Of a DNA stretch of 64,000 bases, positions 1-64,000 are shown piece by piece. A program made the position numbers and the translations under genes. The notes under the pieces were generated by a model. That model did no database searches, was not told the origin of the DNA, and saw only the letters and a program-made list of their open reading frames with translations. This DNA comes from Muribaculum intestinale. Its GTDB lineage: Bacteria; Bacteroidota; Bacteroidia; Bacteroidales; Muribaculaceae. The DNA lies in contig NZ_CP021421.1 of assembly GCF_002201515.1 (NCBI RefSeq), positions 2,604,001-2,668,000 of the forward strand, read 5' to 3'. How positions within the stretch are numbered: position 1 is the first letter of the stretch; each line of letters begins with the position of its first letter.

Positions 1-404
1 TCGGCTATGAAATGGATTTCAGAACTTTGCGACCATTCTGCTATGGAGAGCGTACCCGTTGTCAAGATGCCTGATGTCCATGCCGGCAGCCTGTGTGATG
101 TAGGCACTGCCTATCCGGTGACGATATATGTCAATCCCGACCATGTTGGCGCTGAAATCGGTTGCATGATATCCATGCGCCGTCTTTCTTGTATTATCAG
201 CCCGGCTGATTTTGCTCTGCTTGACCATCGTATCCGCGAGGCTGTCCCTACCGGTTCGGATATATGCATCGGAAATTCGGTAAAATCGACGGATCTCCTA
301 TGGCTTACAAATCTGCCGACGAAATACTTCAACTAATCCGGCCGACGGTCGAAATATTGTGGATCGTGAGGCAGAAACTCAACATAAAAGACAGAGGAGA
401 ATGA
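1..404 (+). pseudogene. RtcB-type RNA ligase relic with internal deletion
   Basis: This is a decayed member of the RtcB family (GTP/Mn-dependent RNA ligase, tRNA splicing and RNA repair). The first frame, open from the window edge to about 280, keeps the family core around MPDVHAG and EIGC. The residues after these motifs are altered (HAGSLC where the family has HAGKGC; EIGCMI where it has DIGCGM). At about 275-290 the sequence jumps to another frame, which encodes a clear RtcB C-terminus (MAYKSADEIL at 300-329, RPTVEIL, LNIKD, stop 402-404). Roughly two thirds of a normal RtcB of about 370-400 residues is missing between these parts. The N-terminus lies outside the window. A non-functional relic is the best explanation; only the two ends are recognisable. 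Confidence 0.75.
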
Positions 405-717
405 AAAATACGGGATTCAACAACAGACGCATGACAGTAATTGGATGGAAATTTGTAACTTTCCTCTAAAACGTATTTACCTTATAAGAATGTGATATCC
501 CCATAAACGGACAAGAACTGAGACAAATGTACATAAACACGGGTTCCGGCAGTCATTAGACAGCGGAATATAGATATAAGATTGCTACTTTCCTCTACAA
601 GCTTGGTTAGCTTATGCCGGTATCCAACTCCTTCCGATGCTATTGCAAATTTGCGAACCGGGCTGCGATGCACCACAAAGTTAATTACATTGCACCGGAA
701 GGTATGTCGAATGGCCC
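405..717. other. Non-coding flank of the IS110 element
   Basis: No gene is seen here. The stretch lies 3' of the IS110 transposase. It contains a possible stem pairing CCTTCCGATGC (630-640) with GCACCGGAAGG (692-702), 10 of 11 pairs, and a short palindrome GCAAATTTGC between the arms. The word ACTTTCCTCTA occurs twice, near 439 and 587. IS110-family elements carry a structured guide (bridge) RNA in a non-coding end, so part of this flank could belong to the element. The exact IS ends cannot be fixed because this family lacks long terminal inverted repeats. Confidence 0.35.
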
Positions 718-1917
718 TCAGGCCATTTTCGATTCGAAAGATTTGAGTTGCTCCTCCAGGAGCCTCTGCTGCTCAAGTCTTTTGAGGTAGATGTCGATGA
801 AGTCCTGCTCTTTGGAGAGCATGTGCCATATGGCGACGAGTATCTTGCGTGCGATGGCCACCTGAATTTTCATCCTGCTCTTTTTCTTGACCGTGGTCTG
901 GACGTAGCTGAAATTTGAGAAGAAACAGTTCCGGGTTCTTGATGCGACCCATGCGATTTCAATCAGTATTTCTCTGAGATATCTGTTTCCGTGCGTCACT
1001 TTTCTGCTTTTGTAGCGACCATTGCTGACATCGTTTCGCGGTTTGAGTCCGCACCATCCGACAAGAGATGCCGCTGTTGCAAACATCTTCATGTCAACCC
1101 CTGTCTCCGCAATTATTGCCGTGGCCGCGCGTTCCTTGACTCCGGGGATGGTCTGAAGACGTCTGTACTGCTGGGGAAAGTGTTTCCCGCACAGGGCGGT
1201 GAGTTCCTTCTGGCATTCCGCCATCTGTGCCTCTATCAGGTCTATGACCGCCTTAGTCTGCCTGAAGATGATAATATCTGTATCCGAGAAGCAGCCTGTG
1301 ACGGCCGCCATTATCGTCTGGCGGCCATGCTTGTTGATGGTGCGGCCATGAACCTTGGCGATCAGCTTTCCCGGATCACGCTCACCGTCGATTATGCAGG
1401 AAAGTACCGACTGATAGCTTTTCCCCTTTATCCGGCTCACGTAGTTGCTCAGCCTGAACCCGCAGCGCTGAAGGGCCGCATCAAGCTTGTTGGTGTTGTA
1501 GGTCAGATCTTCGTTGAGATCCATGATGCGGCGGTTAAGCTTGCGCATGTCCTGAACTATTGTCTCGGGAACGAAACTTCCTCTGATAAGATTCTTCAGC
1601 AAACATTCGGCTATCCACTGGGCATCCTTGATATCGCTCTTGCGTCCCGGAAGCTGTTTGATGAAATAAGGATTGACAAGCTTGAGTTCCATCGACCCGC
1701 AAAGCTCGTTCCATACGGGCACCCAATATACAGCTGTACTCTCCATGGCGGCCTCGGTTACGCCCCGGGCTGTCATATCATTACACATCTGGCGCAGGTC
1801 GGGAGTAAGAACTCCATAGGTTTTTTCGAAAATGATGGCCTCGTCATGCCCCATAATACAAAGATAAATGCTATCTTTGTGGACATCAAGGCCGGCGACT
1901 GTTCGGTTTCTGTCCAT
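718..1917 (-). CDS. IS110-family transposase (DEDD recombinase)
   Basis: The 399-residue protein has the IS110 layout. An N-terminal RuvC-like DEDD domain starts with GLDVHKDSIYLC and continues with MESTAVYW and GRKSDIKDAQW. A C-terminal Transposase_20 domain has IPGVKERAATAIIAE and SLVGWCGLKPRND followed by the conserved serine region. Length matches intact members. It catalyses DNA strand exchange guided by an RNA from the element's non-coding end in characterised relatives. A GGAGG lies about 19 bases before the start. It sits between the rtcB relic and tsaB; only about 125 bases separate its start from the tsaB promoter, so the longer non-coding flank is on its 3' side. It appears intact and possibly active. 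Confidence 0.9.
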   Translation of the reverse strand: MDRNRTVAGLDVHKDSIYLCIMGHDEAIIFEKTYGVLTPDLRQMCNDMTARGVTEAAMESTAVYWVPVWNELCGSMELKLVNPYFIKQLPGRKSDIKDAQWIAECLLKNLIRGSFVPETIVQDMRKLNRRIMDLNEDLTYNTNKLDAALQRCGFRLSNYVSRIKGKSYQSVLSCIIDGERDPGKLIAKVHGRTINKHGRQTIMAAVTGCFSDTDIIIFRQTKAVIDLIEAQMAECQKELTALCGKHFPQQYRRLQTIPGVKERAATAIIAETGVDMKMFATAASLVGWCGLKPRNDVSNGRYKSRKVTHGNRYLREILIEIAWVASRTRNCFFSNFSYVQTTVKKKSRMKIQVAIARKILVAIWHMLSKEQDFIDIYLKRLEQQRLLEEQLKSFESKMA

Positions 1918-2043
1918 ACCATTGAATTTAAATTATTCCTCCAAATTACTAAAATTGTGACTAAGAGCACGCAGGAGGGGACAGAAATCGGCGCGTCAGC
2001 CTTGTTTTTATTCTGCCGGTGTAGAAATCTCGCTGTTTTTATG

Positions 2044-2051
2044 TAAATTTG
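2044..2051 (+). promoter_or_regulatory. Putative -7 box of tsaB
   Basis: TAAATTTG fits the Bacteroidota -7 consensus TAnnTTTG. The start codon of tsaB follows four bases later, so transcription would begin at or next to the ATG, giving a leaderless or near-leaderless message. No good -33 TTTG is seen. Confidence 0.5.
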
Positions 2052-2055
2052 CAGT

Positions 2056-2748
2056 ATGGCAACTATATTGAATATCGACACATCTACAAGCGTATGTTCT
2101 GTTGCGCTGACTATGGATGGCAATGTGATTGATCGCCGTGAGGATTACAACGGACGTAACCATGCATCATTACTGAGCGGGTATATCGAGGATATGCTTG
2201 CGGCGGCAAAGAAGCATGAAGTGGCGCTTGATGCGATTGCGGTCAGTATGGGTCCTGGCAGTTATACCGGTCTGCGCATAGGATTGTCTGAGGCCAAGGG
2301 ACTTGCATATGCGATGAATCTGCCGCTCATAGGTGTCGATACATTGCAGACAATGACTGTGGCCGTTATGTTCAGTGATTTCTTTGATGAGAATGTGCTG
2401 TTCGCGCCGATGATTGATGCCCGGCGTATGGAAGTGTACACCGCTGTTCATGATTTCGCATTGGAGAATGTGCTGTCGCCGCGTCCGTTGATATTGGATG
2501 AGGACAGTTATCGTGAGCAGCTCGATTGCGGGCCGGTAATATTCTTTGGCGATGGCAGTGATAAAGCACGTCCGTTGCTTGAAAAGCATCCAAATGCAAA
2601 TTTCATAACCGAAATACATCCTGTAGCGGCCAATATGATGGCTCTTTCCGAAAGAGCTTATCATAAAAGCGAATTTATTGATCTGGCTTATTCCGTGCCA
2701 AATTATCTTAAGGATTTTCAGGCGATAAAGCCTAAGAAACTGTTTTAG
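2056..2748 (+). CDS. tsaB: tRNA threonylcarbamoyladenosine biosynthesis protein TsaB
   Basis: TsaB is the partner and activator of TsaD in making the t6A modification at position 37 of ANN-decoding tRNAs. The 230-residue protein begins with the ASKHA-fold motif ILNIDTSTSVCSVAL and has the family signatures GRNHAS and VSMGPGSYTGLRIGL with LAYAMNLPLIGVDTL. Length is normal. It is followed on the same strand by rlmH after 79 bases that hold a repeat remnant. Its stop codon TAG (2746-2748) lies exactly at the left edge of that remnant, so the native C-terminus may have been altered by a few residues. There is no clear ribosome binding site; the promoter box is almost at the start codon. Confidence 0.93.
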   Translation: MATILNIDTSTSVCSVALTMDGNVIDRREDYNGRNHASLLSGYIEDMLAAAKKHEVALDAIAVSMGPGSYTGLRIGLSEAKGLAYAMNLPLIGVDTLQTMTVAVMFSDFFDENVLFAPMIDARRMEVYTAVHDFALENVLSPRPLILDEDSYREQLDCGPVIFFGDGSDKARPLLEKHPNANFITEIHPVAANMMALSERAYHKSEFIDLAYSVPNYLKDFQAIKPKKLF

Positions 2749-2812
2749 AGATTTTCGGGTACATACACCCTTTAAGAATTGGTGTGATGACACATGATTA
2801 TTAAACAAGCTC
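2748..2812 (+). repeat. Deleted remnant of the MITE-like repeat
   Basis: The right end ATTATTAAACAAGCTC (2797-2812) is identical to the right ends of the repeats at 12001-12348 and 17306-17641. The left end begins TTA-GAG followed by ATTTTCG, as in an internally deleted copy. As in the full copies, TTA flanks both sides (2745-2747 and 2813-2815). Only about 65 bases remain. It lies between tsaB and rlmH, 15 bases before the rlmH start. Confidence 0.6.
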
Positions 2813-2827
2813 TTAAGCATTCCGGTC

Positions 2828-3301
2828 ATGAAGATTGAGCTTATAGTAGTAGGAAAGACTGCAACGCCTTACCTCAAGGAGGGGATTGAGCACTATGTGA
2901 AGCGCCTGACTCATTATGTCCCTTATGAAATACGTACCATCAGCGACATAAAGACCTCCAAGGCCCTTACTGCCGAGCGGCAGAAAGAGATGGAAGGCGA
3001 GTTTATTCTACAGCAGATTCAGCCGGGCGACCGCGTTGTGTTGCTTGACGAACATGGCCGTGAGATGACCTCTCGCGAATTTGCCGGTTATCTGGAAAAG
3101 GCAATGTCTACAGTCGGCAAGAGATTGCTGTTTGTCGTTGGAGGGCCATATGGCTTCTCAAAAAAAGTGTATGATCGGGCCGACGGCAAGCTGTCGTTAT
3201 CCCAAATGACCTTTTCCCATGAGATGATACGTCTGTTCTTTACCGAACAGGTGTATCGGGCAATGACGATATTGCGCGGCGAGCCATATCATCATGATTA
3301 G
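2828..3301 (+). CDS. rlmH: 23S rRNA (pseudouridine1915-N3)-methyltransferase RlmH
   Basis: RlmH is a SPOUT-class methyltransferase that uses S-adenosylmethionine to methylate pseudouridine 1915 in helix 69 of 23S rRNA. The 157-residue length is standard. Recognisable motifs are the start KIELIVVGKT, VVLLDEHGREMTSREFA, the SAM-binding knot FVVGGPYGFS and the C-terminal LSLSQMTFSHEMIR...EQVYRA...YHHD. The terminal HHD-type end is typical. It follows tsaB, and the remnant repeat occupies its upstream region. It is convergent with hemW, with a weak 5 bp hairpin (CCGAC/GTCGG, 3304-3319) between them. Confidence 0.95.
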   Translation: MKIELIVVGKTATPYLKEGIEHYVKRLTHYVPYEIRTISDIKTSKALTAERQKEMEGEFILQQIQPGDRVVLLDEHGREMTSREFAGYLEKAMSTVGKRLLFVVGGPYGFSKKVYDRADGKLSLSQMTFSHEMIRLFFTEQVYRAMTILRGEPYHHD

Positions 3302-3321
3302 AGCCGACTGTTATGTCGGGT

Positions 3322-4437
3322 TCAGTCAATAAGCAGCTCGCGGAGTATGGCGTCGGACACGAGCCAATATCTCTCGGGAATATACATGGAGGTATCCGTA
3401 CAGACTATTCTACCCGATTTTATAAAGACGTTTGCGTTGCGTTTTAGCCTTGTTAAGGCGAAGTCGCCTCCTGCTTGTCTGAATTTTTCCATACACAGAC
3501 CTTCCTTGGTTCGCATTGCGGTTATTATGATATCGTTAAGACGGTCTACAGGAGTCTCTTCCTCGGTTTCATAAAATATGCGTCCTGCCATCATTGCCTC
3601 GTTGTATGATTGCAGCCGCGATGGATTTACGCGACGCACTTGCCCGTCAAAGCTGTGTGCTCCCGGTCCGAGGCCCAGATAGGGAGTATAATCCCAATAT
3701 GAGCTGTTATGGCGCGAATGCATTCCCGGAATAGCGAAGTTGGAAATCTCGTAATGCAAGAACCCTTGTCGCGCCATTGTTTCACAAAGGATATTGTACA
3801 TCTCCTCCGACAGTTCTTGTGATGCTTCTTTGATTTTCCCCGCTCGGAGCATTGCATAGAGGCGAGTGCCCGGCTCGTACGAAAGAGCATATGCCGACAG
3901 ATGTGTTATGCCGCATTCCGACAGCCGTTGCACCGACTCACGCCACGAATCTGCAGTCTGCTCCGGCAAGCCATAGATTAGGTCGGCGCTGATATTGGAT
4001 ATTCCGGCCTTGCGTATTGTGGCGATTGCCTCAATGGCGTCCTGTGACGTATGGCGTCGCCCTACAGCCAGTAGTTCACGGTCATTTAGCGACTGCACGC
4101 CTATACTTATTCGGTTTATCCCGATTGATATCATATCTTTGACACGCTGTATGCTGATATCCTCGGGATTTGCCTCTAAAGTAAACTCATCCAACTTTGA
4201 CACAGGCAGAAGGGATGCGATTATATTTAACTCATCGGTCGATAGTATTGACGGTGTGCCGCCTCCGAGGTATATAGTGCGTACCGGTGCGTCGCCGAGT
4301 TCATGGCGCCGCATCGCCCATTCTCTTGACAGAGACTCTACAAATGTAGCTCTGCCATTGCTCCCGGAGGTAGAGAAGAAGTCGCAGTAGGCACATTTGG
4401 AGTGGCAGAATGGTATGTGTATATATATTCCGGCCAT
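3322..4437 (-). CDS. hemW: Radical SAM protein HemW (haem chaperone, coproporphyrinogen III oxidase-like)
   Basis: The 371-residue protein starts with the HemW signature: YIHIPFCHSKCAYCDF has the CxxxCxxC radical SAM cysteines followed by a Phe, and the N-terminus is short, as in HemW rather than HemN. YLGGGTPSIL is the SAM-binding glycine motif, and DLIYGLPEQT, NRISIGVQS and a HemN C-terminal domain (residues 290-370) follow. HemW binds haem and delivers it to respiratory targets; it lacks the oxidase activity of HemN. It is the last gene of the minus-strand run metF-holB-addB-hemW, 20 bases after the addB-like gene, so co-transcription is likely. Confidence 0.9.
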   Translation of the reverse strand: MAGIYIHIPFCHSKCAYCDFFSTSGSNGRATFVESLSREWAMRRHELGDAPVRTIYLGGGTPSILSTDELNIIASLLPVSKLDEFTLEANPEDISIQRVKDMISIGINRISIGVQSLNDRELLAVGRRHTSQDAIEAIATIRKAGISNISADLIYGLPEQTADSWRESVQRLSECGITHLSAYALSYEPGTRLYAMLRAGKIKEASQELSEEMYNILCETMARQGFLHYEISNFAIPGMHSRHNSSYWDYTPYLGLGPGAHSFDGQVRRVNPSRLQSYNEAMMAGRIFYETEEETPVDRLNDIIITAMRTKEGLCMEKFRQAGGDFALTRLKRNANVFIKSGRIVCTDTSMYIPERYWLVSDAILRELLID

Positions 4438-4457
4438 ATGTCTGTCGGGTAGTCGGG

Positions 4458-7400
4458 TCAGATATTCTGACCGCAGATTGATTTATAATTGCAGAATCGG
4501 CAGTTGGCCGGATGCGGGGTTGGTGAGAAGGGAATTGTCGGGTCAAACAGCGGAGCAAGTCTTTCGGCGAGTTCGCCAAGCACTTCATCGTTTAATTCGC
4601 GATAGTCCGACAAGGTTGAGTTATTTATTACCACTTCCGGTATGTCTTTTTCGGTTTTAAGTTTCCTGAATCTGAACAATGTGGGCTTTATCGGGCCGTC
4701 GTATCTCATATCCATATGCAATGCGTTACAGTATAGAAACAGCTGTAGTATGGCCTTATGATGCTCCGTGCTGCTGTTGACCGGGGTGAACAGATGTCTG
4801 AGATTTGCGACTTTCAAATTGTCGCTGCCGGTTTTATAGTCTATAATCTCGATTATGCCTTTGCGGCGGTCTATTCGGTCGATTACTCCGCGGAGATTTA
4901 CCGATAAATCCGGCGATAGCGGAATAGCGGTCGTGAATTTGCGCTCGGCGTGGATAAATGTAAATGGAACGCGCTTTTTTTCAAGCTGAAAAAGCTGCTT
5001 CATCTGTATTAGCATGATATCTGCAAGTACGCGCGCTTCACCGTTGAGCGGTGTCGGATTTATATACTCGTCATCGGGATTGCCGGTGTCATTCAGATTT
5101 GGCAGACGGTTGAAATAGCGGTTGATCGCCGATGTAATCAGCTTTTCAAGACCGACTGTGTCATTAGCCATCTGGTCGAGCATCTCTTCGCTGACTGTAA
5201 CTTCTTCACGACTTCCGCGCAGATGATTGTATGAGTATTCTGCCACTTGGTGCAGCACACTTCCGAATGTACTCTCGTCCATATAATCAGTGACTTCCCC
5301 TTCATCTTTAAGGCCGCGGAGATAGTGGAGGCAGAACCTGAGTGGACAGCTGATGTATGTATTGATAGCCGATGGCGACAGATATCGGCGTGTGCCGTCG
5401 ACCGCCCGATACGATTCGATAACCTCCATCAGCTTTTCATCCTTGGCTATGGCGATATCATTGACTGGAGTAGGCGCGGGCAGACTGAATGCAGCGCTCA
5501 TCATCTTCATATGGCTCTGCGGATAATGATGCATCAACTGATATATATACCGCGACATATCGCCTGAATTCAGGGCTTCGGTGCGGGTATTGTATATGAG
5601 AGTCACATTTTGTGCCGCCGATATCATGCGATAGAAATAATACGCGAAAATGCATTCCTGAAACTCCATGGTAGCCATGCCAAAGCAGCGTCGCAGTATG
5701 TTGGGTATGAACGAACGTGTAAACTGACGTTTTGGGAATATGCGTTCGTTCATCGACAATATTATCAGGTTGTCGAAGTTGAGGGCTCTTGTCTCAAGGA
5801 TACCCATTATTTGCAGTCCTTTCAGCGGCTCACCTGTGAAACTCACTGTCTCGGCGTCTACCACGCTTCGTATCATATGGAAGAATGTGGACTCGCGCAT
5901 ATTCACCCGATATCTTGATGCCGTGTCGCGGAGCTGCTCTACACTTTGGCGATAACGCGACAGGAATCCGACCTCCAGAGCTATCGGGGCCGGTGTCTCC
6001 GCTTCTTCAGGCGGCAACATGAAATCGCTGTCTGCCGGGATATCGTCCGCGCTTTGGTCAATAGTGGCATTCTTGTCCGCCGACTGCAATGTTTTCAGTT
6101 CCTGTTCGAGAAACGATACAAGTTGAAGCGTGTAGTCGAATACCTCTGTGCCTGAATGTAAATCGTCGACAGGATAAAATATATTTTCTACGGTCGGCCA
6201 AGTGTTGCGCAGTTCGTCGGCCGGTATGCTGAACATGCGGCTCCGGCTTATAGTCTTGCGTATATCTTCGCAGACTTCAGGGGCTATGCGTGCCAGTAGT
6301 GGATTTGCAAGTACATCGCACACATCCTCGTAGAAGAAACACCATGAGCCTCTTATCTTTCTTGCCTTGAGATGCATGGTCATGACACTGCGCATCAGAG
6401 CTGCCGCGGGAGTCAGTTTCATAGGATACCCCATAGTGATGTTGACCGACGGAATAGAGGAGGGGAGTGAATGGAGCAACTCGATGAAAAGATCTTCCGA
6501 GGGGAGTACTACCGCAGTGTCGATTGCATTCTCCGGATTGGCGATACGTCCGTCGGCTACCATGCGTTCAAGCAGACGGCCTGTATATTTTACCTGTCCC
6601 ACATTAGAGGGTATGCCAATCACCTCTATCTCCGGCAGTCCTATGTTCTCTTCTTCCGCAATGTCGTATAGCGATGGAAACAGTTTCACATACCTGCGTA
6701 TGAAGTGTGTGGCCATATTGTCGGTGCGAAGTTCCTCAGGGAAGGAATAATCCCAATAGAAATCGGCAATGCCCATCTCATGCAGCCGAGAGAATATACT
6801 GAGCTCCGATATCGACAGTACATTGAATCCGACCATGATTATACGTCGGTAAGGTATGTCGTCATGCGTCATTGCCGCGAATTTTTCGGCGACTTCGCGG
6901 TATTGCATTCCGGAGTAGCAGAGGCCGCGTTTTGAGAGCGATTCGCGGAATTGCCGGTACAGGGGCTCGAGAATCTCCCACAGCCGCATAAACGATTCGC
7001 GGTTGGTGTGTGGCTCTCGCGGATTGTCGAGGTGTGTCCAGAAGCGGTCAATATTGTCGAGCGGTATCTGCGCTCCCCAGTATTTGTTGATTATCTCCTT
7101 TTGCCGGGGGGTGAGATAGTCGGAGTTTATTTCCTTGTAATTTTTCAGATTGCGGAAGAGCTGTGATGCGTCGCTCATATAGCGGTCTACATCGTTGAAA
7201 TCGCTCAACAGCATGTCGCCCCAGAATACAAATCGGTCAAACTCCTCAATCTGCGGCGACAGCCCGTTGTACAGGTTGTAAAGCGTAAACAGCAGGTCGT
7301 AGCGTGATGCTACTGCATAATCGGAAAAGTCGGCGATAAAGTCGCTGATGGTAGTCACTTCCGGCTCTATGAGCGGAGAGCAGGAAGTGGCATGTAGCCC

Positions 7401-7520
7401 GAGAAAATGACGGAAGAATGTGGCGCTTCGCTTATTGGGAAATACGAAGCAGTAGTCGGCCATCGAGTCGGCATGGCGGTCGAAATATATGTCGGCGATA
7501 CGTTGAAGAAACGGAATCAT
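4458..7520 (-). CDS. AddB-like helicase/PD-(D/E)XK nuclease subunit
   Basis: This 1020-residue protein resembles the AddB side of AddAB, which processes double-strand breaks for recombination. The N-terminus has a degenerate helicase-like region (CFVFPNKRSATFFRHFL). The C-terminal 250 residues form a PD-(D/E)XK nuclease (RGVIDRIDRR...IEIIDYKTG). The last residues, CRFCNYKSICGQ, carry cysteines typical of the AddB iron-sulfur cluster together with an upstream Cys (CPLRFCLHYLRG). It lies between holB (28 bases) and hemW (20 bases). No AddA partner is visible in the window; in Bacteroidota the pair need not be adjacent. Family assignment is firm, but the gene symbol is left blank because these long proteins are usually named only by domain. 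Confidence 0.8.
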   Translation of the reverse strand: MIPFLQRIADIYFDRHADSMADYCFVFPNKRSATFFRHFLGLHATSCSPLIEPEVTTISDFIADFSDYAVASRYDLLFTLYNLYNGLSPQIEEFDRFVFWGDMLLSDFNDVDRYMSDASQLFRNLKNYKEINSDYLTPRQKEIINKYWGAQIPLDNIDRFWTHLDNPREPHTNRESFMRLWEILEPLYRQFRESLSKRGLCYSGMQYREVAEKFAAMTHDDIPYRRIIMVGFNVLSISELSIFSRLHEMGIADFYWDYSFPEELRTDNMATHFIRRYVKLFPSLYDIAEEENIGLPEIEVIGIPSNVGQVKYTGRLLERMVADGRIANPENAIDTAVVLPSEDLFIELLHSLPSSIPSVNITMGYPMKLTPAAALMRSVMTMHLKARKIRGSWCFFYEDVCDVLANPLLARIAPEVCEDIRKTISRSRMFSIPADELRNTWPTVENIFYPVDDLHSGTEVFDYTLQLVSFLEQELKTLQSADKNATIDQSADDIPADSDFMLPPEEAETPAPIALEVGFLSRYRQSVEQLRDTASRYRVNMRESTFFHMIRSVVDAETVSFTGEPLKGLQIMGILETRALNFDNLIILSMNERIFPKRQFTRSFIPNILRRCFGMATMEFQECIFAYYFYRMISAAQNVTLIYNTRTEALNSGDMSRYIYQLMHHYPQSHMKMMSAAFSLPAPTPVNDIAIAKDEKLMEVIESYRAVDGTRRYLSPSAINTYISCPLRFCLHYLRGLKDEGEVTDYMDESTFGSVLHQVAEYSYNHLRGSREEVTVSEEMLDQMANDTVGLEKLITSAINRYFNRLPNLNDTGNPDDEYINPTPLNGEARVLADIMLIQMKQLFQLEKKRVPFTFIHAERKFTTAIPLSPDLSVNLRGVIDRIDRRKGIIEIIDYKTGSDNLKVANLRHLFTPVNSSTEHHKAILQLFLYCNALHMDMRYDGPIKPTLFRFRKLKTEKDIPEVVINNSTLSDYRELNDEVLGELAERLAPLFDPTIPFSPTPHPANCRFCNYKSICGQNI

Positions 7521-7548
7521 TGGTTGTTGGATATCGGCGATAATGCAG

Positions 7549-8670
7549 TCAGGCCTTCAGATATATGCACATCCTTACGGCAAGATCAAAAAGTACAAGT
7601 TTCGGATTGGCGTTACCGGCTATGTCGGTTATTGCCGAGTCGAATTCCTGGGATATGCGTTCGACGTTGCGCTCATTTATGAAGCGTGAGAATTTGCTTG
7701 AGAAAGCAGCCTCCGCACTGTTGAGATAGTTGAGCTGAGGCACATTGAGGTTCATTATGAAGTTTTCTCTCACCAGTCGAAGGCAGTAATTAAGAAAGCG
7801 TATTATCGTCTCGCGGCCAAACGCCGATATGGTGACTGTCCATTCTTTGAGGTCGGCCATCTGGTTCTGATATGCTTTGCGCATAAGAGCCATAAACAGT
7901 TCGAGAAACTGTTTCTCTTCTTTTGAAAACGACAGCGCGGTTTCTGCCGCAAGCATGCTCCCGTCGGCATTGTGTGCTATCGCCATTGCGTCGGCCATGG
8001 ATAAACCCTTTGTCTCGACAAGGCGGTTTGCCACTATTTCATCTGGCAGACGATGTACAATTATGCGCTGGGTACGTGAATATATGGTCGGAAGTATTTT
8101 TTTTGCATCGTTGCTTACGAGTATGAACAGCGTGTCGTGAAACGGTTCCTCGATAAGTTTCAGCATTTTGTTGGCGGCCTCTGTCTTCAGTCGTTCAGGC
8201 AACCACATTATCACTATTTTGTATTTTGCCTTGTGGGCTGTGAAGCTAAGTTTATGTATCAGGCTGTCTGCTTCGCTGACAAATATCTGTGGCTGGGAGT
8301 TTCCTGCTTGTATGAGCGACAGCCAGTGTAGAAAGTCCATGTATGGAGAGTCTTCCGACATGCGGCGCCATTGGTCCATGTAGTCGTCGGACACGGGATT
8401 CTCATGTCCTCCTTTTACTATCGGAAAGGAGTAGATGGTGTCGATATGGTTGATACTGCGGTGCTGGATACATGCCGGGCATTCTCCGCAACTGTCGCCG
8501 CCGTTGCGGTTTTCACAATGTATGTACTGTGCCATGGCACGGGCGAGCATCATCTTTCCCGTGCCGGATGGCCCTTCGATGAGCAGGGCATGCGGTATTC
8601 TGTCGTTATCGGCCATGGAGCGCAAACGCTCTTTCACTGACTGGTGTCCGGGTATGTCGCTGAACTTCAT
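7549..8670 (-). CDS. holB: DNA polymerase III subunit delta'
   Basis: This is the clamp-loader delta' subunit (373 residues) with an AAA+ fold. A degenerate P-loop GPSGTGKM (residues 34-41) is followed by a zinc-binding stretch CGECPAC and by the sensor/central region IMWLPERLKTEAANKMLKLIEEP. The equivalent of SRC is SRTQRI. Delta' opens and positions the clamp loader but usually does not hydrolyse ATP, which fits the altered P-loop. Only four bases separate it from the end of metF upstream, indicating an operon. It may be annotated simply as an AAA family ATPase. Confidence 0.85.
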   Translation of the reverse strand: MKFSDIPGHQSVKERLRSMADNDRIPHALLIEGPSGTGKMMLARAMAQYIHCENRNGGDSCGECPACIQHRSINHIDTIYSFPIVKGGHENPVSDDYMDQWRRMSEDSPYMDFLHWLSLIQAGNSQPQIFVSEADSLIHKLSFTAHKAKYKIVIMWLPERLKTEAANKMLKLIEEPFHDTLFILVSNDAKKILPTIYSRTQRIIVHRLPDEIVANRLVETKGLSMADAMAIAHNADGSMLAAETALSFSKEEKQFLELFMALMRKAYQNQMADLKEWTVTISAFGRETIIRFLNYCLRLVRENFIMNLNVPQLNYLNSAEAAFSSKFSRFINERNVERISQEFDSAITDIAGNANPKLVLFDLAVRMCIYLKA

Positions 8671-8674
8671 GCTC

Positions 8675-9631
8675 TTAATATACGGTGTGGGCCACTCGCT
8701 CTACACTGCGTGTGGCGTTGAGAGAATAAAAATGAATGCTCGGCACATTGTGGGCTATGAGTTCCCGGGCCTGCATGGTGCACCATTCTACACCTATTTC
8801 TTTCGCCTGTGCGTCGGATGTGCATTTCATCAGTTCGTTGGCAAGGTCGCTTGGCATGTCGACATGGAACACCTTGGGCAGCAGGTTGAGCTGCGACATG
8901 GTGGTGATCGGTTTCAGTCCGGGAATTATTGGGACATTGATGCCGGCGTTGCGGCAACGCTCGACAAATCTAAAATATTTCTCATTGTCGAAAAACATCT
9001 GGGTCACGATGTAATCGGCGCCGTTGTCTACTTTAAGTTTGAGATACTGCAGGTCAATATCCGGATTAGGCGATTCCTCATGTTTCTCCGGATATCCGGC
9101 CACGCCATATGAGAAAGTCTCTCCGGTGATGATATCCATTTTTGTGCCGTCAATGAAATATCCTCGGTTGAAGTCGTTGACCTGTTGCTGTAGCTCCGAT
9201 GCATGGGCGTGGCCGTCGGCATTGGGCGTGAAACGCGACTCATGCTTAGCCTTGTCGCCGCGCAGTAGCAGCAGATTGGTTATGCCGAGGAAGTTCAGGT
9301 CAATTAAGGCGTACTCGGTCTCGATTTTCGAAAATCCGCTGCATATCATGTGAGGAACGGCCGGGATGCCGTATTTCTGTTGGATTGCGGCGGCTACGGC
9401 CACAGTGCCCGGACGGCTACGCTCGCTCACACGTCGGTACAGTCCGTCGGACGTGTCCTTGAACACTATCTCGCTGCGGTGGGTGGTTATGTTGATATAC
9501 AGCGGGTCAAACTCACACAGAATGTCGATATTCTTAAACAACTGGTTGATGCCGCGCCCCTTGAGCGGGGGCAGTACCTCAAAACTGAATCCGGGAGTCT
9601 GACGCGCGGCTATTATGTCGGTAACTTTCAT
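8675..9631 (-). CDS. metF: 5,10-methylenetetrahydrofolate reductase
   Basis: MetF reduces methylenetetrahydrofolate to methyl-THF for methionine synthesis, with FAD as cofactor. The chosen start (ATG 9629-9631) gives 318 residues beginning MKVTDIIAARQTPGFSFEVLPP; the frame is open further upstream, but a -7 box at 9654-9661 places the transcription start after any earlier codon. Motifs include FEVLPPLKGRG, NITTHRSE, the folate/FAD region HMICSGFSKIE and LLLRGDKA, and QMFFDNEKYFRF. It heads the run metF-holB-addB-hemW and is divergent from dnaG, sharing a 63-base intergenic region. Confidence 0.95.
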   Translation of the reverse strand: MKVTDIIAARQTPGFSFEVLPPLKGRGINQLFKNIDILCEFDPLYINITTHRSEIVFKDTSDGLYRRVSERSRPGTVAVAAAIQQKYGIPAVPHMICSGFSKIETEYALIDLNFLGITNLLLLRGDKAKHESRFTPNADGHAHASELQQQVNDFNRGYFIDGTKMDIITGETFSYGVAGYPEKHEESPNPDIDLQYLKLKVDNGADYIVTQMFFDNEKYFRFVERCRNAGINVPIIPGLKPITTMSQLNLLPKVFHVDMPSDLANELMKCTSDAQAKEIGVEWCTMQARELIAHNVPSIHFYSLNATRSVERVAHTVY

Positions 9632-9653
9632 GTGTCTTGTCGAAGATGAAAAG

Positions 9654-9661
9654 CAAAGATA
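9654..9661 (-). promoter_or_regulatory. Putative -7 box of metF operon
   Basis: On the minus strand this reads TATCTTTG, a match to TAnnTTTG. Transcription would start near 9650, about 20 bases before the metF ATG. It is back to back with the dnaG promoter. Confidence 0.5.
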
Positions 9662-9682
9662 GCAAATTCGTGGATAATTTCG

Positions 9683-9690
9683 TACATTTG
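9683..9690 (+). promoter_or_regulatory. Putative -7 box of dnaG
   Basis: TACATTTG matches TAnnTTTG. The dnaG ATG begins four bases after the box, which predicts a leaderless transcript. A clear -33 TTTG is absent (ATTCG lies nearby). Confidence 0.5.
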
Positions 9691-9694
9691 CATT

Positions 9695-11950
9695 ATGAAA
9701 AAAATTGACCGGGAGACAGTGCAACGCATTCTCGATGTGGCTGACATTGTGGATGTGGTAAGCGATTTCGTAAGTTTGAAGCGTAGAGGTTCGAGCTATC
9801 TTGGCTTATGTCCGTTCCATAACGAGCGTACTCCGTCGTTCTCTGTGTCCAAGTCAAAGAATATCTGCAAATGTTTCAGTTGCGGCAAGGGCGGAAGTCC
9901 TGTGAACTTTATAATGGAGCATGAGCAGATGACGTATCAGGAGGCTTTGCGCTATCTCGCCGGGAAATATAATATTGAAATCAAAGAACATGAGATGACC
10001 GACGAGGAGCGCGAACGCGAGACTGAGCGTGCGTCGCTTCTTGCGGTCAATGAATTTGCACTCCGGCATTTCGAATACAATCTTAATGAAACCGACGACG
10101 GACGCAACATCGGCCTTACATATCTGCAACAGCGTGGCGTGAATGAGGCCATGATAAAACGCTTTCATCTCGGCTATGCGCTTGAACGCTCTACCGCTCT
10201 TTATGATGAGGCAAAACGCAAGGGCTACAATGAAAAATATCTTGTGGATACTGGGTTGTGTATCCGTACTGACACAGGCCGCGTATATGACCGTTTCAAG
10301 GGTAGGGTAATATTTCCGGTGTTTTCTGTAGCGGGAAAGGTAATTGCCTTTGGTGGCCGTACCTTAAAAAAAGATCTGGCGAAATATGTCAACTCGCCGG
10401 AATCTACCATCTATACAAAAAGCAAGGAACTTTACGGACTGTATCAGGCAAAGCAGGCGATAGTAAAGCATAATAAATGCATACTTGTCGAGGGATATCT
10501 TGATGTCATCTCGATGCATCAGAGTGGTATTGAGAATGTTGTGGCCTCGTCGGGCACGTCGCTTACCGACGGCCAGATTCGGCTGATACATCGATTTACC
10601 GACAACGTCACAGTCATATACGACGGCGACGCCGCCGGTATCAAGGCCTCGTTGCGCGGTATCGACATGCTGTTGCGCGAGGGGCTCAACATAAAGGTTC
10701 TGCTTCTTCCCGACGGAGACGATCCCGACAGTTTCGCACAGAGCCATACTTCTACCGAGGTAGAAGAATACATAGCCTCCAATGAGGTCGATTTCATTCA
10801 GTTTAAGACGGGAATCCTGTTGCAGGGACTTGAGAATGACCCCATAGCCCGTTCGCGTGCCATTGGTGATATCGTGCAGTCGATATCGCTTATTCCCGAT
10901 GCGGTCACAGCCAATGTATATATTAAGGAGTGTAGCCGACGCCTTGATATCGACGAGCGTGTTGTGGCTCTTGAAGTGGAGAAACGCCGTAAACAGCAGG
11001 CCGAAAAGGACGCCAACGCGGCACGTCAGGAGCGTGCCAGGAAGTCGCTCGGTGATGCTGCTCAGCCTGAGGGTGGAGCGATACCCGCTGAAAATTCCGA
11101 TTCGCCTGCTCCGGTTGCCGAAGCCGCACCTTTTGTGGAACCTGCCACAATAGGCAGCATGCCGACGGTCTCCGATGATGCAACGCGCGATGAGAAAAAA
11201 TTCCGTAGATTCATGCTCAAGTATGAGAATGCACTTGTAAAATACATGTTGCGCTACGGCTTGCTTACTCTTGCCGATATGGTCGATGAGGATGGAAATT
11301 CGGTTACGGTGACAGTGGCCGATTACATAAAGTCGGAGCTTGAACGTGACAGCATGGAGATCTGCAATCCTGTGCTTGCATCAATCTATAATGCAGTGCT
11401 TAAGCTCCAGGCTGAAGACTGGCCGCGGGTTGAGTCCGACTGCCGGGAGCGTCTTGAGCAGGCTCGTGCCGAGATGATTTCTGCAGGAGAAGCGGAGATA
11501 CGCGCATCGGCTGCCGACCTTTCGGATATCGAGCGGCGTGAGGGTGAACTGAAAGCCGCAGCCGATGAGAAGTATATTCGCGACTTGCGTGAGTATGCGA
11601 TGACTTATCCCGAACGGGTCATTTGTTCCAGCCCCGATGACAATATACGCAAGGTCGGGATGGAGCTTGTTGCCGAGCGCCATGTGCTCAGCAAGGTATT
11701 CACCAAGTATACCCATATCATAGCTGACGATGAGAGATTGCCCGACATTGTGCCGCGCGCGGTGATTGAATACAAGGATGCTATGCTTGAATGGCAGATA
11801 CAGCAACTGAACCGTAGTATAAAGGAAGCCTTCTCGGGGCATGACAACGAGACTCACTGTATGGAGCTTATGGCACGACTGAGCGAACTTCATGCCCTGC
11901 GCAGGGATATGGCCACTTATCTTGGAGAGCGCATAATATTGCCGAGATAA
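9695..11950 (+). CDS. dnaG: DNA primase
   Basis: DnaG makes RNA primers at the replication fork. The 751-residue protein has an N-terminal CHC2 zinc-finger (CPFHNERTPSF...CKCFSCGKGG, residues about 38-67), the primase core with the RNA polymerase basic motif, and a TOPRIM domain with VEGYLDVIS and VIYDGDAAG. The C-terminal part (about residue 430 on) is longer than in E. coli and has an Ala/Pro/Glu-rich linker before the helicase-binding region. The start follows a -7 box directly, so initiation may be leaderless. A MITE-like repeat lies 50 bases after the stop. Confidence 0.96.
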   Translation: MKKIDRETVQRILDVADIVDVVSDFVSLKRRGSSYLGLCPFHNERTPSFSVSKSKNICKCFSCGKGGSPVNFIMEHEQMTYQEALRYLAGKYNIEIKEHEMTDEERERETERASLLAVNEFALRHFEYNLNETDDGRNIGLTYLQQRGVNEAMIKRFHLGYALERSTALYDEAKRKGYNEKYLVDTGLCIRTDTGRVYDRFKGRVIFPVFSVAGKVIAFGGRTLKKDLAKYVNSPESTIYTKSKELYGLYQAKQAIVKHNKCILVEGYLDVISMHQSGIENVVASSGTSLTDGQIRLIHRFTDNVTVIYDGDAAGIKASLRGIDMLLREGLNIKVLLLPDGDDPDSFAQSHTSTEVEEYIASNEVDFIQFKTGILLQGLENDPIARSRAIGDIVQSISLIPDAVTANVYIKECSRRLDIDERVVALEVEKRRKQQAEKDANAARQERARKSLGDAAQPEGGAIPAENSDSPAPVAEAAPFVEPATIGSMPTVSDDATRDEKKFRRFMLKYENALVKYMLRYGLLTLADMVDEDGNSVTVTVADYIKSELERDSMEICNPVLASIYNAVLKLQAEDWPRVESDCRERLEQARAEMISAGEAEIRASAADLSDIERREGELKAAADEKYIRDLREYAMTYPERVICSSPDDNIRKVGMELVAERHVLSKVFTKYTHIIADDERLPDIVPRAVIEYKDAMLEWQIQQLNRSIKEAFSGHDNETHCMELMARLSELHALRRDMATYLGERIILPR

Positions 11951-12000
11951 ACGAGAACTATCGCGTGTGGCGACATGTTGTAATTCAAAACAATCTATTA

Positions 12001-12348
12001 GAGCTTGTTTAATAATAAATGTTGCCGGCAGGGTCGTATAGCTTGATTCGATTTTCGACATGTGACGAAGGAGTGTACTTTATGTACATGACCGCAGGAA
12101 CAGGGCGAAAAGCGACCAGGATATACGAGACAAAAGGTAGCTTTATAACCATTCAATCTCTTGCCTGCTTTCAAGCAAATGTAAAAATATATTAACAATA
12201 TGGAACAAATTACATCCCTTCGGTCATTCGCCGGCATCTTTCCGCCCGTTCTTCGGTCGTTATGGAGCCCCATAACTCCCTCATCACAAGCGAAAATCTG
12301 CTCGCCGACTGACCGCCCTGACGGTAACATTTATTATTAAACAAGCTC
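12001..12348. repeat. MITE-like element, copy 1
   Basis: This is a 348 bp element with imperfect terminal inverted repeats of about 33 bases: the left begins GAGCTTGTTTAATAATAAAT, the right ends ATTTATTATTAAACAAGCTC. TTA flanks it on both sides (11998-12000 and 12349-12351), consistent with a 3 bp target duplication. A closely similar copy lies at 17306-17641 and a remnant at 2748-2812. A minus-strand reading frame of 110 codons is not preserved in copy 2, so the element is judged non-autonomous. It ends six bases before the trkA start codon and so has replaced that gene's native leader. Confidence 0.8.
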
Positions 12349-12354
12349 TTAGTC

Positions 12355-13044
12355 ATGCGCATACTGATAATAGGGCTTGGTATCTATGGCTCGAATCTGG
12401 CCGTTGACCTCACTGCAATGGGGCATGAAGTAATCGGAGCCGACAACAAGCCGGCTTTGGTCGAGGCAATCAAAGACAAGATTTCCACAGCCTACATTCT
12501 TGATTCCACCGACGAGATGGCATTGGGTTCACTGCCTGTCGCTTCGTCTGAACTTGTCATCGTCGCTATCGGCGAAAATTTCGGTGCGAGTGTGAAGACT
12601 GTGGCTCTATTGCGCAAGATGGGAGTAAGGCATCTTTATGCACGTGCTGTTGATGACATCCATGAGACTATATTGCGCGGATTTCAGGTAGATCGCATAC
12701 TCGTCCCGGAGCAGAGAGCCGCGCGCGAACTCACTCGTGAGCTTGCTCTTGGGGCCGGTGTCGAGGCCATAGGTATAGACAGAAATCATTATGTGATGAA
12801 GTTTATTGTGCCTGATTTTTACGATGGCATGACTCTTGAGGAGATTGGACTTGAACGTAATTTCGGTCTCAAACTTGTTGCTGTGACCCGTATATCCATC
12901 CACCGCAATGTGCTGGGACTTACTGACAGCGAGCCGATGGTGGTTGATAGTACTTCTGAGGATTTCCGAGTGCAGAAAGGGGATGGAATCACTGTGATGG
13001 GGACACAGAAGCAGTTTCGTGACATGATTCATCATATGGGATAA
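12355..13044 (+). CDS. TrkA/KtrA-type potassium channel regulatory subunit
   Basis: The 229-residue protein has an RCK_N Rossmann domain (ILIIGLGIYGSNLAVDL with GxGxxG, then the acidic end of strand two GADNKP) and an RCK_C domain after residue about 140. Such proteins gate Trk/Ktr potassium uptake channels in response to NAD(H) or ATP. No membrane subunit gene is adjacent, so its partner lies elsewhere. The start codon sits three bases after the TTA flank of the MITE-like repeat and no Shine-Dalgarno sequence is visible. Expression may depend on the repeat or on read-through from dnaG. Confidence 0.88.
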   Translation: MRILIIGLGIYGSNLAVDLTAMGHEVIGADNKPALVEAIKDKISTAYILDSTDEMALGSLPVASSELVIVAIGENFGASVKTVALLRKMGVRHLYARAVDDIHETILRGFQVDRILVPEQRAARELTRELALGAGVEAIGIDRNHYVMKFIVPDFYDGMTLEEIGLERNFGLKLVAVTRISIHRNVLGLTDSEPMVVDSTSEDFRVQKGDGITVMGTQKQFRDMIHHMG

Positions 13045-13086
13045 CCGTATCTGCGTCGTTGTGTTGGTGTCGTTGAGGAAAAGCTG

Positions 13087-13094
13087 TATATTTG
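13087..13094 (+). promoter_or_regulatory. Putative -7 box of the Crp-type regulator
   Basis: TATATTTG matches TAnnTTTG and ends three bases before the ATG at 13098, again predicting a leaderless transcript. A TTG start at 13092 lies inside the box and is unlikely. Confidence 0.5.
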
Positions 13095-13097
13095 CAT

Positions 13098-13667
13098 ATG
13101 GATATGTCTCGACGATTCAACACATATATTGATATTCCTGAAGTGGATTTCTGGCGCACTTTCTGTATGGAGCAGGGAGTGTTGCGTCATTTCGAGAAGG
13201 GTGAGGATTTTGTTACCGTAGGAGAGGTGTGTCGTTATGTGGGGTTTATAAAGAGCGGTACACTTAAATACCTGGCTTTTTCATCGGATGGTTGCGAGCA
13301 CGTGGTAGGAATGGAGTTTGCCGGAGAGTTTGTAGCCGACTTCCCTTTCTTGTTTTACGGAACTCCGTCGAGAGTGTCGATAACAGCCCAGTCGCCATGC
13401 GATATCTATTGTGTTTCGGTGAAGGTAATAGCCGAGCGGATGAGGAATGATAGGTTTTTGTCTGACATCATCATGCATTCGACAGAAGCGGTGTTTTCGA
13501 CTGTCTACGACCGATACATGGCGCTGTATACCCGATCGGCTAATGAGCGTTACCGCGACCTCATAAACCGTCATCCCGATCTTTTCACTCTATTCTCATT
13601 GAAAGATATTGCATCATTTCTGAACATCACACCGACCCATCTTAGCAGATTGCGGAAAAATCTCTGA
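13098..13667 (+). CDS. Crp/Fnr family transcriptional regulator
   Basis: The 189-residue protein has an N-terminal cyclic-nucleotide-binding-like beta barrel (FEKGEDFVTVGEVCRYVGFIKSG...KYLAFSSDG...VVGMEFAGEF) and a C-terminal winged helix with recognition helix SLKDIASFLNITPTHLSRLR. It lacks the cysteine cluster of Fnr. The effector is unknown. It lies just upstream of the three outer-membrane barrel genes and could regulate them, but this is only suggested by position. The ATG at 13098 is chosen over an upstream TTG because that TTG lies within the -7 box. Confidence 0.85.
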   Translation: MDMSRRFNTYIDIPEVDFWRTFCMEQGVLRHFEKGEDFVTVGEVCRYVGFIKSGTLKYLAFSSDGCEHVVGMEFAGEFVADFPFLFYGTPSRVSITAQSPCDIYCVSVKVIAERMRNDRFLSDIIMHSTEAVFSTVYDRYMALYTRSANERYRDLINRHPDLFTLFSLKDIASFLNITPTHLSRLRKNL

Positions 13668-13707
13668 AAAACATGCCCTTAGCGTGTGTTAATACAATTT
13701 AACTAAT

Positions 13708-13715
13708 GGGGGGGG
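13708..13715. repeat. G8 homopolymer upstream of barrel gene 1
   Basis: Eight consecutive G lie 17 bases before the -7 box TATCTTTG (13733-13740), which is where the -33 element of a Bacteroidota promoter should be. A change in tract length would change promoter spacing. Confidence 0.7.
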
Positions 13716-13732
13716 AAATCGAGATTTATTAC

Positions 13733-13740
13733 TATCTTTG
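13733..13740 (+). promoter_or_regulatory. Putative -7 box of barrel gene 1
   Basis: TATCTTTG matches TAnnTTTG. Transcription would start near 13745, leaving a leader of about 68 bases before the ATG at 13814. The -33 position is occupied by the G8 tract. Confidence 0.5.
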
Positions 13741-14277
13741 AGCGAGGTTAAAATTATAAAATTTTAGCTGATGATAACACATATAAATAATTCTAATCAA
13801 ATTATCAACATTTATGAAAAAGGTAATTTTAGCCGCCGCTCTTCTTGTTGCCGGCGTATCTGTTGCCAATGCAGAGGGTTATAACCGTGTAGCTGTATCG
13901 TATGACCACACTAATCTGAGCTTTAACAAGGACGCTGCTTCTTTTCTTGATGCTGATGGCAGCGAGACAGCCGGTCTAAATGGTTTTGGACTCAACTATA
14001 TCCACGGTTTCGGTGTTGCCGAAAATATGTTTGTTGAAACCGGAGCCAACGTCGATTTCCTTTTTGGCAATAAGTCGTTTAAGGAATCAGAGGATGGCGA
14101 CTGGTGGGAAGATAAATATAAATTCCAGAACATCAATATTCAGGTTCCTGTAAACTTCGTATATCGTTTCAACCTTACAGAGGGTGTTTCTCTCGATCCT
14201 TATATCGGTCTTAATTTTAAACTTCATCTTACCGAGAAGTATAAGAATGAATTTTCTGATTCTGACGGTGATAAATA

Positions 14278-15312
14278 ACGTGAGTTCGATGAAAATAATC
14301 AAAAGAGAGTCAGCTGATTATCATACACGCGTTCTAAGTTTATCCTCGGTTTCTTTGGAAACAGGCAATAAGCCGCTATCCCACCAATGAGATTAACGAT
14401 GAAATTCGGAAATGAACGGTGTCGCGAGTGTTCTATCTGAGCGATGTTTTTGAGTTGGTCGTTTACAGTTTCGATAATAGCCCGTTTTCTCAGAAGTATT
14501 CTGTCATACATTGATCTCAGACCGCCTTTCATGTTGTTTTTCAGTTTTGTGATCAATTGGATTCCGTCAATGAACAGCTTGCAGAACAGGTCTTTGCCGA
14601 TATAACCTTTGTCACCGACCATCTTGCCGTATATGAACTCGACAAACGACTTCACTTTCAGAGGTTCCCGGTCATCAACATCTCCCGGAGTGATCATGAA
14701 GTTGAGAATCTCGCCCTTGTCGTTGCATATCAGATGTAGCTTGAATCCGTAGAACCAACCTAACGAACACTTCCCACGTTGCGCTATTCCTTTGAACACC
14801 TTGTGCATGTGTATCCGTTGGTTGCGGCACACACGTAGCAGTGTGCTGTCGACAAAACTAATACCGGTACATTTTCCCAGCAGACATTTCTTTACGAATA
14901 TCACGAACTGAACGACCACTGATTTCTCCAGCTCCGTGAATCTGTTGTATGAGACTGTTTCGGGGAACAGATGCCTGTATCGCTGACATATCTCGTTCAG
15001 ATAAAAGTGTTTGAGACATTTATGGTTGGAACTGTGGAACATGATCATGATAACAATGACCTCCGCCTGCGACAGACGGCAATCTCGATGATATTCCCGC
15101 TTCCTGTCCGTACGAATCTTCGAAAGACCTCTGCGACGGAGCATCGCATTAAAAACTTTGCAGAATTCATCTGCAATCACGAATATTTCAGTAATTTTGT
15201 CTTCGGTGAGCATAGCGATAAGAGTATTTGTTTGAAATTGAGTCCTTTAAATTTAATACTTTTATCGCTAATCACCAATTTCTCATCTAATTAATTTTCG
15301 TCGAACTCACGT
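14278..15312. mobile_element. IS982-family insertion sequence
   Basis: The element is 1035 bp. Terminal inverted repeats begin ACGTGAGTTCGATGAAAAT on the left, with one mismatch to the right end read in reverse. The 6 bp target TAAATA is duplicated at 14272-14277 and 15313-15318. It contains one transposase gene on the minus strand and lies inside barrel gene 1. The sharp ends and intact duplication suggest a recent insertion. Confidence 0.92.
14299..15213 (-). CDS. IS982-family transposase
   Basis: The 304-residue protein carries the IS982 DDE layout. The first Asp is in GISFVDSTLLRVC, the second in MVGDKGYIG, and the Glu lies in the C-terminal IIETVNDQLKNIAQIEHSRHR. Upstream it has LSQAEVIVIMIMFH and NRFTELE typical of the family. 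Length is full and no frameshift is seen, so it is probably functional. It is the only gene of the element inserted in barrel gene 1. Confidence 0.92.
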   Translation of the reverse strand: MLTEDKITEIFVIADEFCKVFNAMLRRRGLSKIRTDRKREYHRDCRLSQAEVIVIMIMFHSSNHKCLKHFYLNEICQRYRHLFPETVSYNRFTELEKSVVVQFVIFVKKCLLGKCTGISFVDSTLLRVCRNQRIHMHKVFKGIAQRGKCSLGWFYGFKLHLICNDKGEILNFMITPGDVDDREPLKVKSFVEFIYGKMVGDKGYIGKDLFCKLFIDGIQLITKLKNNMKGGLRSMYDRILLRKRAIIETVNDQLKNIAQIEHSRHRSFPNFIVNLIGGIAAYCLFPKKPRINLERVYDNQLTLF

Positions 15313-15632
15313 TAAATATGAGGGCGATTGGGTTAGTGTGTTTGATGATGGCGAAAAGGCCATGGATGGCAAGGACTATACCTGGAATCGCTTCCAGATG
15401 GGATGGCATGTCGGCATAGGCTGCAATTATGAGAAATATTATCTCGGAGTGCAGGTAGGTACTGACTTTATCCCTGCCTACAGCCACAGCTTTGATGGTG
15501 GCTATAAGCCCAAAGTAAATACCCTTGATGTCAAGCTATCTCTCGGCTACACATTCTGATATGGAGTTCTCTGGCTATATGGGGCTTGCTTCTTAATGTA
15601 TCGGATGTGTATCCGATAATATTAAATAGATT

Positions 15633-15670
15633 ACGAGGAATATGGTTTATTGCTATATTCCTCGTTTTTT
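15633..15670 (+). terminator. Rho-independent terminator after barrel gene 1
   Basis: An 11 bp stem ACGAGGAATAT / ATATTCCTCGT (15633-15643, 15655-15665) with an 11-base loop is followed by a T run. Confidence 0.8.
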
Positions 15671-15699
15671 ATTGAAAAAATTGATATTTGTTGAAAAAA

Positions 15700-15731
15700 T
15701 TTGGATGCTATTAGTTGTTATGCTAATTTTG
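15700..15731 (+). promoter_or_regulatory. Promoter of barrel gene 2
   Basis: TTTG at 15700-15703 and TAATTTTG at 15724-15731 match the -33 and -7 elements with a 20-base spacer. The leader to the ATG at 15764 is about 30 bases. Confidence 0.6.
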
Positions 15732-15763
15732 CGATATAACACAATCATTAACATTAATTATTT

Positions 15764-16472
15764 ATGAAAAAGGTCGTTTGTACATGGTTATTATTGATTA
15801 GGAGCGCTATAGTATGTTATGCGCAATATGATCGTGTCAGTGTTTCTCTGAGTGTTTTAGGACTCAATGCAAATGAAGATTTTGGGGGGGGAATATTATA
15901 ATAAATATGACACAGATGTAGTATTAGGCGGATTCGGAATAGACTATATTCATGGTTTCCCTATTGTGAAGAATCTGTTTCTGGAAACAGGTGGAAGCCT
16001 TAATTTCCAGACTGGCGGTAGTGACGGAGAGCGAGTCTATAACGCAGATAGGGAATGGCTTAAGATAAAAGAACAATATCGTAATTTTAATCTTCAAATA
16101 CCTGTTGATTTCGCATACCACATCAGAATATCCGATAATGTTTCGTTTGTCCTATTTCTTGGTCTGAATTTACGGCTTAACATGATTTATAGAATGAAAA
16201 TGTCGTTAAACAGCAGTTTACCGGCGTTACGTGATAATACCGGATGGATTAATCTTCTTAGCTCAAGTGAAGAGAATATGGGTTCGAGTTCTTTGACCTG
16301 GAATTGGTTTCAGGTGGGCCTTACATGTGGTTTCGGCTTCAATATCAACAGGATTTATGTAGGGCTAAACGGTATTGTCGACTTCATTCCTGCTTTCGGC
16401 TATAGCGAAGGCGATTATAAGCCTAAAATCAATTCTGAGAATGTCAAGCTCAGTGTCGGTTATAATTTTTAA
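15764..16472 (+). pseudogene. Outer-membrane beta-barrel protein 2, frameshifted at G8 (possibly phase-variable)
   Basis: From ATG 15764 the frame encodes MKKVVCTWLLLIRSAIVCYA and a mature start QYDRVSVSLSVLG, then reaches DFGGG and stops at about 15901. The rest of the barrel is in the next frame, from about 15892 to 16472. With seven rather than eight G at 15884-15891 the two join into one 235-residue protein ending KLSVGYNF, collinear with paralogues 1 and 3 (DYIHGFP, FLETGGS, QIPVDFAYHI, WNWFQVGLTCGFG). The frame can therefore be restored by one slip in a homopolymer. It is a phase-variable gene in the off state, a recent pseudogene, or a sequencing error in the G run. Confidence 0.85.
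15884..15891 (+). repeat. G8 homopolymer inside barrel gene 2
   Basis: Eight G near codon 41 set the reading frame of barrel gene 2. Seven G give a full-length protein, eight give a short peptide. Confidence 0.85.
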
Positions 16473-16604
16473 TTCAGGTGTCAGGCTGAGCCAAGTATAA
16501 GAATACTTCCTTGCTGTAATCTAATGTTTTAATATATTTACATGCACGTTTATTTTTGAATGTGCCATATACCAATTATTCCACTTGTATAAAAAGATGT
16601 ACTT

Positions 16605-17306
16605 ATGAGAAAGACAATATTGACTTTTATAGTCGCGGCAATGGGAACATGTATGTCGCATTCTGAGGATTACGAACATGTCTCGGCCTCGTATGAGTGC
16701 TCTTTCCTTAAGCCTACCAAAGAATTTAAGTCTACAGACGATGTCATACAGTTGCATGGCGGATATCTCAATTATGCTCATGGATTTCAGCTTAGGGAGC
16801 GAACGTTTCTCGAGACTGGAATTGGAATCAGCGCCTTGACTGGCAATGCCGAGCCTATGATGGATACAGATGGCAATGCCCTGAATCAGAAAATTACCAA
16901 TTGTTATCTTAAATTACCTGTAAATCTGGTGTATCGACTGCCGCTGGATGATAAACTTTCACTGTCGCTGTTTGCCGGAATTGCAGGCAAATGTAATCTG
17001 TACTATAAGTCAAAAGTCTCCGCCGGTAATTCTGCTCTACCGGGTTTGGATGTCAGCTATACAAGTGATCTGCTGTCGGTGTCCGAGATGGGCGAAAATA
17101 ATGTATGGCATCGTTGGCAGGTCGCTTGGCAGATAGGCGCCGGATTAAATATCAAGTCTGTTTATATCGGCATAAGCGGAGGTTCGGATATTATCCCTCC
17201 TTACAGTCATAGGGGTACAAAGGCGCGCATGAATTCTGCAAGTATTAATGTTACTGTAGGCTATACATTCCATATCAATTATAAAAAACTGTTTGAAGAT
17301 TTTTAG
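16605..17306 (+). CDS. Outer-membrane beta-barrel protein 3
   Basis: This 233-residue porin-like protein has a signal peptide (MRKTILTFIVAAMGTCMS) and the same strand pattern as barrels 1 and 2: NYAHGFQ, FLETGIG, KLPVNLVYRLP, WHRWQVAWQIGAGLN, then NVTVGYTF. The paralogues stop at GYTF or GYNF, but this one runs on for 11 residues to a final Phe (EDF). Its stop codon TAG is made from the TTA flank and the first base of the MITE-like repeat at 17306. It is the only member of the tandem trio with an unbroken reading frame. Substrate or role is unknown. Confidence 0.82.
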   Translation: MRKTILTFIVAAMGTCMSHSEDYEHVSASYECSFLKPTKEFKSTDDVIQLHGGYLNYAHGFQLRERTFLETGIGISALTGNAEPMMDTDGNALNQKITNCYLKLPVNLVYRLPLDDKLSLSLFAGIAGKCNLYYKSKVSAGNSALPGLDVSYTSDLLSVSEMGENNVWHRWQVAWQIGAGLNIKSVYIGISGGSDIIPPYSHRGTKARMNSASINVTVGYTFHINYKKLFEDF

Positions 17307-17641
17307 AGCTTGTTTGATAATAAATGTTGCCGCCAGGGTCGTATAGCTTGAGCCGATTTTCGACATGTGCTTTATGTACATGACTGAGGGACAGGGCGAA
17401 AAGCGGCCAAGATATACGAGACAAAAGGTAACTTTATAACCTATACAATCTCTTGGCTGCTTCTAAAATAAATGCAAAAATATATCAACGATATGAAACA
17501 AATTACCTCCCTTCGGTCATTCGCCGGCATCTTTCCGCCCGTTCTTCGGTCGTTATGGGACCCCATAACTCCCTCATTACATGCGAAAATCTGCCCGACG
17601 ACTGACCGCCCTGACGGTAACATTTATTATTAAACAAGCTC
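17306..17641. repeat. MITE-like element, copy 2
   Basis: This 336 bp copy is closely similar to 12001-12348 over its whole length. It has the same terminal inverted repeats (GAGCTTGTTT at the left, AAACAAGCTC at the right) and TTA on both sides (17303-17305, 17642-17644). It differs from copy 1 by small indels. The minus-strand frame shared with copy 1 stays alike for about 38 codons (MLPSGRSV..., HNDRRTGGKMPANDRR) and then diverges. The left end supplies the stop codon of barrel gene 3. Confidence 0.8.
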
Positions 17642-17644
17642 TTA

Positions 17645-17878
17645 AACATGCTCTCAGAGCCATTGCACCGTTAGCTTTTTCAACAAAATACTTTCGCGGA
17701 ATGTCACGGAATTGTTGGGCTGAAAAAAATTAACTAAATTTACATGCTGAATAATATGGCAGTCAACAATAGGATTGCCATATTCGTTATATATGAGAGT
17801 TTTAGATATTATGCATTCTGCACAGAGTGTGTGGGGTTGTCTGAAACAGTAGGATATAACAGCATCTGAATTTAGAAT
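17645..17878 (+). other. Leader region of the acyl-CoA ligase gene
   Basis: No gene is seen. A possible -7 box TAAATTTA (17734-17741) and a 9 bp hairpin AATATGGCA / TGCCATATT (17753-17761, 17776-17784) suggest a leader of about 130 bases before the ATG at 17879. Confidence 0.4.
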
Positions 17879-19531
17879 ATGGAAACATTTAGCGAATATC
17901 TCCAGCACTCCGTGCGCACATATTGGGAAGATCTTGCTCTGACCGATTTCAACGGCGTCTCGTACCAGTATCGCGATATTGCCCGAAAGGTCGAAAAGCT
18001 GCATCTGCTATATGAGCATGCCGGCATAAAAAGCGGTGACAAGATAGCCTTGTGCGGGCGCAATTCATCCCAATGGGCCGTAGCCTTTATAGCAACAGTC
18101 ACATATGGTGCCATAGCCGTGCCTATTCTGCATGAGTTCAAGGCCGATAATATACATCATCTTGTAAACCATTGTGAAGCTAAACTCCTCTATACCGACG
18201 ATTCGATATGGGAGAATCTGGATCCTGCGATGGTAAAAAATCTCGTCGGGGTAGTGCGCCTGAATGATTTTTCACTCATACTGTCACGCAGCGAAAAACT
18301 GACCAATGCCAGAAAACGCCTCAACGAACTGTTTGGCAAGAAATATCCAGAACGTTTTACTCCGGAGGATGTGATATATCCTGCCCACAAAGCCGAAGAG
18401 CTGGCTCTGATTAACTATACATCAGGCTCGATGGGTTTTTCCAAGGGTGTGATGATTACTTATGGAAACCTGTGGAGCAATCTGCAATTCTGTGTCGACG
18501 GCATCCCGTTTATCAATCCGGGCGACGGTATGGTATGCATGTTGCCGCTTGCCCATATGTATGGGCTTATGGTCGAGTTGCTTTTGCCGCTTGCCAAAGG
18601 CGCCCATGTATATTTCCTTACACGTGTGCCCTCGCCGCGAGTGATTCTTGAGGCATTTGCCACGGTTAAGCCAAAACTGATTATCACGGTACCTCTCATT
18701 ATTGAGAAAATCGTCAAAACCAAGGTGTTCCCGATGCTTGACAAGCCGCTTATGAAGGTGCTTATGAAAGTGCCGTTTGTCGATGAGCGGCTGGAGTCGC
18801 GTATCCGTAAGGGGTTGCTCGATGCATTCGGCGGCAATCTGCGTCAGATTATTATCGGCGGCGCCGGATTGAACAAGGATGTCGAGACATTCCTGCGCAA
18901 AATAAGTTTTCCGTTTACAGTGGGCTACGGCATGACTGAGTGTGCGCCTTTGGTGGCATATGCGCCATGGGAGGAACAACGTCCGGCTTCCTGTGGTCGT
19001 ATCGTCGACAGGATGGAGGGGCGTATCGATTCGCCGGATCCGGTCAATGTGCCCGGTGAACTGTGGGTGCGCGGACAGAATGTAATGAAGGGATATTACA
19101 AAAATAAGGATGCGACCGAGGCGGTGATGAAGGATGGCTGGATGAATACGGGCGACTTGTGCACGATGGATTCCGACGGATTTCTCTATATCCGCGGGCG
19201 TAACAAGAATATGATTCTCGGTCCGTCGGGTCAGAATATCTATCCGGAGGAAATAGAGCAGAAGATAAATAATCTGCCAATGGTAAGCGAGTCGATTGTA
19301 ATAGAGGACAACGGCAAACTTGAGGCCCTGATTTATCCCGATCTTGACATTGCCACCAAGGAGGGTATTGCTGTCTCTGATCTTGAGAAGCTGATGAATG
19401 ACAATATCAGTCATCTCAATAAGGAACTGCCCGCTTATTCCCAGATTGCCAAGGTAAGAATGCGCTATCAGGAGTTTGAAAAGACTCCTAAACGTTCCAT
19501 CAAGCGCTATCTCTACCAGAAAAGCAAATAA
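17879..19531 (+). CDS. AMP-binding long-chain acyl-CoA ligase
   Basis: The 550-residue protein is an ANL-superfamily adenylate-forming enzyme that activates fatty acids as acyl-AMP and then acyl-CoA. The AMP/phosphate loop is YTSGSMGFSKGVMI (about residue 180). GYGMTECAPLV is the A5 motif, GELWVRGQNVMKGYY and TGDLCTMDSDGFLYIRGR cover A7-A8, and PKRSIKRYLY near the end carries the catalytic A10 lysine. Length suits a bacterial FadD-like enzyme. It stands alone, with the MITE copy upstream and an OmpA lipoprotein gene downstream. The exact chain-length preference cannot be read from sequence. Confidence 0.9.
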   Translation: METFSEYLQHSVRTYWEDLALTDFNGVSYQYRDIARKVEKLHLLYEHAGIKSGDKIALCGRNSSQWAVAFIATVTYGAIAVPILHEFKADNIHHLVNHCEAKLLYTDDSIWENLDPAMVKNLVGVVRLNDFSLILSRSEKLTNARKRLNELFGKKYPERFTPEDVIYPAHKAEELALINYTSGSMGFSKGVMITYGNLWSNLQFCVDGIPFINPGDGMVCMLPLAHMYGLMVELLLPLAKGAHVYFLTRVPSPRVILEAFATVKPKLIITVPLIIEKIVKTKVFPMLDKPLMKVLMKVPFVDERLESRIRKGLLDAFGGNLRQIIIGGAGLNKDVETFLRKISFPFTVGYGMTECAPLVAYAPWEEQRPASCGRIVDRMEGRIDSPDPVNVPGELWVRGQNVMKGYYKNKDATEAVMKDGWMNTGDLCTMDSDGFLYIRGRNKNMILGPSGQNIYPEEIEQKINNLPMVSESIVIEDNGKLEALIYPDLDIATKEGIAVSDLEKLMNDNISHLNKELPAYSQIAKVRMRYQEFEKTPKRSIKRYLYQKSK

Positions 19532-19695
19532 ACAAATCGGCGTATCGGACGTTTTCATAATAAATTGAATCGATAAATAAATTTTATATCTAAAGCTGGG
19601 GTTGGTCTATTTTACAGACTGTAGAATGAGGTTTTCTGCAATAAAAATGCCAACTTTGCAGTCGTATTAATGAAATTAACTTAAAATTTACAGAT

Positions 19696-20394
19696 ATGAA
19701 GCTCGTTAAGATTACAGGCGCTGTTCTTCTGTCAGGTCTGTTGTTTGCATCCTCGGGATGTAACTCTATGTCTACCACAGGTAAGGGTGCTCTTATTGGC
19801 GGTGGTGGCGGTGGTGCCCTTGGCGCAGGAATAGGTGCACTCATCGGTGGTGGCAAAGGCGCAGCCATCGGTACAGCCATCGGTGCTGCCGTAGGCGCAG
19901 GCGCAGGCGCACTTATTGGCCAGAAGATGCAGAAGCAGCAGGAAGAAATCGCCAAGACAATTCCTGACGCTCAGGTAGAGCAGACCACCGACCAGAACGG
20001 TCTTCAGGCTATCAAGGTTACATTTGATGGCGGTATTCTGTTCCCGACAGGCAAGTATACTCTCAATTCGTCGGCACAGCAGGATCTCAGCAATTTCGCT
20101 GTATCGCTCAAGCAGAATCCTCTCACCAATGTACAAATTCTCGGATTTACCGACAATACCGGTTCATATGCAGTAAATGAGAAACTCTCCAACCAGCGTG
20201 CCGATGCCGTGATGACCTATCTGGTAAACTCCGGCGTGTCTCCAACACGTCTTACCGCCAAGGGTATTCCTATGGCCGACTATATCGCCTCAAACGATAC
20301 TCCGGCCGGACGTGCCCAGAACCGTCGTGTCGAAATCTATATCACAGCATCGCCCGAGATGGTGAAGGCTGCTGAAAACGGCAATCTCAACTAA
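19696..20394 (+). CDS. OmpA-family lipoprotein with glycine zipper
   Basis: The 232-residue protein has a lipoprotein signal peptide with lipobox ASSGC (Cys 22), then a Gly-rich zipper of repeated GGG/GAxxGA units (residues about 30-75) that can insert in or cross a membrane. A C-terminal OmpA peptidoglycan-binding domain follows (VTFDGGILFPTGKYTLN, ILGFTDNTGSYAVNEKLSNQRADAV, AGRAQNRRVEI). It likely anchors the outer membrane to peptidoglycan. YiaD is the closest familiar architecture. A strong terminator follows at 20418-20457. Confidence 0.9.
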   Translation: MKLVKITGAVLLSGLLFASSGCNSMSTTGKGALIGGGGGGALGAGIGALIGGGKGAAIGTAIGAAVGAGAGALIGQKMQKQQEEIAKTIPDAQVEQTTDQNGLQAIKVTFDGGILFPTGKYTLNSSAQQDLSNFAVSLKQNPLTNVQILGFTDNTGSYAVNEKLSNQRADAVMTYLVNSGVSPTRLTAKGIPMADYIASNDTPAGRAQNRRVEIYITASPEMVKAAENGNLN

Positions 20395-20417
20395 TAGAAC
20401 TGTATAAGGTTTTATCG

Positions 20418-20457
20418 AACAACGTCCGCTCAGGCTTTATGTGCGGACGTTGTTTTT
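20418..20457 (+). terminator. Terminator after OmpA-family gene
   Basis: A perfect 12 bp stem AACAACGTCCGC / GCGGACGTTGTT (20418-20429, 20443-20454) ends in a T run. Confidence 0.85.
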
Positions 20458-20467
20458 GTAACTGAGC

Positions 20468-20992
20468 ATGACGGACGATTTGATTATTATTGCTCCTTAT
20501 CAGTCGCCTTGTGGCACTCTCGTACTTGGTGACTGGAATGGGTCGTTGTGTATGTGCGACTGGCTGCATGGCCGTTTCCATGCCCGCACATTGCAGCGCC
20601 TGCTCCGGCACACGCGTGCCCGTGATTTTGCCAATGGCGACAGCCTGGTCATTGATATGGCACGCCGGCAGCTTGATGAATATTTTGCCCGCATACGCCG
20701 AAATTTTGATATTCCGCTGTTGTATGCAGGCACAGAATTTCAGACCCGTGTATGGGATGCGCTCCGTAATGTGGTATATGGGTCGGATAAGAGTTATTCG
20801 GATCTTGCATCGGATGCCGGACTGCCGGCAGGTGTGCGTGCTGTGGCTAATGCTGTCGGTGCCAATGCGATGTCAGTGATAATACCATGCCATAGAATCA
20901 TAGGGAGCGACGGTAGGCTTACAGGCTATGCCGGCGGGTTGGAGGCCAAAAGGTATCTTTTGGAACTGGAGAGACACAGCAATAGACTCTGA
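20468..20992 (+). CDS. ogt: Methylated-DNA-[protein]-cysteine S-methyltransferase
   Basis: This suicide enzyme repairs O6-alkylguanine by moving the alkyl group to its own cysteine. The 174-residue protein has the C-terminal active-site motif IIPCHRIIGSDG with the acceptor Cys, preceded by the helix-turn-helix region YSDLASDAGLPAGVRAVANAVGANA and followed by LTGYAGGLEAKRYLLELE. Length fits Ogt rather than the longer Ada. It lies between the OmpA-family terminator and a bidirectional terminator shared with gyrA. Confidence 0.93.
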   Translation: MTDDLIIIAPYQSPCGTLVLGDWNGSLCMCDWLHGRFHARTLQRLLRHTRARDFANGDSLVIDMARRQLDEYFARIRRNFDIPLLYAGTEFQTRVWDALRNVVYGSDKSYSDLASDAGLPAGVRAVANAVGANAMSVIIPCHRIIGSDGRLTGYAGGLEAKRYLLELERHSNRL

Positions 20993-21013
20993 CATCATGA
21001 TATGAGTGGATGA

Positions 21014-21063
21014 AAAATCCAACAGGCGCTACATCGTAAAACGTGTAGCGCCTGTTGGATTTT
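21014..21063. terminator. Bidirectional terminator between ogt and gyrA
   Basis: A perfect 20 bp stem (21014-21033 with 21044-21063) contains AGGCGCTACA / TGTAGCGCCT, with A and T runs at the outer edges, so it can work in both directions for the convergent genes ogt and gyrA. Confidence 0.9.
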
Positions 21064-21090
21064 ATGGTGTCTTGGATTCTGTGTTGTGAT

Positions 21091-23664
21091 TTATTCGTCG
21101 GAATCTGTATCTTCTGTATCGTCGAGGTTGATATCATCGTCCGGCTCTTCTGTTTCGGGCGAGAATTCAATCTCTTCCTGTTCGGCTTCGGCTACGAGGA
21201 TATCGTTGTCGACAGTCTCTTCAGGGTCGGAATCCACGCAACATACAGAGGCTATGGTGTCATTGCGCTTTTCGAGGTTGATAAGGCGCACGCCCTGGGT
21301 GGCGCGTCCCATGACACGGAGGTCGCTCATGTGTATGCGTATAGTTATGCCGCTCTGGTTGATGATTATGAGGTCGTTGTCATCGTTTACGCTCAGGAAC
21401 CCTACGAGAGGACCGGTCTTGTCGGTTACGTTGATGGTCTTCATGCCTTTTCCTCCACGGTTGTGGGGTGTGTAGGCATCAAGGGCGGTACGCTTGCCAT
21501 ATCCGTTTTCGGAGATTACCATTACCGTGTTGGTGCTGTCGGGCTCCATGGTAATCATGCCGATTACCTCGTTGGTGCCTTCGACTTTCATGCCGCGCAC
21601 GCCGGTGGAAACTCGACCCATTGCACGGAGCGATGATGTGGCGAAGCGTATGGCCTTGCCTTCCTTGGCGGCGAGTAATATTGTCGAATCATTGTCGGTG
21701 AGTTCTACGCCGATAAGGCTGTCGTCCTCACGGATAATGATGGCTTTCTTGCCTTTCGACATTACGCGTGCATATTCTGTAAGCGAAGTTTTCTTCACTA
21801 CGCCCTTGCGGGTTGCGAATACAAGGAAGTGTGAACCGGTGAATTCGGGGTCGTCAAGTTGCTTGCATGCGATGTATGCGCGCACTTTGTCGCCGGGTTC
21901 GATGTCGAGCAGGTTCTGAAGAGCACGTCCCTTGCTGTTCTTTGCGCCTTCGGGCAGCTCGTAGACTTTCATTTTGTATACGAGGCCGCGGTCGGTGAAG
22001 AAGAGCATGGTGTTGTGCATGGACGCAGGGTAGATGTGCTCGATGAAATCCTCGTCGCGGGTGTTGGAACCACGAGAGCCTACGCCGCCACGGGCCTGGG
22101 CGCGGAATTCGCTAAGCGGTGTGCGCTTGATATATCCGAGATGAGATATGGTGATTATCATATCGTCGTCGGCATAGAAGTCTTCGGCGTTGAAGTCGCC
22201 TGCGGTGTAGTCGATGTCGGTCTTGCGTGCGTCGCCATATTTGTCGCGGATTTCAAGCAGCTCGCTCTTGATTAGCTCGCGGCATTCGTGCTCGTCGCTT
22301 AGTATGAGGTTGAGATGCTCGATAAGACGTTCGAGGTCGGCATATTGCTGGCGCAGTTTGTCCTGTTCCAGTTTGGCGAGACTGCGGAGTTTCATCTCGA
22401 CAATGGCGAGGGTCTGAGGCTCTGTAAGGTCGAAATGTGCTGAAAGTTGTGCGCGTGCATCCTCTACAGAGTCGGCGTTCTTGATAATTTGTATTACCTC
22501 GTCGATATTTTGCTCGGCTATAATAAGGCCTTGCAGTATGTGGGCGCGCTCTTCGGCTTTGCGGAGCTCGAAGCGTGTGCGGCGGGTGACTACTTCGTGG
22601 CGATGGTCGATGAATGCCTGGAGCAGTTCTTTCAGGTTGAGAGTGCGCGGACGTCCGTTTACAATTGCGACATTGTTGACCGAGAACGACGACTGCATCT
22701 GGGTGAGCTTGTACAGTTTGTTGAGTACAACGTTGGCGTTGGCGTCACTTTTAAGGCGTATCACGATACGCATGCCCTTGTAGTCGCTCTCGTCGTTGAG
22801 GTCGGCTATGCCGTCAATTTTTTTCTCGTTGACAAGGTCAGCGATATATTTGATGAGTTCGGCCTTATTTACGTTGTATGGTATCTCGGTTACGATTATG
22901 TCCTCGTGGTTGGAGTGAGCTTCGATTTCGGCTTTTGCGCGTATTACTATACGTCCGCGGCCTGTCTCAAACGCTTCCTTTACGCCATTGTATCCGTATA
23001 TGGTGCCGCCGGTGGGGAAGTCGGGGGCTTTGATGTATTTCATCAATTCCGATATTGTGAGTTCGGGATTGTCAATGAGAGCTACGGTGGCGTTGATTGA
23101 TTCGGTAAGGTTGTGGGGAGGCATGTTTGTAGCCATACCTACGGCAATACCCGATGTGCCGTTGACAAGGAGGTTCGGTATGCGGGTGGGGAGCACTACC
23201 GGCTCCTGGCGCGAGTTGTCGTAGTTTGGCTGGAAATCAACAGTGTCGGAGTCGATATCAGACAGCATCTCTTCTCCTATATGCTCAAGGCGTACCTCGG
23301 TGTAACGCATTGCGGCGGGGCCGTCGCCGTCGACAGAGCCGAAGTTACCGTGGCCGTCGACAAGGGTATAGCGTAATGCCCACGGCTGCGCCATGCGCAC
23401 TACGGTGCCGTAAATGGATGAGTCGCCATGCGGGTGGTATTTACCCATGACCTCTCCTACACAGTTGGCTGATTTCTTATGGGGATGGTCGGATGTGTTG
23501 CCCATCTCGTTCATGCCGAACAACACGCGCCGTTGTACAGGTTTGAGTCCGTCGCGGACATCGGGAAGCGCGCGTGATACGATTACCGACATCGAATAGT
23601 CGATGTAGGCCGACTTCATTTCATTCTCGATATCGATTTTAAGAATTCTATCTTCTTCCAGCAT
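21091..23664 (-). CDS. gyrA: DNA gyrase subunit A
   Basis: GyrA is the breakage-reunion subunit of gyrase, which introduces negative supercoils. The 857-residue protein has the winged-helix/tower core with SALPDVRDGLKP-type start (SRALPDVRDGLKPVQRRV), catalytic Tyr 121 in AAMRYTEVR, and a C-terminal beta-pinwheel with the GyrA box-like GRATQGVR. The tail is strongly acidic (EEPDDDINLDD). In the quinolone-determining region the sequence is HPHGDSSIYGTVV: Ser 82 corresponds to E. coli Ser83, while Gly 86 stands at the E. coli Asp87 position. It has its own upstream region divergent from clpC and ends at the bidirectional terminator. Confidence 0.97.
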   Translation of the reverse strand: MLEEDRILKIDIENEMKSAYIDYSMSVIVSRALPDVRDGLKPVQRRVLFGMNEMGNTSDHPHKKSANCVGEVMGKYHPHGDSSIYGTVVRMAQPWALRYTLVDGHGNFGSVDGDGPAAMRYTEVRLEHIGEEMLSDIDSDTVDFQPNYDNSRQEPVVLPTRIPNLLVNGTSGIAVGMATNMPPHNLTESINATVALIDNPELTISELMKYIKAPDFPTGGTIYGYNGVKEAFETGRGRIVIRAKAEIEAHSNHEDIIVTEIPYNVNKAELIKYIADLVNEKKIDGIADLNDESDYKGMRIVIRLKSDANANVVLNKLYKLTQMQSSFSVNNVAIVNGRPRTLNLKELLQAFIDHRHEVVTRRTRFELRKAEERAHILQGLIIAEQNIDEVIQIIKNADSVEDARAQLSAHFDLTEPQTLAIVEMKLRSLAKLEQDKLRQQYADLERLIEHLNLILSDEHECRELIKSELLEIRDKYGDARKTDIDYTAGDFNAEDFYADDDMIITISHLGYIKRTPLSEFRAQARGGVGSRGSNTRDEDFIEHIYPASMHNTMLFFTDRGLVYKMKVYELPEGAKNSKGRALQNLLDIEPGDKVRAYIACKQLDDPEFTGSHFLVFATRKGVVKKTSLTEYARVMSKGKKAIIIREDDSLIGVELTDNDSTILLAAKEGKAIRFATSSLRAMGRVSTGVRGMKVEGTNEVIGMITMEPDSTNTVMVISENGYGKRTALDAYTPHNRGGKGMKTINVTDKTGPLVGFLSVNDDNDLIIINQSGITIRIHMSDLRVMGRATQGVRLINLEKRNDTIASVCCVDSDPEETVDNDILVAEAEQEEIEFSPETEEPDDDINLDDTEDTDSDE

Positions 23665-23873
23665 AAGTAAAGTATAGTTCAGTTTTGTTGATGCGTGTAT
23701 GCCCGGACGCCTTCTGGCTATATTTGGATGTGGGCTTCATGCAGTAAAATTTCATACAAAGATACGAAAAAAATGGGAATAAACAGATAAAAACATCCCT
23801 TGCGATTGTTTAAATATTGTTGAACATGCTTAATAATTTGTGCCTGGCTGATTTTTGGCACAGTTATTGTCGC

Positions 23874-23881
23874 TATATTTG
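23874..23881 (+). promoter_or_regulatory. Putative -7 box of clpC
   Basis: TATATTTG matches TAnnTTTG; TTTG at 23854-23857 could be the -33 element with a 16-base spacer. The leader contains GAGAAAGGA, a likely ribosome binding site, before the ATG at 23906. Confidence 0.55.
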
Positions 23882-23905
23882 CATAACTAACGAGAAAGGA
23901 CATTT

Positions 23906-26509
23906 ATGGACACCATTTTTTCCAATGAACTGAAGCATGTGCTTGACCAGAGCCGTACGGAGGCTATTCGCCACAACAACAATGTCGTGACGCCGGAGCA
24001 TATGCTTATGGCGATTATGTCGCAGTCCGGGAGTCATGCGTTCCAGGCCATTCAGCAGTTGATTGACGCCGATACAATGTATCAATTACGTGATACTCTT
24101 GACCGCAGTCTGTTTCAAGGTACTGCGGGGGTGAGTAATATTTCTGTCAGCGATCTGGCCAACCGCATTATAAAACTCAGCGTGCTTGAGGCCAAGATGC
24201 TGAAGAGCGAGATTGTCGACTCTGAGCATCTGTTGCTGGCTCTCTTCCATAATAAGGAGGTACAGGGAACTGAGGCGTTCCGTGCATTTATTGATGCCGG
24301 AGTCACCTATGAGGCTATCTATAAATTGCTCGCCAACGTGGCTGATGCTCCAAGTATGGGCACATCGTTTGGCGACGATGAAGATGATGAAGATGACGAT
24401 ATGCCGGGCTCATCGTCAGACAGAGCTTCGTCGGGTTCTTCCCAGCAGAGTGTGCCATCTTCTTCCCAGCGGGCTGCCGGACGCCGTGGCAACGACACTC
24501 CGGTGCTTGATAAATTCGGCAATGATATGACACGTGCGGCCGAGGAGGGGCGTCTTGACCCTGTGATAGGCCGCGATACGGAGATAGAGCGTCTGGCGCA
24601 GATATTGAGCCGTCGCAAGAAAAACAATCCGGTGCTTATCGGAGAGCCGGGTGTGGGCAAGTCGGCTATTGTCGAAGGGCTTGCTCTGCGTATCGTACAG
24701 CGCAAGGTGTCGCGTATACTGTTTGACAAGAGGGTGATATCGCTCGACATGGCTTCAATCGTGGCCGGTACAAAGTACCGCGGTCAGTTTGAAGAGCGTA
24801 TAAAAGGCATTCTCAATGAGCTCTCGAAAAACAAGGACGTGATTCTGTTTATCGACGAGCTGCATACTATTGTCGGGGCTGGTAATGCCGCCGGCTCGAT
24901 GGATGCCGCCAATCTGCTCAAGCCGGCTCTTGCCCGCGGAGAGATACAGTGCATAGGCGCCACTACTCTCGATGAGTACCGTAAGAATATAGAGAAGGAT
25001 GGGGCGCTTGAACGTCGATTCCAGAAGGTGATGGTCGAACCGACATCATCAGAAGAGACACTGATAATTCTTAATAATATCAAGGATAAATATGAGGAGC
25101 ATCATAATGTGACCTATACTCCTGATGCACTGGAAGCCTGTGTCAAACTTACCGAACGGTATGTGAGCGACCGCAATTTCCCTGACAAGGCTATTGATGC
25201 CATGGATGAGGCCGGCTCTCGTGTGCATGTTACGAATATTGTGGTGCCGCGTGAAATCGAACAGCTTGAGGTGCAGATTTCAGAGGCTAACGCGTCTAAG
25301 CTACAGGCTGCACAGAATCAGAATTTTGAATCGGCGGCTTCGTTCCGCGACAAGGAGCATCGTCTGAAGAAGGAACTCGACGAGGCTAAGAGTAAATGGG
25401 AAGCCTCGCTCAACGATATACGCGAGGTGGTTGATGAAGAGAAAGTAGCCGAGGTCGTGGCGATGATGACCGGTGTGCCCGTGCAGCGCATAGCCCAGGC
25501 CGAGGGTATGCGTCTGCGAGAGTTGGGCCCTAAACTCAAGAACAACATTATCGGGCAGGACCAGGCGATTGACAAGATTGTGAAGGCCATACAGCGTAAT
25601 CGTGTCGGACTTAAGGATCCCAACAAACCGATAGGAACATTCATGTTCCTCGGTCCGACCGGTGTCGGAAAGACGCATCTTGCGAAGAAGCTCGCCGAAT
25701 ACCTGTTTGACAGCGCCGACACTCTTATACGCGTCGATATGAGCGAGTATATGGAGAAGTTTACTGTGAGCCGCCTCGTAGGAGCGCCTCCGGGGTATGT
25801 GGGCTATGAGGAAGGTGGACAACTTACGGAGAAAGTGCGTCAGCATCCTTATTCGATTGTGTTGCTCGACGAGATTGAAAAGGCTCATCCCGATGTGTTC
25901 AACCTGTTGCTTCAGGTGCTTGACGAGGGACGCCTGACCGACAGCCTCGGACGCCGCGTCGACTTCAAGAACACAATAATCATCATGACCTCCAATATCG
26001 GAAGCCGCCAGCTTAAGGATTTCGGTACGGGTGTAGGCTTCAATACCCGTGCCGCCGACAAGGAGTATAGCCATGGTGTTATACAGAAGGCTCTCAACAA
26101 GGCGTTCTCGCCTGAGTTCCTCAACCGTGTGGATGATATCGTGATGTTCGACGAGCTTGACCGCGATGCGATATTCCGTATTATCGATATCGAGCTTGCC
26201 GGATTCTACAAGAGGGTGGCATCGCTCGGATATACGCTTGACATTACTGCCGCCGCCAAGGACTTCATCGCCAAGAAAGGATACGATCCTCAGTTTGGCG
26301 CCCGTCCGCTCAAACGTGCTATCCAGAAGTATCTTGAAGATGAGCTTGCCGAGTTGATTATCAACGCATCTGTGACTCCTGGTGCAAGAATCTGTGTGGG
26401 TTATGATGAGTGTGCCGATAAAATTGTCACAGAAATCAATGCTCCTGATTCGGTTTCGGACAAAGACGCAGAGCCGGCTGATGATGACTCTGCAGCTCCC
26501 GAAAAATGA
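23906..26509 (+). CDS. clpC: Clp protease ATP-binding subunit, ClpC type
   Basis: The 867-residue Hsp100 protein has an N-terminal Clp_N double repeat (1-145). An acidic and Ser-rich linker follows (about 150-200, runs of D/E then S/Q). AAA1 has Walker A GEPGVGKS near 246 and IDELHT. A middle segment contains a UVR-like motif ([20 protein letters not shown]), and AAA2 has Walker A GPTGVGKT near 583 and [12 protein letters not shown]. The UVR motif and short middle domain fit ClpC rather than ClpB, whose M-domain is a long coiled coil. The enzyme unfolds proteins for ClpP. It is single-gene with its own promoter and terminator. Confidence 0.88.
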
Positions 26510-26525
26510 TAAGTAACATATAATG

Positions 26526-26573
26526 ACAATCGCCGTGCAACGGATATGTCCGATTTGCACGGCGATTGTTTTT
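26526..26573 (+). terminator. Terminator after clpC
   Basis: A 15 bp perfect stem ACAATCGCCGTGCAA / TTGCACGGCGATTGT (26526-26540, 26555-26569) with a T run. Confidence 0.9.
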
Positions 26574-26617
26574 CTGCATAGGTTATATAGTCATTGCTTT
26601 TGTTATGCTTAACGGAG

Positions 26618-26815
26618 TCAGGATTGTCTGCGTCGGCGTCCTATTGTGCCTCCGCGTTTTAGAAATATGTGAAGCAGTATTATACACAGGAGAGTGGCTC
26701 CTATGATTCCGAAGTAGAACATGTAGTTGCCGGCGTAGAATTCGGCTCTGCCGATATAGCACATGATTGCAAGGTATATCAGCAACAGAAGTGGTAACCA
26801 GGTCGATTTTTTCAT
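26618..26815 (-). CDS. Small two-helix membrane protein, unknown function
   Basis: The frame from ATG 26815 gives 65 residues: MKKSTWLPLLLLIYLAIMC is one membrane helix, MFYFGIIGATLLCIILLHIFL a second, and the tail is basic (KRGGTIGRRRRQS). An upstream ATG extends the frame by 28 residues without membrane or signal character and is less likely. I do not recognise the family. It lies between the clpC terminator and the exonuclease gene, on the opposite strand to clpC. Confidence 0.6.
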   Translation of the reverse strand: MKKSTWLPLLLLIYLAIMCYIGRAEFYAGNYMFYFGIIGATLLCIILLHIFLKRGGTIGRRRRQS

Positions 26816-26908
26816 GGCAAGATGTAAATATGTGTATGTTATTGTAGTTTGATGTTTATACAGGATGATTGCGGTATATCGCATGTGATGATGACACATG
26901 CGTGTCTG

Positions 26909-27559
26909 CTAATGTTTGCTCTCGTCGTCGGAAGAGTCAGGAATCATTATGTAGGGCGAATCCTGCGGATTGAACGAGCCACTCGTGAGTGCGTGATAAA
27001 TTCTCAGGCATGCCCATGCGTCAATTGCTGCATAAATCTGCTGAGGGGCTGTGAGCACTGTTGCTTCCCAGTTGCTCAACCTCTGGCTTTTGGATATGCG
27101 TTCACCGAATACGATTCCATATATTTTCTGAAGGCTTGAGTCGTGAATCGCATATCCTGACACGATATCCTGAAGGTCGATAAACCCGGCAGGGGAGAAT
27201 TGAATGCCACGGTGCATTACATGGAAGTCATCCTTCAGCGACAGTCCAATTTTAAGTATCCCCGGGTCTTCAAAGAAATCGCACAATTCTTTGGTGATGC
27301 CGAATTTGTTGATTCGGAACAGATAGCAGCAGTCACCGGTGGATACTTGGATAAGGGCTACTTTATTGGGATGCCCTTTACGGAACGAAGGTTTAGTCTC
27401 GGTGTCGAATCCTACTACGGGGCAGCGCTTTATTGCGCACAGGGCGCTTGCAGCCTGCTCCGGTGTATTGACAACCACTATGTGGCCCGGATAGGCCACA
27501 ACGGGCAACTCCGCGAGTCGCTCTTTGGATATGGATAATATTAAGGTGTTGACATTCAT
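26909..27559 (-). CDS. 3'-5' exonuclease of the RNase D/DEDDy type
   Basis: The protein (216 residues from the chosen ATG, MNVNTLILSI) is a single DEDD exonuclease domain: VVGFDTETKPSF holds the first Asp-Glu pair, LKIGLSLKDDFHVMHR the second Asp, and the YAAIDAWACLRIY segment the Tyr and last Asp. It lacks the HRDC domains of full RNase D. Such short proteins are common in Bacteroidales; the substrate (RNA or DNA) is not known from sequence. Upstream ATGs add up to 17 residues. A TAAATTTG box on the minus strand (27647-27654) could be its promoter. Confidence 0.82.
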   Translation of the reverse strand: MNVNTLILSISKERLAELPVVAYPGHIVVVNTPEQAASALCAIKRCPVVGFDTETKPSFRKGHPNKVALIQVSTGDCCYLFRINKFGITKELCDFFEDPGILKIGLSLKDDFHVMHRGIQFSPAGFIDLQDIVSGYAIHDSSLQKIYGIVFGERISKSQRLSNWEATVLTAPQQIYAAIDAWACLRIYHALTSGSFNPQDSPYIMIPDSSDDESKH

Positions 27560-27737
27560 CCGTCTTACTCTTATAATCCCATGAACAGTGGAAGCCATGC
27601 CCGATATCATCTATGCAGGATTATGACTTTTATCACCGTAAAGTTACAAATTTATGTTGTAGAGCATGCGAATACACTTTGCGGTATAACATTTTTTAAC
27701 TCTTGTGCGGTGGTTATATGCTTATTCTAAAGGTGTT

Positions 27738-28364
27738 TTACATCTCTATGAATGATGCATCCGGAAAGTGTCGGGAGACATATCTGCCTATAAATTCTCT
27801 TGTGTCTTTCGCAATGATTCGGTCATTGTCAAAAAATGTGTTGTAAATGACCGAAAACAGTTTTATGCCACGGCTCCTGATGGCTTCGAGGGAGAGAATG
27901 GTATGGTTTATTGAGCCGAGCACGCCGTTTGTGACGAGTATTATCGGCAACTCATACCGGGCTACATAGTCTATGGTGAAGAAGTCGTCGGTAATGGGTA
28001 CCATAAGGCCGCCGGCACCTTCGACAAGCACCACATCGTAGCGTGAGGCGAGAATATCGGTCGATTTTTTGATAATGTCAAGGTCTATGTCGCGTCCATC
28101 GATGCGTGCTGCAAGCTGGGCTGAGGCCGGATAGCTGAAGATGACAGGAGCTGTAGTGTGGTCGAGATCTTCCGGGAGCATTTCTATACCCATTATTTTG
28201 CGGTGAGCCTCGATATCTTCCGACCATGTGTCGTTGCCGGTCTGTATGAACTTCTGAGTAGCGACTTTATGACCTTTTTCCATCAGTCGCTTGGCAAGCA
28301 TGCCGGTTATATATGTCTTTCCGGCATCGGTGTCGATGCCGGATATAAAGTATACTCCATTCAT
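27738..28364 (-). CDS. bioD: Dethiobiotin synthetase
   Basis: BioD closes the ureido ring of biotin with ATP and CO2 from 7,8-diaminopelargonate. The 208-residue protein starts YFISGIDTDAGKTYITG with the P-loop DTDAGKT, then has KFIQTGND and VEGAGGLMVPIT. Its ATG overlaps the stop of bioGC by ATGA, so translation is coupled. It ends the nadC-bioF-bioGC-bioD operon. bioA and bioB are not in the window, so the pathway is completed elsewhere. Confidence 0.95.
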   Translation of the reverse strand: MNGVYFISGIDTDAGKTYITGMLAKRLMEKGHKVATQKFIQTGNDTWSEDIEAHRKIMGIEMLPEDLDHTTAPVIFSYPASAQLAARIDGRDIDLDIIKKSTDILASRYDVVLVEGAGGLMVPITDDFFTIDYVARYELPIILVTNGVLGSINHTILSLEAIRSRGIKLFSVIYNTFFDNDRIIAKDTREFIGRYVSRHFPDASFIEM

Positions 28365-29755
28365 GTTTTTTCTGCAATTAGGTAAAGGGGATGGTAGGTA
28401 AGATTTACACTTCCGTCGTGATTTCTCGGATATCCGGAAAGAATACGGCTGAGAGGTGTATCAGTGCCGCGCATACCGTTGACTCCGGTAGCACGCAGAT
28501 GTCGCATCACTTCTTTTGGAGAGTCGAAACGCAATGTTATATCTTCCTGATCTGCTGCCAGCAGGCGCATATTTGCGGGGAGTAGCCCGACGAGTTCATT
28601 TAAGGTGAGATAACGCAGCGGGAGGTTGGTCACTTGTGTGAGTTCCTGCATATTGCGCTCTCCGAATGTGGAGATTACGAGATGGCCGCCCGAGGACAGC
28701 GCACGTGCGGCGTTGGATATGAATCCGGACGGTGAATTAAACCATTGTATAGTGGAGGCGCTTACAATGGCATCGACAGAAGTGTCAGGCTGACGAGACA
28801 TGAATTCTTCGGCATCCCCGGTCAATGTCTCGACCGAAGTACAGGTAAACTCAATATCGGATGGACACAAATCCCAGAGAATCAGATGCGACGGTTTCAA
28901 TTCCGACATGTAAAGGCGCGTCATTGTTCCGGTGCCGAATCCGGCCTCGATTATTGACTGAGGAGAGCGGCAGGCAAGCTCATTTCGCCACATATCCCAT
29001 AGATGACCGGCTATTGCTTTCTGTGCCACAGCTTCGTTATCATATGTTGGAAGTGAGCGCATAAATTTCCGGGCTACATAATCTTTGTCGATGATTTCCT
29101 GATTTATGATTGTCTGCCAGTCCGGCAGGTGGCCATCTTCGGTGATGCGGATTCGAGTGGATAGGGTATCCCACGCCCGCCTAAGGTTGTCGGCGGGAAA
29201 TATACGGTCATTTCCCGCGATTATTGCCCGGTCCCATTTTAATGTGGTGGAATGTATGGTGTGATTCTCTTTGGCAAGCATGCCAAGGATACGAAGTTCG
29301 TCGCGTAGCTCATCTATGGGCCGGTCGGGTTGTACATCTCGATATCCGGCATATTCTTCTTTATTCCGGCACATGCGTCGCCGGAATTTCTGCAGCGAGG
29401 ATTCGTCGAGCCCGTCAAGGGTACCGGTGAAAATTGCATATGGAATTCCTCTCAAATCATCTATCGGGTAAGGACTTCCGTTAACGGCAATTGACAGAGT
29501 AGGGCGTATGTCGGGATGGCCGCATAATACGCGTTCTGCCATCATCACTCCCATTGACCAGGCAAACAGGTAGATGTTGCGATAGCGTTGTATATGCGAC
29601 GTGTCAAAGGATGGGTCGCGGTAATCCCATACGGCCATTATATCGCAGCCGGGGTATCGCAGAGTGCTTATTGCTTGCGCATCGGTGCCCCAGCCGAGAA
29701 ATATCAGAATTAGGTCGTGGTTGTCGTTGGATTTATGTATAATTCGTTGAATCAT
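28361..29755 (-). CDS. BioG-BioC fusion: pimeloyl-ACP methyl esterase / malonyl-ACP O-methyltransferase
   Basis: The 464-residue protein joins two biotin enzymes. The N-terminal part (about 1-210) is a BioG-type alpha/beta hydrolase with LIFLGWGTDA, AWSMGVMMAERV (nucleophile Ser in WSMG) and a final GNDRIFPADN...DGHLPDW His region. The C-terminal part (about 220-464) is a SAM-dependent methyltransferase like BioC with IIEAGFGTGTMTRLY, LILWDLCP and SASTIQWFNSP. BioC methylates the malonyl-ACP carboxyl to start pimelate synthesis; BioG removes the methyl when the chain is complete. Fusion puts the first and last step on one chain. ATGA overlaps join it to bioF and bioD. Confidence 0.9.
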   Translation of the reverse strand: MIQRIIHKSNDNHDLILIFLGWGTDAQAISTLRYPGCDIMAVWDYRDPSFDTSHIQRYRNIYLFAWSMGVMMAERVLCGHPDIRPTLSIAVNGSPYPIDDLRGIPYAIFTGTLDGLDESSLQKFRRRMCRNKEEYAGYRDVQPDRPIDELRDELRILGMLAKENHTIHSTTLKWDRAIIAGNDRIFPADNLRRAWDTLSTRIRITEDGHLPDWQTIINQEIIDKDYVARKFMRSLPTYDNEAVAQKAIAGHLWDMWRNELACRSPQSIIEAGFGTGTMTRLYMSELKPSHLILWDLCPSDIEFTCTSVETLTGDAEEFMSRQPDTSVDAIVSASTIQWFNSPSGFISNAARALSSGGHLVISTFGERNMQELTQVTNLPLRYLTLNELVGLLPANMRLLAADQEDITLRFDSPKEVMRHLRATGVNGMRGTDTPLSRILSGYPRNHDGSVNLTYHPLYLIAEKT

Positions 29756-30888
29756 AGTCGATGAAGCGTGGCGGCAATAGCAACGCTTACATTTTGGAGG
29801 TCAGAATCCGTGAGGGCCGCGCTCAAGCTGAAGCGAAGACGTTCAGTGCCTGGAGGGACCGTCGGAGTACGTATAGGGAGCACTTTTACCCCATGCTGAA
29901 GCAGTTTTTGCGATAGCTCTACAGTGCGCACTGCGTCTCCTGTCACCAAAGGCATTATGTGGCTTGGCTGTGGGGGAAGAGCCAAATATGGCGCCAATAT
30001 TGAGGACATCCTGCGTGTAATCTCTTGGAGGCGTGCGCGCTCGGTGTCCATACCGATAATTTTTTCAATAATATATCTGCTCCATCGGCATACCATGGGT
30101 GGAATGGCGGTGGAGAAGATAAAACTGCGTGCACGGTTTACGAGAAACTCGCGTATGTCGGGGCTTGTGGCGACAAATGCGCCGGATGACGCGGCCGCTT
30201 TGCCAAGCGTGCCTACAATGATATCGACCATATGACCTCGCGGATTGCTTTTCACGAGGCCGAGTCCTCGGTCGCCTATGACGCCGAATGCGTGGGCCTC
30301 GTCGACGTAGAGCATTACGTTGGGGTAATGCTCTTTTAATGCGATTAGTGAGTCGAGATTGCATTGGTCGCCATCCATGCTGTATACCGATTCGACAATA
30401 ACAAGGATACGTTCATATTCCTTGTGATGTTTCTCAAGCAGGCGCTCGAGATGTGAGATGTCATTGTGGTGGAATCGGGCAAATCTGGCACGTGAAAGCA
30501 CGATGCCGTCGATTATCGAGGCATGGACAAGTTTGTCGGCAAGTATCATCGTTTCTTCTGACGCTATGGCCGATACAGTTCCGACATTGGCATGATAGCC
30601 GCTGTTGAACAGCAATACTGACCTTCCATACAGTGACGACAGCAACTCTTCAAGTGCATGGAAATCATCCTGTCCGGCAGCGAGCAGACGCGAGGCGGAT
30701 GCGGTGAGCGGTGCCAAGCGGTTTTCAGACAAATCCATGAATTCCTGCTGTAGTCCGTGACGCGAAGCAAGCCCGAGATAGTCGTTGCTTGACAGATCGA
30801 TACACTCCCTGCCCGAACCGGGCAGGGGTATATGGCGCAGGTTGCCTGATTGGCGCAGTTGCTCTAAGGTGGCTCTGAATGTTGGCAT
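29752..30888 (-). CDS. bioF: 8-amino-7-oxononanoate synthase
   Basis: BioF is a PLP enzyme joining pimeloyl-ACP (or CoA) with alanine. The 378-residue protein shows IDLSSNDYLGLASR, GSGREC, LFNSGYHANVGTVSAI, VESVYSMDGDQCNL, YVDEAHAFGVIGDRGLG and the PLP-lysine motif GTLGKAAASSGAFV. The ATG at 30886-30888 is preferred because it overlaps the nadC stop (TGATG); the longer frame begins at a TTG. It is coupled to bioGC downstream by an ATGA overlap. Confidence 0.94.
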   Translation of the reverse strand: MPTFRATLEQLRQSGNLRHIPLPGSGRECIDLSSNDYLGLASRHGLQQEFMDLSENRLAPLTASASRLLAAGQDDFHALEELLSSLYGRSVLLFNSGYHANVGTVSAIASEETMILADKLVHASIIDGIVLSRARFARFHHNDISHLERLLEKHHKEYERILVIVESVYSMDGDQCNLDSLIALKEHYPNVMLYVDEAHAFGVIGDRGLGLVKSNPRGHMVDIIVGTLGKAAASSGAFVATSPDIREFLVNRARSFIFSTAIPPMVCRWSRYIIEKIIGMDTERARLQEITRRMSSILAPYLALPPQPSHIMPLVTGDAVRTVELSQKLLQHGVKVLPIRTPTVPPGTERLRFSLSAALTDSDLQNVSVAIAATLHRL

Positions 30889-31733
30889 CAGCAATGTTTG
30901 AAACTCATGTCAAGTCCCTTGACCGAGTGGGTAAGGGCACCTACGGAAATGAAGTCGACGCCACATTCGCCATAGTCGCGGAGAGTTTCGAGTGTTATGC
31001 CGCCCGAAGATTCAACTTCGGCGCGTCCGTTTATAAGTTCTACAGCTTCTTTCGTGCGCTCCGGGGTGAAGTTGTCGAGCATGATGCGGTCCACTCCGGC
31101 TTCGAGAGCCTGAAGTATTTCTTCGGTGTTGCGCACCTCGACTTCTATTTTAAGGTCTTTGCCTTTTTCGGCAAGGTATTTCTTCGCGGAGTTTACTGCC
31201 TGGGGTATACCACCTGCGAAATCGACATGATTGTCCTTTATGAGAATCATGTCAAACAATCCGATACGGTGGTTTTCGCCTCCTCCGATTTTGACGGCCA
31301 TTTTTTCGAGCATGCGCATGCCGGGAGTTGTCTTGCGCGTATCGAGTACTTTTGTTTTAAGTCCTGCGAGGCGTTCCTGATAGCGTGCGGTCATTGTGGC
31401 GATGCCGCTCATGCGTTGCATTATATTGAGCATGACGCGCTCGGTCTGTAGCAGAGAGCGCACAGGCCCTTCGACCACGAATGCGATATCGCCGGGCTTT
31501 ACATGGGCGCCGTCGTTGATGTATTGTGTAATCTTCAGCGAGGAATCGAATTTCTCAAATACCTTTTTTGCAATCTCGATACCGGCTATTATGCCCTCTT
31601 CCTTTACGAGGAGGTGCTGTCGGCCTGTAGCCTCGGCCGGGATGGTGCTGAGAGTGGTATGGTCGCCGTCGCCCACATCTTCGGCAAAAGCAAGGTTGAG
31701 CAGGTCGTCGATGAGTTGGTCGGTAGTTTTCAT
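30888..31733 (-). CDS. nadC: Nicotinate-nucleotide pyrophosphorylase (carboxylating)
   Basis: NadC converts quinolinate and PRPP to nicotinate mononucleotide in NAD synthesis. The 281-residue protein has EDVGDGDHTT, TERVMLNIMQRMSGIAT, LDTRKTTPGMRMLEKMAVKIGGGENHR (substrate-binding Arg/Lys/His), IKDNH and VDRIMLDN, SGGITL near the end. Placement at the head of the biotin genes links NAD and biotin synthesis in one transcript; nadA and nadB are not nearby. Confidence 0.95.
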   Translation of the reverse strand: MKTTDQLIDDLLNLAFAEDVGDGDHTTLSTIPAEATGRQHLLVKEEGIIAGIEIAKKVFEKFDSSLKITQYINDGAHVKPGDIAFVVEGPVRSLLQTERVMLNIMQRMSGIATMTARYQERLAGLKTKVLDTRKTTPGMRMLEKMAVKIGGGENHRIGLFDMILIKDNHVDFAGGIPQAVNSAKKYLAEKGKDLKIEVEVRNTEEILQALEAGVDRIMLDNFTPERTKEAVELINGRAEVESSGGITLETLRDYGECGVDFISVGALTHSVKGLDMSFKHC

Positions 31734-31749
31734 AAACGGGAATATTAAA

Positions 31750-31804
31750 GGGACAAAAGAGCCTTCGGGACATGGTTGTGTGTCGCCATTGGTTCTTTTG
31801 TCCC
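31750..31804 (-). terminator. Hairpin between fabD and nadC
   Basis: An 11 bp stem GGGACAAAAGA / TCTTTTGTCCC (31750-31760, 31794-31804) closes a long loop; on the minus strand it is followed by TTTAAT. It may end or attenuate transcription after fabD. Confidence 0.5.
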
Positions 31805-31834
31805 GATATGTTTTATTGAGTTATTCTGATGCAA

Positions 31835-32731
31835 TCAGAGCTTTTCGTAGCCTGATATGGTAAGGTCGGCGCCTTTGCCAATCTTGGCAACAAGTCCCTG
31901 AAGAACTTTACCGGGGCCGAATTCTATAAACTCGGTAGCACCGTCTGCAATCATGTTCTGCACGGTTTTAGTCCAGCGTACGGGTGCGGTGAGCTGAGCA
32001 ATCAGGTTAGCCTTGATTTCGACTGGGTCGGTATGAGGCAGAGCGTCGACATTCTGGTAGACGGGACACTTGGGAGTGTGAACCGGAGTATTCTCGATTG
32101 CTGCTGCGAGCTCGGCACGTGCCGGTTCCATGCAGGGGCTGTGGAAAGCGCCTCCGACTTTAAGTTTGAGTGCGCGTTTTGCGCCGGCTTCTGTGGCTTT
32201 TGCGCAAGCTGCGTCGATAGCCTCTATTTCCCCTGAGATTACGAGTTGGCCGGGGCAGTTGTAGTTGGCACATACGACCACGCCGTCTACACTTTCGCAG
32301 ATTTCCTCGACTTTCTCGTCGGGAAGTGCGATGATAGCAGCCATTGTTGAGGGCTTCATCTCACAGGCTTTCTGCATAGCCTGCGCGCGGGCGCTTACCA
32401 GACGCAGACCGTCCTCGAAGCTCAGTGCTCCGGCAACAACGAGTGCGCAGAACTCACCGAGCGAGTGTCCGGCAGCCATGTCGGGCTTGATGCCTGTAGT
32501 TTCTTCGATTACCTTTGCGATGATTACTGAATGGAGGAATATCGCGGGCTGGGTAACTTTGGTCTGACGTAAATCCTCATCGGTGCCCTCAAACATGAGG
32601 TCTGTGATGCGGAAACCGAGGATTTCGTTGGCTTTCTCAAACATTGCGCGGGCCTCGGCATTGTTCTCGTAGAGGTCTTTGCCCATACCTACGAACTGTG
32701 CGCCTTGGCCGGGGAATACAAATGCTTTCAT
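31835..32731 (-). CDS. fabD: Malonyl-CoA:ACP transacylase
   Basis: FabD loads malonyl onto acyl carrier protein for fatty acid synthesis. The 298-residue protein has FPGQGAQFVGMG, VTQPAIFLHS, the nucleophile motif GHSLGEFCAL, the Arg/His motif ARAQAMQKAC and GGAFHSPCM with the catalytic His. It lies 60 bases downstream of rho and upstream of nadC and the biotin genes, which also use ACP-bound intermediates. Confidence 0.95.
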   Translation of the reverse strand: MKAFVFPGQGAQFVGMGKDLYENNAEARAMFEKANEILGFRITDLMFEGTDEDLRQTKVTQPAIFLHSVIIAKVIEETTGIKPDMAAGHSLGEFCALVVAGALSFEDGLRLVSARAQAMQKACEMKPSTMAAIIALPDEKVEEICESVDGVVVCANYNCPGQLVISGEIEAIDAACAKATEAGAKRALKLKVGGAFHSPCMEPARAELAAAIENTPVHTPKCPVYQNVDALPHTDPVEIKANLIAQLTAPVRWTKTVQNMIADGATEFIEFGPGKVLQGLVAKIGKGADLTISGYEKL

Positions 32732-32791
32732 AATCGGATTGGTTATATTTATGTCTTGATTTTATCTTATAGTGTAGTATCGTTGATGACT

Positions 32792-34924
32792 TTATGCGTT
32801 CATGCTGCGGAGAAGTTCGTCGTTGTCGCGGGTCTTCTCCATCTGGTCGCGCATGAACTCCATGGCCTCGATTGATGTACGGTCGCTGAGGTAACGGCGC
32901 AGAATCCATATGCGCTGTAATGTCTCCTGACGCTGCAACAGGTCGTCGCGACGAGTGCTTGACGCCATGATATCGACAGCGGGGAAGATTCGTTTGTTGG
33001 AGAGTTTGCGGTCAAGCTGAAGCTCCATATTGCCTGTGCCTTTGAATTCTTCGAAGATTACTTCGTCCATCTTTGAACTTGTTTCTGTAAGGGCTGTGGC
33101 GATTATGGTCAGCGAGCCTCCGCCTTCGATATTACGCGCTGCACCGAAGAAGCGCTTTGGTTTCTGGAGTGCGTTGGCATCGACACCTCCTGACAGGATT
33201 TTGCCGGAGGCTGGCGATACGGTGTTGTATGCGCGTGCGAGTCGGGTGATGGAGTCGAGCAGGATTACTACATCATGTCCGCACTCAACAAGACGTTTAG
33301 CTTTCTCAAGCACGATGCCTGCAATCTTGACGTGGCGCTCGGCCGGTTCGTCAAATGTAGAGGCTATGACCTCGGCGTTTACGCTACGGCTCATATCGGT
33401 TACCTCCTCGGGGCGTTCATCAATGAGAAGAATCATGATATAGGTCTCGGGATGGTTTTCCGCAATGGCATTGGCGATATCTTTGAGCAGTATGGTCTTG
33501 CCGGTTTTAGGCGGAGCTACAATAAGACCGCGCTGGCCCTTGCCGATTGGCGAGAACATGTCGACCACGCGTGTGGAGATATTGCTTGACCTACCGCCGG
33601 TGAGGTCGAATTTTTCGTCGGGGAAGAGGGGGGTCAGGTGTTCAAAGGGTACGCGGTCGCGGATATATTCGGGTGTGCGTCCGTTTACATCGCGAACTTC
33701 GCCGAGAGGGAAATATTTTTCGTTTTCTTTCGGCGGACGAATCCAGCCTTCGACAACGTCGCCTGTCTTCAGCCCATACTGCTTGATCTGCTGCTGTGTG
33801 ACGTATATGTCGTCGGGCGATGCAAGATAATTGTAATCGCTTGAACGCAGGAATCCATATCCTTCCGGCGTAATCTCGAGAACGCCTGACGCGAGCAGCA
33901 GACCGTCGAAATTATATCGGGGCTGTTGGGGCTCCGGGATAAAGTCGCGGTTATTGTTGTTATTGTTGCGGTTGCGCTTGTTCTTTTTATTCTGCTGCTG
34001 TTGCTGCTTTTGCATAGCCATATTCTGGGCCGGCTCCTGAATTACTATAGGTGCGACGGCGGCAGCGGCGGCGGCTTCTTCTTTTTCGCGCTGAGAGCGT
34101 GGCACGAATTTACGTTCGGTGCGGAAGAAAGAGCCAAATGAACTGTCCTTTGACGGGCGGAAGTCTCTTCTTTTCTGTTGCTGCTGGCCCTCATTTATTT
34201 GTTGAGGTGCATCAGTGGTATTGTCCGAGGGGGTATTTTCAGTCGTGATGCCGTCCTGTGCGGGCTGAAGTTCAGCAGAGGGGAGTAGTGCCAGAGGATT
34301 TGAAATCGGCGGATTTACTTCATTCATTTCCGGATTATCCGATGCTGTCAATTCTGCAACCGTCTGAGGCTTTTCATCGGAGGGATTCTTGGCTTCGGAT
34401 GTCGGAATCTGTTGGATGGCAAGGAGCTCTGCGCGGGCTTTTTCAGCAGCCGCTTCAGCTGCAAGCTGTGCTTTAGAGGGGCGCCCCGGTTTGCGTCGCG
34501 GGGGCTGAGGGATTTCTATGGGCAGATTTTCGCTGTCAGAGGAGGTGGGTTTTTCCTGCTGTTCCTCAATCGTCTGATTGTCGGCCTGTCTGTTTTTCTT
34601 GCCTTGTCGCTGGTTGTCGCGTGGCTTTTTATCTTTACCTTGGTTTTCGACGTTGTTTGTGGCTTCAGATGGTTCTGTAGCCAATTCGTTGTTGCTGTTG
34701 TCGCTTTTGGGCTGTCTGCCTTTTTTTTGCTTTGGCTGGCGTGTTTTTTTATTATTAGTGTTGCTTGCCGCAGAGTTGTTGGCGGCGACCTCGGCCTGCT
34801 GGTCGAGAATTTTATAGACAAGGTCCTCCTTATTCTCGGCGTCAAATTTCGTTACGCCTAAATTGCCGGCGATATCTGCCAGTTGCTGGGACGACATTGC
34901 GTCGAGTTCGTCGTATTTGTACAT
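32792..34924 (-). CDS. rho: Transcription termination factor Rho with long disordered insert
   Basis: Rho is the hexameric RNA helicase for factor-dependent termination. The 710-residue protein starts with a Rho_N helical domain (1-45, [17 protein letters not shown]). A low-complexity region of nearly 300 residues (about 46-335) follows, rich in Asn, Gln, Lys, Pro and Ala with runs such as [18 protein letters not shown]. Then come the cold-shock RNA-binding domain ([18 protein letters not shown]) and the ATPase ([43 protein letters not shown]). E. coli Rho has 419 residues, so the insert explains the extra length. In Bacteroides a comparable region drives phase separation of Rho. A long leader precedes it. 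Confidence 0.96.
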
Positions 34925-35278
34925 ATTGCCTTGTTTGGAATGGCTGGTGAGAGGTTAGGTAGCTTAAATTGGATTTGCGTTACACTTAAAATATGCGCTT
35001 TATTATGGCCCGGTAGTATAGCAATTAATAATTGAACCATAGTACAGGCGCGGATTTTGTGTTTCCGTTGATTTCACACATTAATTTCTTGTCAGAGATT
35101 TGTCGTGCTGGAAATCCGTATGGAATTGCGTCAGATAAATCAGGTACAGGGTAATCCCACGTGCTTAGAAGCGTATCTAGGGTTGACTTTGGTTTTGATT
35201 GTCGACCGACAACTTTGCTCGGGTGCTTTGAAACCCTGTCGCACACTCTTTAAAAGTGCTATAATAGTTGAAAAATCG
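34925..35278 (-). promoter_or_regulatory. Long 5' leader of rho
   Basis: A -7 box TAACTTTG on the minus strand (35282-35289) would start transcription near 35278, giving a leader of about 350 bases before the rho ATG. rho genes in other bacteria are autoregulated through long leaders. The leader contains a short reading frame (35025-35246). No strong terminator hairpin was found in it. Confidence 0.4.
35025..35246 (-). CDS. Possible 73-residue leader ORF upstream of rho, unknown
   Basis: A GTG-initiated frame encodes 73 residues (start MCDRVSKHPSKVVGRQS, end KSAPVLWFNY). It starts about 32 bases after the predicted transcription start, with AAAGAG just before the GTG. I do not recognise the product; it has no signal peptide or membrane segment. 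It occupies most of the upstream half of the rho leader and may be a leader peptide, a remnant, or chance. Confidence 0.3.
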   Translation of the reverse strand: MCDRVSKHPSKVVGRQSKPKSTLDTLLSTWDYPVPDLSDAIPYGFPARQISDKKLMCEINGNTKSAPVLWFNY

Positions 35279-35281
35279 ACG

Positions 35282-35289
35282 CAAAGTTA
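35282..35289 (-). promoter_or_regulatory. Putative -7 box of rho
   Basis: On the minus strand TAACTTTG fits TAnnTTTG. It is the best promoter match upstream of rho. Confidence 0.4.
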
Positions 35290-35385
35290 ACAATTTCCAT
35301 CGAATTAACAAATTAAATATCCGTAAAGTTTTGCGTCGATGACTAATGTATTGCTTAATAGCCGGCTTTAACGACGGCCGGACAA

Positions 35386-35436
35386 TAAAAAATTACCGGC
35401 GGGGACACGAATCAACGTTGGTTCCTCTGCCGGTAA
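35386..35436 (-). terminator. Terminator after pyrD
   Basis: On the minus strand an 8 bp stem TTACCGGC / GCCGGTAA (35429-35436, 35393-35400) is followed by a T run (35386-35392). It ends the pyrK-pyrD operon. The rest of 35290-35497 holds no gene. Confidence 0.8.
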
Positions 35437-35497
35437 ATTAAATAAGGTGTGTTGCGTACGAAAAATTGTTCTAAAATAGTTTTTTGAGACTTGTTTG

Positions 35498-36403
35498 TCA
35501 GATTATGCCTCTGATTGAATTTATGTCGTCGATATTGTGACGATTGCAGAAATCATTAATCTCGTCGATGATTTTTATGGTTATAGCAGGATTGATAAAA
35601 TTAGCGGTGCCGATTTCTACGGCTGTTGCTCCAGCCATAATGAATTCGAGAGCATCCTTGCCGCTCATAATGCCGCCAAGACCGATTACCGGAATGTTGA
35701 CGGCTTTTGCCACCTGCCATACCATCCTGACTGCGACGGGCTTTACGGCCGGCCCCGATAGCCCTCCGGTAACTGTAGACAGGCAGGGGCGCATGCGCTC
35801 TACGTCGATAGCCATTCCGAGGAGTGTATTTATCAGCGATACAGCATCGGCACCTTCGGCCTCTACGGCGCGAGCTATCTCGGTTATATCGGTTACGTTG
35901 GGCGATAGTTTTACAATCAGAGTGCCAGGATATGCCCGGCGTACAGCGCGGGTCACTTCTGCGGCGCCTGAGCATGTTGTGCCGAAAGCCATGCCTCCTT
36001 GCTTTACGTTGGGGCAGGATATGTTGATTTCCACAGCTGCTATCCCTGAGAGCGGGGCCAGCTTTTCGCATACGGCAACATAGTCGTCGGGACAGGCACC
36101 GGATACATTGACCATTATATTTGTATCCAGATCCTTAATACGGGGGTAAATGTTTTCGATAAAGTAGTCTACACCCTTGTTCTGGAGGCCTACGGCATTG
36201 AGCATACCGGACGGCGTTTCGGCCATGCGTGGATATGGATTGCCTTCACGAGGATTCAGAGTGGTGCCTTTTACGATAAATCCTCCAAGGCGATTGAGGT
36301 CGATGAAGTCGGCGAATTCTTCTCCATAACCGAAGGTGCCTGATGCTGTGAGTACCGGATTTTTCAGAGAAAGAGCTCCGATGTTTATGTCTAATTTTGC
36401 CAT
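35498..36403 (-). CDS. pyrD: Dihydroorotate dehydrogenase, catalytic subunit (class 1B)
   Basis: PyrD oxidises dihydroorotate to orotate in pyrimidine synthesis with FMN. From ATG 36401-36403 the protein has 301 residues beginning [22 protein letters not shown]. It has [15 protein letters not shown] with the catalytic Cys of class 1 enzymes, [19 protein letters not shown] and [29 protein letters not shown]. An upstream start adding six residues is possible, but GGAG of the pyrK end lies at ribosome-binding distance from the chosen ATG. Being next to pyrK identifies the NAD-dependent 1B type. Confidence 0.95.
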
Positions 36404-36408
36404 GTCGT

Positions 36409-37185
36409 TCAGTCCTCCCATGTGAGTTGGTTGATATTGAATACGGGTCCTTCAGTGCATACGCATACGTTGCCCTTTACCGTGGGTTCAACGCAGCACA
36501 GACATGCACCGAGGCCACATGCCATCATATTCTCGAGTGACACCTCGCAGTCGGCTCCGATGCGTCGTGCTTCACGTGCGATGGCTTTCATCATAGGAAG
36601 CGGGCCGCAGCAATATATGCGATCCCATTTTTCAGACAGCGCGCTGTTGGTTGTCACTATGCCGTGTTCGCCGGCGGATCCGTCATCGGTCGAGATGTGC
36701 AGTTTGCCGATTTTTTCGAACTCTTCAATTTGCAGCAGGTCGTTTTTCGATCTTGCGCCGAGCAGAAATTCCGGATTCATTCCGAGGCGCTTCAGCTCAC
36801 GTCCGAAATACAACATAGGTGCGACGCCTACGCCTCCTCCTGAGAGCAGGATTCGTTGGCCGGGAGCCGGAATGGTAAATCCATTTCCAAGCGGGAGTAC
36901 AAGATTCAATAGTTCTCCGGGGCGTTTGGAAATCATGGTGGCAGTGCCATCGCCGGCGCGGCGTACAAGCAGCCAGAGAGTACCGTTTTCACGGTCAACA
37001 TTGTTGACTGAGATAGGGCGTCGCAGGAATGTGCCCGCAGAGTTGTCGACAGCGACTTCTACAAACTGGCCCGGAAGTATCTCTTCAGGAAGAGTGGCAT
37101 TGACAGGGCGCAGTACCAATAGAGAATATAGAGCGTGGATATGGCGGTTTTCCACAATCTCGAAATCGATGATATGCTTTTTCAT
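36409..37185 (-). CDS. pyrK: Dihydroorotate dehydrogenase B electron-transfer subunit
   Basis: PyrK carries FAD and a 2Fe-2S cluster and passes electrons from PyrD to NAD. The 258-residue protein has a ferredoxin-reductase fold ([10 protein letters not shown] for flavin, [20 protein letters not shown] for NAD) and a C-terminal cluster site with cysteines in [15 protein letters not shown] and [10 protein letters not shown]. It is first in the pyrK-pyrD operon; its stop lies five bases before the pyrD ATG. A -7 box is at 37209-37216. Confidence 0.94.
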
Positions 37186-37208
37186 TTTCTATCAGGACAA
37201 TTATTCCA

Positions 37209-37216
37209 CAAATTTA
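37209..37216 (-). promoter_or_regulatory. Putative -7 box of pyrK-pyrD
   Basis: TAAATTTG on the minus strand, giving a leader of about 20 bases before the pyrK ATG. Confidence 0.5.
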
Positions 37217-37393
37217 GTCAATCTCATAAAAAATGCAAAATATAAATAGGTATACGCTTATCTTTGAGGTATATTTGCTAAATTCGCAGTGAAGTCAAAG
37301 CGGCTTATGGCATATTTATTTTTTAATATGCTTTTAACTGCCGGTCATTGTCGGTGCAGACATAAATATTGCAAATAAGAATATAATCATCAT

Positions 37394-37603
37394 ATGATAC
37401 CTTTGCTATTTGGAAATATCGGTGCTACGGAAGCCTTAGTCATCCTGCTTGTCGTGCTTTTGCTTTTCGGCGGCAAGAAAATACCGGAACTCATGCATGG
37501 TATAGGCAAAGGGGTGGCCGGCTTCAGAAAGGGAATCAAGGAGATAGAAAATGAGATAAAAACCACCCCTGCTCCCGATTCAGAAAAAGACAATAATGCC
37601 TGA
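37394..37603 (+). CDS. tatA: Sec-independent translocase subunit TatA
   Basis: TatA forms the pore-side component of twin-arginine export. The 69-residue protein has a short N-terminal membrane helix ([21 protein letters not shown]) with the conserved FG hinge, an amphipathic helix ([18 protein letters not shown]) and a short polar tail. It overlaps tatC by eight bases, so the two are translationally coupled. No separate tatB is present, as is usual in Bacteroidota. Confidence 0.94.
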
Positions 37604-38399
37604 GGCCGATAATGCCATAGGTAAGGAGGCAACTTTCTGGGATCATCTTGAAGAACTCAGAGGTGTGGCTGTGCGCGGAGTTGCAATCACAGCCGTGATT
37701 GCTGTCGGCCTTTTTGCAGTTATGCCCAAGCTGTTTGCCGAGGTTGTAATGGCACCGTGCGAGGGCGATTTCTATCTTTATCGTATTTTTACATATCTTA
37801 CAGCCGAGTTTCCGATACTTTCGCCATTTTCTTCTGAAGGATGGCATGTGAGTGTTGTCAATATAAATCTTGCCTCCCAGTTTTTCATACACATGCAGTT
37901 GTCTCTTCTTGGTGCGGTTGTGGTGTCTGTGCCGGTGTGGCTTTGTCTGTTGTGGAATTTTATAAGCCCGGGGTTATACACGAGTGAACGGCGTCATGGC
38001 TCAAAGGCTTTGTGGCTTGGCGGGGTGCTGTTTTATATCGGGATGGCTGTAGGGTATTTTGTAGTATTTCCTTTGACGCTGCGTTTTCTTGCCGATTATC
38101 AGCTAAGTCCGGATGTGTCCAACCAGATAAGTCTTGACTCGTATATAGACAATTTTCTCGGTATGCTATTCGCCATGGGGCTTGTCGGAGAGATTCCGGT
38201 TGTGTGCGCCCTGCTCGGACGGATAGGCGTGCTTTCTCGTAGAACTTTCAGCAAATATCGTCGTCATGCTATAGTGGTGCTTCTTGTTGTAGCAGCGATT
38301 ATAACTCCTACGGGAGACCCGTTTACATTGAGTGTGGTGTTTGTCCCTTTGTTCATGTTGTGGGAACTCGGAGGGCGTTTGATTCCGAGAGATAAATAA
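37596..38399 (+). CDS. tatC: Sec-independent translocase subunit TatC
   Basis: TatC recognises twin-arginine signal peptides. The 267-residue protein has the N-terminal signature [10 protein letters not shown], then about six membrane helices ([105 protein letters not shown]). [12 protein letters not shown] is the conserved cytoplasmic loop. It is coupled to tatA. Confidence 0.95.
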
Positions 38400-38548
38400 T
38401 GTTAAAATAGAATATCGGCCATAACTCTTTATTCCGTAGGACATTCTAATATTAGAAGTATGTCTGCCGGGATTGCTCGTGACAATTAATAATGAATGTA
38501 TGCGGGCATTCCTAATCGTGCGGCATATATTTTGATGAACTCACTGTT

Positions 38549-40012
38549 ATGGCTGATTCTTCTACAAAAAAGACTGTCGGGACTTCCTTCCCGTCACAAA
38601 ATAATTCTCAAGTGAATGACGGAACTGTAAATCTTGAGAATATGCCGTTGTGCGGCGGTCAGATATGGGTACTTATAGTGGCGTCGATGGGGCAGTTTAT
38701 CGGGCAGGGACTGGCTACACTCGTAGGCATTATAATACCGATGATTGAGTTGATGGCACATCCCGAGCTTCCTGCGATTGTACAAGGTGTCCTTGGATGT
38801 GTGGCTTTATGCGGGCGTACGCTCGGAACTGTATTGTTCGGGCGCATGAGCGACCGATGGGGATACCTTACGGTAGCCCGTGTGTGTCCGTTGCTTATGA
38901 TTGTGGCGTCGCTTATCGCATATTTCTGGCATCCGGTATGGCTGTTGTGTATATGTCTGTTCGTTATGGGATTGAGTGTCGGAGGTGAATATAGCATAGA
39001 TTCAGACTACATATCTGAAATCATGCCTAAAAAATGGGAATTTTTCATGGTAGGAGCAGCCAAGGCCTCGGCATCGGTGGGAAGCGTTGTTGTGGCTGCA
39101 TTATGCTACTTCATAATCCGGGGATGGACTATCGCCGCATCGTGGCCCAATCTGTTGTTTATAATGACGGGGATTGCCGGTGTGATATTGCTTATGAGAA
39201 TTCATTTTGCGGAGTCGCCCGGATGGCTTATGTCGCATGGCCGCACCCGGGATGCGGAAAAAGCTGTACATTATCTGCTTGGCAAAGACGTATATATGCC
39301 TGTGCCTCCGCAACAGGCCGCAACAGAGGGTCAGCCGTCAGACTCGATGTGGACATTTATGCGGAAGAATGTACGCAAAATTCTATTTACAGGAGTGCCA
39401 TGGGCATGTGAGGGGCTGGGGGTATACGGGATTGGAATCTTTATCCCGATTCTCATCATGTCGCTTGGCATCGACTACGTGTCGCCTACAGCTCCGCGTA
39501 TGGCACATATTGTAAATTCAGTCGAGATTACGATATTGCTCAGTGTATTTATGACTGTAGGGTTTGGTATGGGGCTTGCTGTGGTAAGGAGGTATTATCA
39601 TGTGTCGATGCAGACTTATGGCTTCATCGGCAGTGCTGCCGGCCTTGGAGTCATGCTTGCAGCCTATCAGTTGCATTGGCCTGCGTGGATATCAATAACC
39701 GGATTTGTGTTGTTTGAGTTGTTTCTGAATGCCGGTCCACATCTTATTACCTTCATACTCCCTTCGCAGGTTTATCCGGTAATCGACCGAGGGAGCGGTG
39801 TGGGCTTATCGGCAGCAATCGGAAAATTCGGCGCTGTGCTTGGCGCGTTCTTTATTCCGGTGATGCTAAAGCACTGGGGGTGCGGTGCTGTAATAGCGGT
39901 GTCGGTTGTCGTGATGTTGCTCGGAGCGCTTGTAACAGGGATATTGGGGCCGAAAGTATTGCCTGAGAGCCATATTGACGATGATGTTACAGATGTGGCC
40001 CGGCATTCGTAG
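38549..40012 (+). CDS. MFS transporter
   Basis: The 487-residue protein has about twelve hydrophobic helices and the MFS loop motif GRMSDRWGYLTVARV between helices 2 and 3, with a second hallmark AESPGWLMSHGRTRDAEKA before the central loop. This pattern resembles the sugar porter and metabolite:proton symporter branches. The central loop (residues about 250-275) is Pro/Gln-rich. The substrate cannot be deduced. It is a single gene; a GGCCCGG / CCGGGCC hairpin (39996-40022) overlaps its end and lies before the convergent murF-alr gene. Confidence 0.85.
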   Translation: MADSSTKKTVGTSFPSQNNSQVNDGTVNLENMPLCGGQIWVLIVASMGQFIGQGLATLVGIIIPMIELMAHPELPAIVQGVLGCVALCGRTLGTVLFGRMSDRWGYLTVARVCPLLMIVASLIAYFWHPVWLLCICLFVMGLSVGGEYSIDSDYISEIMPKKWEFFMVGAAKASASVGSVVVAALCYFIIRGWTIAASWPNLLFIMTGIAGVILLMRIHFAESPGWLMSHGRTRDAEKAVHYLLGKDVYMPVPPQQAATEGQPSDSMWTFMRKNVRKILFTGVPWACEGLGVYGIGIFIPILIMSLGIDYVSPTAPRMAHIVNSVEITILLSVFMTVGFGMGLAVVRRYYHVSMQTYGFIGSAAGLGVMLAAYQLHWPAWISITGFVLFELFLNAGPHLITFILPSQVYPVIDRGSGVGLSAAIGKFGAVLGAFFIPVMLKHWGCGAVIAVSVVVMLLGALVTGILGPKVLPESHIDDDVTDVARHS

Positions 40013-40062
40013 AAATACCGGGCCATGCTCGGGAAAATAGTGGTGTGATATGTTTTACCAGA

Positions 40063-42555
40063 TTATTCGCGGAAGTAAATTCTCTTTACGCGTGATGATA
40101 CGGAACTCAGCACCTCATAAGGGATAGTGCCCAGTTTGTCGGCGATATCCGCTACGTTTATATTATGGCCGAATATCTCGACTCGGTCGCCTACTTCACA
40201 CCGCGCATCGGTGACGTCGACCATGCATATGTCCATACAGATGTTGCCTATAATCGGACATAGCGAGCCGTTGACCCATACGGATGAATGTCCGCATCCA
40301 AGAGCCCGGCGAAGTCCGTCGGCATATCCGATTGGTATGGTGGCTATACGGGAATCGCGTGTAAGCACTCCTTTTCGGCCATAGCCCACAGTAGTTCCGG
40401 CGCTCCAGTTCTTGATTGATATCACTACTGTGTATAGCGAACTTACCGGTTGCAGGTCGTTCTGGCTCCCGTCGCTGAGGGTGGGAATTCCGTAGAGGCA
40501 TATCCCAAGGCGTACCATGTCGTATTGATACTGTGGAAAGCGTGTTATGCCTGTGGAGTTAAGGATATGGCGCAACATGCCGGGAAACGCATCTTTCATG
40601 CGCGAGCTGCAACGCTCAAACATAGTAAACTGCTCCATTGTGTAGTCGTCCATGTCGGGGCAGTCGGCTGCAGCCAGATGGGAGAATACTGAGCGCGGTG
40701 TGACAATGTCCTGTGACTTTAATTCCGATATGAGCTGATCTATGTCAGATTCAATGAATCCGAGGCGATGCATGCCTGTGTCGAGTTTTATATGTATCGG
40801 GAAATCTTTGACACCGTACCGGCGTCCCTCTTCGATGATTTCATGCAGGAGGTCGAATGAGTAGACTTCCGGTTCAAGCATGTGGCTGAACAATGTGTGG
40901 TAATTAGTAACTTTAGGGTTCAGTACCATTATCGGCATCGTTATGCCGGAATTACGCAAATCCATGGCTTCATCGGCGACAGCCACGGCAAGATATGCCG
41001 CGCCCTGGTTTTGGAGAGTCTTGGCGAGTTCATAGCTTCCGGCACCGTATCCCGATGCTTTTACCATGGCAACAATTCCTGTCGAGGGCTTCAGTTGTGC
41101 TCTGAAAATATTGAAGTTATGTACCATGGCATCCAGGTCGACTTCAAGAACAGTCTCGTGCTGCCGGGCTTCGAGCATTTCGGTTATTTGCTCGGTGTTG
41201 TGATTTTCAGCACCCTTGACAAGTATGAGTGAATGGCCGAAATCGGTAGGCGTTTCGGCGGCCATAAAATCGGCCACGCTTGTATAGAATCGTGAGTTTC
41301 CTGAAGGAAATATGCAGGCGTGGCGTGTTATCTCCTCTCCGATTCCGATAATCCGGTCAATACCGTATTTTACAAGCAGTAGTGAGATATTCTTATACAT
41401 GTGCTCTACGTCATCCGTGCCGACCGTCTCCATGTCAGGCAGTATCACCGTGGTGTGTTGTCCAGATGTGCGCCGTCTGTTCATGAAGTCGAGCGCAGAC
41501 ATTAGTGACGGGTAGTCGGCTGCATAATGGTCGGTTATGAGGATGCAGTTGTTTACCCCTTCGATGACATTCAGGCGTGTGTCAATATTAGGTATTGATG
41601 TGAATCGTTCGCTTAGTTCCGACGGATTCATGCCCATTGCTATGAGAGTGCCTATTGCCAGAGAGGCATTGTCGAGAGCAGCTTCGGAGGTAAACGGAAT
41701 TTTGATGTTTCCGTTCAGATGAAAATGATGCGCGTCGAAATGAATGTCGGCACAGGATTCCGCCCTGTTGATTGTGCAATGAATTTTTATGTCGGCATTG
41801 TTGTCGCCAAGCCGGCTCACGGTGATGCTGCGCTCGGGCTGAATCGCGCATGCTGCTCTTTGGGCGAGCAGTGGATCATCGACAGAATATACGACTTTCT
41901 GGCATGCTGAGAATAGTTTGATTTTTTCATCGCACTTGTCGCTGCGCGATGCGAAGCCATCGGCATGCTCGATGCCGACATTCGTGATTACGCCGATTGT
42001 GGGTGCAATCATGTCGCGCAGAGCGTCCATTTCACCTTTTTCGGAAATGCCGGCTTCGAAAATGCCGAGCTCCGCATCGGGAGTGATTTCCCATAGAGAA
42101 AGTGGGACTCCAATCTGACTGTTATAGGAACGCGGAGAGCGCACGGTATGAATCGAGGAAGAAAGCAGGTGGTGGAGCCATTCTTTCAATGTTGTCTTGC
42201 CTCTGCTGCCTGTTATGCCTATGACCGGCAGTGAAGGGAACTTTCCGCGATGGATGCGTGCGAGCTGCTGTAATGCTGCGCGTACATCCGGTACCACAAA
42301 GAAGTTGGCATCTGTATAGCATGCATCGGCTGTGTCCGGGCGGCGGCGTACAACGAAATTACGTACACCACGGCGGTATAGTTCAGCCACATACCGGTGG
42401 CCGTCGCCCGACGGGGTAGTAAGTGCAAAGAATAGCGTACGCTCCGGATATGTCAGGGAGCGAGAATCAGTAAGTAGTACGTCGATTAGAGCATCGGGAT
42501 ATATAGGAGTCGCCACATTCAATATGTCGGCTATCCGGAGTGCGGAATATTGCAT
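40063..42555 (-). CDS. Bifunctional MurF ligase / alanine racemase
   Basis: The 830-residue fusion combines two cell-wall steps. The N-terminal half (1-450) is MurF: it has GITGSRGKTTLKEWLHHLL for ATP, SPRSYNSQIGVPLSLWE and a GIEHADGF region, and adds D-Ala-D-Ala to the UDP-MurNAc-tripeptide. The C-terminal half (about 465-830) is alanine racemase: MVKASGYGAGSYELAK holds the PLP lysine, KLDTGMHRLGF follows, and VGYGRKGVLTRDSRIATIPIGYADG holds the second catalytic region. The fusion is typical of Bacteroidota. The start at 42555 is chosen because a -7 box (42616-42623) overlaps the earlier ATG at 42618. Confidence 0.94.
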   Translation of the reverse strand: MQYSALRIADILNVATPIYPDALIDVLLTDSRSLTYPERTLFFALTTPSGDGHRYVAELYRRGVRNFVVRRRPDTADACYTDANFFVVPDVRAALQQLARIHRGKFPSLPVIGITGSRGKTTLKEWLHHLLSSSIHTVRSPRSYNSQIGVPLSLWEITPDAELGIFEAGISEKGEMDALRDMIAPTIGVITNVGIEHADGFASRSDKCDEKIKLFSACQKVVYSVDDPLLAQRAACAIQPERSITVSRLGDNNADIKIHCTINRAESCADIHFDAHHFHLNGNIKIPFTSEAALDNASLAIGTLIAMGMNPSELSERFTSIPNIDTRLNVIEGVNNCILITDHYAADYPSLMSALDFMNRRRTSGQHTTVILPDMETVGTDDVEHMYKNISLLLVKYGIDRIIGIGEEITRHACIFPSGNSRFYTSVADFMAAETPTDFGHSLILVKGAENHNTEQITEMLEARQHETVLEVDLDAMVHNFNIFRAQLKPSTGIVAMVKASGYGAGSYELAKTLQNQGAAYLAVAVADEAMDLRNSGITMPIMVLNPKVTNYHTLFSHMLEPEVYSFDLLHEIIEEGRRYGVKDFPIHIKLDTGMHRLGFIESDIDQLISELKSQDIVTPRSVFSHLAAADCPDMDDYTMEQFTMFERCSSRMKDAFPGMLRHILNSTGITRFPQYQYDMVRLGICLYGIPTLSDGSQNDLQPVSSLYTVVISIKNWSAGTTVGYGRKGVLTRDSRIATIPIGYADGLRRALGCGHSSVWVNGSLCPIIGNICMDICMVDVTDARCEVGDRVEIFGHNINVADIADKLGTIPYEVLSSVSSRVKRIYFRE

Positions 42556-42615
42556 GATTAATTTCGATTGTGCCGTATGATTTATATCGGTTGGGCGGGA
42601 GAGAAATTGGCAGAG

Positions 42616-42623
42616 CAAAATTA
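42616..42623 (-). promoter_or_regulatory. Putative -7 box of murF-alr
   Basis: TAATTTTG on the minus strand; the transcription start near 42612 gives a leader of about 57 bases. Confidence 0.5.
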
Positions 42624-42738
42624 CTTAAAATTATAATAGGCGTTATACGGATGCAATAAAATTATTGGATACATTATCTGAACCGGGTAGTATATCTCAG
42701 TCTGACTCTTATGTGTACTGTTGTTAATGAATGAATAT

Positions 42739-42798
42739 ACCCGTAATGCGTCGACTATAAAGCCGTATTTATGGCTTTGATGCCGACGCATTACGGGT
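42739..42798 (-). terminator. Terminator hairpin after the PepSY-like gene
   Basis: A 15 bp perfect stem ACCCGTAATGCGTCG / CGACGCATTACGGGT (42739-42753, 42784-42798) encloses a second hairpin AAAGCC / GGCTTT. It lies between the PepSY-like gene and murF-alr, both on the minus strand. The T run on the minus-strand side is weak. Confidence 0.65.
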
Positions 42799-42820
42799 TT
42801 AGTCCCGGTTGCTTCATGTG

Positions 42821-43267
42821 TTAATCGTCGTAACGCAGGAAGTTGCCCTCTTTATCAAACCTGATATCAATGCCGTTTGATAATTCGATGTCCCATCCAT
42901 TCCGTTTGCGTTCAAGGCTTACAATGTGTTGCCCTTTGTGGGACGAGGTTATGTAGCGGGCGATGGAGGCTGGTACAAGCCCCTTGGGAACGGATTTGGA
43001 CTGAGATGTCTCAATTTCCTTTAGATTGCCTTGACGGTCAAAGGATATCTCAGTGCCGTCGGTGAGAACTACGTCATACTCGTCGATATGACCGAGAGTC
43101 TTGTCAACTTTTATGAGGCTTACATTGGCCTTGAAGTTTTTGCCGATAAGTTCTTGTGCGACAGTGGGGAGTATGGATACATCGCGAGAGAAACTGTCGG
43201 AAGCCGATGCCGAGAATACTCCGGCCATCATTATGGCCATTCCCATTATAATACGTTTTAATTTCAT
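42821..43267 (-). CDS. Secreted PepSY-like domain protein
   Basis: The 148-residue protein has a signal peptide (MKLKRIIMGMAIMMAGVFSASA) and two similar halves of the PepSY-like type seen in Bacteroides periplasmic proteins: EYDVVLTDGTEISFDRQGNLKEI and GWDIELSNGIDIRFDKEGNFLRY. The role is unknown; such domains are thought to bind or inhibit peptidases or sense ligands. It lies 20 bases after the DUF488 gene and may share its transcript. Confidence 0.8.
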   Translation of the reverse strand: MKLKRIIMGMAIMMAGVFSASASDSFSRDVSILPTVAQELIGKNFKANVSLIKVDKTLGHIDEYDVVLTDGTEISFDRQGNLKEIETSQSKSVPKGLVPASIARYITSSHKGQHIVSLERKRNGWDIELSNGIDIRFDKEGNFLRYDD

Positions 43268-43287
43268 AATTTTGAAATTTAGGTGTG

Positions 43288-43653
43288 TTATTCGATTTTC
43301 TTGTGCAGATATTCGGCAAGTACAGTAGCGTTGTTGTGCTCGGTGTCGTGGCTGCTGTAAAGTAGCGTGACATGCTGATGCCGACGTATCTGAGTTGTTA
43401 AATCTTCTATCGCTGGGTTTGTCTGCAATTCAGACATATATTTCCGTGCAAAATCCGGCCATCGGTTCTGCGGGTCAGCATGAAACCATTCGCGAAGTTC
43501 TGCTGACGGGGCTATGTCCTTAGCCCAGTAATCGTAGTGGAACTTTGCTTTGCTTTCACCCCTTGGCCATAGCCGGTCGACATATATCCGCCATCCGTCG
43601 TCATACGAACCCGACGGGTTGGTATATACACGCTGTAGCTTTATGTCTGTCAT
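43288..43653 (-). CDS. DUF488 family protein
   Basis: The 121-residue protein has the DUF488 marks VDRLWPRGESK near residue 26, DYWAKDIAPSAELREWFHADP and a C-terminal VTLLYSSHDTEHNNA. Proteins of this small cytoplasmic family have no settled function. It lies between trxB and the PepSY-like gene on the minus strand. The trxB terminator upstream suggests it has its own promoter. Confidence 0.88.
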   Translation of the reverse strand: MTDIKLQRVYTNPSGSYDDGWRIYVDRLWPRGESKAKFHYDYWAKDIAPSAELREWFHADPQNRWPDFARKYMSELQTNPAIEDLTTQIRRHQHVTLLYSSHDTEHNNATVLAEYLHKKIE

Positions 43654-43730
43654 AATATTGTTTTAAATCATAACGCAGTATCGCCGGGTAAAGTTCTGAA
43701 TCCTGTGTGTGAATTCTCATTTGCATGAGC

Positions 43731-43765
43731 AAAAAAAATCGCCATGACTAACGCCACGGCGATTT
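43731..43765 (-). terminator. Terminator after trxB
   Basis: On the minus strand AAATCGCC pairs with GGCGATTT (43758-43765 with 43736-43743) and is followed by a run of eight T. Confidence 0.85.
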
Positions 43766-43836
43766 CGCTGTTATAGAGGGCTAGAGGGCGTTTTATAGTG
43801 TCAGGCCAAGCCTGATGTTTCTTTTTTGACTTCGTA

Positions 43837-44778
43837 CTATTGAGGCTGCTCCATAAGGAAATGTTCTGCATCAAGCGCGGCCTTGCATCCGGAGGCGGAC
43901 GCTACAATTGCCTGCTGGTAATTTGGGTCTGCGACATCGCCGGCTGCAAATACACCCGGCACGCTGGTTGCCTGTGTGTTTCCTTCAATCTTTATGTATC
44001 CCTGTTCGTCAAGCGCTATCTGGGTCTTGAATATATCGGTATTCGGTTTGTGTCCGATTGCCAGGAAGAATCCGTCGATGTCGATGTCGAATTTTTGCTC
44101 TCGGTCGGTACCGGCGTATTCAATCAGATGTGCTCCTTCGACGAATTCTTTTCCAAACAGACCGAGTGTCTGGGTGTTGAATAGAATCGTGATGTTCTCC
44201 TTGTCAAGGACGCGCTTCTGCATTACTTTCGAGGCGCGAAGGTAATCTTTTCGTACAATAAGATATACCTTTTTTGCAAGGCCACTCAGATAATATGCCT
44301 CTTCGCATGCGGTGTCGCCGCCACCTACGACTGCGACAGTACGGCCGCGATAGAAAAATCCGTCGCATGTAGCACATGCCGATACGCCAAGGCCGGAGTA
44401 TCGCACTTCGTCCTCCAGACCAAGATACCTGGCTGAAGCGCCGGTAGCAATGATGACTGTGTAGGCCTGGATTTCAGTACCGTCATCGGCAGTAGCGTGG
44501 AACGGCCGTGACGAAAAGTCTACTTTGGATATTACTCCTGTGCGTATGTCAGCCTCAAAACGTGCGGCCTGCTTTCTTAAATCCTCCATGAGCTGTGCAC
44601 CCATTACTCCATCAGGGTAGCCGGGGAAGTTTTCTACTTCGGAAGTTGTAGTAAGCTGTCCTCCCGGTTGCAGACCTTCATATATTATTGGTGCCATGTT
44701 GGCGCGGGCTGCATATATGGCTGCGGTATAACCTGCCGGCCCCGAGCCGATGATAAGACATTTTGTTGTATCGCTCAT
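43837..44778 (-). CDS. trxB: Thioredoxin-disulfide reductase
   Basis: TrxB uses NADPH and FAD to reduce thioredoxin. The 313-residue protein has IIGSGPAGYTAAIYAARA, PGGQLTTTSEVENFPGYPDG, the redox motif CATCDG (Cys-Ala-Thr-Cys), VVGGGDTACEEAYYLSGL and GVFAAGDVADPNYQQAIVA. It is the last gene of the ftsK-lolA-trxB run, 38 bases after lolA, and is followed by a clear terminator. Confidence 0.96.
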   Translation of the reverse strand: MSDTTKCLIIGSGPAGYTAAIYAARANMAPIIYEGLQPGGQLTTTSEVENFPGYPDGVMGAQLMEDLRKQAARFEADIRTGVISKVDFSSRPFHATADDGTEIQAYTVIIATGASARYLGLEDEVRYSGLGVSACATCDGFFYRGRTVAVVGGGDTACEEAYYLSGLAKKVYLIVRKDYLRASKVMQKRVLDKENITILFNTQTLGLFGKEFVEGAHLIEYAGTDREQKFDIDIDGFFLAIGHKPNTDIFKTQIALDEQGYIKIEGNTQATSVPGVFAAGDVADPNYQQAIVASASGCKAALDAEHFLMEQPQ

Positions 44779-44816
44779 TGTTGTTTTTTTGAATCGTGGT
44801 TATGAATTGTTATATC

Positions 44817-45470
44817 TTAGCGTAAATCAATCAGGGTGTATCCCGGATAATTGCTCTTATTGAAAACAAAGGTCGATGCCGGATGGTTTGTGGTAAGGTT
44901 GATGTTGTCGGTGTTAAGCGTTACCGTCTGTCCTGAGTCAAGGGTCAGTACTATACGCGAAGGAAGAAATGTTTTTTTGTCAACATCAATCATAGCGCTT
45001 GTAAACGCTAAGCGCTGTGATACTTTGGGGGTGATATGTAATGCGTAGTCCTTGTCGGTGCCTTTCATTTGTCTTGGAGTGGCGGCATTAAGCAGGGATG
45101 ATATTATTATCATCGGATTGATTTGCGCGAGTTCTTCCGGCATTGGTTCCGATATGTTTACTTCTTTGGTTGAGCTGTCGAGCGACCATAGAGTGCGCCC
45201 GTCGTACCATATGCTCGCGTTAGGTAGTGTGAGAAAAAACTTGTCACCCGACATTTTCAATGTCCCTTTTGCTGTATGACCGTTTGCTGTCATCGAAAAT
45301 GATGCAGTTATACAACGGGCCTTTCCGATTTTTGAGGTAGTGCGTTCCAGAATTTGGTGTGCGTTCGGAGCCCCGGACGGCGAAGCGGCCACTGCAGATG
45401 CAGAGAATAGCGCCATAGCTGCAATTGCTATAGACAATATGCGTGATTTGTAATGTTTCAGTTTCATCAT
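44817..45470 (-). CDS. lolA: LolA-like outer-membrane lipoprotein carrier
   Basis: The 217-residue protein has a signal peptide (KSRILSIAIAAMALFSASAVA) and the LolA-like beta fold pattern: ILERTTSKIGKARCITASFSM, GTLKMSGDKFFLTLPNASIWYDGRTLWSL, and a terminal VFNKSNYPGYTLIDLR. LolA carries lipoproteins across the periplasm. The start ATG overlaps the ftsK stop (ATGA), so the two are coupled; ftsK-lolA is a frequent pair. Confidence 0.88.
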   Translation of the reverse strand: MMKLKHYKSRILSIAIAAMALFSASAVAASPSGAPNAHQILERTTSKIGKARCITASFSMTANGHTAKGTLKMSGDKFFLTLPNASIWYDGRTLWSLDSSTKEVNISEPMPEELAQINPMIIISSLLNAATPRQMKGTDKDYALHITPKVSQRLAFTSAMIDVDKKTFLPSRIVLTLDSGQTVTLNTDNINLTTNHPASTFVFNKSNYPGYTLIDLR

Positions 45471-48184
45471 GACAGTATTTCAAGCATGCGTTCGAGTTGT
45501 AGTGAGTCGATAAGAACCTGGCGCGGCTTTGCTCCGGATGCGGGTCCTACGATTCCAGCTGCTTCCATCTGGTCCATCAGGCGGCCGGCACGGTTGTATC
45601 CGATATTGTACCGGCGTTGTAGCGATGATGTTGAGGCTGTGTTTGACGATACGATGAAACGTGCGGCTTCTTCGAACAGTGGATCGTGCTCGTTGCCCTG
45701 GGTGAGAGCTCCTGACACGGCATCGCCATCGGGAATATACTCGGGCAGGGGATATGCCTCGCTGTAGCCGATTTGTTCATGAATTGACTCCACGATGTTC
45801 TCTACTTCTTCAGTACTGATAAACGCACATTGCACACGGTCAATCTCTCCATTGAATGAGAACAGCATGTCGCCCTTACCAATCAGCTGATTGGCTCCCG
45901 GACGGTCGAGAATGGTGCGTGAGTCGACCATCTGGCTTACTCTGAACGCTATGCGCCCGGGGAAGTTGGCCTTTATGATACCGGTAATAACGTTGGTCGA
46001 CGGGCGCTGTGTGGCGAGAATCATGTGCATTCCTACGGCGCGCGCTTTCTGGGCTATTCGGGCAATGGGCTGTTCGACTTCTTTACCGGCCATCATGATA
46101 AGGTCGCCGAACTCGTCGACTACCATTACTATGTAGGGAAGATATCGGTGCCCTTTTTCGGGATTCAGACGCCGTTGGATAAATTTGGCGTTATACTCTT
46201 TTATAGTACGAACGTTTGCTTCCTTTAGCAGGGCATATCTGTTGTCCATCTCAAGGCAACATGAGTTGAGGGTAGCCACAACTTTCATCGGGTCGGTGAT
46301 TATCGGCTCCTCCTCGCCTGGCAGTTTGGCCAGATAGTGTTTCTCCAGTTTGGAGTAGAGGCTGAACTCTACCATTTTGGGGTCGACGAGTACAAACTTC
46401 AATTCCGACGGATGCTTCTTGTAGAGCAATGATGCGATGATTACGTTGAGGCCTACCGATTTACCTTGTCCGGTTGCACCTGCTACGAGCACATGAGGCA
46501 TCTTGGTGAGGTCGGCTATGAAAATATCCTTTGATATAGTGGCGCCCATAGCCATCGGGAGGTCGTATTTACACTCCTGAAATTTTCGCGATCCGATAAT
46601 CGAGCGCACCGGTACCATCTGTGCCTCTTTGTTCGGCACCTCGATGCCGATGGTGCCTTTGCCGGGTATAGGAGCTATGATGCGGATGCCGAGAGCGGCG
46701 AGGCTTAGTGCAATGTCATCTTCCAGTCGTTTGATTTTTGCGATGCGCACTCCTTCGGCCGGCACTATCTCATAAAGGGTGACCGTGGGGCCGACTGTTG
46801 CCTTGATGTGTGATATTGGAATCTGGTAGTTGGCGAGAGTGGCTTTAATGCGCTCTTTATTCTCTTCCATCTCCTGCTGGTCTACACTTACCTGTTGCTC
46901 GGGTATTTCATTCAGAAGGTCGATTGACGGGAAATGGAAACGTGACAATTCGGCGGTCGGGTCATATGCTTCAGTCGATACGTGTACTTCTGAATCAAAC
47001 TGAGGAACGTCTATTGTGAGTTCCGAGTCATCGGAATCAAGAGTTTCCTCAGTTGATTCATTTTCGATGGTATCGTCATTCAGATTGTATGCGTCGTCAT
47101 TGTATATGTCGTTGGATATAACGTCGGATGCGTTGGGCGCATCGATGCTGTCATTCTCGGGAGTATATGTCTTCGTTGCCGAACTGTTGTCAAAGTCGCT
47201 GTCATTCGGTTCGACATAAGGCACGGCCACCATCGCCGGCTCTGATTCTTGTGGAGCCGGGATGTCGTTGCCGATGAAACTCTCGGTAAAGTCTACTATG
47301 GCTGATTGCTGTTGGGCCGACGGACGCTCGATAATATCTTCGTTAATGTCGCCGTCAATCTCTTTATTGCTTTTTGAGAGTGTCTCTTCCACCTGACGCT
47401 TTTCGGCTTCAAGTTTTTCTCGCTGTTCTTTCAGGCGTGCTTTATGGGCGTTGACCCTTCGGCGGTAAGCTACATATACAAGTCGCAGTTCATTGAGATA
47501 TATGCATGCGACAAGTGCCAGAAGCACTGCACTGACAAGGATAGCCCCGGCTACTCCAGCATTTGCAAGCAGCCATGAGTTTACCGTATAACCGTGAATA
47601 CCACCCCAATATACCCATGAATTCAGCTGGTATGTGGCGAGTCCTACGACGATTGATGTAGTGATTGCATCGATTAGGCTTTTTGATGTAAGTCCCCAGA
47701 ATGAGAATCTGGAGTTATGGAGCAGATACCAGCCCAGGATATAGAAATAGGCTATGAGTATAAGAGCTCCCACTCCGAATCCGTTTGATATGGCGTTGTG
47801 GGCGAGTACGGCTCCGAATGCACCTCCCGAATTGTTTACGGTGCCTCGTTCGGCGATTTGTGCTATGGTATTGCCCGTAACGAGACTTTGATCCTCAGCT
47901 CCGGAAGTAAAGTAGGATATGGATGAAAATAGTGTGAAAGTAGCCCAGCATATTAGTAATATGCCGGTAAATATGCGTGTGCGGCGATCGCGGATAAAGC
48001 GGACTATACGCCCCGGAGCCGCAGTTTTTTTCCGGGTCTTGGCAGTCGCCGTTGCTTTTTTTTCGGCTACAGGCTCTGACGTTGTTTCGGATTCCCGTGT
48101 ACCTGACGGTATTGTGGCTGTGTCGTTGTCAAGCATTCCGGGGTCGAAACCGAAATGGTCTGAAACTATATTGTTGTGTTGCAT
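45467..48184 (-). CDS. ftsK: DNA translocase FtsK
   Basis: FtsK pumps chromosome DNA at the division septum and activates XerCD. From ATG 48184 it has 905 residues. Four N-terminal membrane helices are followed by a long acidic linker (about 250-430, many D, E, N, S). The motor has Walker A VAGATGQGKSVGLN and IVMVVDEFGDLIMMAG, and the C-terminal winged-helix gamma domain is SSLQRRYNIGYNRAGRLMDQMEAAGIVG. The frame is open 90 bases further, but a -7 box at 48233-48240 puts the earliest start after transcription begins; another ATG at 48223 is a possible alternative. Confidence 0.95.
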   Translation of the reverse strand: MQHNNIVSDHFGFDPGMLDNDTATIPSGTRESETTSEPVAEKKATATAKTRKKTAAPGRIVRFIRDRRTRIFTGILLICWATFTLFSSISYFTSGAEDQSLVTGNTIAQIAERGTVNNSGGAFGAVLAHNAISNGFGVGALILIAYFYILGWYLLHNSRFSFWGLTSKSLIDAITTSIVVGLATYQLNSWVYWGGIHGYTVNSWLLANAGVAGAILVSAVLLALVACIYLNELRLVYVAYRRRVNAHKARLKEQREKLEAEKRQVEETLSKSNKEIDGDINEDIIERPSAQQQSAIVDFTESFIGNDIPAPQESEPAMVAVPYVEPNDSDFDNSSATKTYTPENDSIDAPNASDVISNDIYNDDAYNLNDDTIENESTEETLDSDDSELTIDVPQFDSEVHVSTEAYDPTAELSRFHFPSIDLLNEIPEQQVSVDQQEMEENKERIKATLANYQIPISHIKATVGPTVTLYEIVPAEGVRIAKIKRLEDDIALSLAALGIRIIAPIPGKGTIGIEVPNKEAQMVPVRSIIGSRKFQECKYDLPMAMGATISKDIFIADLTKMPHVLVAGATGQGKSVGLNVIIASLLYKKHPSELKFVLVDPKMVEFSLYSKLEKHYLAKLPGEEEPIITDPMKVVATLNSCCLEMDNRYALLKEANVRTIKEYNAKFIQRRLNPEKGHRYLPYIVMVVDEFGDLIMMAGKEVEQPIARIAQKARAVGMHMILATQRPSTNVITGIIKANFPGRIAFRVSQMVDSRTILDRPGANQLIGKGDMLFSFNGEIDRVQCAFISTEEVENIVESIHEQIGYSEAYPLPEYIPDGDAVSGALTQGNEHDPLFEEAARFIVSSNTASTSSLQRRYNIGYNRAGRLMDQMEAAGIVGPASGAKPRQVLIDSLQLERMLEILS

Positions 48185-48232
48185 CGGTGTATTCGTAAAC
48201 AGGCTGCGAGATATTTGCAGCATATATATGTA

Positions 48233-48240
48233 CAAAGATA
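48233..48240 (-). promoter_or_regulatory. Putative -7 box of ftsK-lolA-trxB
   Basis: TATCTTTG on the minus strand; the leader to ATG 48184 would be about 45 bases. Confidence 0.5.
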
Positions 48241-48445
48241 CGAAAATCGTGGTATATATTGCAATATATGCCACGATATTAAGAGTCGTTAAGTTAAATT
48301 GGAGCTGTCACCGTTTTTAATCACGTAGTGTTGGGGCCATAGTGTCTGAATGGACTATTGATGCCGTGAGATGTGGGATATGGCCTCATGACAGTAGGAT
48401 CGGTATCAAAATCACTATATAGATGGGTGCCGGTTAAGGCCGATT

Positions 48446-49090
48446 TTAGAGCATGCTTAGTGAGTGGATGGCATTGTGGGGGTCGGACGAATTGAATATA
48501 TAACTGCCGGCAACAAGTATGTCCGCTCCCGCTTTAGCAAGTTCTGTGCCGGTGTGTAGGTTTATTCCTCCGTCGACTTCTATCAGGGCTGATGAATTGT
48601 GGCGGGCGAGCATTTCGCGCAGACGTGTTACCTTGCTGATGGAATTCTTTATAAATGGTTGTCCGCCGAAACCCGGATTGACCGACATGATGAGTACAAG
48701 GTCGACAATGTCAATTACCTCTTCGAGCATTGCCACAGGGGTGGCCGGATTGATTGTCACGCCGGCAAGCATGCCGGAATCGCGAATCTGTGTAAGGGTG
48801 CGGTTGAGATGAGTGCACGCTTCATAATGCACATTCATCAGTCGTGTTCCGCAGTCTCTTACTTCAGAGATATATCGTCCCGGCTCATTAACCATCATGT
48901 GGACATCAAGAGGCTTTTCCGACATCTTTCCGATAGCCTTTATTACCGGAAATCCGATGGAGATATTAGGTACAAAATTACCGTCCATCACATCGACATG
49001 CAAGCAAAATGCCTCGCTTGAGTTGAGCATATCGAGCTGTGAACGTAGATTGCAGAAGTCCGCTGCCAGCAGAGAGGGTGCGACTCTCAT
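48446..49090 (-). CDS. rpe: Ribulose-phosphate 3-epimerase
   Basis: Rpe interconverts ribulose 5-phosphate and xylulose 5-phosphate in the pentose phosphate pathway. The 214-residue TIM barrel has PSLLAADFCNL, HVDVMDGNFVPNISIGFPVI, DVHMMV, MSVNPGFGGQPFI, EVDGGIN and ADILVAGSYIF, with the metal ligands His and Asp in place. A -7 box TAACTTTG lies at 49163-49170 (minus strand), giving a leader of about 70 bases. Confidence 0.96.
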   Translation of the reverse strand: MRVAPSLLAADFCNLRSQLDMLNSSEAFCLHVDVMDGNFVPNISIGFPVIKAIGKMSEKPLDVHMMVNEPGRYISEVRDCGTRLMNVHYEACTHLNRTLTQIRDSGMLAGVTINPATPVAMLEEVIDIVDLVLIMSVNPGFGGQPFIKNSISKVTRLREMLARHNSSALIEVDGGINLHTGTELAKAGADILVAGSYIFNSSDPHNAIHSLSML

Positions 49091-49162
49091 TTTTTATTTC
49101 TTTTGAGGTTTGTGAATATGGCTTATGGCAATTCGTAAGGGGAGGGTCCCGGAAACAGATGT

Positions 49163-49170
49163 CAAAGTTA
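49163..49170 (-). promoter_or_regulatory. Putative -7 box of rpe
   Basis: TAACTTTG on the minus strand, between the dedA terminator and the rpe start. Confidence 0.45.
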
Positions 49171-49172
49171 GT

Positions 49173-49196
49173 AAAAAAACGGGAATATGAATCCCG
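49173..49196 (-). terminator. Terminator after dedA
   Basis: On the minus strand a short CGGGA / TCCCG stem (49192-49196 with 49180-49184) is followed by seven T, directly after the dedA stop. Confidence 0.65.
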
Positions 49197-49197
49197 G

Positions 49198-49875
49198 TCA
49201 GGCTTTTTTCTCTGGATGAGGGCGCAAAAGATTGTATGCGATGAAGCAGATGCAGAGTATACCTATCGCATATCCTATATAGGAAAGATATACATTATAC
49301 TCCTCTATTGTTGTGTACAGTTGATTCAATGACACAAAACGTGACAGGAAGTATCCGAGGCCGGCAAGAACGGCATTCCATACCAAGGCTCCAAGTCCTG
49401 TAAATATGATGAATTTTCCGAGATTCATTCTGGCAAGTCCTGCCGGAATTGAGATAAGCTGGCGCACAGCCGGGATAAGACGCCCTATGAAGGTAGATAT
49501 CGCTCCGTGCTTGTCGAAATAGGCTTCAGCTTTTTCAACCTTTGCAGAGTCTATGAGCAATGCATGCCCGGCACGGCTGTTTGCGAATGCATATACTATG
49601 GGGCGGCCTACCCATAATGCAAGATAATAGTTTATTATCGCTCCTACTATTGCTCCTGCTGTGGCGACCAGGGTCACTATATATATATTCATTGACGAGC
49701 CTTCTTGCATGGCAAGGTAAGCGGCCGGAGGAACTACCAGTTCGGACGGAAACGGTATGAATGAACTTTCAATAATCATGAAGATGAATACAAACCAATA
49801 GTTTGCATTCTCTACAAACCAGCTGAAAAACTGGCTCGCGTCAAATATCGCGAGTGGCACGAGGTCAAGTATCAT
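49198..49875 (-). CDS. DedA family membrane protein
   Basis: The 225-residue protein has the DedA (VTT-like) pattern: ESSFIPFPSELVVPPAAYLA in a re-entrant loop, YLALWVGRPIVYAFANSRAG, FDKHGAISTFIGRLIPAVRQLISIPAGLARM and several membrane helices. Members act in lipid scrambling (undecaprenyl phosphate or other phospholipids) and envelope homeostasis. Its promoter -7 box (TAACTTTG, minus strand 49915-49922) is at the edge of the integrated element to the right, so the element has replaced its upstream promoter sequence. Confidence 0.9.
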   Translation of the reverse strand: MILDLVPLAIFDASQFFSWFVENANYWFVFIFMIIESSFIPFPSELVVPPAAYLAMQEGSSMNIYIVTLVATAGAIVGAIINYYLALWVGRPIVYAFANSRAGHALLIDSAKVEKAEAYFDKHGAISTFIGRLIPAVRQLISIPAGLARMNLGKFIIFTGLGALVWNAVLAGLGYFLSRFVSLNQLYTTIEEYNVYLSYIGYAIGILCICFIAYNLLRPHPEKKA

Positions 49876-49913
49876 TTTCGTTGTGCTGCGTTATGTTGAT
49901 TCTTAATTTAAAT

Positions 49914-49923
49914 GCAAAGTTAC
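49914..49923 (-). other. Attachment-site core of the ICE (GTANNTTTGC)
   Basis: On the minus strand this reads GTAACTTTGC, matching the GTANNTTTGC core that I recall for CTnDOT-type integration sites. It also contains the -7 box of dedA. The IntDOT-like integrase gene begins 320 bases to the right, as expected for the left end of such an element. The other junction is beyond the window. Confidence 0.55.
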
Positions 49924-50242
49924 TACAAAAAAGTGAAATGCGGAAAGATATAGTGATAGAATTGAGTTACAGGGGTTTCAGTCGTGCATCCGATTATTCG
50001 TGAAGCCATCGCAATCACCGCTGAAGCCAAATCAGGACGCCGCTACGTTACTTGTCCGTAACCATGCCTGAAAGGGCGGCAAACGGACACGGACAGCGAA
50101 ACAAGACGTTAAGGATTAGTGAGTTATTGACAACCCACGCAACAAATCCGGTTACGGAAAAAGATTGCGCCGTTCCTCCGTGTTTTGCGTACCGACAACA
50201 GGCTCTTCACAAACTAATTTTGAATCCAAAAAATTAAGGACG

Positions 50243-51409
50243 ATGAAGAGTACATTTTCAGTAATCTACTACCTCAAGCGTCAGGTAGTGAAAAAGGACG
50301 GGACAGTGCCCGTCATGGGACGCATAACGGTGGACGGCAGCCAGACGCAGTTCAGTTGCAAACTGACCGTCGATCCCAAGCTGTGGGACACCAAAGGGGG
50401 ACGTGTCACGGGCAGAAGCACGGCGGCACTCGAAACGAACCGCATGCTCGATAAGATGCGTGTGCGCATCAACAAACATTATCAGGAAATCATGGAGCGT
50501 GACAACTTCGTCACAGCGGAAAAGGTCAAGAACGCCTTTCTCGGACTGGAACACCGCTACCACACGCTGATGCAGGTGTTCCGGCAGCACAACGAGGACT
50601 ACGGGAAACAGGTGGAGGCCGGTATGAAAGCCAAAGGCACGCTCTTGAAGTACAAGACCGTTTACAAGCACCTGCAAGAGTTCCTCACCATCCGCTACCG
50701 CGTGAAGGACATCGCCCTGAAAGAGCTTACGCCCGCTTTCATTTCCGATTTTGAAATGTTCCTGCGCACTGACAAACACTGCTGCACCAACACCGTGTGG
50801 CTGTATGTCTGCCCGCTCCGGACGATGGTGTTCATCGCCATCAACAACGAGTGGCTCACGCGCGACCCGTTCAGGGAGTATGAAATCAAGAAGGAAGAAA
50901 CGACCCGCAGCTTCCTGACGAAAGAGGAAATCCGGCTGCTGATGGAGGGCAAACTGAAGAACGCCAAGCAGGAGCTATACCGTGATTTATACCTGTTCTG
51001 CGCCTTCACGGGCCTGTCGTTCGCCGACATGCGCAACCTGACGGAAGAGAATATCCGCACCTATTTCGACGAACACGAGTGGATAAACATCAACCGCCAG
51101 AAAACAGGTGTCGTTTCCAATATCCGGCTGCTTGACATAGCCAAGCGCATCATCGACAAATACCGGGGTCTGTGCGGGGACGGGAGGATATTCCCCGTGC
51201 CACACTACATGACCTGCCTGTACGGAATCCGTGCCGTCGCCAAGCGTTGCGGCATCACCAAGCATATCACGTGGCATCAGAGCCGCCACACGGCAGCCAC
51301 GACGGTGTTCCTATCCAACGGCGTGCCCATTGAAACGGTAAGTTCCATGTTGGGGCACAAGAGCATAAAGACAACGCAGGTCTTTTATACGTTAAATGCA
51401 ATTGAATAA
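50243..51409 (+). pseudogene. IntDOT-like tyrosine integrase, N-terminal part
   Basis: From ATG 50243 the frame encodes a CTnDOT-family integrase: arm-binding N-terminus (STFSVIYYLKRQVVKKDGTVP), core-binding domain and catalytic domain. The first catalytic Arg is replaced by Ser in TGLSFADMRNLT, as in IntDOT, and the His/Arg box is WHQSRHTAATTVFLSNG, then MLGHKSIKTTQ. After Gln 379 (codon ends 51379) the native frame is cut by a nested element; nine foreign residues (VFYTLNAIE) and a stop follow. The missing end is at 57523-57621. Rejoined length is 411 residues, the length I recall for IntDOT, with the nucleophile at Tyr 381. An upstream in-frame start at 50165 is less likely. Confidence 0.92.
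51371..51379 (+). repeat. Left direct repeat of the nested island
   Basis: ACAACGCAG encodes Thr-Thr-Gln of the integrase and is repeated at 57514-57522. The two copies bound the nested island. Confidence 0.85.
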
Positions 51410-51497
51410 AAATGAATTAATATAAATGATAATCAGTAAATTAACCTTTGATTGAGTTTCCTCTTTTTTGCTGATTCTGCCTCTATTTTCTCATTCA

Positions 51498-51512
51498 GTA
51501 CATCTTTTGTAC
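51498..51512. repeat. GTAC-N7-GTAC motif, left end of island
   Basis: GTAC ATCTTTT GTAC lies about 119 bases inside the left edge. A motif of the same form is 55 bases inside the right edge. They may be integrase or excisionase binding sites. Confidence 0.35.
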
Positions 51513-51566
51513 ATTTCGTTTGTTAATAGATGTTGAGGGTCGTTTTTACGTTTCAAACCTTCTAAT

Positions 51567-51574
51567 TACCTTTG
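51567..51574 (+). promoter_or_regulatory. Putative -7 box of the island integrase
   Basis: TACCTTTG matches TAnnTTTG, 22 bases before the integrase ATG at 51597. Confidence 0.45.
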
Positions 51575-51630
51575 CGCTCCACAAAGATAATCATTTATGG
51601 CTAAAATAGAAAGCAAGAACAAACAAAATC

Positions 51631-52859
51631 CAGGGCTGGCGCATGAGATTTAACTCAAATTCAGTCAAAAATTCACCTGATTATGTGAAATAAACTTTCA
51701 GATATTGCATATATTGCTGAAAATGGATATATTAGAGGTATGCAAATAGAAATTTTCAGCAAAGTAAAAGACCCGCGTGACTTGGGCAAGGTTAAACATG
51801 AGCTCGAGGATGTGCTCCGAATGGCACTCATCGGCGTGTTGTGTGATTGTGAGGACTGTGACGACATATCGGATATGGTTACAGACCGAGAGGAAGAATT
51901 CAAGGCCGCCGGATTGCTGAAGCTTAGCAACGGCGTCCCGTGTGGTGACACGATACTTCGTGTTGTAGAGTCTGTCAATCCCGCTCAGCTCCGGGCAAGT
52001 CTTGATTGCTGCCGAGGCCACATAATCGAATCCCTGTGCGGCAATCAGGTCATCATTGACGGTAAGAAACTGCGGGGTGAAAATCCCAGGAGTCCCGGAT
52101 GCCACGGACTGTATATCCTCAATGCGTGGGTATCTGAAACAGAAATCTGCGTTGCCGAAAAGCCGGTGGATGGCAAGACCAACGAACTTACGGTTCTGCC
52201 GTCCGTATTGTCCTCTTTATGGCTTACAGGGGCATTGGTTTCAGTCGACGCAATGGGGACCCACCGTAATATCGCAGAACAGATCATGCTCCAGGGCGGC
52301 GACTATCTGATGGCGCTTAAAGACAATCAGCCGATACTCAAGAGCTTGACGGAAAGTATCTTTAGTAGGACTACTCCATTATCGGTATACACAACCGAGG
52401 AAAAGGGGCACGGAAGAGTTGAGAAGAGAACCTGTTCAATTATGGATACGACACTTTTGGAACAGGAGGGAATGTACGAGAAGTGGCCCGGTCTTAAACG
52501 TATCATAAAGATGGAGCGTGAGCGTACTGAGAACGGTGCCCGCTCGCGTGAAACAATCTACTATCTCAGCAGCGTGGAGAAAGATGAGGCTTCTTACTAT
52601 GCGATGCGTATTCGTGCGCACTGGGGTATCGAGAACAAACTGCACTGGCATCTCGACGTGACGTTTCGGGAAGATATGTGCCGCGTACGCGCCAAGAATG
52701 GCGCTGTCAATTTTTCAGCGATGCGCAAGTATGCATTGGAAATGCTTAAAAAGCAGAACGATAAACTCAGCCTTAAACGAAGACGCAAAAAATGTATGTG
52801 GAGCACTGAATATCTGTACAAAGTCTTTAAGGATAGTTAAATCTCATGCGCCAGCCCTG
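51631..52859. mobile_element. ISAs1-family insertion sequence
   Basis: The element is 1229 bp. Inverted ends are CAGGGCTGGCGCATGAGATT and its complement, with perfect agreement over the outer 23 bases or so. The 9 bp target AACAAAATC is duplicated at 51622-51630 and 52860-52868. One transposase gene lies on the plus strand. It interrupts the island integrase 11 codons into the gene. Confidence 0.93.
51740..52840 (+). CDS. ISAs1-family transposase
   Basis: The 366-residue protein has an N-terminal DDE_Tnp_1-associated region (FSKVKDPRDLGKVKHELEDVLRMAL) and the ISAs1 core. VIIDGKKLRGEN holds the first Asp, LVSVDAMGTHRNIAEQI the second, GGDYLMALKDNQP follows, and IRAHWGIENKLHWHLDV holds the Glu, with FREDMCRVRAKNG after it. 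Length is full and the frame is intact, so it may be active. It is the H-repeat-associated type of protein. Its stop lies 19 bases before the right end of the element. Confidence 0.93.
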   Translation: MQIEIFSKVKDPRDLGKVKHELEDVLRMALIGVLCDCEDCDDISDMVTDREEEFKAAGLLKLSNGVPCGDTILRVVESVNPAQLRASLDCCRGHIIESLCGNQVIIDGKKLRGENPRSPGCHGLYILNAWVSETEICVAEKPVDGKTNELTVLPSVLSSLWLTGALVSVDAMGTHRNIAEQIMLQGGDYLMALKDNQPILKSLTESIFSRTTPLSVYTTEEKGHGRVEKRTCSIMDTTLLEQEGMYEKWPGLKRIIKMERERTENGARSRETIYYLSSVEKDEASYYAMRIRAHWGIENKLHWHLDVTFREDMCRVRAKNGAVNFSAMRKYALEMLKKQNDKLSLKRRRKKCMWSTEYLYKVFKDS

Positions 52860-54099
52860 AACAAAATCCCAAACTACAACAGTCCGAACTCAAAGACGGT
52901 CGTGCGAGCCTCTATCTGGAATTCTACCTCGGTCGCTCCGAAACTCCCGTGCTTGACGATGAGGGAAACCAAGTGTTCTACACTTCGGGGGCTATGACAG
53001 GTAAGCCGAAATACCAAGTGAAGCATATCCGCAAGCGTGAGAACCTCAATCTCTACATTTGGCTGCACCCTCGCAACACGCAGGAGCGGTTGCAGAACAA
53101 GAACACACTCGCCCTCGCCGAGAAGATACGATTTGAGCGTGAGCAGGAGTTTTTGGAGGACAGGGAGGGCTATCGGCTCAAAAAGGAGCGTCAGCGTGAT
53201 TTCCTGCAATATTACCGTGACTTCTTCAACGAGAACCCCAACCTCTCACGGATGATGAAATGCTCAATCCGACAGTCATACACCAAGTTCATCAACTTTC
53301 TACATGAATCGCCGAGGTACAGCCTTTACGACACCGTTCTCCGAATGGAGCAGCTTACTCCCGATATGGTTACGGCTTTTACCGACTATCTCAAAAAGCA
53401 CGGCACGGGCGAGGGTCCCAAAGGGATGTACGGTCGTTTCAAAAAGGTTGTCACAGCCGCATTTGACGAGGGATTGATAAAGAAACATCCCTGCAAGGGG
53501 ATAACCATCAAATGGGATAGGAACTCTTTCTCAAAGGAGATTTTAAGCCCCGATGAGATAAAAAGGCTCATGGCTACCCGGTACAAGGGGGAGAACACCG
53601 AAATGCAACGTGCGTTCATCTTCTGCCTTTTCACCGGCATACGCTGGTGTGACGTGAAGTTGCTGACCTATGCCAATGTTGACCCGATGACAAAGACACT
53701 CCGATTCCAGCAAAAGAAAGTCCGCAACATAAGCAGCCGCAGCTGGGTGACAACACCGCTCACCGATGATATGCTCGCTCTGGTGGGTGAGCCTACGACC
53801 AATGACCACTCGACTGAACCGATATTCAAAATCGGCCCTTATGTGAGCTGTAACCAGCAATTGAAGAAATGGGTTGCCGAGGCAGGGATACGGAAAAAAA
53901 TCTCATGGCATTGTAGCCGACACTCGTTTGCGGTAAATCTCCTTTCCAACGGTGCTAACATCAAGACTGTCGCCGACCTCATGGGGCATTCAAGCATAAC
54001 GATGACGGAGAAATATCTCCACGTTGTTGACAGCTTTAAGCAGGATGCAATCCACTCCCTCGGCTCAATCAGCTATGGGATGTCGTAGTTTTTACACCG

Positions 54100-54125
54100 T
54101 GGCATTTTTGGCACTTTGGCATTTT
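54100..54125. repeat. 26 bp inverted repeat, left arm
   Basis: The arm contains TGGCATTTTTGGCACTTTGG and continues CATTTT. It is perfectly complementary to 54394-54419, with 268 bases between the arms. Confidence 0.85.
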
Positions 54126-54393
54126 GGGAACTCTCCGACCTTGGAGGGTTCTTCCTTTTTTCGGCGGTCATCATCTATGAGTTTTGGTTTGGTTCAGTAC
54201 GGGGGTGTATATATAGAACTGAACCAAGACCGTATGGGGCAACGAAAAGAAAAAACAATGCAATCAGCCTGCATTTTCAGCATTATCCGCATTTCTTAAA
54301 TTGAAAATGCAGGAAATGCAGAAAGTGTGGCGAAGTCCGACAACAAATCTCAGTAATTACCACCTTGCACACCTTGCACTTTTGCACACTTTG

Positions 54394-54419
54394 AAAATGC
54401 CAAAGTGCCAAAAATGCCA
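54394..54419. repeat. 26 bp inverted repeat, right arm
   Basis: Reverse complement of 54100-54125 without mismatch. Confidence 0.85.
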
Positions 54420-54885
54420 AGGTTTAATCTTGAACTGACATATATACCGCAACGCCTTATTCCTTGATGAAGTTGACCGTGCCATTGTACAAAAGTGCAA
54501 AGAATGCAAGTGGATGACAACGAGAGAAAAATAAGATACGGCAACGAAAAAAATTGAATATTCGGAGTCGGCAAGATACCTTCCGGGTATCCCGAAAGGC
54601 AGTATCAACTCCCGACGGTCGATTGATGCCATTATAGTGACTGCGATCATTACAATGAGGAAAGGCAACGAGAAAAAAAGGAGTGTAAGGATATGTTTCG
54701 GGATTCCTTTTTCTCCGAAAAGCCACTGCCGAAACCGCAGTCACTGCCGTGACCGCTCTTTGTTTTTCTCATTGCCATAAGAGGTCGTTTTAGGGTGGAG
54801 CGAGTTTATGTTTAGGTATTACCAGTAATCCCCAAACGCTCCACAACATCATCTCCCAATAACGCCCCCTGACACCAATGACGAA

Positions 54886-55025
54886 ATGACTGAATGACAA
54901 AGTGACCAATCATCCAGATGATTAAATGATTCGATGAATTGATGACTGAATGATTAATCATTTAGATGACAAAATGACTGAATGACTAACCAACTAATCA
55001 TTCAGTCATTTAATCATTCAGTCAT
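54886..55025. repeat. Iteron tract, 12 bp units
   Basis: ATGACTGAATGA occurs exactly at 54886-54897, 54942-54953 and 54974-54985, and its reverse complement TCATTCAGTCAT at 54998-55009 and 55014-55025. Imperfect units (ATGATTAAATGATT and similar) fill the gaps. Repeats of this form often bind replication, partition or transfer proteins. Confidence 0.75.
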
Positions 55026-55192
55026 TCCGTAAATCAATATCAAAGCCAATGCGAAATACAACCACAACACCGTCATGGAAATTACACCGACTGGAAATTC
55101 CTTAGCATATTAGGGAATTTTCCGAGCCGCATTGCGGAGCAACGCTGAAAATATCCCCAATATGCCAAAGGTCAACCTTTGGAAACCGAAGC

Positions 55193-55885
55193 CTATCTAA
55201 AATAATTACGCACATTTTGAATGTGCCGATTCACTATCTCCCAATTTTCTCCATTGGAGGCGGCCTCTCTTAACGTATTAATGACACCCCATTTGTCTTT
55301 GTAATTGGCTGGCGGATTATTTTCCATAATTTCATCTATGATTGATGTGACACTTCCTGCATACCCTACATAAGTTCCATAAGGGATATCGCTGATATTT
55401 CTCAAAGTACATCTCCCATAAAATATGACTACTGAATAAAACGGCACCTCAGCAATACCTTCCAATTTCTTTTTAAGAGCCTCAATATGCCCTTTGTTTT
55501 GAAGAATCGGATTGTAAAATCTATGTTTCTCTTTTCCATACGCCAATACTTGTGTCCAATAATTCTGATACCCTTTGCCAAAAATCCAACCGCTATAATC
55601 TTTAACCTCGAACACAATTATTCCGACCTTTGTCACTACAACCGCATCAATTTGCGAATATTGTCCACGATGTCGTTCCACATACAAATCGTGATATACT
55701 GTTATCGCGGGGATATCGTGTTTAAGCAGTTTGAGAACTAATTTGCGCTCTGACCATGTACCCCGATGTGTTTCAGTCACGGTACGCAATAAAGCCATAC
55801 TCTTACGCCATTTATAGATGGCAAAGAATATGGCAATTATTAGTGCTAATACCGATATGAAACCGAACATTACAGTCATAGGCAT
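55193..55885 (-). CDS. Membrane-anchored NERD (nuclease-related) domain protein
   Basis: The 230-residue protein has one N-terminal membrane helix (VMFGFISVLALIIAIFFAIY) and a NERD domain: WSERKLVLKLL, then YSQIDAVVVTKVGIIVFEVKDYSGWIFG, where ID, E and K form a PD-(D/E)XK-like site, and WTQVLAYGKEKHRFYNPILQN. NERD proteins are predicted nucleases; a role in DNA processing or defence is possible but unproven. It is the last of three adjacent minus-strand cargo genes, six bases after the secreted protein gene. Confidence 0.82.
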   Translation of the reverse strand: MPMTVMFGFISVLALIIAIFFAIYKWRKSMALLRTVTETHRGTWSERKLVLKLLKHDIPAITVYHDLYVERHRGQYSQIDAVVVTKVGIIVFEVKDYSGWIFGKGYQNYWTQVLAYGKEKHRFYNPILQNKGHIEALKKKLEGIAEVPFYSVVIFYGRCTLRNISDIPYGTYVGYAGSVTSIIDEIMENNPPANYKDKWGVINTLREAASNGENWEIVNRHIQNVRNYFR

Positions 55886-55891
55886 AATGGA

Positions 55892-56476
55892 TTATAGGTC
55901 ATCCATAGCTTTTGCTTTGACAGCATCCGTATTTATCTTGTCCCAATATTGAAGTTTGACAAAGCATGAACTTACACTTTGGTGTTCCAATGAAAGTTGA
56001 ATATCGCCTTTGGGCGTTTCAAATACTGTCGCATAAGTACATCTATCCATTTTTAAGCGATGTAGTTTATCGCTATTATCATTTGGTGATCCATAACCCT
56101 GAAATTCTTCAACACATTCAGAGGGCTTGCCGTATTTCTCCGTCAGCATCTTTTTTAAGTGCTGATAGTTTTCCTCCAAAGATGACCAATCATCTTTTTC
56201 AGGGAAAATAACCCCAATGGTATTAACAATGTCCGAATTTTTAAGTGTCGAAACACCAATAATACACCCTTTGAATCCTGCGAAATCACCTTGCAGGATA
56301 GCCGTACCATCTTGTGTCCCAATATATGAGAATCCTGCGGATTTCATTTTGGAAACATACTCACTTAGAGAGCCGTCAATGGGAACACCTTTGAATGTGA
56401 GATGTTGGTTAGTAGATTGTGCAATAGATGCAATGCAACAAAGCATCAAGGCAATAAGAAATATGATTCTGTTCAT
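55892..56476 (-). CDS. Secreted protein, unknown function
   Basis: The 194-residue protein has a signal peptide (MNRIIFLIALMLCCIASIAQ). The mature part opens HLTFKGVPIDGSLSEYVSKMKSAGFSYIG and has a central IGVIFPEKDDWSSLEENYQHLKKML followed by a Cys-containing segment. I recognise it only as a type of hypothetical protein common in Bacteroidales. It lies between the lipoprotein gene (18 bases upstream) and the NERD gene (six bases downstream), likely in one transcript. Confidence 0.7.
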   Translation of the reverse strand: MNRIIFLIALMLCCIASIAQSTNQHLTFKGVPIDGSLSEYVSKMKSAGFSYIGTQDGTAILQGDFAGFKGCIIGVSTLKNSDIVNTIGVIFPEKDDWSSLEENYQHLKKMLTEKYGKPSECVEEFQGYGSPNDNSDKLHRLKMDRCTYATVFETPKGDIQLSLEHQSVSSCFVKLQYWDKINTDAVKAKAMDDL

Positions 56477-56494
56477 CGGATTGAAAAATTATGA

Positions 56495-56902
56495 TTAGAA
56501 AGTAGATTGCTTAATCGGTATGATAGCCTGATTTTCAGGTTCAGTTGACCACTGAACTTGCCATGTCGCACCTTCTACTTTGTCAAGGAGTACGAAATTG
56601 AACATATTTTGTGTTGGATAGAGTTCATACCTGCCATTTGTTGAATCAGTTGCTAATGCGGTAGTATTCAGTGGTATTTCAAAGCGATAATCATCTCCTT
56701 TTACGCTAAATTGAACTTGCCACATTTTGCCATTGCGAGTATCCAACTTGATAAAAGTCCACATATTATCAGTTGGATAAAGTTTGAATGGGAAGAACAT
56801 CGTTTGTTCATCCTTTGGCTGCTCCTTTTCAGTAGATGTGGCATTTTCACAGTTGGTAAACCCGACCGAAAGCAGGATTAACAACATCAAAGACAGTTGC
56901 TT
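56495..56902 (-). CDS. Lipoprotein with internal duplication, unknown function
   Basis: From ATG 56900-56902 the protein has 135 residues with a lipoprotein signal (MKQLSLMLLILLSVGFTNC, lipobox GFTNC). The mature part has two related units: FKLYPTDNMWTFIKLDTRNG with KMWQVQFSV, and YELYPTQNMFNFVLLDKVEG with ATWQVQWST. Both have a Tyr-Pro-Thr-x-Asn-Met core and a Trp-Gln-Val-Gln strand, suggesting a duplicated small beta fold. An upstream ATG adds 11 residues before the lipoprotein signal and is unlikely. It is first of the three cargo genes. Confidence 0.72.
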   Translation of the reverse strand, partial: KQLSLMLLILLSVGFTNCENATSTEKEQPKDEQTMFFPFKLYPTDNMWTFIKLDTRNGKMWQVQFSVKGDDYRFEIPLNTTALATDSTNGRYELYPTQNMFNFVLLDKVEGATWQVQWSTEPENQAIIPIKQSTF

Positions 56903-56935
56903 CATAAGCATTATTAAGCTCTCCAAGTTCCACAA

Positions 56936-57213
56936 GAGCGATTAAATGAAACACGAAGCGTGGAACTGCAATGCCACGTTCTAAGTCGGAGGTCGTAGGA
57001 AGAACCTTTTTAAGAGAAATGGTAATAGCAGCCCACGCCGTTAGCGTGAGAACCACTATGCACACTCTCTTAAAAGTCTTGAATTTCCTACGTTCCCGAC
57101 TTCGAGATGAGCATAACGCTTCTTTTTTTCAAAATGTCGTGATGGGACTTCTCCCAATCAAACGCAAAGTTACGACTTTTTGCGTTGCAAGTCAATAGGC
57201 TGGGCAAAAAATA
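56936..57213. other. Structured non-coding region at island right end
   Basis: No gene is seen. A hairpin CGTGG / CCACG (56959-56977) is followed by a long imperfect palindrome: arms 56983-57016 (AAGTCGG ... TTAAGAGA) and 57065-57102 (TCTCTTAA ... CCGACTT) with an inner hairpin CACGC / GCGTG (57034-57048). It lies upstream of the lipoprotein gene and could be a leader structure or a small hairpin-type repeat element. Confidence 0.5.
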
Positions 57214-57214
57214 A

Positions 57215-57257
57215 GTTTGGTTTAGTTCTATATATAAATATATAAACCGAACCAAAC
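57215..57257. repeat. AT-rich imperfect inverted repeat
   Basis: GTTTGGTTTAGTT (57215-57227) pairs with AACCGAACCAAAC (57245-57257) with two mismatches around an AT-rich loop. A similar TTGGTTCAGT hairpin occurs at 54189-54227. Confidence 0.5.
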
Positions 57258-57444
57258 CTACATAGATATGCGTGACAAAAGAGAAATGTCCCCTTCAATT
57301 TTTCTTTTCACCAGCCCATATATCTATCTCTATACCGACCGCAGAAAGAAGAAAACCGAGGCAAAAGAATAGAACTAAAAATAACTAACGCCTGCAAATT
57401 AAACTTAATTGATTGCTTTTGAATGTACTTAAATTCCCCATTTC

Positions 57445-57459
57445 GTACATTATTAGTAC
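57445..57459. repeat. GTAC-N7-GTAC motif, right end of island
   Basis: GTAC ATTATTA GTAC lies 54 bases before the right direct repeat and mirrors the motif at 51498-51512. Confidence 0.35.
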
Positions 57460-57513
57460 AAGTTGTTTTGCGTAATATCCTATATCTCAATTAATTATGC
57501 TTAAAACAAATAA

Positions 57514-57522
57514 ACAACGCAG
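57514..57522 (+). repeat. Right direct repeat of the nested island
   Basis: ACAACGCAG, identical to 51371-51379 and in the same integrase reading frame. Confidence 0.85.
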
Positions 57523-57621
57523 ATATACGCGAAAATAACCAAAGAGAAGCTCAACCAAGACATGGAGAACCTTGCCGCGAGATTGAACACGATTGAGGAA
57601 TTTGCAGGTTGCACCATCTAA
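57523..57621 (+). pseudogene. IntDOT-like integrase, C-terminal fragment with catalytic Tyr
   Basis: This fragment encodes the last 32 residues of the ICE integrase, IYAKITKEKLNQDMENLA onward to GCTI and TAA (57619-57621). In-frame with the repeat ACA-ACG-CAG, it gives TTQIYAKIT, where Y is the nucleophile of tyrosine recombinases. It is separated from the rest of its gene (50243-51379) by the nested island and has no start of its own. Confidence 0.92.
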
Positions 57622-57633
57622 AAAAGAAAAGCC

Positions 57634-57996
57634 ATGAAACGTGACATAATCATCATAGAGGACAAGGCGGTCTGCGTAACCGGTAACGAGGTATGGATGA
57701 CCGCCGGAGAAATCGCCGGGCTGTTCCACACGGGCGTCCCGGCAGTGAACGCCGCCATCAGGGCCGTTCTAAAGACGGACGTGCTGAACGACTACGAGGT
57801 GTGCCGCTACATACAACTTGAAAACGGGCTGTACGCGGATGTTTACTCGCTTGAAATCATCATTCCCGTCGCCTTCCGGCTGAACACTTACTGCACACAC
57901 GTGTTCCGCACGTGGCTGGTGGGCAAGGCACTCTCGAAGGAGAAGCGGCAGGCATACGTGATGTTCATACAGAACGGAAAAGCCGGATACTGCTGA
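57634..57996 (+). CDS. RhuM-like N-terminal domain protein of the ICE
   Basis: The 120-residue protein begins MKRDIIIIEDKAVCVTGNEVW. MTAGEIAGLFHTGVPAVNAAIRAVLK resembles the helix-turn-helix-like start of RhuM virulence-type proteins, followed by LNDYEVCRYIQLENGLYADVYSLEIIIPVAFRLN and FRTWLVGKAL, which match the RhuM order. It is short and lacks the longer C-terminus. Function is unknown; a DNA-binding or regulatory role is possible. It lies directly after the integrase on the same strand. Confidence 0.65.
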   Translation: MKRDIIIIEDKAVCVTGNEVWMTAGEIAGLFHTGVPAVNAAIRAVLKTDVLNDYEVCRYIQLENGLYADVYSLEIIIPVAFRLNTYCTHVFRTWLVGKALSKEKRQAYVMFIQNGKAGYC

Positions 57997-58077
57997 ACAC
58001 GCATACGTGCCAACAAAAAGGAAACGGACAGCCCAATTTGAGTTGTCCGTTTCCTTTTTTTCGTTTTCAGGCTTCTT

Positions 58078-58383
58078 TTATTCCAGCGGCTTGCGGTAAT
58101 TCGCTTCCAACAGTTCCCGCAGCCCCGATTCGGGGTAAAGCACCTTCCCGCCTAAAAGGATAAAGGGCAGCACCCTGTTGTTTCGGTACTCCTGCAAGGT
58201 GCGGCGGCTGACACGGAGCAGTTCCGCCACCTCCCTGTCCGTCAGGTAACGCTCCCCGTCCAGCGGCGGGCGGTAACTTTCCAGAAAGGCGGAGAGCCAT
58301 TTGGAGCCTTTGCGCATATTCTGCACCACGGTGGCAAGCGGCTCGTCCTCCATCGTAAACACTTCATTGTTCTCGTTCATCAT
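58078..58383 (-). CDS. HTH_17 excisionase-like DNA-binding protein
   Basis: The 101-residue protein has a MerR/excisionase-type helix-turn-helix (YLTDREVAELLRVSRRTLQEYRNN, then LPFILLGGKVLYPESGL wing) after a polar N-terminal part. CTnDOT-type elements carry small proteins of this kind (Xis2c/Xis2d) near the integrase that control excision and transfer genes. It is the second of two such genes on the minus strand. The symbol is left blank because subtype cannot be decided. Confidence 0.8.
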   Translation of the reverse strand: MMNENNEVFTMEDEPLATVVQNMRKGSKWLSAFLESYRPPLDGERYLTDREVAELLRVSRRTLQEYRNNRVLPFILLGGKVLYPESGLRELLEANYRKPLE

Positions 58384-58422
58384 AACTTCGGATTCAGTGG
58401 GTTGTGAATAATAAAAATCAAA

Positions 58423-58722
58423 TCATCTTGCGCCGGGATAGAGCGTGCCGATAAGCGGAATGAGCCTTTTAACCTCCTCCGGCTTGTAATAGAACCTGCG
58501 GTTAATCTGCGAGTAGCCGATAAGCCGCCTGTCGCGCAACGTCTGCAACGTGCGCGGGCTGATCCTCAACTGCCCGCAGACCTCCTCGCCCGTGAGCCAC
58601 CTTTCCAGCCGCCCTCCGTCGCTCCTGCGTCTCAAGGCGGCAACCTTCTCCGAGAGGGCGTTGAAGGACGCCACCATCATCTCGAAGGTCTTTTTCTCGA
58701 TAGATACTATTTCCATAAGCAA
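58423..58722 (-). CDS. HTH_17 excisionase-like DNA-binding protein
   Basis: The 99-residue protein has an N-terminal helical part (SIEKKTFEMMVASFNALSEK) and a helix-turn-helix with wing: WLTGEEVCGQLRISPRTLQT, LRDRRLIGYSQINRRFYYKPEEV. It resembles the first excision-operon protein of CTnDOT-type elements. It lies 39 bases upstream of the related gene at 58078-58383; both face the integrase. Confidence 0.8.
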   Translation of the reverse strand: MLMEIVSIEKKTFEMMVASFNALSEKVAALRRRSDGGRLERWLTGEEVCGQLRISPRTLQTLRDRRLIGYSQINRRFYYKPEEVKRLIPLIGTLYPGAR

Positions 58723-59042
58723 AACATTTCAGAGTTTGCCGCAAAGGTAACGCCAGCCCCGTGAACACATATCGTTTCCCGCTAAAAGGCAGCTTGTTGC
58801 GCCGCCTGTCCGGGTTACGGAGCCATTTCCCATAAAAATCTTACGTGAGACACGTAGTGAGCTGTTAAAGCCCCTTTGGTTTATTGCCGAATTTTGCCAC
58901 AGAAACCAAAAGAAAGAACTGAATATGAAAGTAATAACGATGGAAAGTTCCGCCTTCACCGCATTGACTGTATCTAACATTTGAAAAGGGACCCGGATAG
59001 CATTTGAAAAGGGGACCACCCGGGATGGGGATGCAAAGATAA

Positions 59043-59831
59043 TTATATTTGTTGAGTCATCATTTCCTGAGTTTCTTTCATGCGGTATGATTTGCCTGTC
59101 ATGTTAAGCAGTATAGCCTTGTGGGTCAGGCGGTCTACCATTGCGGTGACCAGTACTTTGTCGTCAATAATCTCGTTCCAGCGGTTGAAGGCGAGATTGG
59201 TTGTGACGACGGTCGTCTTCTTGTCGGTGCGGAGGGAGAGATGGTTAAAGAGCATCTCTGCGCCGGCCTTGTCGCAGGAGACGTATCCGAACTCATCACA
59301 GATGACCATGTCGTATCTCTCGAACTTGTTTTCCAGCGACCGGAGTGTCAAAGCGTTGCGGCACTCGCGTATCTGCGTGAGCAGTCTTGGCACGGATGTG
59401 AACAGCACCGAGTGTCCGGCATTACATGCGGCGATACCGAGAGCTGTCGCCAGATGAGTCTTGCCTGTTCCGGGATTGCCGTATAGAATGAGGTTGCGTC
59501 CGTTTTTGATGAAGTCGAGTGTCTCGAGTGTCGGGAGCGCTTTCCGGGCATCGGCGGGCAGAGCGTCGGTGTCGATTTCGTTAAGATAGCGAAGTTGCGG
59601 GAACCCTGCGTTTTTGATGCGGTGACGGCGCTGGTTTTCAGAGCGGTTCTCTTTTTCGCGCCGGAGCAGTTCGGCTGTAAACCGCCATAGGTTCCATTGT
59701 TCGTCGGCGCTCTGCTGTATAAGCAGGTCGATGTCGCGCCGCACAAGCGGGAGTTTAAGGTCGAAAGCGCATGAGCGAATGAGCTCCCGAAGTCCGTCAC
59801 GGTCTGTTTCATGTATGTCTGTCATTGTCAT
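59043..59831 (-). CDS. istB: IS21-family helper ATPase IstB
   Basis: IstB is the AAA+ regulator that delivers IstA to target DNA. The 262-residue protein has Walker A LYGNPGTGKTHLATAL, VLFTSVPRLL, Walker B YDMVICDEFGYV and LSLRTDKKTTVVTTNLAFNRW. Length is normal. It follows istA after 31 bases that include C7A6 on the minus strand, a possible slippage site. Confidence 0.93.
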   Translation of the reverse strand: MTMTDIHETDRDGLRELIRSCAFDLKLPLVRRDIDLLIQQSADEQWNLWRFTAELLRREKENRSENQRRHRIKNAGFPQLRYLNEIDTDALPADARKALPTLETLDFIKNGRNLILYGNPGTGKTHLATALGIAACNAGHSVLFTSVPRLLTQIRECRNALTLRSLENKFERYDMVICDEFGYVSCDKAGAEMLFNHLSLRTDKKTTVVTTNLAFNRWNEIIDDKVLVTAMVDRLTHKAILLNMTGKSYRMKETQEMMTQQI

Positions 59832-59862
59832 TCAGTGTATTGGTTGTTTTTTGGGGGGGTAT

Positions 59863-61464
59863 TCAGTCTGCCTGCGATGCGCGGGTATATTCCATAAATG
59901 ATGAAAGCATGTCAAGGGTATGGCTTGCCGAACTTTCTATTTCAGCCTGTTGCGGGTCGGGAACGTTCGTTGCCGCGATATCGGCGGTTGACTGCATATG
60001 TCCTTCCGCCGAGATCATCTGAGCCTGTATCTGTTCAGATGAGAGGCGCTGGAGCCCGCGGGACGAAAGACTTGTGGCGGCACGGACGATGTCAGTGTAT
60101 GCCAGATTGTTGTCGCGGGTGAACACAAGCAGTTCTATGAAGCTTCGCGGAGACTCGCGGAAGTGTTCGCGGTAAAGCGCCGCCACCGACGGATGTACCT
60201 GTTGCAGAGCCACAGACCGCCCCAGAGCGGCCGGTTTGCGCAGGAATGTACCCAGATAATGCATCAGGTCGATGACCCAGTCGCCGGAGCGTCGGCTTCG
60301 GGCATGATTGGCCACCTTGTCGCGTCCGTAAAGCACCACGATGCGCTCGGAATACAGCTTTACCGCCACCTGCGAGCCCACCAGACGGTCGGGCACAGAG
60401 TAGTGCACTCCGTCAACGGTTATCGTTGAATACTTTCCGACGCGGTACAGCCGCTGCTCGAAGCAGCCGATGTCACCGTGGTCCAACGGACGTAGCGCCG
60501 CCAGATCGGCCTGTATGCGCAGGCGTTTTTCTTCCGCCGACATGTTGGACGCCTCTGTGTTGAGCCTGTCGCAGACTGCCGCCAGATGCGTCTGCGCGGC
60601 ATCCAGGGAGTCAAACCGGACCTCGAACGAGAATGCACGACGCCGGATATATTCCACCGAACGTTCCACCTTGCCTTTTTCCCATCCCGAGCGAGGGTTG
60701 CAGAAATGGGGTGTGAAACAGTAGTGTACCTCCATGCGCAGCAGCGCATCCGTGTGCTCGCGGTCGCGCCCGAGGAACTTCTTTACGGCGGTACGCATGT
60801 TGTCATAGGCCATCACGCGCGGGGTGCCCCCCAACTCCCGGAAGCAGTTGCGGTGGGCTTCCATAAGAGCCAGGGTATCTTCGCGCGAAAACAGATATGC
60901 CTTGCGCATATTGCTGTGGTCGAGGGTGAATACCGCCATGTGAAGGCGAGTCCTGACTCCACCGATCCACAGGGTAAGCACGCCCCAGTCGAACTCGCAA
61001 CGGAATCCAGGCTCATAGTCCTGACGGATATATGCCTTTGCAGGCTTTTCTTGCGACTTCGGCGCTGCCTCCAGCGCACGGACATACTGACATACTGTGG
61101 AATAGGCGATACGCACGCCATCGTCCTGAAGACGTCGCCACATATCGAGCTTGCGCATCTGCTGCTTGTGCAATCCGGCAGCGACGTTCTCCCGGTTGCG
61201 GGCGATAAAACCATCGATGCGACGGCGGACATCATCGGTCACAACACGCCTGACGCGTCCGCTGCTGTCATACTTCGGCCTGGTCAGCAGATAATCGTCA
61301 ACCTCCCGCTCTGTCGGTGACGGGCCGGCCTCTCTCTCGAACTCGCGCAGATACTTGCGCACGGTCTTGCGGCTCATGCCGTTGCGGCGCGCTATCTCGC
61401 GGATGCTCATCCCCTCGCGGCGATGAGACAGAATAATGGATGTTTTTTCCTCCATGTGTAGCAT
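59863..61464 (-). CDS. istA: IS21-family transposase IstA
   Basis: The 533-residue protein has an N-terminal helix-turn-helix (MSIREIARRNGMSRKTVRKYL) and a DDE/rve integrase core: CEFDWGVLTLWIGG with the first Asp, RVMAYDNMRTAV with the second, and NPRSGWEKGKVERSVEYIRR with the Glu. A C-terminal beta domain (YSVPDRLVGSQVAVKLY) follows. It is complete and in the usual istA-istB order. Confidence 0.93.
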   Translation of the reverse strand: MLHMEEKTSIILSHRREGMSIREIARRNGMSRKTVRKYLREFEREAGPSPTEREVDDYLLTRPKYDSSGRVRRVVTDDVRRRIDGFIARNRENVAAGLHKQQMRKLDMWRRLQDDGVRIAYSTVCQYVRALEAAPKSQEKPAKAYIRQDYEPGFRCEFDWGVLTLWIGGVRTRLHMAVFTLDHSNMRKAYLFSREDTLALMEAHRNCFRELGGTPRVMAYDNMRTAVKKFLGRDREHTDALLRMEVHYCFTPHFCNPRSGWEKGKVERSVEYIRRRAFSFEVRFDSLDAAQTHLAAVCDRLNTEASNMSAEEKRLRIQADLAALRPLDHGDIGCFEQRLYRVGKYSTITVDGVHYSVPDRLVGSQVAVKLYSERIVVLYGRDKVANHARSRRSGDWVIDLMHYLGTFLRKPAALGRSVALQQVHPSVAALYREHFRESPRSFIELLVFTRDNNLAYTDIVRAATSLSSRGLQRLSSEQIQAQMISAEGHMQSTADIAATNVPDPQQAEIESSASHTLDMLSSFMEYTRASQAD

Positions 61465-61579
61465 TTTGTGGAATCGTTGATGTCGTTCTTTCTAATCAAC
61501 GATATCCGGTTGAACTTACCCATGGGGTGGGTTCCTTTTCAATTGCTCTACCTGGGTCCCTTTTCAAATGTTAGATGCA

Positions 61580-61700
61580 AGATGTTGCATCGCTTTTATA
61601 TGAAAATTCAGCAACTCAACATCTCCTCCTCGTTTATATGCAGATGGATTGTGCTGATATATTGTATCTACAATTAGTTGTAAATCTTCTATATTCATAT
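61580..61700 (-). pseudogene. ICE gene start truncated by IS21
   Basis: From ATG 61700 a frame encodes MNIEDLQLIVDTIYQHNPSA and continues (YKRGGDVELLNFHIKAMQHL) to the IS21 edge. A -7 box TAATTTTG (minus strand 61727-61734) overlaps a 10 bp hairpin AAAATTAGCC / GGCTAATTTT (61728-61737, 61744-61753) just upstream, like a repressor site over a promoter. The rest of the gene was not found on the other side of the IS in a matching frame. Product unknown. Confidence 0.5.
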
Positions 61701-61839
61701 TGATATACAAAAAAAATAACTATGCAAAATTAGCCTTTTCTGGCTAATTTTACATATTCAAATAAGAATTTTATCGCAGATTGGACAAGGTTTCTTTGCT
61801 ACTTTCTTTGTCCGCCATCATGCTCACCGAAAGAAAGTA

Positions 61840-61857
61840 GGGCGGCTTTTGCCGCCC
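61840..61857 (-). terminator. Hairpin after the 61863 gene
   Basis: GGGCGGC / GCCGCCC (61840-61846, 61851-61857) with a four-base loop lies just after the stop of the gene at 61863-62171; on the minus strand TACTTTCTTT follows. Confidence 0.55.
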
Positions 61858-61862
61858 ACCCC

Positions 61863-62171
61863 TCAAAATCGGGTGTAAAGCCCCGTTACCATCGTGAACA
61901 TTTCTTCCAGCATATCGCAATATATCCCTTCGTGCGTTTCGATGTCCTTCGTCTTGCACTCGAATGTCTTTTTGCTGAACGTCTTGCGGTAGAAACGCAT
62001 ATTGTAGAGGTCTGCCCCTCCGTCATAGATGATGTCAAGGCGGTTGGCACTTGTCTTGTTCCTCGCAAGGCTCATGCGCAAGCCGTTGCCCATGTCTATG
62101 AAGTCCTTGCTTCCAGTCATGGCGGCAAAGCGTCTGCCGCCTATCTGCTCCAAAATTATCTTTGCTATCAT
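61863..62171 (-). CDS. Small conserved ICE protein, unknown function
   Basis: The 102-residue protein (MIAKIILEQIGGRRFAAMTG, then DFIDMGNGLRMSLARNKTSANRLDIIYDGG, ending MVTGLYTRF) has no signal peptide or membrane segment. It has many basic and aromatic residues (LYNMRFYRKTFSKKTFECKT). I know it only as a type of small protein carried by Bacteroides conjugative elements. It lies between the IS21-truncated gene and a gene fragment, all on the minus strand, probably part of one ICE operon. Confidence 0.65.
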   Translation of the reverse strand: MIAKIILEQIGGRRFAAMTGSKDFIDMGNGLRMSLARNKTSANRLDIIYDGGADLYNMRFYRKTFSKKTFECKTKDIETHEGIYCDMLEEMFTMVTGLYTRF

Positions 62172-62224
62172 ATACGCTGTCTTTTAGGGTTTATATGTTG
62201 GCGGTGCGTACACCGCCAACGCGC

Positions 62225-62395
62225 TTAAAATTCTGCTTTCTCGGTTATGGGGGTGTGTCTTTCCAGCCACGCCTTCAGACACTCCATGTTGTACTCGCTT
62301 GTGATTACAGCCGTATGGCTGTCAATGGCGGTGAAACGTGAACTCTCATAGCTTATGTAAATCTTTGCATAAGCTACGTTATGTATAGGGAATAA
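62225..62395 (-). pseudogene. 3' fragment of an ICE gene next to the recombinase element
   Basis: On the minus strand a frame without start reads YESSRFTAIDSHTAVITSEY, NMECLKAWLERHTPITEKAEF, stop at 62225-62227. It is open back to about 62395, where sequence of the multi-recombinase element begins. The 5' part must lie beyond that element. Function unknown; it is the upstream neighbour of the 61863 gene in the ICE. Confidence 0.5.
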
Positions 62396-62482
62396 TTATG
62401 TAAAGTTTGTTTGGTTTATTTTTATTAAGTTACTGATTTTCATCTGTTAAATAACATAATATCCCAAACAAACTTCACATAA
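62349..62482. repeat. Nested inverted repeats at the end of the recombinase element
   Basis: TAGCTTATG (62349-62357) pairs with CATAAGCTA (62368-62376). TTATGTAAAGTTTGTTTGG (62396-62414) pairs with the complement at 62464-62482 with one mismatch. They lie between the ICE gene fragment and the last recombinase stop (62486), where the terminal repeats of a multi-recombinase element are expected. Confidence 0.7.
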
Positions 62483-62485
62483 GTT

Positions 62486-63511
62486 TTAATACTTAGTCCG
62501 TAAATCCTTTAGATAACCCAACAAGGATTTGTCTTTTTGCCATGTCGTTTTACCCTCTTTTATTATTCCCGGATTTACACGTGACAATGCCTCCAGCTTC
62601 TTCTTTTCACTTGCACGAGCATATATTTCTGTTGTAGTTGTTGAAACATGCCCTAAAAAATCCCTTATATAAACCAAATTTATATCCGCCTCCAATAAGT
62701 GCATGGCTTTGGAATGCCGGAAAGAATGGCATCCCAAATTTTCAGGGATTAAATCAGGGGACTTTTTTCGAGCTATCTCTGCATATTTCTTTACAATATT
62801 CAGGACGGCAACACGGGAAAGTTTCTCTCCGTGGAAATTACAAAAAATAGGAACACAATGCCTGTCCTCTTTCATCAATCCCTCATCATACATATATTTT
62901 TTGAGATTGGATGCTTGTTGTTTTGATAAAGGTACAATCCGTGCCTTATTACCCTTTCCGCATAATTTGACAGTCGCCGTATCATTAAATTCTATATTAG
63001 GTGGCGTAAGGTCAATTAGTTCCTGAACTCTTGCCCCACTGTCATAGAGTAGTGAAAGAAGAACGAAATCCCGACGACCATATCGTGTTTTCAAATCAGG
63101 TTGACTTAAAATCAACTTTATACCATCTATCGTAAGATAAGCCATTTCAGGAGCAGCAGTTTTCTTTTTCCTTATTGACATTATTTCATGATAACGGAAC
63201 ATTCCTTTTACATCTCGATATTGCAGGTAACTATAAAAAGACCGAATGGCTGCAAGACGTGCATTTCGCGTGGAAACAGAGCAATGCCTGTCTTCTTCAA
63301 GCCATTGCAAGAAATTTATAATCCGTTCTTTGGTTATATCCGCAAGGGTAACACGCTGTGGATTTATAAATTCTTGCTCTTTCAGGAACTCAATCAACAG
63401 GGAGAATGTGTAACTGTAAGTCAATATCGTATTTTGGGAAACGCCACATTCTATTGGCAGATATGTGCCAAAAAAATCGGTCAGATATTTAGAAAAATCA
63501 GTAGGTTTCAT
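62486..63511 (-). CDS. Tyrosine recombinase (third gene type of a RIT-like element)
   Basis: The 341-residue protein has a SAM-like core-binding domain (ILTYSYTFSLLIEFLKE, VSTRNARLAAIRSFYSYL) and a complete catalytic set: DSGARVQELIDLTPPNI (Arg), KGNKARIVPL (Lys), HSFRHSKAMHLLEAD (His-x-x-Arg), FLGHVSTTTTEIYAR (His and Tyr). Its ATG is two bases after the stop of another tyrosine recombinase upstream. Tandem, tightly spaced recombinases of different subfamilies are the mark of RIT (recombinase-in-trio) or Tn554-like elements. Confidence 0.85.
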   Translation of the reverse strand: MKPTDFSKYLTDFFGTYLPIECGVSQNTILTYSYTFSLLIEFLKEQEFINPQRVTLADITKERIINFLQWLEEDRHCSVSTRNARLAAIRSFYSYLQYRDVKGMFRYHEIMSIRKKKTAAPEMAYLTIDGIKLILSQPDLKTRYGRRDFVLLSLLYDSGARVQELIDLTPPNIEFNDTATVKLCGKGNKARIVPLSKQQASNLKKYMYDEGLMKEDRHCVPIFCNFHGEKLSRVAVLNIVKKYAEIARKKSPDLIPENLGCHSFRHSKAMHLLEADINLVYIRDFLGHVSTTTTEIYARASEKKKLEALSRVNPGIIKEGKTTWQKDKSLLGYLKDLRTKY

Positions 63512-63513
63512 AA

Positions 63514-64000
63514 TTATTCTTCTGTTTCAATATTAATATCAGGGAATACACAACGATAGGTATCATCAACTTTTGCAATTAATTGAGGATACATTTGCTG
63601 CGTCATCCGTACATACTGGTTTGTTGAGTATAAAGATTTATGTCCGACATAAGTCATAAGGAGTGGCAATGAGTTGTATAGGTCTTTTCCTGATTCTGAC
63701 ATTTTAACAAGAGATTCCACGCAAAAAGTATGGCGCAAGTCATGAAGTCTGGGCGTTTTGCCCTTTGCCCCTGCAAATATTCCTGCCCGTTGCAACACCG
63801 CCTTGAACAATCTGTTTATAGATGTTCCTCTGCATCGCTTTCCGTCAGCAGAAGAAAAGAAGGGCGCATCCGGTTCAACAGACATATTACAGTGTTCTTT
63901 ATAAACAACATAGTCCTTACAAATTGCAGTCAAAGACAAAGACATTGGCACGATTCGGTCTTGTCCGTTCTTACACTCATGCAGGGTTAGTGTACCCAAA
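63514..64000 (-). CDS. Tyrosine recombinase, partial at window edge
   Basis: The C-terminal 160 or so residues are present. They include the Lys region (CKNGQDRIVPMSL), RLHDLRHTFCVESLVKM (His-x-x-Arg), YVGHKSLYSTNQYVRMTQ (His and Tyr) and a tail ending INIETEE. The N-terminus is outside the window. It is directly upstream of the recombinase at 62486-63511 and belongs to the same multi-recombinase element, which runs off the window. Confidence 0.85.
   Translation of the reverse strand, partial: LGTLTLHECKNGQDRIVPMSLSLTAICKDYVVYKEHCNMSVEPDAPFFSSADGKRCRGTSINRLFKAVLQRAGIFAGAKGKTPRLHDLRHTFCVESLVKMSESGKDLYNSLPLLMTYVGHKSLYSTNQYVRMTQQMYPQLIAKVDDTYRCVFPDINIETEE

Follow-up and report, generated by a model that had tools for sequence, protein, structure and literature searches.

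A putative integrative element with a candidate oriT interrupts the integrase gene of an ICE remnant in Muribaculum intestinale

The window, a stretch of 64,000 nucleotides from a genome assembled as a single contig of 3.31 Mb, contains one end of an ICE whose tyrosine integrase gene is interrupted by an island of about 6 kb. The features are collected in Table 1. The first 379 codons of the ICE integrase precede the island, while the last 32, which include the nucleophilic tyrosine, follow it and encode IYAKITKEKLNQDMENLAARLNTIEEFAGCTI and a stop. The integrase domains and the neighboring excisionase-like gene at this end are compatible with a presumably CTnDOT-like ICE.

Table 1. Features of the interrupted ICE remnant and of the island
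Feature	Coordinates	Strand	Evidence
Stub of ICE left end (presumably CTnDOT-like), island-interrupted	49914..58968	.	seven ICE relatives compared
ICE tyrosine integrase, codons 1-379, without Tyr	50243..51379	+	Arm-DNA-bind_5, Phage_int_SAM_5, Phage_integrase
Left 9-bp repeat copy, ACAACGCAG	51371..51379	+	repeat and empty-site alignment
Island, one repeat copy counted, ~6 kb	51380..57522	+	missing from six uninterrupted relatives; sister-island homology 51464-57497 except IS and cargo
Island integrase, N-terminal piece, reading into the ISAs1-family element and then a stop	51597..51653	+	translation
Insertion sequence (ISAs1 family) within the island integrase	51631..52859	+	perfect inverted repeats of 25 bp; target duplicated as AACAAAATC
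ISAs1-family transposase	51740..52840	+	NF033564, E 6e-85
Rest of island tyrosine integrase	52860..54088	+	Phage_integrase, E 6e-20; nearest relative 62%
Non-coding stretch between 34-nt inverted repeats	54092..54427	.	part of 52860-55187, 76-77% conserved in L062, L068
Candidate oriT, folded block that in relatives precedes MobV relaxase genes	55071..55187	+	conservation, position, fold
NERD (nuclease-related) domain protein, cargo	55193..55885	-	PF08378, E 1.6e-27
Cargo protein	55892..56476	-	no family match
Cargo protein, YPTxN repeats also in L073 cargo (by eye)	56495..56935	-	no family match
Right-end region conserved in the element family	56926..57497	.	78-81% to L062, L068, L073
Right 9-bp repeat copy	57514..57522	+	repeat and empty-site alignment
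ICE integrase, codons 380-411, including nucleophile Tyr and stop	57523..57621	+	translation
ICE gene adjoining integrase, function unassigned	57634..57996	+	same position in L086
ICE excisionase-type helix-turn-helix gene	58078..58383	-	HTH_17, E 1e-12; TIGR01764
Element terminating the ICE stub, presumed IS21 family	58969..61579	-	no target duplication

Comparison with other genomes confirmed that the island is an insertion with a 9-bp duplication inside the ICE integrase gene. All six ICE relatives that span the site (L086, L087 and L089-L092, the alignments of L089 and L092 being identical) match positions 49914-51379 and resume directly from 57514. The two halves overlap by 9 bp in these relatives, ACAACGCAG, which is the direct repeat found at both junctions; in L091 the overlap is 11 bp. 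The contig of the seventh relative, L088, stops before the site. As the boundaries are set by other genomes, this signature cannot be put down to chance. The break in collinearity after codon 379 and its resumption at codon 380, with a repeat on either side, had been described in an earlier note, and the six empty sites bear it out. L090 carries an additional insert after the site, at about 57998.

The same note had suggested looking for the uninterrupted junction in intact ICE integrase genes, and it was found. Fifty-one ICE-integrase loci were read, from the best four to six candidates per genome; four further matches gave no locus and lie outside this number. The 51 comprise the interrupted gene of the window, three loci lacking the motif (L046 and L050 at contig ends, L250 presumably so) and 47 uninterrupted loci, which represent 46 distinct genes since L048 and L057 are the same gene. 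The latter and L227 read AAGACAACGCAGATATACGCG without interruption across the junction. Q-[IL]-Y is kept and the spacing of the tyrosine is invariant in all 46 genes, and none is interrupted at the tyrosine codon. At the left junction of the window the translation runs TTQVFYTLNAIE to a stop, with a tyrosine one residue late, exactly as noted earlier. Nevertheless, the suggestion that the shortened integrase might keep partial function is unlikely to hold, because the tyrosine is displaced, the tail is lost and the spacing is invariant elsewhere.

The island is one of a family of small integrative elements found in the Muribaculaceae. It shares 73-81% DNA identity with four sister copies, of which L062 has two and L068 and L073 have one apiece. 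Homology starts at 51464 or 51484, passes through the non-coding middle and ends between 57371 and 57497, while the intervening genes differ; the outermost 84 bp of the left end have no detectable similarity to the sisters. The distance from the left end to the integrase ATG is 217 bp in the window versus 219-246 bp in eight sisters, and the right end forecast from L068 falls at about 57515, inside the 9-bp repeat. Sister homology and matching end positions together indicate that a single element, bounded by its own ends, was inserted here. It bears an integrase, has defined ends and is flanked by direct repeats. Given its membership in an integrative-element family, its own tyrosine recombinase probably carried out the insertion.

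The integrase is the one known member of its lineage. At E 1e-80, matches to its family were found in 47 of 297 family genomes (best six candidates per genome), the closest of these candidates being 62% identical. An order-wide search at E 1e-150 returned its own genome and that of G013, from the same genus, alone (2/393, best four candidates per genome), and a genus search of 14 genomes gave no closer relative. Scans of genome contigs and of viral contigs with this single integrase as query gave no relatives, nor did phage records; plasmid records gave four matches, all below 60% identity.

Both the island and its host are wrecked. The earlier note needs correcting on both. The ISAs1-family element at 51631-52859 has broken the island integrase in its N-terminus, after MAKIESKNKQNP, with the 9-bp duplication AACAAAATC, and the ICE is a stub ending at 58968. 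In each of the seven relatives compared, homology to the ICE begins at 49912-49915; in five it extends to 58968, in L087 to 58005 and in L088 to the contig end. The following 8 kb of the ICE, as present in L086, gave no more than two short, weak matches of 67-68% in this genome among the best 40 scored. The ICE is mostly deleted, its present size without the island being 2.9 kb, and the proposed block on its excision has become a moot point. None of the ORFs scanned in the neighborhood of the stub was recognized as a drug-resistance gene.

The stub is terminated by an insertion sequence which we take to belong to the IS21 family and which has at least 26 full or near-full copies in the genome at 99-100% identity. 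Its flanks, ATTGAC and AGATGT, show no target duplication. The simplest account of the loss of the ICE would be a deletion linked to this element. With the island integrase split and the ICE reduced to a stub, neither the island nor the ICE is likely to move through an enzyme of its own.

Between the island integrase and the cargo lies a block of 117 bp that is 82-94% identical across relatives. Its predicted single-stranded DNA fold is better than those of 200 out of 200 shuffled sequences (z -4.0). In L064 the block lies 63 bp upstream of a gene identified by both Pfam and NCBIfam as Mob_Pre/MobV; in the other loci scanned MobV was detected by motif, not by profile. A MobV start was found 63-204 bp downstream in 12 of 30 block loci from family genomes (kept from 36 places, the best two candidates per genome), the MobV-less loci L108, L111 and L126 having at most 504 bp of sequence downstream. 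The block is present in 14 of the 76 named loci, ten of which have a MobV start 80-155 bp downstream; the two sets overlap, some records being the same. The remaining four are L151, L152 and L161, of the small-island class, and L164, where the contig ends. Moreover, all three plasmid records with a block match have a MobV match 93-101 bp downstream; two carry a mobV annotation there, and the third is unannotated. These positions suggest that the block is a candidate oriT.

The block also occurs where no MobV gene accompanies it, as in the window, in both copies in L062, in L068 and in L073. The integrase remainder, the transposase and the three cargo proteins were scanned, and none of these five island proteins matched a relaxase. 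The genome has two Mob_Pre genes, both outside the island and neither with a block beside it, and no second block was found in it. Conversely, L212 has a MobV gene 9 kb away from its integrase and no block. The exact block pattern had no occurrences in viral contigs, and an Rfam scan gave five matches, all below gathering scores. The block was further found next to genes at places that have neither integrase nor MobV. Nine such loci (L135-L143) were fetched, eight of which have no island-integrase match; L140 has a degenerate relative of the window's cargo beside the block, next to a gene that is presumably ClpB-like. An oriT role alone does not explain such copies, which may be decayed islands or may reflect a second role of the block.

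PADLOC returned only weak PglW and MkoA matches for the three cargo proteins, both to the NERD protein, for which the NCBIfam matches to MAD6 and PglW were below cut-off. To call this protein a defense gene would be only a guess. Among the cargo of relatives, a C5 methylase and an AAA_13 protein gave matches to PADLOC models, so some sister elements may carry defense genes.

Target choice was assessed from the flanks of family members. Integrases form clusters of 92-100% identity within the family, and closely similar elements were found at different places. L068 and L062a are 98.9% identical over 5104 bp, L073 and L062b 97.6% over 5266 bp, and L065 and L079 100% over at least 11.5 kb, with different left flanks in every pair; the left flanks of six cluster-A elements with integrases 92-98% identical also differ. 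Altogether, 24 distinct left flanks were counted among 25 elements, the window included, with the left ends of L069, L070a, L075, L076, L077a, L077b, L078 and L080 fixed by analogy and the flank of L070a comprising 279 bases only. Same-place homology was limited to L068 and L069, which have 93% identical integrases, come from two genera and occupy a common target gene with SNF2/Helicase_C matches. Repeated targeting of one gene is thus seen in the family. L078 and L065 have 186 bp of left flank in common at differing offsets; further flanks hold a DndB-like gene, other open frames or no long frame. The end sequences of sister elements differ from those of the window, and no clear direct repeat was seen for L068, L062a and L073.

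A truncated tyrosine-recombinase motif was found upstream of none of 67 relatives, by the same script that detected the one in the window. These 67 are the 76 named loci from species genomes, many of which come from records already among the G-handle loci, minus nine with too little upstream sequence. A separate scan of 29 relatives (L009-L037) also gave none; the window locus, L001, could not act as its control because the ISAs1-family element pushes the site out of range. As the flanks scatter and no relative lies behind a truncated recombinase, the family has no standing attB in ICE integrases. The earlier proposal that the island's integrase targeted this codon block is therefore retained only in part. 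A mobile tyrosine-integrase island with a 9-bp duplication does cut the ICE integrase at the tyrosine codon, while a dedicated attB, usable in many related ICEs, is not supported, 0 of 46 other genes being interrupted there and 0 of 67 relatives lying behind a truncated recombinase. Relatives at unrelated sites with other end sequences, which the note had named as the contrary outcome, are what was found at the family level. The lineage of the window's integrase, with one known member at most 62% identical to the relatives compared, could be more specific.

Taken together, the locus is probably best explained by a hitch-hiking integrative element without a relaxase, carrying an oriT, that inserted by chance into the ICE integrase gene and later decayed. 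Such an element would begin at the left with a broad-target tyrosine integrase, have a MobV-type oriT at its center, carry exchangeable cargo and finish in a right end that is conserved. It would spread by means of a MobV relaxase supplied by a related element and the conjugation channel of an ICE or plasmid. Its integrase would have inserted it into a CTnDOT-like ICE, within the gene for that ICE's own integrase, so that 9 bp were duplicated and the tyrosine codon was severed. The order of later events is one we infer: the ISAs1-family element would have broken the island integrase, and an IS21-linked deletion would have stripped away all else of the ICE, so that a fossil remained.

It is rather unlikely that the 117-bp block is instead a 3'-end or regulatory structure, which would make the island a plain integrative element unconnected with conjugation. 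In favor of this, 11 of the 18 MobV-less block loci have their longest opposite-strand frame ending at a distance of 2-12 bp, and integrase-less copies retain block and gene. Nevertheless, the frame likewise ends 2 bp from the block in the MobV locus L112, which makes this a weak sign, and the same-orientation MobV genes just downstream in family, named and plasmid loci point to an oriT. More doubtful still is that the conserved KTTQ-IYAK codon block serves the island lineage as a dedicated attB through which host ICEs are locked. This would suit the exact codon insertion with its duplication, the conservation of the block among ICE integrases and the recurrent use of one gene by L068 and L069, but the 46 uninterrupted genes, the 67 relatives lacking a truncated recombinase upstream and the differing flanks of near-identical sisters argue against it. 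The narrower proposal that the window-lineage integrase uses this block as attB, intact members locking or timing many ICEs until they excise, appears very improbable.

A reversible switch, in which precise excision of the island restores the ICE integrase and the ICE moves only once the island is gone, is scarcely credible here: the 9-bp repeat would permit precise restoration and helper-embedded PICIs offer a precedent in the text available of PMC10111431, but an IS splits the island integrase, only a stub of the ICE is left and no second island sits at the tyrosine codon in 46 genes. Equally little can be said for an assembly artefact. The 26 full or near-full IS21-family copies could misguide assembly, but the nearest is 1.4 kb off, the genome is one contig, the duplication at the junctions is perfect and the insert matches sister islands. 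None of the artefact, the reversible switch and the dedicated attB was kept as the leading reading.

The locus is a nested stack of mobile elements, doubly decayed. The position in the ICE integrase is eye-catching yet probably accidental, and carries little weight as evidence of a dedicated anti-ICE target. The locus points to a family of small elements in the Bacteroidota for which related elements seemingly supply the MobV relaxase. Should the block be an oriT, cargo islands that mobility typing would class as non-mobile may actually move.

A literature search on mobile elements of Muribaculaceae was without result, and no description of the island family was found in the literature, including the available text of PMC5704250, PMC11389934, PMC10111431 and PMC12942858; the print record is possibly wider. 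Helper-embedded PICIs, as far as PMC10111431 could be consulted, resemble the island in being small elements within a gene of another mobile element. They differ in having site-respecting integrase subclades and a prophage helper, whereas the island family has scattered flanks and its host here is an ICE stub. According to the accessible text of PMC12942858, Tn1806-like ICEs nest in the snf2 gene of ICESa2603-family ICEs. This is nesting within an ICE gene, as here, and the sisters L068 and L069 likewise sit in an SNF2/Helicase_C-type gene; the Tn1806-like elements, however, are full ICEs that use one site repeatedly in Streptococcus. Bacteroides has IMEs of low specificity, Tn4555 and Tn5520, in the part of PMC5704250 available. 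Like the island family they combine one tyrosine integrase with a broad choice of target, but they carry a mobilization gene of their own.

The closest counterpart is the relaxase-less IMEs or MGIs, an established kind identified in Firmicutes and Proteobacteria (PMC5704250, text available). Like the island, these have an integrase, an oriT-like sequence, cargo and no relaxase, and are presumed to transfer in trans. The island differs in belonging to the Bacteroidota, in its MobV-type oriT candidate and in the varied targets of its family. It is thus an addition to a known kind, from a phylum unnamed in the available account of PMC5704250.

The motif GCAAGGTATG was found at the left end of the sister elements in loci L064, L065, L070, L072 and L078, the flanks of which otherwise differ. 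The elements sharing it come from two integrase groups with an identity of only ~53%, and GCAAGGTATG is perhaps a shared target motif. Likely defence genes are carried by two sister elements: in L067 a C5 methylase, close to which there is a weak HipA_C match, and in L061 AAA_13 together with a Schlafen AlbA_2 protein.

The 117-bp block, a candidate oriT, again adjoins genes in the further loci L135–L143 (e.g. L140:8288-9943), eight of nine having neither an island-integrase match nor MobV. Several of these block copies retain the island right-end region. The copies are putative derivatives.

Matches to the ICE integrase in L046, L250 and G565:C8 (n = 3) end at codons 351–355, possibly as a result of a repeat-driven assembly break; two of the three (L046 and, we infer, L250) lie at contig ends. 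In a close copy of the ICE in genome G219 (L086:9120-10546), the integrase is open in two frames, with the break near codon 190.

The genome contains no fewer than 26 copies, full or nearly so and 99–100% identical, of the IS21-family element that ends the ICE stub; this represents a recent burst within a single genome. As indicated by two tyrosine-recombinase ORFs, the stub is abutted by another mobile element.

Features bordering the ICE stub
Feature	Position	Strand	Remark
IS21-family element	58969-61579		
Two adjacent tyrosine-recombinase ORFs	62486-63999	-	Beyond the IS21 element; second ORF open at window edge
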